From Paracoccaceae bacterium (lineage in GTDB: Bacteria > Pseudomonadota > Alphaproteobacteria > Rhodobacterales > Rhodobacteraceae), in the NCBI GenBank assembly GCA_018223125.1, contig JAAEZA010000043.1, positions 1-37,560 of the forward strand: a stretch of 37,560 nt of DNA, given 5' to 3'. Below, piece after piece: positions 1 to 37,560 of the stretch. The position numbers and the translations under genes are program-made. Numbering within the stretch: the first letter of the stretch is position 1; each line of letters opens with the position of its first letter. The notes below the pieces were generated by a model, which had not been told where the DNA came from, did not search any database, and worked only from the letters and a program-made list of their open reading frames with translations.

Positions 1-1208
1 GCGGTGTGGTGCCCGAAAAGAAAGAGAACCTTCCGGTGGAACTGCCCAAGGATGCGACGTTTGACCGTCCGGGCAATCCGCTGAACTGGCACCCCACGTG
101 GCGCGATGTACCCTGTCCAGAATGTGGTGCGCCGGCACAGCGGGAAACCGACACGATGGATACTTTCGTGGATTCCAGCTGGTATTTTGCCCGCTTCACA
201 GCCCCCCGTGCCGATACCCCGACCGTGGATGCGGATCTGTCCTACTGGATGAATGTGGACCAGTATATCGGCGGGGTGGAACACGCGATTCTGCATCTGC
301 TTTACGCGCGTTTCTTTGCACGGGCGATGAACCTGACCGGCCATATGCCCGACAGTGCGACCGAACCGTTTAACGCTTTGTTTACACAAGGCATGGTCTG
401 CCATGAAACCTACAAAGACCCTGACGGCAAATGGTTGAATCCGGATGAAATCAAACCGGTCAAGGGCGGTTATGAAACACTGGACGGGCGTCCCGTAACG
501 GTCGGGCCATCTATCAAGATGTCCAAATCCAAAAAGAACGTGGTCGATCCGGAAGACATTATTGATCAATACGGTGCGGATACCGCCCGTTGGTTCGTCA
601 TGTCCGACAGCCCGCCCGAACGGGATGTGGAATGGACAGCCTCCGGTGCAGAAGCCGCCTGGAAGCACCTGCAACGGGTCTGGCGTCTTGCCGATGAGCT
701 TGAGTCCGCAAGCGGCGAAGGGTCCGATGCGGATAACCTTGCACTGGAAAAAGCCTGCCACCGTGCCATTGACGAAGTGACCAAGGGGATTGAAGGTTTT
801 GCCTTCAACAAATCCGTGGCCAAACTTTACGAACTGACCAATGCGCTGGCAAAATCCAAAGCGGACAGGGCTACGCGCATCCGTGTTCTGAAAATTATGG
901 CGCAGTTGATGCAGCCGATGACCCCCCATCTGGCCGAGGAACTCTGGGCGCATCTGGGTGGCGAAGGTCTGGTGGCTCAGGCGGACTGGCCCAAGGCCGA
1001 TCCTGCAATGCTTGTGGATGACGAAGTCACACTGCCGATCCAGATCAACGGCAAGCGGCGCGATGAAATCACCGTGCCGAAATCCATGCCTAAAGAAGAG
1101 GTTGAAAAACAGGTTCTGGCCAACGAGACTGTGATCAAGATGCTGGACGGCGCTACGCCGAAAAAGCTGATCGTGGTTCCGGGGCGGATTGTGAATGTTG
1201 TTGTATAA
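1..1208 (+). CDS. leuS: Leucyl-tRNA synthetase, C-terminal part (5' end outside window)
   Basis: This cytoplasmic class I aminoacyl-tRNA synthetase charges tRNA-Leu. The frame is already open at base 3, so the start codon and the N-terminal catalytic half lie outside the window; about 400 residues remain. The stretch reading WYFARFTAP, the [20 protein letters not shown] segment and the KMSKS signature (codons at 516-530) are typical of bacterial LeuRS. The region after KMSKS is the helical anticodon-binding domain, and the end, reading [10 protein letters not shown], is the usual LeuRS C-terminus. The last 14 nt overlap the start of lptE, which implies translational coupling. The order leuS-lptE-holA is widespread in proteobacteria, which supports all three calls. 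Confidence 0.97.
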
Positions 1209-1692
1209 CAGACGAAACTTTCTGGCGCTCGCCCTGTCGGGCGGCGTCGCGGCCTGCGGGTTCGAGCCTGTTTACAAAGAGGGCACAACCGCAGCCAGCC
1301 TGCGCGGGCAGATTGCGATTGATCTGGTCAAGGGGCGCAACGGGTTTGAACTGCGCCAGCAGCTTGAGGACCGTTTGGGCTATGCCGGTGACAGCGCACC
1401 CTATGTCCTGAATTTTTCCCTGAAGCTGAGCGAAAGCGCCCTTGCCGTGACCGAAGACGAAGGCACGACCCGCACCAGTCTGACCGGCACGGCGAAGTTC
1501 ACTGTAAGGGATCGCACGACACAACAGGTGGTGTTCGAGGATAGCGTGAAGAACGTCACCTCCTACGGCTCTACGTCGGAAACCTATCCGTCCAGTGTGG
1601 CGGAGCGGGATGCCAATACCCGCCTTGTCAAAGCGCTCGCCAACCAGATCGCGCAGCGTATTGCGATTACGTCAAACGGCTGGGCGGGATGA
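1195..1692 (+). CDS. lptE: LPS-assembly lipoprotein LptE
   Basis: LptE is an outer-membrane lipoprotein that plugs the LptD barrel and helps place lipopolysaccharide in the outer leaflet. The 165-residue product starts with a short positively charged segment (YNRRNF), a hydrophobic stretch and a lipobox ending SGGVAAC, so Cys21 should be lipidated and become the mature N-terminus. The rest is a small, soluble, beta-rich domain of the usual length for alphaproteobacterial LptE. The start lies inside leuS, and the stop overlaps the holA start (ATGA, 1689-1692). Primary sequence in this family is poorly conserved, so the call relies on the lipobox, the size and the leuS/holA neighbours. Confidence 0.88.
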
Positions 1693-2711
1693 AACTGTCC
1701 GGTGCGCAGGCGTCAGCCTTTATCGCCAAACCCGAAGGCCCCCGCGCCGGTATTCTGCTTTACGGCATGGATGCCATGCGGGTGTCGCTGAAACGGCAGC
1801 AATTGATCAAGGCGCTTGTGGGGCCGAAGGCGGAAGAAGAAATGCGGCTGGAGCGGATCAACGGGGCTGATCTGCGCAAGGAACCGGCCCGTGTTCTGGA
1901 CAGCATGAAGGCGCAGGGCTTTTTTCCCGGTCCCCGTGTGGTGTTTGTCGAAGGCGCGACCGACGGGCTGACAGATGTGCTGGCCACCGCCCTGAAGGAA
2001 TGGACCAGAGAAGACGCAACCCTTGTGGCGACGGCAGGCAGCCTGAATGCCCGTTCCAAACTGCGCAAGGCGTTCGAGGGCGATCAGAGATCGCTGGCGA
2101 TCGGGATCTACGATGACCCGCCGGGGCGTGCGGATATTGAAAGGATGGCGAAAGAGGCCAATCTTTCGCACCTCTCCCAGTCTTCGATGGATGATCTGCT
2201 GACGCTGGCCCGCACGCTTGATCCGGGGGAAATGGCGCAGACGATTGAAAAGCTGGGCCTTTACAAATTCGGCGATGACACACCGGTTACAGGCGAAGAT
2301 ATTGATGCCTGTATGCCTGCGACGGCGGATGCAAATCTGGATGATGCGGTGCACGCTGCCGCCGAAGGGCGCAGTGCGGATGTCGTCCCCACGCTTAAAC
2401 GGCTGGCAGGGCAGGGCGTCAACCCGACAGCCCTGTGCATCGCTGCCACCCGCCATTTCCGAACACTGCACGCCGCAGCGACCCACCCTCAAGGCCCCGA
2501 TACGGCCCTGTCCCGTGCCCGCCCGCCCGTGTTCGGGCCGCGCAAGGACCGGCTGGTGCGACAGGCCCAGCGGCTTGGCGCGGCGCGGCTGGAAAAGGCG
2601 CTCGACGATCTGATGAACACGGATCTGACGCTGCGTTCCGCACGAAAGCCGCCTGAAATGGCACTGGTCGAAAGGGCCTTTATTCGCATATCAATGTTAA
2701 GACGGTCTTAG
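1689..2711 (+). CDS. holA: DNA polymerase III, delta subunit
   Basis: The delta subunit is the wrench of the clamp loader: it opens the beta sliding clamp so that it can be placed on primed DNA. The product is 340 residues, the expected length. The N-terminal part reads ILLYGMDAMRVSLKRQQ where HolA proteins carry their degenerate nucleotide-binding fold, with a conserved FFPGPRVVFVEGATD segment after it. The C-terminal helical collar contains the KDRLVRQAQRLG and ALDDLMNTDLTLRS stretches seen in this family. It overlaps lptE by 4 nt. The GST gene follows 11 nt downstream, so the four genes probably share one transcript. Confidence 0.93.
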   Translation: MKLSGAQASAFIAKPEGPRAGILLYGMDAMRVSLKRQQLIKALVGPKAEEEMRLERINGADLRKEPARVLDSMKAQGFFPGPRVVFVEGATDGLTDVLATALKEWTREDATLVATAGSLNARSKLRKAFEGDQRSLAIGIYDDPPGRADIERMAKEANLSHLSQSSMDDLLTLARTLDPGEMAQTIEKLGLYKFGDDTPVTGEDIDACMPATADANLDDAVHAAAEGRSADVVPTLKRLAGQGVNPTALCIAATRHFRTLHAAATHPQGPDTALSRARPPVFGPRKDRLVRQAQRLGAARLEKALDDLMNTDLTLRSARKPPEMALVERAFIRISMLRRS

Positions 2712-2722
2712 GGAGAGAGCAG

Positions 2723-3322
2723 ATGTACACATTGGTCGGGTCACCGAAAACGCGGGCCTTCCGCGTGCTTTGGGCTTTGGAGGAGCTGGGGCTGGAATAC
2801 GATCTGGTGCCGGATAACCCACGCGGGGAAACAGCCTCGACTCTGAACCCGACGGGCAAGATTCCCAGCCTGAAAGTGGGCGAGGCCACAATTATCGATT
2901 CTGTGGCGATCCTGCAGTATCTTGCGGACAAACACGGCGCGCTAACCTATGCGGCAGGCACGCTGGAACGGGCCGCGCAGGACAGTTTCACCCAGTTTAT
3001 CTGTGATGAAATTGACGGGGCGCTCTGGACAGCGGCGCGCAACAAATTCGTCAACCCCGAAGAAAAGCGCGTACCAGCGATCAAGGACATCCTGATCTGG
3101 GAGATGGAACGCTCTCTCAAGGCGCTGGAACAGCGTCTGGGGGACAATGAATTCCTGATGGGGGACAAGTTCACGGTGCCCGATATCCTGTTGACCCATT
3201 GCGCAGGCTGGATGCGCGGCACGGGGTTCCCGCTGGAAAGTGACACGCTGCGGGCCTATGTGCGGCGCAACATCAATCGGGATGCCTACAAAAAGGCCGA
3301 TGCGATCCGCAATCCTGCCTAG
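2723..3322 (+). CDS. Glutathione S-transferase family protein
   Basis: This is a cytosolic thioredoxin-fold plus helical-domain protein of 199 residues, the normal size for a soluble GST. The N-terminal domain opens with MYTLVGSPKTRAFRVLWALEE, and the segment NPTGKIPSLKVGEATIIDSVAI carries the cis-Pro (IPSL) and the Glu/Asp-Ser glutathione-binding region in the form D-S. The C-terminal helical domain has the conserved FTVPDILLTH helix start. Ser7 or Ser-Pro near the N-terminus may act as the activating residue. A GGGAGAG ribosome-binding site precedes the ATG by a few bases. It ends 4 nt before the convergent flavoprotein gene. The substrate cannot be told from sequence. Confidence 0.9.
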   Translation: MYTLVGSPKTRAFRVLWALEELGLEYDLVPDNPRGETASTLNPTGKIPSLKVGEATIIDSVAILQYLADKHGALTYAAGTLERAAQDSFTQFICDEIDGALWTAARNKFVNPEEKRVPAIKDILIWEMERSLKALEQRLGDNEFLMGDKFTVPDILLTHCAGWMRGTGFPLESDTLRAYVRRNINRDAYKKADAIRNPA

Positions 3323-3326
3323 AAAA

Positions 3327-4523
3327 CTATGGTTCTTGTGATCTGGCTGCACGGGCTGCTGCCAGACCTGCGGCACGACCCGTGGCAAGGCAGGCGGTGA
3401 TGAGATAGCCGCCTGTTGGTGCTTCCCAGTCCAGCATTTCACCCGCGCAATAAACGCCCTTGGCACAGGTGAGCTCGAAATCGTCCGAGACTGAGTCCCA
3501 GCAAAGCCCTCCGGCCACCGAAATTGCCTGATCCAGTGGCGCGGTGCCTGTGTAGGGAATTGTTAAGGCTTTCAGGGTAGACCCGAGCGTATCGCGGGGT
3601 GTCTGGCGGGCGCATTCCAGAAACAACGCGGTTTTCGCCGGGTCCAGTCGCAGGGTCTTGCGCAGGATGTTGGTCAGGGAAGTCTTTGCCCCCGCCTTGT
3701 CGATCCGTTCCTGTAACTGCTGTGCCGTGCGGTCGGGAAACAGGTCAATCCGCAATTCTGCACCTGCGCGAAAGGCGGCGGAGAACTGGTAGATCAGCGA
3801 TCCTTCCAACCCTGCGCGGGATATTACGGCCTCTCCCTCGGCGGTTTTGCCACCGCTGCTCAGGGCGATAGATTTCAGCGGGCTGCCGAAAACATCGGCC
3901 ATATGGGCGGACCAACCGACGGTAATGCCCATGTTGGACGGGGCAAATGCGCTTAGTTTTGCGCCTTTTTCTGCCAGCAGTGCGGTCCACGCCCCGTCAG
4001 AGCCGAGCCGCGTCCAACTTGCCCCGCCAAGTGCAAGAACGGTAACCTTCGGGCGAACGGTTTGAACCCCCTCTGGCGTGTCGAATCGAAAACAAGCCCC
4101 CTCCCATCCGGTCCAGCGCCAGCGCGTTTTCAGGGTGACGTCCTTTTGATTCAGCCGCGACAGCCAGTTGCGCAGCAGCGGAGAGGCTTTCATGACTTTC
4201 GGAAACACCCGACCGGATGATCCGGTAAAGACGCTTTGCCCCAAATCTTCAGCCCAGCGTTTGACCTGTTGCGGATCGAACTCCGACAGTGCCGTGCCCA
4301 AAGGTCCAGCCGCTGAACCAAAAGCCGCCAGAAACGGGGCTTCGGCTTCGTCTTTGGTCAGGTTCAGGCCGGATTTCCCCGCCATCAGAAACTTGCGCCC
4401 GACAGAGGGTTTCGCCTCTGTCAGCAACACTGATAGCCCCGCTTCTGCTAGCATTTCTGCTGCCATCAGCCCCGCAGGACCGGCGCCGATCACCAGCGCA
4501 TCGGGTGTTTGATCTGCCGTCAT
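3327..4523 (-). CDS. TIGR03862/HI0933-type FAD-dependent flavoprotein
   Basis: This is a 398-residue NAD(P)/FAD-dependent oxidoreductase of the BaiN/HI0933-like group. The N-terminus has a Rossmann dinucleotide motif reading VIGAGPAGLMAAEMLAEAG, followed by the family hallmark GRKFLMAGKSGLNLT (around residues 42-56). A second conserved block, VLALGGASWTRLGSDG, lies in mid-protein, and the C-terminus closes the FAD site with CAGEMLDWEAPTGGY and a GRAAGLAAA helix. The physiological substrate of this subgroup is not established. It is the last gene of the minus-strand run that begins with the MscS channel, 8 nt after the crotonase gene. It converges on the GST gene with a 4-nt gap and no visible terminator. 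Confidence 0.9.
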   Translation of the reverse strand: MTADQTPDALVIGAGPAGLMAAEMLAEAGLSVLLTEAKPSVGRKFLMAGKSGLNLTKDEAEAPFLAAFGSAAGPLGTALSEFDPQQVKRWAEDLGQSVFTGSSGRVFPKVMKASPLLRNWLSRLNQKDVTLKTRWRWTGWEGACFRFDTPEGVQTVRPKVTVLALGGASWTRLGSDGAWTALLAEKGAKLSAFAPSNMGITVGWSAHMADVFGSPLKSIALSSGGKTAEGEAVISRAGLEGSLIYQFSAAFRAGAELRIDLFPDRTAQQLQERIDKAGAKTSLTNILRKTLRLDPAKTALFLECARQTPRDTLGSTLKALTIPYTGTAPLDQAISVAGGLCWDSVSDDFELTCAKGVYCAGEMLDWEAPTGGYLITACLATGRAAGLAAARAARSQEP

Positions 4524-4531
4524 TGCCAGCC

Positions 4532-5269
4532 TTAAACCGCTTCCGTTTCCGTGCCCTGCGGGCGGCCGGTGATCCGCGCAATGGCTGCGGGGTCATCTTC
4601 ATAAGCGGCCTTGTAGCAATCCTGCAATTCTGCGGCATCCGGATCATCGAACAGCCGGTTTATGGCGGCGATGCTTTGGGGCTTTGCTGCGGCGGCATCG
4701 CCGGTCAGGCTTGCAAGCAGGCTGTCAAACTCTGCCAGTGGCAGCACCCGCTCCACCAGTCCGATTTGCAGGGCTTCCGCCGCGTCGAGCTTTTGTCCGC
4801 CCATCAGGATCAGTTTGGCACGGGCCGTGCCGATCAATGCGGCCAGTCGTTTCACGTCGTCGGGTTGGGGCAGAAAGCCCCGTTTGAGGACCGGATAGAA
4901 AAACCTTGCGTCCGGCGTGGTAATCCGCAGGTCGCAAGCCAGGGCCAGCGCGAAACCGCCCCCCGCCAGCGTGCCGTTCAGCGCGGCGATGGTCAGGCAG
5001 GGCAGGGCGGCAATCGCACCGGAGGCGTCAGACCAGAGGGGGCTTCGGGTGAAGGCATACATATCCTCGCCACCGCCCACATCGGCACCGGCGCAAAACA
5101 CACGTTCACCCGCCCCTGTCAGGACGAAACTGCGCAATTCGGGATCGGCTTGCGCCTTTCGCGCCGCCGCAGCCACGTCGCGCAGCATATCGGGGGACAG
5201 GGCGTTGGCCTTGTCGGGCCGGTTCAGCGTGACGCGCCACTGCCCGTTCTGGTTCTCTACGTCGATCAA
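4532..5269 (-). CDS. Crotonase-fold protein (enoyl-CoA hydratase/isomerase family) lacking both catalytic Glu
   Basis: This 245-residue protein has the crotonase fold, which binds acyl-CoA thioesters and stabilises an enolate in an oxyanion hole. Visible motifs are the CAGAD loop (residues 59-63) and NGTLAGGGFALALACDLR (from about residue 98). Aligned by eye to rat enoyl-CoA hydratase, the catalytic Glu144 position (GGGCE) is Ala107 and the Glu164 position (QPEI) is Val127. A classical hydratase reaction is therefore unlikely; another crotonase chemistry such as isomerisation, decarboxylation or thioester hydrolysis is possible. The start overlaps the SDR stop by 4 nt (5266-5269), so the two are translationally coupled and may act in one acyl-CoA pathway. 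Confidence 0.87.
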   Translation of the reverse strand: MIDVENQNGQWRVTLNRPDKANALSPDMLRDVAAAARKAQADPELRSFVLTGAGERVFCAGADVGGGEDMYAFTRSPLWSDASGAIAALPCLTIAALNGTLAGGGFALALACDLRITTPDARFFYPVLKRGFLPQPDDVKRLAALIGTARAKLILMGGQKLDAAEALQIGLVERVLPLAEFDSLLASLTGDAAAAKPQSIAAINRLFDDPDAAELQDCYKAAYEDDPAAIARITGRPQGTETEAV

Positions 5270-6027
5270 ATCAGCCCCACCCGTTTACGGATGTTTTCAT
5301 CCCGCAGGGAGACCACGGCGCCGCGGTAATCATCGCTGTCGCTTGTGGACATCCAGACCAGCGTATCGGCCACCCATTCCGGCGGGATGTGATCCTCCCA
5401 GTCAAGCTGGCTGACAGGATTAACGCCGGATTTCTTGATTACCCGCTGCATTTCCGTCGCCACGGTTCCGGGAGACAGGACCAGTGCGCGAATGTTGTTT
5501 GCGCTTTCTTCTTCGTGAAGGCAGGCGTTCAGGTGGTGGGCTGCTGCTTTGGAACTGCAATAGTGGGACCAGCCTTCAAGCGCGCCGGTGGCAGCGCCCG
5601 AACCGATGGTGATTATGCTGCCGCCACCTGCGGGTTTCATCACCGGAAGGGCGGCGCGGATGCCGTAAAACACGCCTTTGACGTTAACGTCGATGATGGT
5701 GTCCCATGCCGCAACAGTTGCGTTTTCCAGCCGTTCCACAGGGTCCAGCGCACCGGCATTGTTGATCAGGATGTCGAGCCCGCCGAACGCTGAACTGGCA
5801 CGGTCTACGGCAGCCTGAACCTGTTCAAAATCCGCCACATCGGTTTTCTGCGCAATCGCGGTGCCGCCGTTTTTTGTGATCTCGGCGGCGATTTCTTCGA
5901 TTTCTCCGCCGGAGCGGGCGCAAAGCATCACCTTCGCGCCCAGTTCGGCAAATTTGCGCGCCGCCGCCGCGCCAATGCCGCGGCTGGCCCCCGTGATCAT
6001 CACAGATTTGTTCTTCACATCCGTCAC
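5266..6027 (-). CDS. SDR-family NAD(P)-dependent oxidoreductase
   Basis: This is a classical short-chain dehydrogenase/reductase of 253 residues that should oxidise an alcohol or reduce a carbonyl with NAD(P). It shows the TGASRGIG cofactor motif (residues 12-19), NNAGALDP in the middle, a Ser within IITIGSGAA as the catalytic Ser candidate, and the YCSSK active-site Tyr-x-x-x-Lys. Arg37-38-equivalent specificity is not clear: the loop reads MLCARSGGE, and its Arg would favour NADP. It lies 4 nt after the MBL hydrolase gene and overlaps the crotonase gene, so it belongs to the same minus-strand operon. The substrate is unknown. Confidence 0.93.
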   Translation of the reverse strand: MTDVKNKSVMITGASRGIGAAAARKFAELGAKVMLCARSGGEIEEIAAEITKNGGTAIAQKTDVADFEQVQAAVDRASSAFGGLDILINNAGALDPVERLENATVAAWDTIIDVNVKGVFYGIRAALPVMKPAGGGSIITIGSGAATGALEGWSHYCSSKAAAHHLNACLHEEESANNIRALVLSPGTVATEMQRVIKKSGVNPVSQLDWEDHIPPEWVADTLVWMSTSDSDDYRGAVVSLRDENIRKRVGLI

Positions 6028-6031
6028 TGTT

Positions 6032-6856
6032 TTAGTCCTCTTTGAAAATATAGCCTTTGCCCGCCCGTTCGAGCCTGCCGATATTCGGGCGCAACATATG
6101 CCCGCCCGACAGTTTCATCCCGTCTGTTGTCACCATATCCAGCGTGCGCTTTCTTGTGGCGCGGGCCTGATCCATATCGATGTCAAAGGCGATGCCGATT
6201 TCGGGATCGGCAAATTGCAACACCTGTGCATGGGCGATATCGCCCACATGGGCGAAACTGTCAGATCCGCTGTCCGCGCGAAACCCCATATGGCCGGGTG
6301 TATGGCCGGGCAGGTTCAGCGCCGTCACGTCCCGAACCAGCGTATCACCGTCCTTGATCTGTTCTGTGCGGGGCGCATAGGCCGCAAGGGTCGCCTGGGC
6401 CAGTTGTTGCCATTGCGCCAGCGTTTCGTCGGTAAATACCTGTGACGACCAGAACTTGTGATCCGCCTCGGACACCAGCATCTGTGCTTTTTCAAACACC
6501 GGCTGGCCCTCTTTGGTTAATGCCCCTGCAATGTGATCGGGGTGCAGATGGGTGAAATACAGATGGGTGATTTCATCCGGCCCGATGCCGGCTTCTTCCA
6601 GCGCGTCGCCAAGATAGCCACAGGTCGGGCCGAACAGATCGCGCGGGCCGGCATCCACCAGCATGGTATCGCCGCCGGATTTTACCACGAAAGCGTTAAA
6701 GTTCGTGTCGATGGCCTCTGCCTTGGCCTCTGCCAGCAGGGCGTCGATCTTTGCTTCTTCGGTTCCGGGGAAGAGTTCTGCGCCGAATTGGGTTTCGCCG
6801 TCGGTCAGGGCGATGATTTCCACATCGCCTACGGTGGTTCTGTTGATACGAGACAT
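6032..6856 (-). CDS. MBL-fold metallo-hydrolase (YtnP/lactonase-like)
   Basis: This 274-residue metallo-beta-lactamase-fold hydrolase has the two-metal motif THLHPDH (His103, His105, Asp107, His108), a downstream metal His in LPGHTPGHMGF and an Asp in HVGDIAHA. The layout, with a LVDAGPRDLFG strand before the motif, resembles the methyl-parathion-hydrolase/YtnP branch, some of which open acyl-homoserine lactones. A role in lactone or ester hydrolysis is an inference only. No signal peptide is evident, so it is probably cytosolic. The ATG is preceded by a strong AGGAGG site. It follows the mscS gene by 30 nt and precedes the SDR gene by 4 nt. Confidence 0.9.
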   Translation of the reverse strand: MSRINRTTVGDVEIIALTDGETQFGAELFPGTEEAKIDALLAEAKAEAIDTNFNAFVVKSGGDTMLVDAGPRDLFGPTCGYLGDALEEAGIGPDEITHLYFTHLHPDHIAGALTKEGQPVFEKAQMLVSEADHKFWSSQVFTDETLAQWQQLAQATLAAYAPRTEQIKDGDTLVRDVTALNLPGHTPGHMGFRADSGSDSFAHVGDIAHAQVLQFADPEIGIAFDIDMDQARATRKRTLDMVTTDGMKLSGGHMLRPNIGRLERAGKGYIFKED

Positions 6857-6886
6857 GGTTTCCTCCTCTTGCGTGTTTCGTGTGGC

Positions 6887-9226
6887 CTAACGGTCGTCTT
6901 CATCGTTGCCTTCGGGCTGGCCTTGCATTTCATCTTCTTCGATCGCTGCCAGTGCAGCGGCGCCGACAGCTTCTTTCTGCTTCTTGGTCAGGTCATTCGG
7001 ATCCACATCGGCCAGTCGCACTGTCACCTCTTTATGGGCAAAGCGGATGCCTTCCCGCTCGAACAGGTCGCGGATTTCCTGATAGACCCGTTTGCGCAGG
7101 ATCCACTGGTCGCCGGGTTTGGTCATGAACTTCACGCGGATGATCATGGCGCTGTCCTGCATCTCGATCACGCCCTGAGACTTCAGCGGTTGCAGGAACT
7201 GATGCCCGACCACTTCGTCTTCCAGCAGTTCCTGCCCCAGTTTCTTGACCAGTTTGCGGACTTTTTCAACATCCGTATCGTAGGTTACACGCAGCTTCAG
7301 CTTCATCATCACCCAGTCGCGGGAGAAGTTCGTCAGATGCTGGATTTCCCCGAAGGGCACCGTGTGCAGCGGTCCGAGGTGGTGGCGCAACTGGAAAGAG
7401 CGGACAGAGATTTTTTCAACCGTCCCTTTGACAGAACCGATGTCGATATATTCGCCCTTGCGAAACGCATCATCAAACAGAAAGAACGCGCCCGAGAAAA
7501 TATCCCGCACCAGTGCCTGCGCACCAAAGCCGATGGCCAGACCCACCACACCGGCACCGGCGAACAGGGCCGAGACATTGATCCCGATGTTCGTCAGGGC
7601 AATCAGGGCAAAAGCGACGAAGATGATCGCAAGCAGGAAATTGCGAAAGAGCGGTAGCAGCGTCGCAAGCCGTGAAGCCCCGCCCGCTCCGCCTTCGTCT
7701 CCGGGGGCAACTTCAACCGCATCGCCGCCTTCTTCGGTGATTTTCTGGTCAATCCAGATGCGGACAAAATGGTAAATGACATACCCGATGAACAGGATCG
7801 TCACGATGTCGTAGATCCGGTCAAAACGGCTGGTGGCGATCATATCAAGATCAATCTGCCATATTTCCGTGATCGCCCAGAACGCCGCGACAACGGCCAG
7901 TATATTGGCAATGCGGCGGGAAAGATCCTCATACGTGTGCATCTTGTGGGTGTTCAGGAAAGGCGCGAGTTCGTTTTCGGTTTCCTTGTCGTCTTCGGTG
8001 ATGTCCGAACCGGCCTCCGGGCCGTGGCTGTCCTCTGCGGCTTTGGCACGCCATTGTTCCAGCAGACGCTGGCGGTGGAAGAAGCGTTCGATCAGATAGC
8101 CCACGATCCCGTAGACGACTGTCACCGTCAGCAACACCAGATAAAAGCCGGTGATCAGGGGCAGGCCAAGGGGTTGTGCCTCGATCAGGCGATAGGTCAT
8201 CTCCGCCCATGCAATGAAGAAATAGGCGATGACCAGTGGCGCCCATGCCTGTGATGCTATTCTTGTGGGCAGGGAGGCATCTTCATAGCGTTCACCGTTC
8301 AGAATGGCTTCGGAGACGGCCCTGCGGTTGAACAGGACCATCGCCACATTGAGAAAGACAACGAACAGTGTGAGGGCAGATGTCAGGAGTGCGTGGATAT
8401 CATAACTGAGGCCAAGTTCTTTCATCCATGCACAAAAGTTGACCACAATGGCAGAGATCGTCGCCACGGTCCACAGCCAGTAAAACAGCTTGTGTGCGTC
8501 CTTGTCCGAAAAATGCGGGATACGGTATTTTTCGAGATAGGGGGACAGAATCATCCGCCATAAGAACACAACACTCCGCGTCACAACATAGGTCAGGTAG
8601 ATATAGGCAACGGTCAGGCGCACGGTGCCGTCTTCGGATTCCCCGAATATGGCAATTCCGACACCGTAAGAAATCATCACCACCAGCGCGAGCCCGATCA
8701 TGGCAAGTATGGTGCGCAACAGAAGAATTGGCAGCTTGTCTGTGTAGCCGATCGGGTCCGGTTTCTGCAAACTTATGAACCACGGTCCGACCAGACGTTT
8801 CCCGTAGGTCTCCCGTACGATCAATTCGGACAGGATCAGGCTGATCATCGTGGTCAGCAGGATAAAGAAATAGATCGAATAATGTCCCGTCGGGCTTTGC
8901 CCGTTCAGGATGAAAATGATCTCTTCCATCGCTTCGGGGGCACGGGCCACGCGATTGCGCAAGGTCGTGCGAAATGTATAGGCCCGTTCCTGCGTCTTCA
9001 TCAGAAGCGAGCCTTCGTATCGCTCTGCCTCGGTCTGTTCCTCGGTTTTGGCCGGACCGTCAGGGTTGATCACAATGACCTGCATCCCCGAATCCGTCGC
9101 GGATTTAATGATGTCGTCCATAGGGTTGGATGACGAACTTCCGGTGGATTGGGCCTGCGCAAATCCGGCGATCATGGCAAAAAGCGCGGTAATCAGACAC
9201 AGACGAAGAGAGCGGATGATGGTCAT
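6887..9226 (-). CDS. Large MscS-family mechanosensitive ion channel
   Basis: This inner-membrane tension-gated channel of 779 residues should release solutes on hypo-osmotic shock. I choose the ATG at 9226 (MTIIRSLRL) because it starts a clear signal peptide ending in GFAQAQ and has an AAAGGG site just upstream; the open frame continues 46 codons further without such support. A long N-terminal region has many hydrophobic segments. The MscS core lies around residues 545-650: a glycine/alanine-rich pore helix (NVSALFAGAGVVGLAIGFG), then ALVRDIFSGAFFLFDD and the beta domain starting KGEYIDIGSVKGTVEKI. The C-terminus is acidic. It is much longer than E. coli MscS and resembles the YbdG/MscK-like large forms. 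It heads the minus-strand run. Confidence 0.92.
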   Translation of the reverse strand: MTIIRSLRLCLITALFAMIAGFAQAQSTGSSSSNPMDDIIKSATDSGMQVIVINPDGPAKTEEQTEAERYEGSLLMKTQERAYTFRTTLRNRVARAPEAMEEIIFILNGQSPTGHYSIYFFILLTTMISLILSELIVRETYGKRLVGPWFISLQKPDPIGYTDKLPILLLRTILAMIGLALVVMISYGVGIAIFGESEDGTVRLTVAYIYLTYVVTRSVVFLWRMILSPYLEKYRIPHFSDKDAHKLFYWLWTVATISAIVVNFCAWMKELGLSYDIHALLTSALTLFVVFLNVAMVLFNRRAVSEAILNGERYEDASLPTRIASQAWAPLVIAYFFIAWAEMTYRLIEAQPLGLPLITGFYLVLLTVTVVYGIVGYLIERFFHRQRLLEQWRAKAAEDSHGPEAGSDITEDDKETENELAPFLNTHKMHTYEDLSRRIANILAVVAAFWAITEIWQIDLDMIATSRFDRIYDIVTILFIGYVIYHFVRIWIDQKITEEGGDAVEVAPGDEGGAGGASRLATLLPLFRNFLLAIIFVAFALIALTNIGINVSALFAGAGVVGLAIGFGAQALVRDIFSGAFFLFDDAFRKGEYIDIGSVKGTVEKISVRSFQLRHHLGPLHTVPFGEIQHLTNFSRDWVMMKLKLRVTYDTDVEKVRKLVKKLGQELLEDEVVGHQFLQPLKSQGVIEMQDSAMIIRVKFMTKPGDQWILRKRVYQEIRDLFEREGIRFAHKEVTVRLADVDPNDLTKKQKEAVGAAALAAIEEDEMQGQPEGNDEDDR

Positions 9227-9591
9227 ATGTGACCCTTTGTTAATAGCGTAACCTACCCTAGAGCGGTTTGGCGCAGCGGGAAAGAGCGGAACAGGTTTCA
9301 TCAGGGAGGTTCCCCGAATTCTGCAAGACGGCGGGGACATTTGTAACAGCGGAATTTGTAACACTGTCTCAAGTCACTGTGAGCATCGGATTTTGCCCCT
9401 TTTCTTTCACTTGCCGGTTGTTATCTGCGCGGGTGTATCGCGGTCATGCTTTACATCGGGCCTCTTGCCCTGTGTGCACAGGGCCTTTTACATGAAAAAC
9501 GTGGCGGAAGCCGGAAAAGGCGCGTAAATGTGTTTTTGCAGGCTGAATTCGGGAGCCACATGCAACAGTTAGACGCAAAGGTCGGGTTAAT
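9227..9591. other. Intergenic region between divergent mscS and glycan operon
   Basis: This 365-nt region has no convincing gene. It must hold the promoters for the channel gene (leftward) and the glycan operon (rightward). I could not pick either with confidence: a TTGCCG-N17-TGTATC pair at about 9412-9441 is only a weak sigma70 match. A hexamer CACTGT occurs twice near 9361-9380. The clearest structure is the leader hairpin at 9458-9489. The ATG of the first glycosyltransferase is preceded by a weak AAAGG about 11 nt away. Confidence 0.6.
9458..9489 (+). terminator. Terminator-like hairpin in glycan-operon leader (possible attenuator)
   Basis: GCCCTGT (9467-9473) pairs with ACAGGGC (9478-9484) around a 4-nt loop and is followed by CTTTT. 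Just upstream, GGGC (9458-9461) can instead pair with GCCC (9467-9470), which would break the larger stem. No gene reads into this hairpin from the left on the plus strand, so it would act on a leader RNA or end a small RNA. The pairing is seen directly; the function is inferred. Confidence 0.35.
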
Positions 9592-10815
9592 ATGAGTTCT
9601 GATGGATCGCGACCCGCGGAGTTGGGCCGGCGTGCGCCGCGCGTGTTGTTGTACAGTCATGATACCTTTGGTCTTGGCCATTTGCGCCGCTCGCGCACGA
9701 TTGCGGGGGCTTTGACGGAACTTGACCCCAATCTTTCTGCATTGATCCTGACGGGATCGCCTGTTGCGGGGCGGTTTACCTTTCCCGACAGGGTAGACCA
9801 CATCCGCCTGCCCGGTGTGACAAAGCTGACGGACGGCTCGTACGCCTCGGAAGCGCTGGGCCTTGATATTGATGAAACCACTGCATTGCGTGCCGGTCTG
9901 ATCCGTGCGGCGGCCGAAAATTTCGAACCCGATCTGGTGATCGTCGACAAGGAGCCCAACGGTTTTCGCGGAGAGCTGATGGAAACGCTGGCATGGTTGC
10001 GGGCCAATACCAACGCGAAACTTGTACTCGGCCTGCGGGACGTATTGGACGAGGGAGAGACCCTTGCCGCGGAGTGGGACCGCAAGGGTGCAGTCGCCGC
10101 GATGCGGGATTTTTACCACGACATCTGGGTTTACGGGCTCGAGTCAATCTATAACCCGTTGCAAGGTGTGTCTTATCCCGAAGAAATCAACCACCGTATG
10201 CACTACACCGGATACCTGCGCCGCGAGACATGGGATCACGGGCCGGATGTAGATGTAGAGCCTTACATCCTCGTCACGCCGGGGGGTGGTGGTGATGGTG
10301 CAAGACTGGTGGATCAGGTGCTGCGCGCCTATGAAGCCGAACCGACCCTGACCCCCAAGGCCCATATTATTTACGGCCCGTTCCTTTCCGGTGAGACACG
10401 CACACAATTTGAAGACCGTGTCGCCAGACTGGAGGGGCGGGTGATTTCGCTCGGCTTTGACAGCAAGATGGAAAACCTGATCGACAATGCGGTCGGGGTA
10501 ATCGCGATGGGCGGGTATAACACTTTCTGCGAAATCCTGTCTTTTGACAAACGGGCGATCATCATGCCCCGCAAGGTGCCCCGTCTGGAACAATACATCC
10601 GCGCGGCACGGGCCGAACAGTTGGGGCTGGTGCGGATGCTCGATCCGGATCGTGACGGGCCGGGGACGGATGTGATGATAAACGCCATCCGCGCCCTGCC
10701 GGAGCAGCCGCTGCCCTCAACAGGGGAATATCCGGACCTTCTGGAAGGCCTGGATCACATCGTTGCGCGGGTCCGTGACCTGTTGGACACACCGGATATA
10801 AAGGCCGCAGAATGA
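9592..10815 (+). CDS. MurG-like GT-B glycosyltransferase (COG4671-type), first paralogue
   Basis: This 407-residue protein looks like a cytosolic or membrane-peripheral GT-B glycosyltransferase that moves a sugar from a nucleotide-sugar donor to an unknown acceptor. The N-terminal domain reads VLLYSHDTFGLGHLRRSRTI (from about residue 18), the GHLRRS signature of predicted MurG-related transferases. The C-terminal donor domain has PYILVTPGGGGDG and AVGVIAMGGYNTFCEILSF, the latter resembling the GGYNT-x-E donor-binding loop of this group. It is the first gene of the operon; the next gene starts within a 4-nt overlap. A second member of the same family sits four genes downstream. Donor and acceptor are unknown. 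Confidence 0.82.
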   Translation: MSSDGSRPAELGRRAPRVLLYSHDTFGLGHLRRSRTIAGALTELDPNLSALILTGSPVAGRFTFPDRVDHIRLPGVTKLTDGSYASEALGLDIDETTALRAGLIRAAAENFEPDLVIVDKEPNGFRGELMETLAWLRANTNAKLVLGLRDVLDEGETLAAEWDRKGAVAAMRDFYHDIWVYGLESIYNPLQGVSYPEEINHRMHYTGYLRRETWDHGPDVDVEPYILVTPGGGGDGARLVDQVLRAYEAEPTLTPKAHIIYGPFLSGETRTQFEDRVARLEGRVISLGFDSKMENLIDNAVGVIAMGGYNTFCEILSFDKRAIIMPRKVPRLEQYIRAARAEQLGLVRMLDPDRDGPGTDVMINAIRALPEQPLPSTGEYPDLLEGLDHIVARVRDLLDTPDIKAAE

Positions 10816-12044
10816 GTGCTGAAGACCCGAAACTGGCGGTTGTCGTTAAAGGCTGGCCGCGCCTGTCCGAAACTTTTATCGCGCAAGAACTCGTCGCGCT
10901 GGAGCGGGCAGGGCACAGCTTTGACATCTGGTCGCTGCGCTTTCCAACCGACAAGAAAACCCACCCGCTGCATGACGAAACCCGCGCAAGGGTGCGGTAT
11001 CTTCCGGAATACCTGCATCACGAAAAAGCACGGGTTGTGCGCGGCTGGTCAAAAGCGCGTAAAATGCCGGGGTTCAAGAAGGCCCATCAGGTCTGGATGC
11101 AGGACCTGCGCCGCGATCTGACCCGCAACAGGGTGCGCCGGTTCGGTCAGGCTTGTGTGCTGGCGGCGGAACTGCCTGCGGGGACCAAGGGTCTTTACGC
11201 CCATTTCCTGCATACACCATCGTCAGTTGCGCGGTATGCGGCGCTGATCCGCGGCATCGGCTGGTCCTTCTCAGCGCATGCCAAGGATATCTGGACCTCG
11301 CCGGATTGGGAAATCCGCGAGAAACTGGCGGATGACGGTACAGGTGCCGCCTTTGGTGTGACCTGCACAGGCTTTGGCGCGGCGCATCTGCAACAAATGG
11401 CCGAACCGGCAGAGCGTGTCAGCCTGCTGTATCACGGGCTTGATCTGGACCGTTTCCCGCTGCCCCCGCCACCGCGCCCTGATGACGGGGTGTTCCGCAT
11501 GTTGTCTGTCGGACGGTTGGTGGAAAAGAAAGGGTTCGACCGGCTCGTTAAGGCGCTGTCGCTGCTGCCCGATGATCTGAAATGGCACTGGACGCACATT
11601 GGCGGCGGTGATCTGAAGGACGATCTTGTCGCGATGGCTAAGGCCGAAGACATTAACGACCGCATCACATGGCGCGGCGCCTGCGACCAGCCCGAAGTGG
11701 TAGAGGCTATGCGTAGCAATGACTTGTTCGTGCTGCCCTCTCGCATTGCCGAGGACGGGGACCGCGACGGCCTGCCCAATGTGCTGATGGAAGCAGCTTC
11801 GCAAAAGCTGGCGATCCTGTCCACGCCGGTCAGCGCCATTCCCGAATTCATAACTTCCGGTGTACACGGGCTGCTGGTCGAGGATTCTCCGGAAACTTTG
11901 ACCTTTGCAATGATGGATCTGGCCCGCAATCCCGAACAGCGAATGCAATATGCCGAAGCCGCGTATGACCGGCTGGTGGCGGATTTCGGGGTGGATGCGG
12001 GCATAACGGAACTCTCTGCGCGCCTGAATACGCTGATCTCATGA
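10812..12044 (+). CDS. GT4-family glycosyltransferase (WcaL-like)
   Basis: This retaining GT-B glycosyltransferase has 410 residues. The N-terminus KGWPRLSETFIAQELVALER is typical of the WcaL/AmsK-like branch of GT4. The donor domain has LSVGRLVEKKGFDRLVKAL, and the E-x7-E region is in GDRDGLPNVLMEAAS, followed by PVSAIPEFITSGVHGLLV, all standard for GT4. It shares 4 nt with each neighbour, which supports one operon. By family it probably adds a hexose from a UDP- or GDP-sugar to a growing oligosaccharide at the cytosolic face of the inner membrane. The acceptor cannot be read from sequence. Confidence 0.9.
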   Translation: MSAEDPKLAVVVKGWPRLSETFIAQELVALERAGHSFDIWSLRFPTDKKTHPLHDETRARVRYLPEYLHHEKARVVRGWSKARKMPGFKKAHQVWMQDLRRDLTRNRVRRFGQACVLAAELPAGTKGLYAHFLHTPSSVARYAALIRGIGWSFSAHAKDIWTSPDWEIREKLADDGTGAAFGVTCTGFGAAHLQQMAEPAERVSLLYHGLDLDRFPLPPPPRPDDGVFRMLSVGRLVEKKGFDRLVKALSLLPDDLKWHWTHIGGGDLKDDLVAMAKAEDINDRITWRGACDQPEVVEAMRSNDLFVLPSRIAEDGDRDGLPNVLMEAASQKLAILSTPVSAIPEFITSGVHGLLVEDSPETLTFAMMDLARNPEQRMQYAEAAYDRLVADFGVDAGITELSARLNTLIS

Positions 12045-13117
12045 CACAGGGGTGCCCGCCGCGCATCGCTTTCTACGCGCCGTTGAAACCGCCGACCCAT
12101 GACACGCCGAGCGGGGACCGCACGATTGCGCGGGCCTTGATGCACGCGCTGGAGGGACTGGGCACAGTGGAACTGGTCAGCACATTTCGCAGTCGCGAAG
12201 CAGACGGCGATGCAGCGGCACAGGACGCGCTTGTAGCTGAAGCGGATCGGATCGCGCAGGGACTGATGGCCAAGGGGCCGGTTTGGGATGCATGGGTCAC
12301 CTATCACAATTACTACAAGGCACCGGACTTGATCGGCCCGCAGGTCTGTGCCGCGTTGGGCATTCCCTATCATCTGGTCGAAGCCAGCCGCGCGCCAAAG
12401 CGCCTGCAAGGGCCTTGGGCCGAATTCGCCCGCCGTGCCGATGCAGCCAGCGACGCGGCAGCGGTGATTTTCTATTTTACAGGGCGGGATTTGCCGGAAC
12501 TGGAAAAGGCCCGTCCGAAGGCGCAAGAACTGGTGCACCTGCACCCGTTTCTGGATCGCGACAGCCTGCCGGACGTGCTTGACAGGGCAGCGGGGAAGAC
12601 CCTGCTGGCGGTCGGGATGCTGCGCAGGGGCGATAAACTGGCGTCCTACCGGAACCTCGCAGCGGCGCTTCATTTTGTGGAAAGAGAGGGCTGGAACATG
12701 CGCATCGTCGGGAGTGGACCTGCCGAGCCTGACGTGCGGAACCTGTTTGCTCCTTTTGGCAAGCGCATTACATTTCTCGGATCGTTGGACGATGGAGGGG
12801 TCGCCAGAGAAATGGGTGCGGCGGATCTTTTCGTCTGGCCCGGCGTGAATGAGGCATTCGGAATGGTTTACATCGAAGCACAGGCCGCCGGTCTGGTGGT
12901 GGTTGCCGAAGATCGCGCAGGCGTGCGCGACGTGGTCGGCCCTTCCGGTTTTCTGACACCACCGGATGACGCCAGAGCCTTTGGCGCGGCGATAGATCAG
13001 GCTTTCAGTCGGGGGCCCCAAGGCAGTGCCGTGCGCCAGTATGCGCAGCAGCATTTGCTTGGTGCCGCGATAAAGACACTCGCCGGAGCAGTTAAATTCA
13101 AAGAGGTAACGCAATGA
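12041..13117 (+). CDS. GT4-family glycosyltransferase
   Basis: This second GT4 protein has 358 residues. The N-terminal acceptor domain starts IAFYAPLKPPTHDTPSGDR, where the PSGDR loop is typical of enzymes that bind acceptor and donor phosphates. The donor domain holds LLAVGMLRRGDKLASYRNL and the E-x7-E motif in WPGVNEAFGMVYIEAQAAG, then VAEDRAGVRDVV. It overlaps both neighbours by 4 nt. Its position right before a phosphatase suggests, but does not prove, that the product or acceptor is a phosphorylated sugar. The specificity is unknown. Confidence 0.88.
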   Translation: MTQGCPPRIAFYAPLKPPTHDTPSGDRTIARALMHALEGLGTVELVSTFRSREADGDAAAQDALVAEADRIAQGLMAKGPVWDAWVTYHNYYKAPDLIGPQVCAALGIPYHLVEASRAPKRLQGPWAEFARRADAASDAAAVIFYFTGRDLPELEKARPKAQELVHLHPFLDRDSLPDVLDRAAGKTLLAVGMLRRGDKLASYRNLAAALHFVEREGWNMRIVGSGPAEPDVRNLFAPFGKRITFLGSLDDGGVAREMGAADLFVWPGVNEAFGMVYIEAQAAGLVVVAEDRAGVRDVVGPSGFLTPPDDARAFGAAIDQAFSRGPQGSAVRQYAQQHLLGAAIKTLAGAVKFKEVTQ

Positions 13118-13692
13118 TCAGACTGGCGATTATCCGGCACGGCCACACGCCGTGGAACCGCGCAGGGCAGATACAGGGGCGCACCGATATTGCCTTGGAA
13201 GAACAGGCGGCCGCCGACCTTGCGGCGTTGAAACTGCCGGATGGCTGGCAGGACGCAGATCTGGTGGCGAGCCCGTTGCAGCGCGCGACACAAACCGCCC
13301 GTTTGATCGCGGACCGTGACCCGCGTGAAGAACCTGCGCTTATCGAAATGGATTGGGGCGCTTGGGAGGGCAAAAAGGGTCTTGAACTGAAGGCCGATCC
13401 GAATTCCGGCTTCAGGGATATAGAGCATTGGGGCTGGGACTATCGCCCGCCAAACGGGGAAAGCCCGCGCGATGTTGCAGAGCGATTAGCGCCGTGGCTG
13501 GATAGCCTTAGCCAAGACACGATCGCAGTCTGCCATATCGGAATTATGCGTGTGCTTCTGGCACGGGCAACGGGTTGGAATTTTGACGGCCCCGCACCAT
13601 TCCGGATCAAACGCAACCGCCTGTTTGTAATGGTTTGGAACGGGAACGCCCTGTCTGTTTCCGGTGATCCGGTCCGTCTGGAGACCCGTTAA
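13114..13692 (+). CDS. Histidine phosphatase family protein
   Basis: This 192-residue protein belongs to the phosphoglycerate-mutase-like histidine phosphatase superfamily and should remove a phosphate through a phospho-His intermediate. The N-terminal catalytic motif is IIRHGHTPWNRAGQIQGRTD, with the nucleophilic His in RHG. The acid/base Glu lies in ALIEMDWGAWEG, and the second His in AVCHIGIMRV. It overlaps the upstream GT4 gene by 4 nt, and the next gene starts 2 nt after its stop. In other pathways members of this superfamily dephosphorylate a sugar-phosphate made by a partner glycosyltransferase (for example mycobacterial GpgP), so a similar pairing is plausible here. Confidence 0.92.
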   Translation: MIRLAIIRHGHTPWNRAGQIQGRTDIALEEQAAADLAALKLPDGWQDADLVASPLQRATQTARLIADRDPREEPALIEMDWGAWEGKKGLELKADPNSGFRDIEHWGWDYRPPNGESPRDVAERLAPWLDSLSQDTIAVCHIGIMRVLLARATGWNFDGPAPFRIKRNRLFVMVWNGNALSVSGDPVRLETR

Positions 13693-13694
13693 CC

Positions 13695-14855
13695 ATGCGC
13701 GTTATGATCCTTGTGACCCATCTGCTTGGCACCGGCCATCTCAGCCGTGCCCTGACCCTTGGCCGCGCTTTCGGCAATGCCGGACATGATGCCCATGTGG
13801 TTTCCGGCGGGGTGCCTGTCGGCAACCTTCTGACGGAAGGGATTACGTTGCACCAGCTTCCGCCGGTAAAATCCGACGGGGTAAATTTTACCACGCTGCT
13901 TACACAACAGGGCGGGGTGGCGGATGCGGATTACCTTGCCAGTCGCAAGGCGGCTTTGATGTCCTGTCTGGAACGGATCGAACCGGATGTGATCATAACC
14001 GAACTCTACCCTTTCGGGCGGCGTGTCCTAAAGGGGGAATTTCAGGCCCTGCTGAACCGCGCACAGGAGTCCCCCGACCCGCCGCTGGTGTTCAGTTCCA
14101 TCCGCGATATCCTTGCACCGCCGTCAAAGCCGGAAAAAGCACTGGAAACAGAGGCGGTTACAGCGGTGTATTATGACGGTGTTCTGGTGCATTCCGACGC
14201 TGGACTGACCCCGCTGGAAGCAAGCTGGCCGGTGGGTGCGATGCTTGCGGACAAGCTGCAATATACCGGATATGTGGCGCCCCCTGCTGCCGGTGCCCAT
14301 CCCGATGGGACGGGCGCCGGAGAGGTTCTGGTCACAGCTGGCGGAGGATCTGTTGGTTACAACCTGTTCAGGGCGGCAGTGAAAGCCGCGGCTTTGGACA
14401 CCGGAAACCACTGGCGCCTGCTGGTCGGTGGCAGCGATCAGGAAAGTGTTATCAAAGAGTTACAGGCTGAAGTGACAAGCGACAACGTGACCATTGAAAC
14501 CACCCGCCCCGATTTTCGCCAGATGCTGACAGGGGCAAAAATAGCGGTTTGCATGTGCGGTTACAACACTGCGATGGACCTGCTGCAGTCCCGTACCCCT
14601 GCGGTTTTTGTACCCTTTGATGCGGGGGGCGAGGTGGAACAGACCCTGCGGGCTGAAAGCCTCGCAAAAAATACGGGATTTACCGTTGTACCAGCGGCAG
14701 AGGCCACCCCCGAGACCCTGATTGCGGCGATAAACAGTCTGAACGGGGCGGATGTCCTGCCGCTTGACCCGAAGCAGTTTCAGGGTGCATCGCAAGCTGT
14801 TGAAATCGTAGAGCAGTTCTTTGAAAAGAAATCGGTTCAGGAGGATAGTGCATGA
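13695..14855 (+). CDS. MurG-like GT-B glycosyltransferase (COG4671-type), second paralogue
   Basis: This 386-residue protein has the same architecture as the first gene of the operon: an N-terminal LVTHLLGTGHLSRALTLGR (the GHLSRA form of the signature) and a C-terminal donor domain with EVLVTAGGGSVGYNLF and AVCMCGYNTAMDLLQSRTP. The CGYNT loop matches the GGYNT loop of its paralogue. It probably transfers a sugar from a nucleotide-sugar donor. The start is 2 nt after the phosphatase stop, and the end overlaps the deacetylase-like gene by 4 nt. Two diverged copies in one operon suggest two successive linkages made by related enzymes. Confidence 0.8.
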   Translation: MRVMILVTHLLGTGHLSRALTLGRAFGNAGHDAHVVSGGVPVGNLLTEGITLHQLPPVKSDGVNFTTLLTQQGGVADADYLASRKAALMSCLERIEPDVIITELYPFGRRVLKGEFQALLNRAQESPDPPLVFSSIRDILAPPSKPEKALETEAVTAVYYDGVLVHSDAGLTPLEASWPVGAMLADKLQYTGYVAPPAAGAHPDGTGAGEVLVTAGGGSVGYNLFRAAVKAAALDTGNHWRLLVGGSDQESVIKELQAEVTSDNVTIETTRPDFRQMLTGAKIAVCMCGYNTAMDLLQSRTPAVFVPFDAGGEVEQTLRAESLAKNTGFTVVPAAEATPETLIAAINSLNGADVLPLDPKQFQGASQAVEIVEQFFEKKSVQEDSA

Positions 14856-15613
14856 ACAATCTCTGGGCCCCGTTAGACACTGAATTCGACGCATGGCGTG
14901 CGGCGGACATGCGCATGCCCTTCTGGTGGCGGGACGATGACGCCTATCATGTGACGCCGGAGCTCGCGCAACTGAACGCCTTGTCGGAAAAGGCTGGTGT
15001 AGATGTCTATCTGGCCGTGATCCCGAGCAAGCTGCAGCCTGACTTGCCGCGTTATGTTGCCAGTCACCGAAACCTTGTTCCGGTAACACACGGGTATGCC
15101 CATCAGGACCATACGCCTGCCGGAGTTAAAAAGTGCGAGTTTGCCTCTGATCGGGATGCTGATGCGGTCTTGCGGGAACTGGAAGCGGGAAAGCAGCTTA
15201 TGGAGGACGGGTTCGGGGAAAATTTCGTTCCGATGTTCGTCCCGCCGTGGAACCGCTTTGGCAATGATCACAAGTTCAAACTGAAAACTCTCGGCTACAA
15301 AGGCTTTTCCACTTACGGTCCGCGCCGGAACCGCTGGTCAAAGCGCGGGATGGAGCAGATCAACACCCATGTGGACCCGATCAACTGGCGCGGCAGCCGT
15401 TCTCTTGACGATCCGGAAAAAATCATCGCACGTATGGTGGATCAACTGGCAGCGCGGCGTCTGGGGCAGGCCGACAATACAGAGCCTTACGGCTATCTGA
15501 CGCACCACAAGGCCCATGACGCGGATATCTGGGCATTTTCCGAAGAACTCCTGATGAAATTCAAAAGCGGACCTGTGGATTTTTGGTCCGCGCAAGATAT
15601 GGCGAAGAGGTAA
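14852..15613 (+). CDS. Polysaccharide deacetylase-like (CE4 fold) protein
   Basis: This 253-residue protein is related to carbohydrate-esterase-4 polysaccharide deacetylases, which remove acetyl groups from N-acetylated sugars using a metal held by Asp-His-His. The Asp motif appears as FWWRDDDAYH (around residues 24-33), the His motif as THGYAHQDHTP, and a further conserved block reads VPPWNRFGNDH. There is no signal peptide, so it should act in the cytosol, unlike secreted peptidoglycan or chitin deacetylases. A substrate such as an N-acetylhexosamine-containing intermediate made by the operon is an inference. It overlaps the upstream glycosyltransferase gene by 4 nt, and the methyltransferase gene follows within 6 nt. 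Confidence 0.82.
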   Translation: MNNLWAPLDTEFDAWRAADMRMPFWWRDDDAYHVTPELAQLNALSEKAGVDVYLAVIPSKLQPDLPRYVASHRNLVPVTHGYAHQDHTPAGVKKCEFASDRDADAVLRELEAGKQLMEDGFGENFVPMFVPPWNRFGNDHKFKLKTLGYKGFSTYGPRRNRWSKRGMEQINTHVDPINWRGSRSLDDPEKIIARMVDQLAARRLGQADNTEPYGYLTHHKAHDADIWAFSEELLMKFKSGPVDFWSAQDMAKR

Positions 15614-15618
15614 ATAAA

Positions 15619-16095
15619 ATGAGCAGACTGGATAGTATGCTGCGGCGGTTCACAGCCCAGCGCGACGGGTTGAACTGGGCCGCAAAACTGGTGGAAAGCC
15701 ACGCAGGCGACGGTCTGGACATGGGGCTTGGCAACGGGCGCACCTATGATCATATGCGCGAAACCATGCCGGATCGCCGCATCTGGGTGATGGACCGCGT
15801 GTTGCAATGCCATCCGTCCTGCGTGCCACCGGAACTGGATTTCCTGCAAGGAGAGGCGGAAGAGGGACTTGCGCGACTGGCGGAAATGGACGCGAAAATC
15901 GTACTTGCCCATTATGATTTCGGCTATGGCGTAAAAGAAGAAGACGTGGCCGAGGCGGCGCGGCTTAGCCCGCTGATCGCCAAGGTCATGGTGCCTGGCG
16001 GAATGATCGTGTCGGGCCAGCCGCTTGAAGGGTTCGATCAGGTGCAAGGGCCGGAACACATTGCGCCGGACAGGTATTATTTCTACCGGACCTGA
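15619..16095 (+). CDS. Small SAM-dependent methyltransferase (Methyltransf_17-like)
   Basis: This 158-residue putative S-adenosylmethionine-dependent methyltransferase has a SAM-binding loop reading LDMGLGNGRTYDHM and a motif II-like Asp in RRIWVMDRVLQ. The length and these two blocks fit the small alphaproteobacterial Methyltransf_17 family. I choose the ATG at 15619 because GAAGAGG (15604-15610) lies 8 nt upstream; the frame is open a further 12 codons but without such a site. It is the last gene of the glycan operon, so methylation of the glycan or its precursor is possible. It converges on chrA with a 5-nt gap. Confidence 0.8.
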   Translation: MSRLDSMLRRFTAQRDGLNWAAKLVESHAGDGLDMGLGNGRTYDHMRETMPDRRIWVMDRVLQCHPSCVPPELDFLQGEAEEGLARLAEMDAKIVLAHYDFGYGVKEEDVAEAARLSPLIAKVMVPGGMIVSGQPLEGFDQVQGPEHIAPDRYYFYRT

Positions 16096-16100
16096 AGGGG

Positions 16101-17315
16101 TTAGGCCAAGAGGTTGAGAAGCACACCGCCACAGGCTGAAAGCGCGACCACAGCCCAGGGCGGTGTCTTCCAGACCATCAACAGAACGAAACAGCCCACC
16201 GCCAGCGCCAGATCCGGCATTCCGCCGATGGCGCTGGTAAAAACAGGCGAATAAAGCGCGGCCCCCAATATACCGACCACCGCTGCGTTCGCCCCTTGCA
16301 TCAGGCTTTGCACGCTTGGGGTGTTCCGCAGGCTCTGCCAGAACGGGAGCGCCCCTGTCAGAAGCAGAAAACCGGGCAAAAACAGCGCTGTTTGCGCCAG
16401 TGCTGCGCCGGTTATCCCGTTTGGCTCGCTGCCAAGTACAGCGCCGAGATAGGCCGCGAAGGTAAACAACGGACCGGGCACAGCCTGCGCTGCGCCATAG
16501 CCCGCCAGAAACGCATCTGCCGACACCCATCCGCTTTGCACGACTTCGGCTTCCAGCAGGGGCAGCACCACATGGCCGCCGCCGAACACCAACGCGCCTG
16601 CACGGTAGAAACTGTCAAGGATACTCAGGCTTGGGGAAAGCGGGGCGAGTATGGGGAGCAGTGTCAGCAATCCAACGGCAAGGAAAAGGCAAAACACTGC
16701 CGCTGTGCGCGAAACCGGCAGGGGTGGTGCAGGCGCGTAATTTGCCACGCTGTGGCAGAACAGGCGTCCGGCGAGTGCGCCAAACAGGATGGCGCCCACC
16801 ATGCCCCATGCGCCGGGAAACAGGGCGAGGATGCCGATTGCACCCGCAGCAATCGTGGCGCGGGTGCGATCGGGGCACAGCGTGCGGGCCATCCCCCAGA
16901 CTGCCTGCGCGACGATGGCAACTGCCACGATTTTCAGGCCATGCAGTGCGCCGGACCCGATCGGGCCGGACAGGGTGGCTGCGCCCAGCGCGAAGGCGAA
17001 AAGGATGATGACGGATGGAAAGGTGAAACCGGCAAAGGCGGCAAAGGCACCCGTCCAGCCCGCCCGCATAAGCCCGAGCGCAAAGCCAACCTGACTGGAT
17101 GCAGGGCCGGGCAAAAACTGGCAAAGTGCAACAAGATCCGCATAATCCGCATCCGTCAGCCACTGCCGTCTTGTGACCAGCTCGTCGCGAAAATACCCAA
17201 GATGCGCAACCGGCCCGCCAAAAGAGGTCAGGCCGAGTTTCAGAAAAACTGCAAACACTTCACCGGCGTTCCCTTTATCCGGCGTAGGAAAGGGACGTGT
17301 TTTTGCAGTTGTCAT
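16101..17315 (-). CDS. chrA: Chromate transporter (long-chain, two CHR domains)
   Basis: ChrA is an inner-membrane CHR-family permease that exports chromate; some members handle sulfate-like anions. The protein has 404 residues, the length of the two-domain form. The first CHR repeat reads LTSFGGPVAHLGYFRDE and CQFLPGPASSQVGFALG. The second repeats the pattern as VFGGGHVVLPLLEAEVV and AQAVPGPLFTFAAYLGA. Many hydrophobic segments lie between. It is transcribed alone, opposite to the glycan operon, with no regulator of the ChrB type visible. Its position between glycan and nucleotide-sugar genes looks incidental. Confidence 0.93.
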   Translation of the reverse strand: MTTAKTRPFPTPDKGNAGEVFAVFLKLGLTSFGGPVAHLGYFRDELVTRRQWLTDADYADLVALCQFLPGPASSQVGFALGLMRAGWTGAFAAFAGFTFPSVIILFAFALGAATLSGPIGSGALHGLKIVAVAIVAQAVWGMARTLCPDRTRATIAAGAIGILALFPGAWGMVGAILFGALAGRLFCHSVANYAPAPPLPVSRTAAVFCLFLAVGLLTLLPILAPLSPSLSILDSFYRAGALVFGGGHVVLPLLEAEVVQSGWVSADAFLAGYGAAQAVPGPLFTFAAYLGAVLGSEPNGITGAALAQTALFLPGFLLLTGALPFWQSLRNTPSVQSLMQGANAAVVGILGAALYSPVFTSAIGGMPDLALAVGCFVLLMVWKTPPWAVVALSACGGVLLNLLA

Positions 17316-17404
17316 GTCGTTACCTTGGCTGTGGGGGCGGGGCAGGCTGCAAAGCCTGATCCCCTATAGAATGACCGCGTAACGGTTTCATCAAGGTCCG
17401 CTGT

Positions 17405-18706
17405 TTAGCGCCCGACGCTGACATAGGTCAGGCCGGCCTTTGCAGCCTCAACCGGATCGTAAACATTGCGCAGGTCTGCCATTTTCGGTGTCTTCATCGT
17501 GCCGACCATCCGGTCCAGATCCAGTGCGCGGAATTCGTTCCACTCTGTCATCAGGATCACGGCTTCCGCATCCTGCATCGCAGTGTAGGCATCATCTTCC
17601 CATGTCACGCCGGGCAGCAGGTCCTTGCCTTCCTTATAGCCTTGGGGATCAACTACATGCACATTTGCACCGGCCCCGACCAGTGCGGGCACAATCGTCA
17701 GGGATGGGCTGTCGCGCATGTCGTCGGTGTTGGGTTTGAAGGTTACACCCAGAACGGTGATCTTCTTGCCGTTTACGCTGTCGTCGCAAAGTTCCATGAT
17801 CTTGTCGATCATCCGCCGTTTGGTGGCTTCGTTGATGTCGATCACGGATTCGACGATTTCCATCGGGCTGGCATATTCCTGACCGATCCGTGCCAGTGCC
17901 TTTGTGTCTTTGGGGAAGCAGGAACCGCCATACCCCGGACCGGCGTTCAGGAATTTGGAGCCGATCCGGTTGTCCATGCCCATCCCTTTGGAAACAGATT
18001 TCACATCCGCACCGACTTTTTCGCACAGGGCGGCGATTTCGTTAATGAAAGTGATCTTCGTCGCCAGAAACGCATTGGCGGCGTATTTGATCATCTCGGC
18101 GGATTCCAGATCGGTATAGACAATCGGAGCTTCGCGCAGGGCAAGAGGACGGTAGATTTTCGCCATCACGTCGCGTGCCCTGTCGGATTCAACACCAACC
18201 ACTACGCGGTCGGGGCGCATGAAATCCTCGATTGCGGCACCTTCACGCAGAAATTCTGGGTTGGAGGCCACATCGAAATCAGCCTCTGGATTTTCTTCGC
18301 GGATGATTTCCTCAATCCGGCGGTTTGTGCCGACCGGCACGGTGGATTTCGTCACAACAACGGTATAGCCGTCCATGGCGCGGGCGATCTCGCGGGCGGC
18401 TTCATAGACATAGGTCAGGTCCGCATGCCCGTCACCGCGGCGTGTGGGTGTGCCCACACCGATAAAAACGGCATCCGCTTTGGCCACGGCATCGGCGAAA
18501 TCCAGTGTGAACCCCAGCCGCCCGGCCGCTACATTGCGCGCCATCAAATCTTCCAGTCCCGGTTCGAAAATCGGAACAATGCCGTTTTCGAGGGCTTCGA
18601 TTTTTTCTGGCAGTTTGTCGACACAAATTACATCGTGGCCGAAATCGGAAAAACAAACCCCTGAAACGAGCCCGACATAACCGGTACCAATCATAGTTAA
18701 CTGCAT
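17405..18706 (-). CDS. ugd: UDP-glucose 6-dehydrogenase
   Basis: This enzyme oxidises UDP-glucose to UDP-glucuronate in two NAD-dependent steps. I place the start at the ATG at 18706 (MQLTMIGTGYVGLVSG), which gives 433 residues, the normal UGD length, with the GxGxxG motif at the very N-terminus and an AAAAGG site upstream; the frame stays open to 18988 without support. The catalytic Cys263 is in PGYGGSCFPKDTKAL. The C-terminal UDP-binding domain has VLGVTFKPNTDDMRDSPS. It is divergent from the UDP-glucuronate epimerase gene across a 141-nt control region, so the two genes probably respond to the same signal and supply UDP-uronic acids. Confidence 0.95.
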   Translation of the reverse strand: MQLTMIGTGYVGLVSGVCFSDFGHDVICVDKLPEKIEALENGIVPIFEPGLEDLMARNVAAGRLGFTLDFADAVAKADAVFIGVGTPTRRGDGHADLTYVYEAAREIARAMDGYTVVVTKSTVPVGTNRRIEEIIREENPEADFDVASNPEFLREGAAIEDFMRPDRVVVGVESDRARDVMAKIYRPLALREAPIVYTDLESAEMIKYAANAFLATKITFINEIAALCEKVGADVKSVSKGMGMDNRIGSKFLNAGPGYGGSCFPKDTKALARIGQEYASPMEIVESVIDINEATKRRMIDKIMELCDDSVNGKKITVLGVTFKPNTDDMRDSPSLTIVPALVGAGANVHVVDPQGYKEGKDLLPGVTWEDDAYTAMQDAEAVILMTEWNEFRALDLDRMVGTMKTPKMADLRNVYDPVEAAKAGLTYVSVGR

Positions 18707-18735
18707 ATTAAAGCCTTTTGCTGGAAGAAAACGTT

Positions 18736-18793
18736 CCTGATAAACTGTGGTTCTACCTAAATCAGGCCTTGGTTCAAGCGAATTAGCCTGATT
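18736..18793. promoter_or_regulatory. Candidate shared operator between ugd and the epimerase gene
   Basis: The divergent region holds an 8-bp inverted repeat, AATCAGGC (18760-18767) and GCCTGATT (18786-18793), separated by 18 nt, with a smaller CTTG-GTT-CAAG repeat (18768-18778) nested inside. A further CCTGAT copy lies at 18736-18741. The three CCTGAT/ATCAGG copies are spaced about 25-26 bp apart. This looks like a binding site for a dimeric regulator acting on both genes. The repeats are seen directly; the regulator is unknown. Confidence 0.4.
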
Positions 18794-18847
18794 GCAGAGC
18801 TTGCTTGCGGCAGGTAAGGATTGGGTGTTTCTGCAAAAAGGCACGTC

Positions 18848-19867
18848 ATGGCTAAAATACTGATCACAGGCAGCGCAGGGTTTATCGGATTTCACCTCGC
18901 GCAGGTGATGCTTGACAACGGGTGGCAGGTTCTTGGCGTTGACGCGATGACCGATTACTATGACGTGAACCTCAAGCGCCGCCGCCACGCCATGTTGTCC
19001 CAGAATGAAGGGTTCAGCGCCCTTGAAACGGACATTCGCGCGTTTGAGGAATTACAAGCGCCGGTGATGGATTTTGCACCGGATGTGATTGTCCATCTCG
19101 CAGCCCAAGCCGGTGTGCGCTATTCCATCGAAAACCCCCGCGCCTATATTGAAACCAATCTTGTCGGTACGTTTAACATCATGGAACTGGCCCGCGAACT
19201 GGCGGTGGACCATTTGCTGATGGCCTCTACCTCCAGCGTTTATGGTGCAAATGAGGTGATGCCTTTCACCGAGGTGGAAAAGACCGACACGCAGATGACG
19301 CTTTATGCAGCGACGAAAAAGGCCAATGAAAACATGGGGCATTCCTATGCCCATCTGTGGAAACTGCCGACAACCATGTTCCGTTTCTTTACGGTTTACG
19401 GCCCTTGGGGGCGCCCGGATATGGCGCTGTTCAAATTTGTGAAGGCCGGTCTGAACGGTGATCCCATCGATGTTTACAATCACGGCGATATGGAGCGGGA
19501 CTTCACCTATGTAACCGATCTCGTCCGCGCCATCAGCCTGCTGGTAAAGGCACCGCCCCCGCGGGTGGCGGAGCGTGAGAACTGGACGCCTCTGGAAAAC
19601 GACAGCCTGTCACCCGCGGCGCCGTTCCGTGTGGTTAACATCGGCAATTCCGACAAGGTGCGCCTACTGGATTTCGTGGACGAGATAGAACAGGCCATCG
19701 GCCGCAAGATCGCGCGGAACTACATGGATATGCAGCCGGGCGATGTGCCGGCCACCTGGGCGGATTGCGAGTTGCTCAAGCAACTGGTCGGATATGCGCC
19801 CGAAACAGATGTTCACGATGGCGTGCGTGCCTTTGTCGATTGGTATCGGGATTATTATTCTGTGTGA
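18848..19867 (+). CDS. UDP-glucuronate 4-epimerase (CapI/LspL-like)
   Basis: This 339-residue extended-SDR nucleotide-sugar epimerase most likely converts UDP-glucuronate to UDP-galacturonate. It shows TGSAGFIGFHLA near the N-terminus, STSSVYG, and the catalytic YAATK (Tyr153, Lys157). DAMTDYYDVNLKRRR is typical of the CapI/LspL branch, as is RFFTVYGPWGRPDMA. I use the ATG at 18848, preceded by AAAAAGG 6 nt upstream; the frame could extend to a TTG at 18821. It is followed after 21 nt by a second nucleotide-sugar dehydrogenase gene. Substrate identity is a family-level inference strengthened by the divergent ugd gene. Confidence 0.9.
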   Translation: MAKILITGSAGFIGFHLAQVMLDNGWQVLGVDAMTDYYDVNLKRRRHAMLSQNEGFSALETDIRAFEELQAPVMDFAPDVIVHLAAQAGVRYSIENPRAYIETNLVGTFNIMELARELAVDHLLMASTSSVYGANEVMPFTEVEKTDTQMTLYAATKKANENMGHSYAHLWKLPTTMFRFFTVYGPWGRPDMALFKFVKAGLNGDPIDVYNHGDMERDFTYVTDLVRAISLLVKAPPPRVAERENWTPLENDSLSPAAPFRVVNIGNSDKVRLLDFVDEIEQAIGRKIARNYMDMQPGDVPATWADCELLKQLVGYAPETDVHDGVRAFVDWYRDYYSV

Positions 19868-19888
19868 TGCACAGAAGGAAGCATTGCT

Positions 19889-21166
19889 ATGTTGGATATG
19901 AAATCAGCCCGAATCGCCGTGATCGGACTTGGCTATGTCGGATTGCCGCTCGCCGTGGAATTCGGACGCCTGTTTCCGACGGTCGGGTTTGACCTGAACG
20001 CCGGACGGATCGCCAGTCTGCGCAAGGGCGAGGATTTCACCCGCGAGGTCACGCCGGATGAACTGGCGCAGGCACAGCACCTGCAATTTGTAGATACTGT
20101 AGAGCAAATCCGCGATTGCAACGTGTATGTGGTGACGGTGCCAACCCCTGTGGATCCCCATAAACGTCCCGATCTCGGCCCGTTGCTTGCCGCCAGCCGG
20201 TCGGTCGGTGGGGTGCTGTCCAAGGGTGACGTGGTGATCTTTGAAAGCACGGTTTATCCGGGTGCGACCGAAGAGGATTGTGTGCCCGTGATCGAAGGTG
20301 CCTCTGGGTTGGTGTTCAACCGTGATTTCTTTGTCGGCTACAGCCCGGAGCGGATCAATCCCGGTGACATGCAGCGTCGCTTGCCAAACATTGTGAAAGT
20401 CACCTCCGGAAGTACACCTGAAGCTTCGGATTTTGTGGACAGCCTTTATTCCGCGATCGTGCCTGCCGGTACCCACAAGGCCCCGTCCATTGCCGTGGCC
20501 GAAGCGGCCAAAGTAATCGAAAACACCCAACGTGATCTGAACATTGCACTGGTGAACGAACTGGCAATGATTTTTCACCGGCTGGGTATAGATACCGCCG
20601 ATGTGCTGGCGGCCGCTGGCACAAAATGGAACTTCCTGCCCTTCAGGCCCGGACTGGTGGGCGGTCATTGCATCGGGGTCGATCCCTATTACCTGACCCA
20701 TAAGGCGCAGGCGGTCGGGTATAACCCCGAGGTGATCCTTGCAGGGCGCCGGATCAATGATGCGATGGGCAAGGTTGTGGCATCGGAACTGATCAAGGCG
20801 ATGATCCGCAAGGGGGTCGCGATTGAAGGGGCCGAGATCCTTGTGATGGGACTGACGTTCAAGGAAAACTGCCCCGATCTGCGCAACACACGCGTGGTGG
20901 ATGTGATTGCGGAACTTCAGGATTACGGGGTGACGGTGCATGTGCACGACCCTTGGGCTGATCCGGAACAAGCCCGCACGATCTATGGACTTGATCTGGT
21001 AGATGCACCCGAACAGGGCCGCTATGACGCGGTTGTTCTGGCTGTGGCCCATGACGAATTTGCCAAGGGCGATCCGGAAAAAATCAGCGCGCTTTGTGCC
21101 TCTCCCAGCGTCATCTATGATCTGAAGCATATTTTGCCTAAATCCGCCGTCGATTTGCGTCTGTAA
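19889..21166 (+). CDS. UDP-N-acetylhexosamine 6-dehydrogenase (TviB/WbpO-like)
   Basis: This nucleotide-sugar dehydrogenase has 425 residues. It is of the TviB/WbpO type, which oxidises UDP-GlcNAc or UDP-GalNAc to the uronic acid. The NAD motif is VIGLGYVGLPLAVEFG, the catalytic Cys261 is in RPGLVGGHCIGVDPYYLTHKA, and the C-terminal domain carries GLTFKENCPDLRNTRV. The HCIGVDPYYLT form is typical of the HexNAc group rather than UDP-glucose dehydrogenases, whose motif here (in ugd) is GGSCFPKD. Together with ugd and the epimerase it could supply three acidic sugar donors. A run of seven T residues (21183-21189) lies downstream but without a clear stem. Confidence 0.9.
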   Translation: MLDMKSARIAVIGLGYVGLPLAVEFGRLFPTVGFDLNAGRIASLRKGEDFTREVTPDELAQAQHLQFVDTVEQIRDCNVYVVTVPTPVDPHKRPDLGPLLAASRSVGGVLSKGDVVIFESTVYPGATEEDCVPVIEGASGLVFNRDFFVGYSPERINPGDMQRRLPNIVKVTSGSTPEASDFVDSLYSAIVPAGTHKAPSIAVAEAAKVIENTQRDLNIALVNELAMIFHRLGIDTADVLAAAGTKWNFLPFRPGLVGGHCIGVDPYYLTHKAQAVGYNPEVILAGRRINDAMGKVVASELIKAMIRKGVAIEGAEILVMGLTFKENCPDLRNTRVVDVIAELQDYGVTVHVHDPWADPEQARTIYGLDLVDAPEQGRYDAVVLAVAHDEFAKGDPEKISALCASPSVIYDLKHILPKSAVDLRL

Positions 21167-21253
21167 CCTGCCGCAGTCCTTGTTTTTTTCGTGCGTGGCG
21201 GGTTAACTGGAGTTGCGGCCTTGAAAGAGGCCATGATCAAACGGGACACCAGA

Positions 21254-23041
21254 ATGAACGCCGAGACCACGCCGCTGTTGCAGGTTAACGACCTGTCGAT
21301 CGGGTTTGGAGACCAGCCACCGATTATTACGGATGTGAATTTTTCGATTGATCGGGGCGAGACTCTTGCCTTGGTGGGCGAAAGCGGTTCCGGTAAAACG
21401 ATAACCTGCCGGTCCTTGCTGCGGGTGCTGCCCCGTTCCGCGGTGATCCATTCCGGCACGGCTGTGTTTGATCCAAAGGCTTCCGCGCCGGTTGATCTGT
21501 TTTCCCTGTCCGAAAAAGAGCTGCGCGATGTGCGGGGAGATCGCATTTCGATGATCTTTCAGGAACCCATGCACAGCCTGTCGCCCTTGCATAGGATCGG
21601 TCATCAGGTGGCCGAGGTTCTGACCCTGCATCGTGGCCATTCCCGCGCCAGCGCAAAGGCCGAGGTGGTCGAAAAATTCCGCCGTGTCGGATTCGTTGAT
21701 CCGGAGCGGGCCTTCGCGGCCTACCCTTTCGAATTGTCGGGCGGGATGCGCCAGCGGGCGATGATTGCCATGGCGATGATTGCACGGCCCGAATTGCTGA
21801 TTGCCGATGAACCGACCACGGCGCTGGATGTAACCACGCAGGCGCAGGTTCTGGAACTGATCAAGGGGTTGCAGGAAGAAACCGGAATGGCGGTAATTTT
21901 TGTGACCCATGATCTGGGGGTGGTGGCAAATATCGCGGATCAGGTCTGTGTGCTGCGCAAGGGGCGCGTGATGGAAAGCGGGCCAACCGATATCGTAATC
22001 GGCGCTCCGGCGCACGGGTACACGAGAAAGCTGCTGGCGGCGGCACCAGCCATTCCCCACAGCGCGCAACCCTCGGCGGCGCGGCCTGTGGTGGACCCGA
22101 TCCTTCAGCTTGAGGGGATCAACAAAACCTTTGTCTCCCGCGCTGGCAGCTTCTTTGGTAAAAGACGCGAGGTTCAGGCTGTGAAAAACGTCAGCCTGAC
22201 GGTGGAGCGGGGCAAGACCTTCGCTATTGTGGGCGAAAGCGGCTCAGGCAAATCGACCGTGGCAAATATCGCACTGGGCGCAACGGCCGCAGATGAGGGC
22301 GGGGCGATCCGCTATTGGCCGGAAAAAGGCGCGTTGCCCGTGGATGTGGCCCATCTGGACAAATCGGAACGGCAGGCCTTCCAGCGCGAGGCGCAGATGG
22401 TGTTCCAAGACCCGTTCAGTTCGCTGTCCCCGCGCATGCAGATTATTGATATTCTGACCGAACCGCTGCGGATTCACGGGATCGGAACCCGCAAGGAACA
22501 AAGGGAACGGGCGGCGGAACTGCTGGAAAAAGTCGGGCTCGACAAGAATATGCTGCGCCGCTTTCCCCATGCATTTTCCGGTGGCCAGCGCCAGCGCTTG
22601 TCCATTGCCCGTGCGCTTGCCCTGAACCCGAGCCTGCTGGTTTGTGATGAACCCACCAGCGCGCTGGATCTGTCGGTGCAAAAGCAGGTGCTGGAATTGC
22701 TGGAAGGGATTCGCGACGATTTCGGTCTTAGCTATTTGTTCATCAGTCACGATCTGGCCGTTGTCGCACGGATCGCGGATGAGGTCGCCGTGATGCGACA
22801 GGGTCAAATTGTTGAACAAGCGGCGCCGGATGTGTTGTTCACAGCCCCCCGCCATCCCTATACCAAGGCGCTGATCGCTGCCTGTCTTGAGGCGGACGTC
22901 AGCCAGAAAATCAACCTTCAGACCGTGGCGCTGGGCGCGGGTGATCCGCATACCTGGCCCGAAGCCTATGCCATGCAAGGCAGTTCCCTGCCGCCTCTGG
23001 TCGAAACGGAGCCGGGCCATCTGGTCCGGGTAAACCCATGA
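21254..23041 (+). CDS. yejF: Peptide ABC transporter, duplicated ATPase subunit (YejF-like)
   Basis: This is the ATP-hydrolysing subunit of a peptide or microcin-C-type importer, a fusion of two ABC domains (595 residues from this start). Domain 1 has [19 protein letters not shown] and [12 protein letters not shown]; domain 2 has [19 protein letters not shown] and [12 protein letters not shown]. Each carries the extra C-terminal oligopeptide-type segment ([26 protein letters not shown]). I prefer the ATG at 21254 because it starts just before the first conserved strand, but its ribosome-binding site is weak and an ATG at 21233 in the same frame cannot be excluded. The stop overlaps the next gene (ATGA). 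Confidence 0.9.
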
Positions 23042-24966
23042 TGTTGAAGCCTGTCATTCGTTGCCTTTGCCTTGTCGCCTTTCTGGCTTCAGCGCCTTTT
23101 GCCACTTTGGCAGAAGATGTCGCGATGCAGGAAACCGGTTTTTGGGAGACAGAAGTCAAATCGGGCGCGCTTGACCCGATTGAAAAACGGATGCCGCGCA
23201 ATCCGTTTGTGGTCGACCTTGCTGGGAAAGGGCGCCAGTTCGGCCAGCACGGCGGCAATCTGCGCACGATGGTCACGCGTTCCAAAGACGTGCGGCAGAT
23301 GGTTGTGTACGGTTACGGACGGCTGGTGGGGTATGACGCAAAATACAATCTTGTGCCGGATATTCTGGCGGATGTGAAAGTTGCGGATGAACGGATTTTC
23401 GTTCTGAAGCTGCGCGAAGGGCACCGCTGGTCCGACGGGGCACCCTTTACCGCGGATGATTTCCGCTACTGGTGGTACGATGTGGCCAACAATGCGGAAC
23501 TTTCCCCCAGCGGGCCGCCGTCCTTTCTGCGGGTGGACGGGGAATACCCGCGCGTGCTGTTCCCGAATGAAACCACCGTTATCTTTCGCTGGTCCAAACC
23601 AAACCCGGGTTTCCTGCCTCATCTGGCACAGGCAAGACCGCCGTTCATTTATCGCCCGTCCACATATCTGAAGCAGTTCCACACAAAATACGCCGATCCG
23701 GAGACACTCGCCAAGGCGGTGGCCAAGGCCAAGGTTCGCGGCTGGGCCGCGCTGCATAACAAGCGCGATAATATGTATAAATTCGACAATCCCAGCCTGC
23801 CGACCTTGCAGCCGTGGATACCGGCGGACACCGGAATGGACAGTCGCCGCCTGTTCGTACGCAATCCTTATTATCACCGGATAGACAGTCGCGGTTTGCA
23901 ACTGCCCTATATCGATACAGTAGAAATGAGCATCGTCGGCTCCGGTCTGGTGGCTGCGAAAACCAACGCCGGAGAGGTGGACCTTCAGGCGCGCGGTCTG
24001 GATTTCAACGACGTAGCGGTGCTGAAGAAAGGCGAATCCGAAGGGCAGGGCTACAGGGTGCACCTGTGGCCGAACGGAACGGCCAGCCAGATAGCGATTT
24101 ACCTGAACCTGAACCACGCCGATCCGGTCTGGCGTGAGATTCTGCGGGACGTGCAATTCCGCCGTGCGCTTTCCCTTGCGATTGACCGGCGGATGATCAA
24201 CCGCGCGCTTTACTTCGGGCTGGCCTCTGAAGGGAATATGACGGCGCTACCCGCCAGCCCGTTCTTTAGCGAGTCCAACCTGAACAGCTATGCCCAGTAC
24301 GATCCGGAACGGGCGAACCGGATGCTCGACGATCTGGGATATACCGAACGCAGGGGCGACGGTATACGCGTTCTGGAGGATGGCCGCCCGATGCGTATTC
24401 TGGTGGAAACCGCAGGCGAACGTCAGGAAGTTGAAAACGCCTTACAAATCATCGCAGACACATGGCGCGACATCGGGGTGGAACTGGTAATGCGCCCGCT
24501 TGACCGGGATATCCTGCGCCAGCACGTTTATTCCGGCCAGTCGATGGCGGCGGTCTGGTTCGGGTGGGACAACGGTATTCCGACCCCCAATACCTCGCCG
24601 GGCTATCTTGCGCCCCGCGCACAGGATTTTTTCGCATGGCCGAAATGGGGGCAGTATTACCAGACCAACTCCGAAGCAGGCGAGCCGGTGGATATGCCCA
24701 AAGCCGCCCGTCTGATGGATCTGGCCGCAGAATGGGAAAGGACCGACAGTCGCGCACGGCGGGTGGCGATCTGGCAGGAGATGTTGAAAATTCACGCAGA
24801 AGAAAAATACGCGATCGGCATTCTGGCAGAAGCGCCGCAACCCGTTGTCGTGTCCGAAAAATTAAAGAACGTGCCCGAGGCAGGGTTGTGGGCCTGGGAT
24901 CCGGGCGCGCATTTCGGGATACACCGGATGGATGAATTCTTCTTCGCGCAAGAGGTCACGAACTGA
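23038..24966 (+). CDS. yejA: Peptide ABC transporter, periplasmic substrate-binding protein (YejA-like)
   Basis: This is an SBP_bac_5-type periplasmic binding protein of 642 residues that captures oligopeptides or related solutes for the ABC importer. The first 25 or so residues form a signal peptide ending SAPFATLAE. Family features include the segment YGYGRLVGYDAKYNLVPDI, VLKLREGHRWSDGAPFTADDF and FRRALSLAIDRRMINRALYFG. The C-terminal part reads WAWDPGAHFGIHRMDEFFF, as in YejA-type proteins. Its length and the fused ATPase neighbour point to the Yej subfamily rather than Dpp or Opp. It overlaps yejF by 4 nt and yejB by 1 nt. Confidence 0.9.
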   Translation: MMLKPVIRCLCLVAFLASAPFATLAEDVAMQETGFWETEVKSGALDPIEKRMPRNPFVVDLAGKGRQFGQHGGNLRTMVTRSKDVRQMVVYGYGRLVGYDAKYNLVPDILADVKVADERIFVLKLREGHRWSDGAPFTADDFRYWWYDVANNAELSPSGPPSFLRVDGEYPRVLFPNETTVIFRWSKPNPGFLPHLAQARPPFIYRPSTYLKQFHTKYADPETLAKAVAKAKVRGWAALHNKRDNMYKFDNPSLPTLQPWIPADTGMDSRRLFVRNPYYHRIDSRGLQLPYIDTVEMSIVGSGLVAAKTNAGEVDLQARGLDFNDVAVLKKGESEGQGYRVHLWPNGTASQIAIYLNLNHADPVWREILRDVQFRRALSLAIDRRMINRALYFGLASEGNMTALPASPFFSESNLNSYAQYDPERANRMLDDLGYTERRGDGIRVLEDGRPMRILVETAGERQEVENALQIIADTWRDIGVELVMRPLDRDILRQHVYSGQSMAAVWFGWDNGIPTPNTSPGYLAPRAQDFFAWPKWGQYYQTNSEAGEPVDMPKAARLMDLAAEWERTDSRARRVAIWQEMLKIHAEEKYAIGILAEAPQPVVVSEKLKNVPEAGLWAWDPGAHFGIHRMDEFFFAQEVTN

Positions 24967-25994
24967 TGCTCATCCTGCGTTATTCGATTTACCGCTTCAT
25001 CACGATGCTCGCGACCCTTGTCGTAGTGTCGGCGCTGGTGTTCTTCATCATGAACCTGCCGCCCGGTGATTACCTGTCCAACCTGATCGCCGAACTGCGG
25101 GCCACGGGGCAGGCAGACGGGATTTCCAAGGTAGAGTTCCTGCGGGTGGAATATTCGCTGGATCAGCCGCTGTGGAAGCAATACCTGATCTGGATGGGCT
25201 TCTGGCCCGGCCCGCACGGATTTTCGGGTATCATTCAGGGGGATTTCGGCTGGTCGTTCGAATTTGACCGTCCCGTTGCGGAAATTGTCGGCGGGGCCTT
25301 GTGGCTGACAGTGCTAGTGAATGTGGCAGCGGTGCTGTTTGTCTATCTGGTGGCGCTGCCGCTGGGTGTGCTGGCCGCGGCCAAATCCAAAACATGGGTG
25401 GATTATACCTCGGCTTTTGTGGGGTATCTGGGTCTGGCCACACCGAATTTCCTGCTGGCGCTGATCCTGTTTTACTACGGCCACAAATATCTGGACCTGC
25501 CCATTGGCGGGCTGATGGCGCCGGAGTTTGAGGGCCAGCCCATGTCTCCGGAGAAGATCAAGTCAATTTTGCTGCACCTGATTATTCCCACCTTTGTGAT
25601 CGGAACATCCGGCGCGGCTGCGATGATGCAACGGTTGCGGGCAAACCTTCTGGACGAGCTTTCAAAACCCTATGTGGATACGGCACGGGCCAAAGGGGTG
25701 CCGCCGGTAAAGGCCATTCTGAAATACCCCTTCCGTGTGTCACTCAATCCGTTTGTGGCAGATATCGGCAACCTGTTGCCATCTCTTGTGTCGGGATCGG
25801 TGCTGGTGTCGGTCGTGCTTGGCTTGCAGACAATTGGTCCGGCGCTGTTGACGGCGCTGAAATCGCAGGACCAGTTTCTGGCCGGATTTATCCTGCTGTT
25901 TGTGGCGGCCCTGACCCTTGTCGGGACGATGATTTCCGATGTGCTGCTGGTGCTGCTTGATCCGCGAATCCGGTTTGGAGGGCGCGGGAAATGA
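24966..25994 (+). CDS. yejB: Peptide ABC transporter permease (YejB-like)
   Basis: This inner-membrane permease has 342 residues. It opens with a membrane segment (RFITMLATLVVVSALVFFIM), has a periplasmic region and then several further hydrophobic helices. The cytosolic coupling loop reads VDTARAKGVPPVKAILKYPFR, the EAA-type loop that contacts the ATPase. It would form the channel with the YejE-like subunit. Its start overlaps the yejA stop by 1 nt, and its end overlaps yejE by 4 nt, so stoichiometric expression of the importer is likely. Confidence 0.92.
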   Translation: MLILRYSIYRFITMLATLVVVSALVFFIMNLPPGDYLSNLIAELRATGQADGISKVEFLRVEYSLDQPLWKQYLIWMGFWPGPHGFSGIIQGDFGWSFEFDRPVAEIVGGALWLTVLVNVAAVLFVYLVALPLGVLAAAKSKTWVDYTSAFVGYLGLATPNFLLALILFYYGHKYLDLPIGGLMAPEFEGQPMSPEKIKSILLHLIIPTFVIGTSGAAAMMQRLRANLLDELSKPYVDTARAKGVPPVKAILKYPFRVSLNPFVADIGNLLPSLVSGSVLVSVVLGLQTIGPALLTALKSQDQFLAGFILLFVAALTLVGTMISDVLLVLLDPRIRFGGRGK

Positions 25995-27148
25995 CCACTC
26001 TGCCGAACAATCACTACGTTGATGACGCGCCTTATGATCCGGATGAGGACATCAAATCGCTCGACCGCCCCGATCTGGATGCCCCGAGCTGGCAGCTGAT
26101 CTGGCGCAAGTTCAAACGGCATAAACTGGGGCTGTGGTCGGGTATCTTCCTGCTGTTGGCCTATCTCAGTCTGCCGTTTGTGGGGTTTCTGGTGCCCTAC
26201 ACTCCGAACGAACGCAATGCCGATCACCTTTATGCAGCGCCCCAGATGGTGAGGCTGTTCCATGACGGGACGTTCATCGGGCCTTATGTCTATCCGATCA
26301 CCGCCGAGGCCGATCTGGAGAACTTCCGCTGGAATTATGTGGAGGACCGCGAAAATCCGGCGCGGCTGGAATATTTCTGCAAAGGGGATGATTACAACTT
26401 CCTTGGCCTGTTCCGTGCCGAGACCCATCTGTTCTGCGCACCCGAAGGGGCAACCGTGTTCCTGTGGGGGGCAGACCGGCTGGGGCGGGATATATTCTCG
26501 CGCATCTTTTATGGTGCGCAGCTCTCTCTGACGGTGGGTCTGATCGGGATTACTGTTTCCTTCATTCTGGGGATTACCATCGGTGGACTTGCGGGGTATT
26601 TCGGCGGGCGGACAGATTGGGGCGTGCAGCGGGTGATCGAAGTGCTGCGTTCCCTGCCGGAATTGCCCCTGTGGCTGGCCCTGTCTGCCGCCGTGCCGAG
26701 CCATTGGGGACCGATGGCGGTGTTCTTTGTGATTTCGATCATTCTGGGGCTGCTGGACTGGCCCGGCCTTGCGCGGGCGGTGCGGTCCAAATTTCTGGCC
26801 CTGCGGGAAGAGGAATTCGTACGTGCGGCTGAAATGATGGGGGCCAAGCCGAACCGGATCATCCGCAAGCATTTGCTGCCCAATTTTGCCAGCCACCTGA
26901 TCGCCAGCGCCATGTTGTCGATCCCTGCCATGATCCTTGGCGAAACGGCCCTGTCGTTTCTGGGACTGGGGCTGCGGGCGCCGGCGGTAAGCTGGGGGGT
27001 GATGCTGAACGACGCGCAGAACCTTGCGTCGATCGAGATTTACCCCTGGACCGCGATTCCGATGCTGCCGGTGATTGTCGTCGTGCTGGCGTTTAACTTC
27101 TTAGGTGACGGTTTGCGGGATTCCCTTGATCCCTATTCGGATCACTAG
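25991..27148 (+). CDS. yejE: Peptide ABC transporter permease (YejE-like)
   Basis: This is the second inner-membrane permease, 385 residues. A cytosolic N-terminus rich in acidic residues precedes the first membrane segment (SGIFFLLAYLSLPFVGF region). A sizable non-membrane insertion follows before FLWGADRLGRDIFSRIFYGA, the standard start of the DppC/OppC core. The coupling loop reads FVRAAEMMGAKPNRIIRKHLLPN. The C-terminus, FNFLGDGLRDSLDPYS, is the classic end of this permease family. It is the last gene of the importer operon, followed by the GC-rich hairpin at 27150-27209. Confidence 0.92.
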   Translation: MTTLPNNHYVDDAPYDPDEDIKSLDRPDLDAPSWQLIWRKFKRHKLGLWSGIFLLLAYLSLPFVGFLVPYTPNERNADHLYAAPQMVRLFHDGTFIGPYVYPITAEADLENFRWNYVEDRENPARLEYFCKGDDYNFLGLFRAETHLFCAPEGATVFLWGADRLGRDIFSRIFYGAQLSLTVGLIGITVSFILGITIGGLAGYFGGRTDWGVQRVIEVLRSLPELPLWLALSAAVPSHWGPMAVFFVISIILGLLDWPGLARAVRSKFLALREEEFVRAAEMMGAKPNRIIRKHLLPNFASHLIASAMLSIPAMILGETALSFLGLGLRAPAVSWGVMLNDAQNLASIEIYPWTAIPMLPVIVVVLAFNFLGDGLRDSLDPYSDH

Positions 27149-27149
27149 G

Positions 27150-27209
27150 GGACGGGAAGCCGGGGGCGCTGCCCCCGGACCCCCGGGATATTGTACGCCA
27201 GAAGAAGGC
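27150..27209. terminator. GC-rich hairpin with trailing motif, bidirectional terminator or intergenic repeat
   Basis: The whole gap between convergent yejE and the HupE-like gene is filled by a perfect 8-bp stem, CCGGGGGC-GCT-GCCCCCGG (27160-27178), then CCCCCGGGATATTG and GCCAGAAGAAGG. There is no U-run. From memory, this hairpin-plus-GATATT-plus-GCCAGAAGAAG layout recurs at gene ends in many Rhodobacteraceae genomes, so it may be a dispersed intergenic repeat as well as a transcription end point. Confidence 0.55.
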
Positions 27210-28355
27210 TCAGGCGATAAAGCCTGTACGCTCCAGCACCCAGTAAGCAGCCATGATTGCGATGGCGGCGGAGGCGGGAACGACGATGCGGCTGTGATAC
27301 CACGGCTTGTTGCGGAACCATATGCCAACCGCGAGGAAGCAGATGGCGATCACGGCAAGCTGGCCGATTTCCACACCGATGTTAAAGGCGATCAGCGCGG
27401 GTATGAACTGTGCCGTTGGCAGGCCGAAGTCGCCCAGCACAGATGCAAAGCCGAGCCCGTGCAGCAGACCGAAACCGAAAATCAGGAAGGGCCGCCATGC
27501 GGTAAGTTTTTCGGTGAAGATGTTTTCCACCGCGACAAAGACGATAGAGGCGGCGATCAGCGGTTCAACAATCGAGCCTGGCACATTCACATATCCGAGC
27601 GCGCCGAGCGCCAGCGTGATCGTATGGGCCAGCGTGAACATGGTGACCTGCATCAGCAGCGGGCGCAGGTGGGCCGAGAGCAGGAACAGGCCGATCACAA
27701 ACAGGATATGGTCGAGTCCCTTGGGGATGATGTGGTCGAAACCCGCCACGATATAATCCCAAAAGACCTCTCCGGTAGTTTGCGGGGCGATGTTGTCGAG
27801 ATCCACGGAGGCTGTCGCACCGCTTGCCACGTAATCCGCGATCACAGGATCCACAGTATCAGGCAGGAAGACCCGCAGCACGCTGTCCCCGTAGTCTGAC
27901 GGGAAGTTCCATGTCAGCGTGCCGGATGCAGCGGGAAGCGTTGCGCTGTAAGTCAGGGTCGAGACGCGGGCAATTTCAGGATCCCCGACCGGAGGAATGG
28001 AGTGGTCCTGATAGCGGAGCTCTACCGGCGTTCCGTCAAGGAAAAGTCCGAGTGTCGGGTCGAACACGGGTCGCATTTCTGCAAAGGCCTGAGAGAGTTC
28101 GGCAGGCGCGGTTTCCCGCAGGCGGAGATATTCTTTCTCTCCTTCTTCATCGTTTTCGGTATTGGTTTCGTCTGCCACACCCGCAACCAGTGCTTCGAGG
28201 TTCGTGTCGATCGATAGTGTCAACTCGGTGCCGTTCAAAGCCATGTTGATGATGGAAGGCGTGGCTTCATGGGCGCGCAAGGGCGAGAGCGAAATAATAA
28301 ATGCGGCAAGCGTGGCTAAGAGAAGCATCGCGCTATATGATTTGTGAAAGGTCAT
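27210..28355 (-). CDS. HupE/UreJ-family membrane protein
   Basis: This 381-residue membrane protein is of the HupE/UreJ_2 group, whose better-known relatives carry nickel into the cell. I start it at the ATG at 28355, which begins a signal peptide ending SLSPLRA before HEATPS; the frame runs open to 28436 but would then overlap the divergent gene. A soluble region of about 190 residues follows, then the HupE core beginning AGFDHIIPKGLDHILFVIGL, with several helices and VFVAVENIF. The mature protein would begin with His, as reported for HupE proteins. The metal and direction of transport are inferred. The ribosome-binding site is not obvious. Confidence 0.8.
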   Translation of the reverse strand: MTFHKSYSAMLLLATLAAFIISLSPLRAHEATPSIINMALNGTELTLSIDTNLEALVAGVADETNTENDEEGEKEYLRLRETAPAELSQAFAEMRPVFDPTLGLFLDGTPVELRYQDHSIPPVGDPEIARVSTLTYSATLPAASGTLTWNFPSDYGDSVLRVFLPDTVDPVIADYVASGATASVDLDNIAPQTTGEVFWDYIVAGFDHIIPKGLDHILFVIGLFLLSAHLRPLLMQVTMFTLAHTITLALGALGYVNVPGSIVEPLIAASIVFVAVENIFTEKLTAWRPFLIFGFGLLHGLGFASVLGDFGLPTAQFIPALIAFNIGVEIGQLAVIAICFLAVGIWFRNKPWYHSRIVVPASAAIAIMAAYWVLERTGFIA

Positions 28356-28362
28356 GAGGGGA
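28356..28362 (+). promoter_or_regulatory. Ribosome-binding site deciding the DUF4198 start
   Basis: GAGGGGA lies 8 nt before the ATG at 28371 and sets that start rather than the in-frame ATG at 28344. It also fills half of the 15-nt gap to the divergent HupE-like start, so no promoter fits between the two genes. Confidence 0.6.
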
Positions 28363-28370
28363 TTTCTGCT

Positions 28371-29159
28371 ATGAATTGGTTGAAGGCGTGTTTCGTATCT
28401 ATGGCATTTGGATTGTCGGGTCCATTGCTGGCGCATGAATACTGGATCGAGCCGCTGGATTTTACCGTGGCACCGGACGGGCGGATGATGGCCTTTCTCA
28501 AGGTGGGGTCCGAGTTAAAAGGGTCCACATTTCCCTACATTCCAGCGCAGTTTCAGTCTTTTACTATTACGAACAGTAAGGGCACTTTGGATCACAATGG
28601 AATTGTCGGGGATAGCCCGGCCTTGCAAGTGGCAGAGCCTGTGGCGGGTTTGAATATCCTTGCCTATCATTCGAACGCGAACCGTCTGACCTATCGTGAT
28701 CCCGATCTGCTGGAGAAATACCTACTGGCCGAGGGTCTTGATTTTGTGCTTGAGGCGCACCGTGAAAACGGTTGGCCGGAGATCGACATCACCGAAACAT
28801 ACACCCGCAATGCAAAGGCGCTTGTGCAGGTTGGACCCTATGACGGGGGTGAAGATCAGGCGCTGGGCCTGCCGTTCGAGTTGGTCGTTGAAGGCTCGCC
28901 CTATGCGCCGGATACGGAACGGGTGCGGGTGCAACTGCTCTGGCAGGGGGCGCCGGTGTCGGATTATCCGATTAATGTGTTTATCAAAGAGGCCGAAGTG
29001 ACGACCGCACGGGTCCACACCGATCAGGCCGGTTTTGCCGAAGTGGATGTACCTGAAAGCGGTTTCGTCCTGCTGAACTCTGTTCACATCGCACGGCCCG
29101 AGTCCAAAGACGGGCCGTTTTACGAAAGTTTCTGGGCCTCTATGACGTTTGGGCGCTGA
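28371..29159 (+). CDS. DUF4198 periplasmic protein (COG5266-type, metal-uptake associated)
   Basis: This 262-residue secreted protein has a signal peptide (residues 1-21, ending SGPLLA) and a mature start of HEYWIEPLDF, the HE/D-F/Y-W-x-EP opening typical of DUF4198. The family is often listed as the periplasmic part of cobalt or nickel uptake systems, though direct biochemistry is scarce. It appears to be two beta-rich domains; the second begins around ALGLPFELVVEGSPY and ends in an Ig-like strand pattern. It is divergent from the HupE-like gene with only 15 nt between start codons, and its stop codon directly abuts the GlsB stop on the other strand. Confidence 0.82.
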   Translation: MNWLKACFVSMAFGLSGPLLAHEYWIEPLDFTVAPDGRMMAFLKVGSELKGSTFPYIPAQFQSFTITNSKGTLDHNGIVGDSPALQVAEPVAGLNILAYHSNANRLTYRDPDLLEKYLLAEGLDFVLEAHRENGWPEIDITETYTRNAKALVQVGPYDGGEDQALGLPFELVVEGSPYAPDTERVRVQLLWQGAPVSDYPINVFIKEAEVTTARVHTDQAGFAEVDVPESGFVLLNSVHIARPESKDGPFYESFWASMTFGR

Positions 29160-29417
29160 TTAGCTGCCCCCTCGGAGAAGTTGCAGCAGGAATAGCAGGA
29201 TCACAGCGCCAATTGTGGCGCTGATGATAGAGCCGATCCACCCGCCCCCGACGGGAAGTCCTATGGCGGGCAGGAGCAAGGTCGCGATGAAAGCGCCAAG
29301 GATACCGATCACAATATTCCCGATCAGGCCAAAGCCGGACCCTTTGACAATTTTACCGGCCAGCCAACCTGCAACCGCGCCGACGATCAAAAGGACAAAG
29401 ACGCTTGTGATACCCAT
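29160..29417 (-). CDS. GlsB/YeaQ/YmgE-family stress-response membrane protein
   Basis: This small inner-membrane protein of 85 residues, rich in Gly, Ala and Ile, has three hydrophobic helices. The first reads FVLLIVGAVAGWLAGKIV, followed by GSGFGLIGNIVIGILGAFI, both standard for the transglycosylase-associated (GlsB/YeaQ) family. The molecular role is unknown, but relatives are commonly induced by general stress. An AAAGGA site precedes the ATG, and a candidate EcfG-type promoter lies just upstream. It follows the PAS-HWE kinase gene by 100 nt. Confidence 0.92.
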   Translation of the reverse strand: MGITSVFVLLIVGAVAGWLAGKIVKGSGFGLIGNIVIGILGAFIATLLLPAIGLPVGGGWIGSIISATIGAVILLFLLQLLRGGS

Positions 29418-29437
29418 AAAGCTTTCCTTTACTGTTT

Positions 29438-29463
29438 AACCCACCGTGACGGGGTTTGTTTCC
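29438..29463 (-). promoter_or_regulatory. Candidate EcfG (general stress sigma factor) promoter for glsB-like gene
   Basis: Read on the minus strand, GGAAA (29463-29459) is followed after 19 nt by TT (29439-29438) in GGTT. The alphaproteobacterial EcfG consensus is GGAAC-N18/19-TT, usually with CGTT at -10. There is one mismatch in the -35 box and one in the optional C. The position leaves a short leader of about 12-16 nt with an AAAGGA site. A weak but sensible call given that the gene family is stress-induced. Confidence 0.3.
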
Positions 29464-29478
29464 CGGAACAAGAGATAT

Positions 29479-29517
29479 GGCGCAGATTGCGCCCGTGGCA
29501 ATCCGGCTTTCCGCCGG
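29479..29517 (-). terminator. Two short hairpins after the PAS-HWE kinase gene
   Basis: Directly after the kinase stop codon (minus strand) lies CCGGC-GGAAA-GCCGG (29517-29503), followed by GGCGC-AATCT-GCGCC (29493-29479). Both have 5-bp stems and neither has a U-run. They may slow or end transcription before the GlsB-like gene, or only stabilise the 3' end. Confidence 0.35.
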
Positions 29518-30870
29518 TCAGGTCATCTGGTCCATTGGTGCGCTGAAGCTCCATCGCAATCCATCTGCTGCGAAATCGTGACGTGTCTCTCCCGAAGTGG
29601 TGCCCTCCAGTAAGAGCCCCGTTACCTGCGAGCCAAAGCCTGTGCGCGTTGGTGGCGAAACAAGGGGGCCGCCGGATTCAAGCCAGCAGATTTTCAGGGT
29701 AGGGGTGTCATCTCCGGTGATTTCCCAAGTCAGATCGACTTTGCCACTTTCCTGTGAAAGGGCGCCATACTTTGCAGCGTTTGTGGCCAGTTCGAAGATT
29801 GCCATACCCACAGCTTGTGAGACGGATTCATTAAGGTGCACTGTGGGCCCTGCGATATTTACCTGCGCATCGGACACGTCGACAAGATGGGTTAACTGGG
29901 CCCGCGCCAATGCATCAAGATCTACATGAATGCTACCGCTGTTCAGCAGAACATCCTGATTGGAAGCCAGACTGCGTAGCCGGTTGGAGAAGATAGCAAG
30001 AAAAGCATCCCCCTGATAGCGCCTGGCGGTCTGTCGTGCGATCACTTCTACAATGGTCAGAAGGTTCTTTGAGCGGTGGTTGATCTCGTGCAGAAGGGTC
30101 TTGATGCGATCTTCGGATTCCTTTCGCTTGGCTATGTCGCTGTACATGGTGACGAAACCGGTGTGGGACTGGTTTTCGTCCCTGATGGCCGCAAAACTCC
30201 TCTCTACATGAAGGGCACGGCCGTCTTTATGAAGCCGGACGGATTCGCTGCGTAGAACCTCTCCGGCGATCACATCGGGCACTTTGATTTCGAGTTCGTC
30301 CAGTTCATCTTGCGGAACAAGAAGGTGATCGAACCTCCGGCCCATTACTTCATCTTTGGAATAACCGAAAAGCCGTTCGGCGGCAGGGTTCCACGCGTGG
30401 ATTTTAAACGACTTGTCCGACGAGACTATGGCGTGTGGCGAGGATTCCACGAGAATCCGGAACTCGTCGCTTTCACGTCTCCGTTGTACCAGTTCCCGTT
30501 CGAACGACTGGCGTTGTTCGTTTTTGAAAATGCAGAAATATGCTTCGGTCATCTGTCCGTCAGGTCGGACTGCACGACCGTTTACGTAAACACCGAACCG
30601 GCTGCCGTCACGCCGGAGAAGTTCCAGCGAAACCTCCGCGAATTCTCCTTCATAAAAAAGGATCGGGCGGAGGTGGGTTTCAAAAAAAATCCGGCTTGCG
30701 GGTGTCAGTATGTCGACCAGACGGATCTTTGTGTCAGGCGCGCCGTCATCCTGCTTTAACCAGTCCCGCAGTGCGGCATTGGTTTTGGTAATCACACCGT
30801 CCGCATCAATCACCAGTAGGCCACAGGGCCAGAGATCCAGATCGGGCAGGGACCGGAATTCCGCGTTCAT
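29518..30870 (-). CDS. PAS-PAS-HWE sensor histidine kinase
   Basis: This 450-residue kinase is probably cytosolic, since no membrane segment is visible. A first PAS domain covers about residues 10-115 (LWPCGLLVIDADGVITKTNAAL). A second PAS/PAC spans about 135-250 (SPHAIVSSDKSFKIHAWNPAAERLFGY). The HWE dimerisation domain has HEINHRSKN with the phospho-acceptor His261. The ATP-binding domain shows the N-box ELATNAAKYGALS (about 359-371) and the W-L-E motif at 396-398. HWE kinases in alphaproteobacteria often feed PhyR and the general stress response. The gene overlaps the RsbQ-like hydrolase gene by 4 nt (30867-30870), so the first PAS domain may read the product of that hydrolase. Confidence 0.93.
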   Translation of the reverse strand: MNAEFRSLPDLDLWPCGLLVIDADGVITKTNAALRDWLKQDDGAPDTKIRLVDILTPASRIFFETHLRPILFYEGEFAEVSLELLRRDGSRFGVYVNGRAVRPDGQMTEAYFCIFKNEQRQSFERELVQRRRESDEFRILVESSPHAIVSSDKSFKIHAWNPAAERLFGYSKDEVMGRRFDHLLVPQDELDELEIKVPDVIAGEVLRSESVRLHKDGRALHVERSFAAIRDENQSHTGFVTMYSDIAKRKESEDRIKTLLHEINHRSKNLLTIVEVIARQTARRYQGDAFLAIFSNRLRSLASNQDVLLNSGSIHVDLDALARAQLTHLVDVSDAQVNIAGPTVHLNESVSQAVGMAIFELATNAAKYGALSQESGKVDLTWEITGDDTPTLKICWLESGGPLVSPPTRTGFGSQVTGLLLEGTTSGETRHDFAADGLRWSFSAPMDQMT

Positions 30871-31673
30871 TTCTGCGGGGCCGGATGCAGGAAAGCAGAG
30901 ATCGCAGCGACTGTCTGTTCGGGAAAGCTCATATGCGGGCAGTGGCCTGTCGCATCCAGCAGTACCTGCTTGCCCCGCTTGAGGTTTTCGTCAAACCACG
31001 CGCGCACTGTGTCAGGCACTAGGATGTCATCGCGGCACTGAATCACAAGGGTTGGCTGGGCCATTTTCCTGACGTCTTCACGATGGTCGCTCAGAAACGT
31101 CACTCTGGCAAAATGTTTTGCAATGTCAGGATCTGTCTGGCAGAAGCTGGCGGTCAGTTTCTCTCCGAGCGCGGGACGGTCGGGCGTGCCCATGATCGCA
31201 GGGGCCATATCGGCGGCCCAGCCGAGATAATTGACTTCGAGAATGTCGAGCAGGCCAAGCAGGTCACTTTCCTCAAACCCGCCTGTGTAACCGTCCTCGT
31301 TCATATAGCTCGGGGACGGGCAGACCATGACGGTTTTTGCGATCAGGTCCGGACGGCTGTTTGCGGCCAGAGCAACAGTCATTGCGCTGACGGAATGACC
31401 CACAGCAATTACATCGACCAGATCCAGTTCGTCCAGAATGTCGATCAGATCCTCTGCATGACCGTCGAGCGTGGAATAGCGGGCGCGGTCGTAATGCTCT
31501 ATTTCAGACCGGCCATAGCCCATCAGATCGTAGGTTATGACTTTGAAACGTGTTTCGAATTCGGGTGTCACCTTGTGCCACATGCTGCTGTCACATCCGT
31601 AGCCGTGGAGGAAAACAAGGGCAGTCTCGCCCGTACCGGCCATTTTGACCGCACAGTTTTCAATTTTGGACAT
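30867..31673 (-). CDS. RsbQ-like alpha/beta hydrolase
   Basis: This 268-residue alpha/beta hydrolase matches the length of Bacillus subtilis RsbQ (269). The nucleophile Ser94 is in VGHSVSA, the acid is Asp216 in QCRDDILVP, and the base is His244 in GHCPHMS. Stretches such as GGFEESDLLGLLDILE, NYLGWA and FLSDHRED closely resemble RsbQ as I recall it. RsbQ works with the PAS domain of RsbP to signal energy stress, probably by making or delivering a small ligand. The ATG at 31673 is chosen for its GGGAGGAAAGGG site; an in-frame ATG at 31700 lacks one. The overlapping PAS-HWE kinase gene is the likely partner. Confidence 0.92.
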   Translation of the reverse strand: MSKIENCAVKMAGTGETALVFLHGYGCDSSMWHKVTPEFETRFKVITYDLMGYGRSEIEHYDRARYSTLDGHAEDLIDILDELDLVDVIAVGHSVSAMTVALAANSRPDLIAKTVMVCPSPSYMNEDGYTGGFEESDLLGLLDILEVNYLGWAADMAPAIMGTPDRPALGEKLTASFCQTDPDIAKHFARVTFLSDHREDVRKMAQPTLVIQCRDDILVPDTVRAWFDENLKRGKQVLLDATGHCPHMSFPEQTVAAISAFLHPAPQK

Positions 31674-31780
31674 CCCTTTCCTCCCGATACACACGTCCAT
31701 GGCTTAGGTCACTTATGGTTCCGCCGGTAATGCGATAGCAGACGGCACAGATAAAAGTCTGTCAAGCCTGTCCCAATGCC

Positions 31781-31796
31781 CCTGTTCCTGAACAGG
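31781..31796. repeat. Inverted repeat in the gap between RsbQ-like gene and LysR gene
   Basis: CCTGTTC-CT-GAACAGG is a perfect 7-bp inverted repeat centred about 115 nt upstream of the hydrolase start. It lacks a U-run on either strand, so it looks more like a protein-binding site than a terminator. The rest of this 235-nt gap (31674-31908) shows no gene. Confidence 0.35.
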
Positions 31797-31908
31797 CAAA
31801 TGCGCTTCCGACCCGGTTCACATTCAGATTAGGAAAAAACAGCCGCAGATTTCAAGGTTGACCCTTCGGGCTTTGCTTCAAGCCAAGGACGAGTGCCGTT
31901 CAAAGGCG

Positions 31909-32778
31909 TTAACGGTTCAGAAGTCTCCAGAATTCCAGCGCCGGACCGCGTAAAGTGTCCGGTTCCTGCTTGATCTTTCGCAGTTCGCGCTGGCTGAGCG
32001 AGCCGGAGGGGACGAAGAATTCCACCCCGTCGGGTTGGTTGCGCACGGCGTCAAAAGGCAGGATGCTGGCACCAAACCCGCGCCTGACGAAAGAGAGAAT
32101 GGCTGTGGTGTTGCGCGCCTCCAGCACGCTGGCCACGCCAAGCGCATCTACGGTTTCATCTTCCACCAGTTCGCACAGGGGGTTCAGGATCAGCGGTTCA
32201 AGGCGCAGCAATCCCCAGTCCGAAGGCCCTGCGGCATCCAGATGGGCACGATGGATCGCCCCGCCCGCAGCACAGACAATTCCCAGATCGTCTGAAAAAA
32301 TGCGTTCGCCCTCCAGCGGATCACCCGGCCTTGCTGATACGATCCCGATGTCGGCCTCGTCGCGGTGAAGGCGGGCGCGCACCGCTGCACTATCCACATC
32401 ACTGATTTCGATTCGGACATTAGGGCGTGCTTTGCGAAAGGCATCAATGACATCGGGCAGCAGCGCCACCGTGGCGGAAGGAACCGCGGCAATCCTGACG
32501 ATTCCCGCAGTAGAAAGCGTATGACGGCGGATCGCATCAACGCTTTTGTCAAAAGCCTCAATGGCGCGGTGGGCTTCTTCCAGCACCAGTTGGCCAAGTG
32601 GTGTAAGGCGGCTCTTGCGATCGGTTTCAAACAGGGGCGCGCCGACCTCCTGTTCGAACTGGGCCAGCGTCATGGAAATCGCCGGAGCGGTGCGCCCCAG
32701 CAACATTGCGGCACCTGACAGTGTGCCTTGGGCGGCAACAGTTGCAAAAGTGCGGAGCATCTCCAGTTTTACGGACAT
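31909..32778 (-). CDS. LysR-type transcriptional regulator
   Basis: This 289-residue regulator has an N-terminal winged helix-turn-helix (residues 1-60: TFATVAAQGTLSGAAMLLGRTAPAIS) and a C-terminal two-lobed ligand-binding domain. It is divergent from the aldehyde dehydrogenase operon across 90 nt. This gap holds two LysR-type T-N11-A palindromes, one of which overlaps this gene's own start codon. The usual arrangement suggests that it activates the ALDH-M19-BCCT genes in response to a substrate or intermediate and represses itself. The inducer is unknown. Confidence 0.93.
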   Translation of the reverse strand: MSVKLEMLRTFATVAAQGTLSGAAMLLGRTAPAISMTLAQFEQEVGAPLFETDRKSRLTPLGQLVLEEAHRAIEAFDKSVDAIRRHTLSTAGIVRIAAVPSATVALLPDVIDAFRKARPNVRIEISDVDSAAVRARLHRDEADIGIVSARPGDPLEGERIFSDDLGIVCAAGGAIHRAHLDAAGPSDWGLLRLEPLILNPLCELVEDETVDALGVASVLEARNTTAILSFVRRGFGASILPFDAVRNQPDGVEFFVPSGSLSQRELRKIKQEPDTLRGPALEFWRLLNR

Positions 32779-32793
32779 TCAATTTTCCTGAAT
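32777..32793. promoter_or_regulatory. LysR-type operator, site 1
   Basis: ATTCA-N7-TGAAT is a perfect 5-bp-arm palindrome containing the T-N11-A LysR motif (T at 32779, A at 32791). It overlaps the LysR start codon (32776-32778), which fits autorepression. Confidence 0.55.
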
Positions 32794-32806
32794 GTATCTT
32801 CAATTT

Positions 32807-32823
32807 ATTCATAGTGACTGAAA
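32807..32823. promoter_or_regulatory. LysR-type operator, site 2
   Basis: ATTCA-N7-TGAAA repeats site 1 with a single change and keeps T-N11-A (T at 32809, A at 32821). Its centre is exactly 30 bp from site 1, about three helical turns, so a tetramer could bind both on one face of the DNA. Confidence 0.55.
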
Positions 32824-32868
32824 TCTTTGGGCTGGTCTACACCCATGTCAAGCAAAGAGGAGATTGAT

Positions 32869-34320
32869 GTGACCAATCGCACGCAACTTTACATCGACGG
32901 CTTGTGGACAGACGGTGCCAGCCAGATCGAAAACCGCAACCCGTCCGACACTTCGGACCTTATCGGCATGTATGCACAGGCGGATTCGGGGCAGCTTGAC
33001 ACGGCGCTGGCTGCGGCCCGACGTGCCCAGCCTGTCTGGTGGGCTGCCGGTATCCAGAAGCGTCACGATGTGCTGATGGCGATCGGCACCGAGTTGATGG
33101 CCCGCGCCGGAGAAATCGGCCGGATGTTGTCCCGCGAGGAAGGCAAGCCGCTGGCCGAGGGCAAGGGAGAGGTTTACCGCGCCGGACAGTTCTTTACCTA
33201 TTTCGCCGCTGAATGTCTGCGCCAGCATGGCGATCTGGCCGAAAGCGTGCGTCCGGGGATCGAAATTGATGTGCGCCGCGAAGCGGTGGGCGTGGTGGCG
33301 ATCATCTCGCCCTGGAACTTTCCGGTGGCGACACCTGCGTGGAAAATTGCCCCTGCGCTGGCTTTCGGGAATGCGATTGTGTGGAAACCGGCGAATGTGA
33401 CACCGGCAAGTGCCATCGCCCTGACCGAAATCATCGCCCGTCAGGACATCCCGAAGGGTCTTTTCAACCTTGTGGCCGGACCGGGGCGTGACGTGGGGCA
33501 GCGTCTGGTAGACAGCGGGCAGGTCGATGCGATCAGCTTCACCGGCTCGGTTCCCGTGGGCCGTGGCATTGCCGCTGCCGCCGTGCAGAACATGACCAAG
33601 GTGCAGATGGAGATGGGATCCAAGAACCCGCTGATCGTGATGGATGATGCGGATCTGGATCTGGCGGTGGCCCATGCAGCAGGATCGGCGTTTGGCGGGA
33701 CTGGGCAGAAATGCACGGCGGCCAGCCGTCTGATCGTACACAGCAACCTGCACGATGCGTTTGTCGAGAAACTGGTCGCAGCAGCACAGGCGCTGAAAGT
33801 GGGTCACGCGCTGGAAGAGGGCACGCAAATCGGCCCTGCTGTCAGCGAAAGCCAGTTGAGCCAGAACCTCGATTATATCGAAACCGGCAAGGGTGAAGGC
33901 GCAGAACTGCTCTGTGGTGGAGAGCGTCTGGAACTGGCGAGCGAAGGTTTCTATCAAGCGCCTGCGGTCTTTGCGAACACGCGCAATGACATGCGGATCA
34001 ACCGCGAGGAAATGTTTGCCCCGATCACGGCCGTGCAGAAGGTAGACAGCTACGAAGAGGCGCTGTCGGTTGCCAATGACAGCCCGTTCGGCCTGACCGC
34101 CGGTATCATGACAACTTCACTGGCCCGTGCCAGCCATTTCCGCGCCAACATGCGGGCGGGCACTGTGATGGTGAACCTGCCCACAGCGGGCACGGATTAC
34201 CACGTACCCTTCGGGGGCCGCGGTGCGTCAAGCTTTGGTCCGCGTGAACAGGGCTCTTATGCGGCGGAATTCTACACCACTGTTAAAACGGCTTATGTCT
34301 CGGCAGGAGAACCGGCGTGA
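32869..34320 (+). CDS. NAD(P)-dependent aldehyde dehydrogenase
   Basis: This 483-residue aldehyde dehydrogenase oxidises an aldehyde to a carboxylate. Visible are SPWNFP (147-152), KPAN (173-176), FTGSVPVG, the general base Glu248 in QMEMGSKNP and the nucleophile Cys282 in GTGQKCTAASR. The pattern resembles the alpha-ketoglutaric-semialdehyde and related semialdehyde dehydrogenases, but the substrate is open. I choose the GTG at 32869 because AAAGAGGA (32854-32861) sits 7 nt upstream; this sequence would be coding if the ATG at 32845 were used. The stop overlaps the GTG of the M19-like gene (GTGA), so the products are probably made together. Confidence 0.92.
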   Translation: MTNRTQLYIDGLWTDGASQIENRNPSDTSDLIGMYAQADSGQLDTALAAARRAQPVWWAAGIQKRHDVLMAIGTELMARAGEIGRMLSREEGKPLAEGKGEVYRAGQFFTYFAAECLRQHGDLAESVRPGIEIDVRREAVGVVAIISPWNFPVATPAWKIAPALAFGNAIVWKPANVTPASAIALTEIIARQDIPKGLFNLVAGPGRDVGQRLVDSGQVDAISFTGSVPVGRGIAAAAVQNMTKVQMEMGSKNPLIVMDDADLDLAVAHAAGSAFGGTGQKCTAASRLIVHSNLHDAFVEKLVAAAQALKVGHALEEGTQIGPAVSESQLSQNLDYIETGKGEGAELLCGGERLELASEGFYQAPAVFANTRNDMRINREEMFAPITAVQKVDSYEEALSVANDSPFGLTAGIMTTSLARASHFRANMRAGTVMVNLPTAGTDYHVPFGGRGASSFGPREQGSYAAEFYTTVKTAYVSAGEPA

Positions 34321-35303
34321 CCTATCTGGTTGACGGTCTGCAATATGCCAACTGGTCGGAAAAGATCTTCCGCCAGATGCGTGCGGGGGGCGTGGATGCT
34401 GTCCACGTCACCATCACCTATCACGAGACATTCCGCGAAACGGTTCTGGTGATCGAGCAGTGGAACCGGTGGTTCGAGCAGTTTCCCGACCTGATCTTTC
34501 AGGGTCGTACCGCTGACGATATACGCCGCGCCCGTGAAACCGGACGCACGGCGATCTTTTTCGGATCGCAGAATCCGTCCTGTATCGAGGACGATATCGG
34601 GTTGGTCGAGGTGATGCACACGCTCGGGCTGCGATTCATGCAACTGACGTATAACAACCAGTCGCTGCTGGCTTCGGGCTGTTACGAGGACGATGACACC
34701 GGCCTGACCCGTATGGGCCGTCAGGTGGTGGCCGAGATGAACCGTGTCGGGATGGTGGTAGACATGAGCCATTCGGGCGATCGCTCTACCTTTGAGGCGA
34801 TTGAACATTCTACCCGCCCCATCACCATCAGCCATGCCAATCCATCCAGCTGGCATCCTGCGCTGCGCAACAAATCCGATGACCTGCTGCGCGCGCTGGG
34901 CGAAAGCGGCGGATTTCTGGGGCTGTCGATCTATCCCCACCACCTGAAGGACGGGGGCCGGTGCACGCTTCAGTCGTGGTGCGATATGGCTGCGCGCGCC
35001 GTTGATCTGGTTGGGGCAGGACAGGTCGGGATCGGCTCGGATCTGTGTCAGGACCAGCCTGACAGCATTGTCGAATGGATGCGGGTCGGGCGCTGGACCA
35101 AGGCCATGGATTATGGCGAAGGCAGTGCCGATAACGCCGGTTTCCCGCCAATGCCCCACTGGTTCCACGACAACCGCGATCTGGCGGGAATTCGCGCCGG
35201 TCTGCTGGCCGCAGGGCTGGATGAGTCCACGACAGAGGGTGTTATGGGCGACAACTGGTTCGCATTTTTCGAACAGGGCTTCGGGGCACAATCCGTCCCT
35301 TAA
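34317..35303 (+). CDS. M19 (membrane dipeptidase)-like protein with an incomplete metal site
   Basis: This 328-residue protein belongs to the renal-dipeptidase (peptidase M19) amidohydrolase-fold family. Aligned by eye to human renal dipeptidase, His198, His219 and Asp288 are kept (His152 in DMSHSG, His173 in ISHANP, Asp242 in GSDLC). The DGHND metal motif, however, reads DGLQY (Leu8, Tyr10), and the bridging Glu125 is Gln85 (GSQNP). The beta-metal site should therefore be lost, leaving at most one metal. Ordinary dipeptidase activity is doubtful; a different hydrolase, lyase or binding role is likely. It has no signal peptide. It starts with GTG inside the ALDH stop, and the BCCT gene follows 54 nt later. 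Confidence 0.88.
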   Translation: MTYLVDGLQYANWSEKIFRQMRAGGVDAVHVTITYHETFRETVLVIEQWNRWFEQFPDLIFQGRTADDIRRARETGRTAIFFGSQNPSCIEDDIGLVEVMHTLGLRFMQLTYNNQSLLASGCYEDDDTGLTRMGRQVVAEMNRVGMVVDMSHSGDRSTFEAIEHSTRPITISHANPSSWHPALRNKSDDLLRALGESGGFLGLSIYPHHLKDGGRCTLQSWCDMAARAVDLVGAGQVGIGSDLCQDQPDSIVEWMRVGRWTKAMDYGEGSADNAGFPPMPHWFHDNRDLAGIRAGLLAAGLDESTTEGVMGDNWFAFFEQGFGAQSVP

Positions 35304-35357
35304 GACATTCAACGCGTGGCTGGCAGGCCATGTGCCATCGCTTTGTGGAGGTCTAAG

Positions 35358-36923
35358 ATGAGCGATACCAACAGGATAACCGGCCAGACGGGCGGCCGTA
35401 CAGACAAGGCACTTTTTGCCGTAAGCGGGGGCTTTATCGCGCTGTTTTGCGCCTATGCTTTTCTGGACATCGAAGGTTTGTCTGCGCTGGTGGACAGTGC
35501 GTTTGCCTTCTCGGCCAAGTATTTCGGTCTGTACTGGCAGATCCTTTTGCTGGCGACCTTTCTGATCGGCCTGCTGCTCTGCGTGTTGCCCGGATCAAAG
35601 ACCGTAATGGGCGGGCTGTCCCTGCCGGAGTTCAGCAGCTTCAGCTGGGGCTCCATGATCATGTGTACCCTGCTTGCGGGGGGCGGCGTTTTTTGGGCGG
35701 CAGGAGAGCCGGTTGCACATTTCCTGTCTACACCGCCAGTTTTCGGTGATCTGAGCGGCAACACAGAGGCGCGGGCCGATGCTGCTCTGGCGCAGAGCTT
35801 TCTGCACTGGGGCTTTCTGGCTTGGGCGATCCTCGGGTCGCTGACCACGGTGATGCTGATGCACTACCACTATGACAAAGGTTTGCCGCTGGCACCGCGC
35901 ACCCTGCTTTATCCGGTGTTCAAAGAGCGTGCCCTGCACGGGCCGGTCGGCCTGATTGCGGATGCGTCCTGTGTGATCGCCGTTGTGGCGGGCACGGTCG
36001 GGCCTATCGGCTTTCTGGGGCTGCAACTGTCCTACGGTCTGAACGAACTGGCCGGCATTCCGGATACCTTTGCAACCCAATCCATTGCCATTCTGTCGCT
36101 GGTCGCAATCTATACCGTGTCTGCAATCACCGGCCTTGCCAAAGGCATCAAACTGCTGTCGCAGATCAATGTTGTGCTTGCTGTGATCCTTCTGGTGTTC
36201 ATGCTGGTTGCGGGTCCGACCACAGAAATTTTCGCCGGCTTCTTTGGCGGTATGCAGGTTTATCTGACCCATTTCTTCGATCTGACCCTTTATCGCGGGG
36301 ATGCGGGTCTGTTTGGCGATGCAGGCTGGCTCGGCTGGTGGACCGTGTTCTTCTGGGGCTGGTTCATGGGCTATGGTCCGCTGATGGCGATCTTTATCGC
36401 CCGTATCAGCCGTGGTCGCTCTATCCGCCAGATTATCCTGACCCTGTCTGTCATGGCACCGCTGATCACCAACTTCTGGTTCACGATTATCGGCGGCTCC
36501 GGCATCTTCTTTGAAATCGCGGAGCCCGGTGTGATCTCCGGCCCGTTTGAAGGCTTTAACCTGCCGGCCGGACTGCTGGCGATCACTCAGGCAATGCCCA
36601 TGGGGATGATCCTGTCGGTTCTGTTTCTGGTGCTAACCATGTGTTTCGTCGCCACCACCAGCGATTCCATGAGTTATGTCATCTCGACCACCATGACGGA
36701 CGGCGAACCCTCTTGCGCGATGCGCGCCTTTTGGGGGCTGGCGATGGGGGTGATGGCGCTGATCCTGATCTCTACCGGCGCAGGAGGTATCGGCAAGCTG
36801 CAAAGTTTCATCGTTGTGACGGCTGTGCCGGTGTCGCTTCTGCTGCTACCCTCCTTGTGGGACGCATTGCGGATCACGTGGATGTTGGGCCGCAAACCGC
36901 AGGCCGCTGCCGCGCGGGCCTGA
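35358..36923 (+). CDS. BCCT-family transporter with atypical substrate-site residues
   Basis: This 521-residue secondary transporter of the betaine/carnitine/choline family has a dozen or so hydrophobic segments. The TM8 signature reads WWTVFFWGWFMGYGP followed by FIARISRGRS, the hallmark of BCCT. Compared with BetP, Trp373 is kept (Trp335), but Trp374 is Phe336 and Trp377 is Tyr339. The unwound TM3 segment, usually GMGIG, is LLAGG (residues 105-109) before VFWAAGEP. The substrate is probably a methylated ammonium or sulfonium compound, but not necessarily betaine. I use the ATG at 35358, with GTGGAGG just upstream. A strong hairpin follows the stop. Confidence 0.92.
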   Translation: MSDTNRITGQTGGRTDKALFAVSGGFIALFCAYAFLDIEGLSALVDSAFAFSAKYFGLYWQILLLATFLIGLLLCVLPGSKTVMGGLSLPEFSSFSWGSMIMCTLLAGGGVFWAAGEPVAHFLSTPPVFGDLSGNTEARADAALAQSFLHWGFLAWAILGSLTTVMLMHYHYDKGLPLAPRTLLYPVFKERALHGPVGLIADASCVIAVVAGTVGPIGFLGLQLSYGLNELAGIPDTFATQSIAILSLVAIYTVSAITGLAKGIKLLSQINVVLAVILLVFMLVAGPTTEIFAGFFGGMQVYLTHFFDLTLYRGDAGLFGDAGWLGWWTVFFWGWFMGYGPLMAIFIARISRGRSIRQIILTLSVMAPLITNFWFTIIGGSGIFFEIAEPGVISGPFEGFNLPAGLLAITQAMPMGMILSVLFLVLTMCFVATTSDSMSYVISTTMTDGEPSCAMRAFWGLAMGVMALILISTGAGGIGKLQSFIVVTAVPVSLLLLPSLWDALRITWMLGRKPQAAAARA

Positions 36924-36930
36924 TGTAACC

Positions 36931-36956
36931 GGTATGGCGCAGGCTGGCGCCATACC
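36931..36956 (+). terminator. Strong intercistronic stem-loop after BCCT gene
   Basis: GGTATGGCGC-AGGCTG-GCGCCATACC is a perfect 10-bp stem with a 6-nt loop, starting 7 nt after the BCCT stop. It is followed by TTCACC, not a U-run, so it may stabilise or trim the transcript or cause partial termination before the next gene rather than stop it fully. Confidence 0.5.
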
Positions 36957-36989
36957 TTCACCGAATACAGGACTGAAGGGAACACAGTG

Positions 36990-37560
36990 ATGTCCGTAAA
37001 TCCGTCGATCACCCCGCCAAAGGCCGCCCGTTACATGCGTCCCGCCGCAGAAGTGATGCGTCTTGCACGGATGGGGTGTGGACATCCGACACGGCTGTCG
37101 TTCCTGCGGGTGATGTTGCGCCGGTTGGAGCGTTCAGACTGGCAGGTCGACCGTCCGGTCTGGAAAGTGGATGCAAATGGTGTCGGCCATGCAATCTACC
37201 GCGTCCGCAGTGCAGAGCGCAGTTACAGCCTTTTGGCATTTGCCCATGATCTGCCGCCCGAGCAGCGGTCCGACAGGGTCATCGCTACCGCTTGGGATGC
37301 GACCTTCACCCTGTTTGACGGAGAGCCCGACGCGGATGATATCGCCCGGCTGGCACAAAACGTTCCCTATCAGGAAGCCGGACGGATCACCGCAAAAGAG
37401 TTGACGCTTGCCCGTGCCAACCGCTCCGTGCGCCTGTTCAACCATGTGGTCGAATCCCTGTCCGAAGGGCGCCAGCCCGATGCGGAAGAAATCCGCGCGG
37501 TCGGTTATCTGATGCGCACCACAGCGGTTTACGGCTCTGGTAAATTCGGCGCGTCGGACC
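36990..37560 (+). CDS. Unrecognised protein, N-terminal part (runs off the window)
   Basis: A frame stays open from the ATG at 36990 to the window end (190 codons) with no stop. GAAGGGA (36974-36980) precedes the ATG by 9 nt. I do not recognise the family. The visible part is soluble and rich in Arg, Ala and Leu, with no signal peptide or membrane helix. It opens with a helical segment (AARYMRPAAEVMRLARMG), then alternating strands (YRVRSAERSYSLLAFAHD), an acidic stretch (FDGEPDADDIARLA) and further helices. Codon use matches the neighbours. Position and strand suggest that it belongs to the ALDH-M19-BCCT operon, so it may be an enzyme acting on the imported compound. No function is claimed. 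Confidence 0.75.
   Translation, partial: MSVNPSITPPKAARYMRPAAEVMRLARMGCGHPTRLSFLRVMLRRLERSDWQVDRPVWKVDANGVGHAIYRVRSAERSYSLLAFAHDLPPEQRSDRVIATAWDATFTLFDGEPDADDIARLAQNVPYQEAGRITAKELTLARANRSVRLFNHVVESLSEGRQPDAEEIRAVGYLMRTTAVYGSGKFGASD

What the first reader, a model, noticed from the sequence alone, without database searches (positions are those of the whole stretch)
32869..37560. Possible undescribed uptake and catabolic unit: ALDH, degenerate M19 protein, atypical BCCT carrier, unknown protein
Four co-directional genes follow a divergent LysR regulator with paired operators. The importer family handles quaternary ammonium or sulfonium compounds, the dehydrogenase would oxidise an aldehyde from their breakdown, and two members (M19-like and the last gene) do not fit known betaine, carnitine, choline or DMSP pathways as I know them. 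An M19-type protein is also found near glycine-betaine catabolic genes in Pseudomonas, which makes a link to methylated amines reasonable. The actual substrate is unknown.
Basis: partly seen in the sequence, partly recalled or inferred. Interest (0 to 1): 0.7.

Follow-up and report, generated by a model that had tools for sequence, protein, structure and literature searches.

The report
Likely homarine-degradation operon, cut short
Four marine-bacterial genes form the front part of a widespread operon that probably imports and breaks down homarine, an algal compound, using a pair of proteins of unknown type.

Summary
A LysR gene diverges from ALDH, an M19 protein, a BCCT carrier and an unknown gene, which is cut by the contig end (37560). 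The M19 protein lacks expected metal ligands; two operator-like sites exist. Relatives continue with DUF3726 and often an Ldh_2 reductase or a RidA protein. The most constant part is M19–unknown–DUF3726; the carrier varies.

Best reading: the homarine (N-methylpicolinate) catabolic operon. Some Ldh-type relatives carry it beside genes of an N-methylglutamate-dehydrogenase (Mgd) class enzyme; a SAR116 relative has mgsABC nearby. A paper seen in passages cites a 2026 report that Mgd takes part in homarine catabolism. That report was not held, so gene identity is inferred.

Seen here: Ldh and RidA are nearly mutually exclusive (both in 1 of 69 distinct loci), suggesting two fates of one N-methyl imine/enamine. 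The unknown protein is predicted with confidence, yet no solved structure matches. DUF3726 resembles Ldh_2 dehydrogenases. No oxygenase family was recognised, so this pair may open the ring. Against: the window's operon could not be completed, the core often occurs without ALDH, and half the RidA-type genomes counted lack both Mgd and Mgs.

The parts
31909..32778 (-). LysR-type regulator, divergent from the operon (HomR candidate)
   Evidence: Pfam HTH_1 and LysR_substrate; the L173 (Neptunicoccus sediminis) gene at the same place matches it at 89%
32778..32792 (.). operator-like site TTCA-N7-TGAA, proximal to LysR
   Evidence: at least one exact copy in 45 of 66 distinct intergenic regions
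32808..32822 (.). second operator-like site, 30 bp from the first
   Evidence: two exact copies in 3 of 66 regions
32869..34320 (+). aldehyde dehydrogenase; proposed oxidation of the ring-opened semialdehyde
   Evidence: Pfam Aldedh 521 bits; highest NCBIfam scores on 2-oxoglutarate-semialdehyde dehydrogenase models, below their cut-offs
34317..35303 (+). M19-family protein lacking expected metal ligands; proposed deformylase or other hydrolase
   Evidence: Pfam Peptidase_M19 242 bits; invariant replacements in 163 of 163 aligned rows
35358..36923 (+). BCCT importer, proposed for homarine
   Evidence: Pfam BCCT 479 bits; box WGWFMGYGP; best solved relatives carry trimethylamine, choline, DMSP (DddT) and glycine betaine
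36990..37559 (+). first 190 codons of the gene for an unknown protein (558 aa in L173), cut by the contig end; a GTG lies one codon upstream at 36987
   Evidence: 85% identical to residues 1-190 of the L173 protein; no Pfam or NCBIfam family (and full-length relatives)

Best explanation
The window holds the front of a homarine (N-methylpicolinate) catabolic operon: a BCCT importer, ALDH, M19 and the unknown protein, continued in the closest relative by DUF3726 and RidA. Inferred chemistry, modelled on trigonelline breakdown as I recall it: the unknown protein, with its Ldh-like partner DUF3726, opens the pyridinium ring between C5 and C6. This gives an N-methyl-N-formyl C5 semialdehyde. ALDH oxidises the aldehyde. 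The altered M19 protein removes the formyl group. The resulting N-methyl imine/enamine of 2-oxoglutarate is then either reduced by Ldh to N-methylglutamate, which Mgd turns into glutamate, or hydrolysed by RidA to 2-oxoglutarate and methylamine, which the mgs/gmaS/mgd-like genes of this genome could use. Shown: gene content, conservation, Ldh/RidA exclusion, Mgd and Mgs linkage in relatives, the two model-and-fold results. Inferred: the substrate (about 0.65), each enzyme's step (about 0.3-0.4 each), regulation by LysR.
For: 1) Mgd link. In Ruegeria TM1040, Phaeobacter inhibens, Aliiroseovarius and Shinella the cluster lies beside a multi-subunit 'sarcosine oxidase'. The TM1040 beta subunit is 79% identical to the one on contig C35 of the window's genome, which lies beside mgsA-, mgsB-, mgsC- and gmaS-like genes. 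That class (72% or more to C35) has MgsC within 20 kb in 19 of 63 rows; the next class (63-69%) in 0 of 87 listed rows. 2) Of 185 loci tabulated, 8 (7 genomes; L079 and L223 are the same) have that class within 12 kb; all 8 are Ldh-type, none RidA-type. 3) Among ALDH-type loci with 6 kb on both sides, the genome has the Mgd-class gene in 13 of 18 with Ldh and 3 of 13 without (Fisher 0.011; without the flank rule 15 of 20 and 4 of 16). 4) A SAR116 relative carries mgsABC 6 kb downstream. 5) Ldh and RidA: both 1, Ldh only 29, RidA only 23, neither 16, of 69 distinct ALDH-type loci. 6) The TM1040 Ldh is closest to delta1-piperideine-2-carboxylate reductase (1wtj, 4.8e-53, next 2e-38), whose relative DpkA also makes N-methyl amino acids (PMC8070496, passages). 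7) Carriers of ALDH-type loci: BCCT type 1 in 10 of 31 and 18 of 42, type 2 in 6 and 8, betaine ABC permease in 3 and 6, types 1 and 2 together in 0 and 1, none of these in 12 and 9. 8) Rhodobacterales and SAR116 by record title. 9) PMC13390433 says Mgd takes part in homarine catabolism (passages).
Against: The homarine paper is not held, so no gene was matched to a published hom gene; operon name, composition and taxa are recalled. The rest of the unknown gene, DUF3726 and the L173 RidA region were not found in the own genome (the L173 carrier as control was found at 89% DNA identity), so the window's operon stays incomplete; its only Ldh hit with the TM1040 query is 43% identical on another contig. 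Of 8 RidA-type family loci with full flanks, 4 lie in genomes with neither Mgd-class nor MgsC hit, which does not fit methylamine recycling. The core occurs without an ALDH of 60% identity within 7 kb in 40 of 71 loci with full flanks, and distant forms stand beside IclR, aminotransferase and semialdehyde-dehydrogenase genes, so it may serve other substrates. 16 of 69 ALDH-type loci have neither Ldh nor RidA nearby. Fisher tests ignore relatedness. The preference for a C5 aldehyde rests on NCBIfam scores below cut-off; among solved structures a phenylacetaldehyde dehydrogenase is best and a putative hydroxymuconic-semialdehyde dehydrogenase is close.
Confidence: 0.62

Rival explanations
1. The unit degrades another N-methylated zwitterion (trigonelline, an N-methylated proline betaine or similar) whose breakdown also ends in an N-methyl imine or N-methyl amino acid, feeding the same Mgd or methylamine route.
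For: The carriers at the site are of general betaine type; some clusters lie beside MttB, FAD-dependent (dimethylglycine-oxidase-like) and Rieske genes; the core has distant forms in other settings.
Against: Mgd-class linkage and presence in Rhodobacterales and SAR116 fit the cited report and what I recall of it; MttB and Rieske genes are found in only a few of the loci compared.
Confidence: 0.22
2. Homarine is opened by water rather than by oxygen: C6 becomes the aldehyde, ALDH makes 2-(methylamino)muconate, and RidA acts as a 2-aminomuconate-deaminase-like enzyme releasing methylamine; Ldh reduces the same C6 enamine.
For: RidA in 24 of 69 distinct ALDH-type loci; no oxygenase family recognised among the proteins scanned; 2-aminomuconate deaminases are RidA-like (recalled); a putative hydroxymuconic-semialdehyde dehydrogenase is among the closest solved ALDHs.
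Against: The ALDH scores higher on 2-oxoglutarate-semialdehyde models (490, 486 bits) than on hydroxymuconate-semialdehyde models (385, 319 bits), all below cut-off; Mgd-class genes beside Ldh-type clusters point to N-methylglutamate, a C5 product.
Confidence: 0.1
3. The four genes are a chance neighbourhood of an orphan importer and unrelated enzymes.
For: BCCT type 1 is present in only 10 of 71 and 19 of 49 loci with 6 kb on both sides.
Against: M19 accompanies the unknown gene in 65 of 71 and 46 of 49, DUF3726 in 57 of 71 and 48 of 49; wherever BCCT type 1 is present in these loci, ALDH and M19 are too (10 of 10, 19 of 19); fusions of the unknown protein with DUF3726; ALDH and M19 overlap by 4 bp.
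Confidence: 0.03

Closest known systems
Homarine catabolic operon, homABCDER (Ferrer-Gonzalez et al. 2026, Nat Microbiol 11:1531; seen only as a reference; operon name recalled)
   Same: Mgd link (PMC13390433, passages); five enzyme genes plus a LysR gene in Ldh-type relatives; Rhodobacterales and SAR116
   Different: Not comparable gene by gene here; the closest relative of the window has RidA and no Ldh within the 10 kb fetched, and the window's copy is cut off
Trigonelline degradation (tgn genes of Acinetobacter; recalled)
   Same: Same kind of N-methylpyridinium carboxylate; an aldehyde dehydrogenase and a deformylating hydrolase needed in both (recalled)
   Different: No flavin monooxygenase recognised in the core; M19, the unknown protein and DUF3726 are not tgn-type as I recall them
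N-methylglutamate pathway (mgsABC, gmaS, mgdABCD; gene make-up recalled)
   Same: Such genes on contig C35 of this genome; Mgd-class genes beside some Ldh-type clusters
   Different: Handles methylamine; here proposed as the lower pathway, not part of the window
Glycine-betaine catabolic cluster of Pseudomonas with M19 protein PA5396 (recalled)
   Same: M19 protein most like 2i5g
   Different: No betaine demethylase gene in this unit

Membership tests
Homarine catabolic operon | Linked to or co-occurring with N-methylglutamate dehydrogenase | tested here: met
   linkage in some relatives; Mgd-class gene in 19 of 36 genomes with an ALDH-type cluster, 44 of 162 without; the own genome has it on C35, not beside the cluster; 2 of 8 RidA-type loci only
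Homarine catabolic operon | Found in Rhodobacterales, SAR116 and SAR11 (taxa recalled) | tested here: inconclusive
   Rhodobacterales and SAR116 by record title; unnamed 1.2-1.4 Mb genomes with 28-36% GC at the locus may be SAR11 or alike: two have only M19, unknown and DUF3726, two also ALDH, Ldh and a betaine ABC importer
Homarine catabolic operon | Same genes as published homA-E and homR | not testable with these tools
   paper not held
Homarine catabolic operon | Homarine supports growth and induces the genes | not testable with these tools
   needs culture
Betaine, choline, carnitine catabolic pathways | Betaine-aldehyde dehydrogenase | tested here: not met
   TIGR01804 406 bits, cut-off 669; PRK13252 378, cut-off 593
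Glycine-betaine, choline or carnitine BCCT carriers | NCBIfam model cut-off | tested here: not met
   NF047988 294 of 650, NF007399 226 of 695, NF002887 195 of 541
BCCT carriers | Pfam BCCT over full length | tested here: met
   478.9 bits, residues 19-505
Active binuclear-zinc M19 dipeptidases | HxD and bridging Glu ligands (recalled from renal dipeptidase) | tested here: not met
   invariant Q9-Y10 and Q85 in 163 of 163 aligned rows; the Glu position is read from the printed alignment to 3id7, the HxD position from memory and by eye
Ldh_2 dehydrogenases (for DUF3726) | Whole Ldh_2 fold at convincing similarity | tested here: inconclusive
   the first 24 Foldseek hits are all enzymes I know as Ldh_2, at TM 0.34-0.42 of a 241-aa query and E 1.8e-3 or worse; sequence link weak

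The most novel reading that the evidence does not exclude
The unknown protein and DUF3726 form a new class of ring-opening enzyme for N-methylpyridinium acids: a fold with no solved relative, working with a shortened Ldh_2-like partner. The operon has two interchangeable endings, Ldh (N-methylglutamate, Mgd) or RidA (methylamine), exchanged more than once.
Probability: 0.35. Interest if true: 0.75.

Novelty: new member of a known kind. Interest (0 to 1): 0.52.

Why it matters
Homarine is an osmolyte of diatoms that Ruegeria pomeroyi drew down with a mean lifetime of 2 hours or less (PMC12817926, passages). A homologue of the unknown gene is in 91 of 198 genomes of the window's family, its own included, and in 53 of 385 of its class. 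If the unknown pair opens the ring, that is an enzyme class with no solved fold. The Ldh/RidA choice would decide whether the nitrogen goes into glutamate directly or is set free as methylamine.

Tried and rejected
Rejected: a chance neighbourhood; betaine-aldehyde-dehydrogenase or known-substrate BCCT membership by model cut-off. Considered and not excluded: another N-methylated substrate, and the C6 (muconate) route.

Led nowhere: literature searches (DUF3726 gave 0 papers); sequence and fold searches of the unknown protein; a mixed alignment of fused and separate proteins (A2), dropped because the DUF3726 rows apparently aligned to the wrong region (judged from its printed consensus, not checked further); the remainder of the operon in the own genome; passages on homarine in PMC9723723 and PMC9038784 named no genes for it.

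Rows dropped before counts: loci with less than 6 kb on either side of the unknown gene, and L054, which gave no usable hit; also 4 duplicates of 73 (identical 400-base stretch of the unknown gene). In one search M19 hits of 50% identity or less were left out. In one search the lower-identity class was taken only as far as the answer printed it (87 rows). The family set and the named set share some genomes.

Mended on re-check: the M19 count includes the window twice; L079 and L223 are one genome; counts without a flank rule are now given beside those with it; the start of the last gene is set at 36990; the positive control for the own-genome DNA search was added.
Full report
Observation. The window is contig C68 of its genome, complete at 37560 bases. 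At its right end a LysR gene (31909-32778, -) diverges from ALDH (32869-34320), an M19 protein (34317-35303), a BCCT carrier (35358-36923) and an unknown gene that is open at the contig end (36990-37559). Pfam supports the four named families; the unknown protein has no Pfam or NCBIfam family, also at full length from relatives. A very close named relative is Neptunicoccus sediminis CY02 (L173): ALDH 96%, BCCT 95%, M19 93%, LysR 89% identical, the highest values among the 80 named loci compared.

M19 and BCCT. An alignment of 163 M19 rows (160 distinct sequences, the window twice) shows Q9, Y10, Q85 and Y112 invariant where, by comparison with solved dipeptidases and from memory, HxD, the bridging Glu and a substrate His are expected; two His, an Arg and an Asp are invariant too. 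It is a conserved altered subfamily, not a decayed gene. The one M19 hit that I looked at among those left out for low identity (L142) differs at the first place (L-E-C) but also lacks His there. The carrier has a box WGWFMGYGP; of 64 carrier rows 44 have this kind, 18 have WAWWIAFSPF, 2 neither. Its best solved relatives are carriers for trimethylamine, choline, DMSP (DddT) and glycine betaine.

Operators. TTCA-N7-TGAA occurs at 32778-32792 and 32808-32822; the window holds 3 copies against 0.58 expected, and 3 of 100 shuffles reach 3. In 66 distinct divergent LysR-enzyme regions, 45 hold at least one exact copy close to the LysR start, 3 hold two; mononucleotide shuffles give 0.17 on average.

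The larger unit. A homologue of the unknown gene is found in 91 of 198 genomes of the family, 53 of 385 of the class and 168 plasmid records. I fetched the surroundings of 94 family places and 80 named loci (the best 80 of 582, so biased towards the query). Within 7 kb, where at least 6 kb lies on both sides, M19 accompanies it in 65 of 71 and 46 of 49, DUF3726 in 57 of 71 and 48 of 49, ALDH in 31 of 71 and 42 of 49, BCCT type 1 in 10 and 19, BCCT type 2 in 6 and 9, betaine ABC permease in 4 and 6. All four genes of the finding occur together in 10 of 71 and 19 of 49. The two sets share some genomes. In some members the unknown protein and DUF3726 are one polypeptide (L034, L161, L167, L187). 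So the four genes are the front of a longer operon whose most constant part is M19-unknown-DUF3726.

The lost end. In the own genome the L173 unknown protein matches only the piece at the contig end (residues 1-190); DUF3726 of TM1040 and of L173 and 2.2 kb of L173 DNA over the rest of the gene, DUF3726 and RidA found nothing, while L173 carrier DNA was found at 89% identity. The end most likely fell into an assembly gap; it could also be missing.

Two endings. In ALDH-type loci an Ldh_2 reductase or a RidA protein is often present, almost never both: of 69 distinct loci, both 1 (L170), Ldh only 29, RidA only 23, neither 16 (Fisher 6e-7, not corrected for relatedness). RidA lies about 0.6-0.8 kb downstream on the same strand (1.8 kb in L170), mostly 57-86% identical to that of L173 (38% in L187), or 3.6-5.3 kb upstream on the other strand at 38-42%, which suggests more than one recruitment. 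The TM1040 Ldh is closest to delta1-piperideine-2-carboxylate reductase (1wtj); the relative DpkA reduces that cyclic imine and as a side activity performs reductive methylamination of 2-oxo acids (PMC8070496, passages). Ldh and RidA thus look like two ways to resolve one N-methyl imine or enamine. L173 has RidA.

Link to N-methylglutamate. Next to some Ldh-type clusters stands a multi-subunit enzyme annotated as sarcosine oxidase. The TM1040 beta subunit is 79% identical to the one on contig C35 of the window's genome and 47% to the copy on C49. On C35 the subunit genes are followed by an HTH-cupin regulator, a glutamine amidotransferase, a GXGXG protein, a glutamate-synthase-domain protein and a type III glutamine synthetase, the make-up of mgsABC-gmaS as I know it. 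In the family, this class has MgsC within 20 kb in 19 of 63 rows, the next class in 0 of 87 listed rows. Of 185 loci tabulated, 8 (7 genomes) have the class within 12 kb, all Ldh-type. Among ALDH-type family loci with full flanks, the genome holds it in 13 of 18 with Ldh and 3 of 13 without. Of 8 RidA-type loci 2 have it, 4 have MgsC, 4 have neither. In a named SAR116 record (L189) mgsABC lies 6 kb downstream of the cluster; in L140, a distant form with ALDH only 31% identical nearby, about 3 kb away. PurU stands beside the Shinella cluster and is found in L174.

Why homarine. PMC13390433 (passages only) states that a recent report has Mgd take part in homarine catabolism and cites Ferrer-Gonzalez et al. 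2026. That paper is not held. From memory its operon is called homABCDER, occurs in Rhodobacterales, SAR11 and SAR116, and yields N-methylglutamate and glutamate; five enzymes and a LysR gene match the Ldh-type clusters in number. SAR116 is confirmed by record title (L189, L209).

The unknown pair. AlphaFold gives the L173 unknown protein pLDDT 89.0 and pTM 0.91, but Foldseek finds nothing below E 0.5 among solved chains and nothing below 0.08 among viral models; no library of cellular models was at hand. DUF3726 (pLDDT 89.5) has as its first 24 hits enzymes that I know as Ldh_2 (best E 1.8e-3, TM about 0.4); sequence support is weak. No oxygenase family was recognised among the proteins scanned, so ring opening most likely falls to this pair.

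Mechanism. The favoured order is in Best explanation. ALDH scores best on 2-oxoglutarate-semialdehyde dehydrogenase models (490 and 486 bits) and lower on hydroxymuconate-semialdehyde ones (385, 319), which favours a C5 over a C6 aldehyde. All are below cut-off, and the solved relatives do not show this preference, so this is a hint.

Against. No gene was matched to the published operon. 40 of 71 family loci with full flanks have no ALDH of 60% identity within 7 kb. Half the RidA-type genomes counted lack both Mgd-class and MgsC hits. Distant forms sit in other settings.

Verdict. A real, widespread unit, most likely the homarine operon; a new member of a known kind, with an unexplained protein pair and a swap of its last step that I have not seen described. 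My literature searches did not ask for that swap by name, and the key paper could not be read.

Noticed in passing
window 29518-31700 (-): An alpha/beta hydrolase most like RsbQ (1wom, E 1.1e-80) and plant KAI2/D14 receptors overlaps a PAS-HWE histidine kinase gene: possibly a small-molecule receptor-kinase pair like RsbQ-RsbP.
   Followed up: partly
L130, L124, L084: More distant or ALDH-less M19-unknown pairs lie near acyl-CoA dehydrogenase, phosphotransferase and genes that look like the beta-hydroxyaspartate cycle (judged by eye from translations).
   Followed up: no
L143:8941-12387, L146:8953-12355: In Sinorhizobium meliloti and Alloyangia a distant unknown protein, a second hypothetical and M19 stand with an IclR regulator and an ABC importer; aminotransferase and semialdehyde-dehydrogenase genes are close by. 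A sister system with another substrate?
   Followed up: no
L144:6032-14282: The haloarchaeon Natrinema versiforme carries the unknown gene with a hypothetical, a BCCT carrier and an ALDH on a plasmid.
   Followed up: no
L046:7844-8299: A transposase-like ORF (by eye) stands directly before the Mgd-class genes of the window's genome.
   Followed up: no
window 27210-29159: A HupE/UreJ-looking protein (by eye) overlaps, head to head, the start of a DUF4198 protein; possibly a metal-uptake pair.
   Followed up: no
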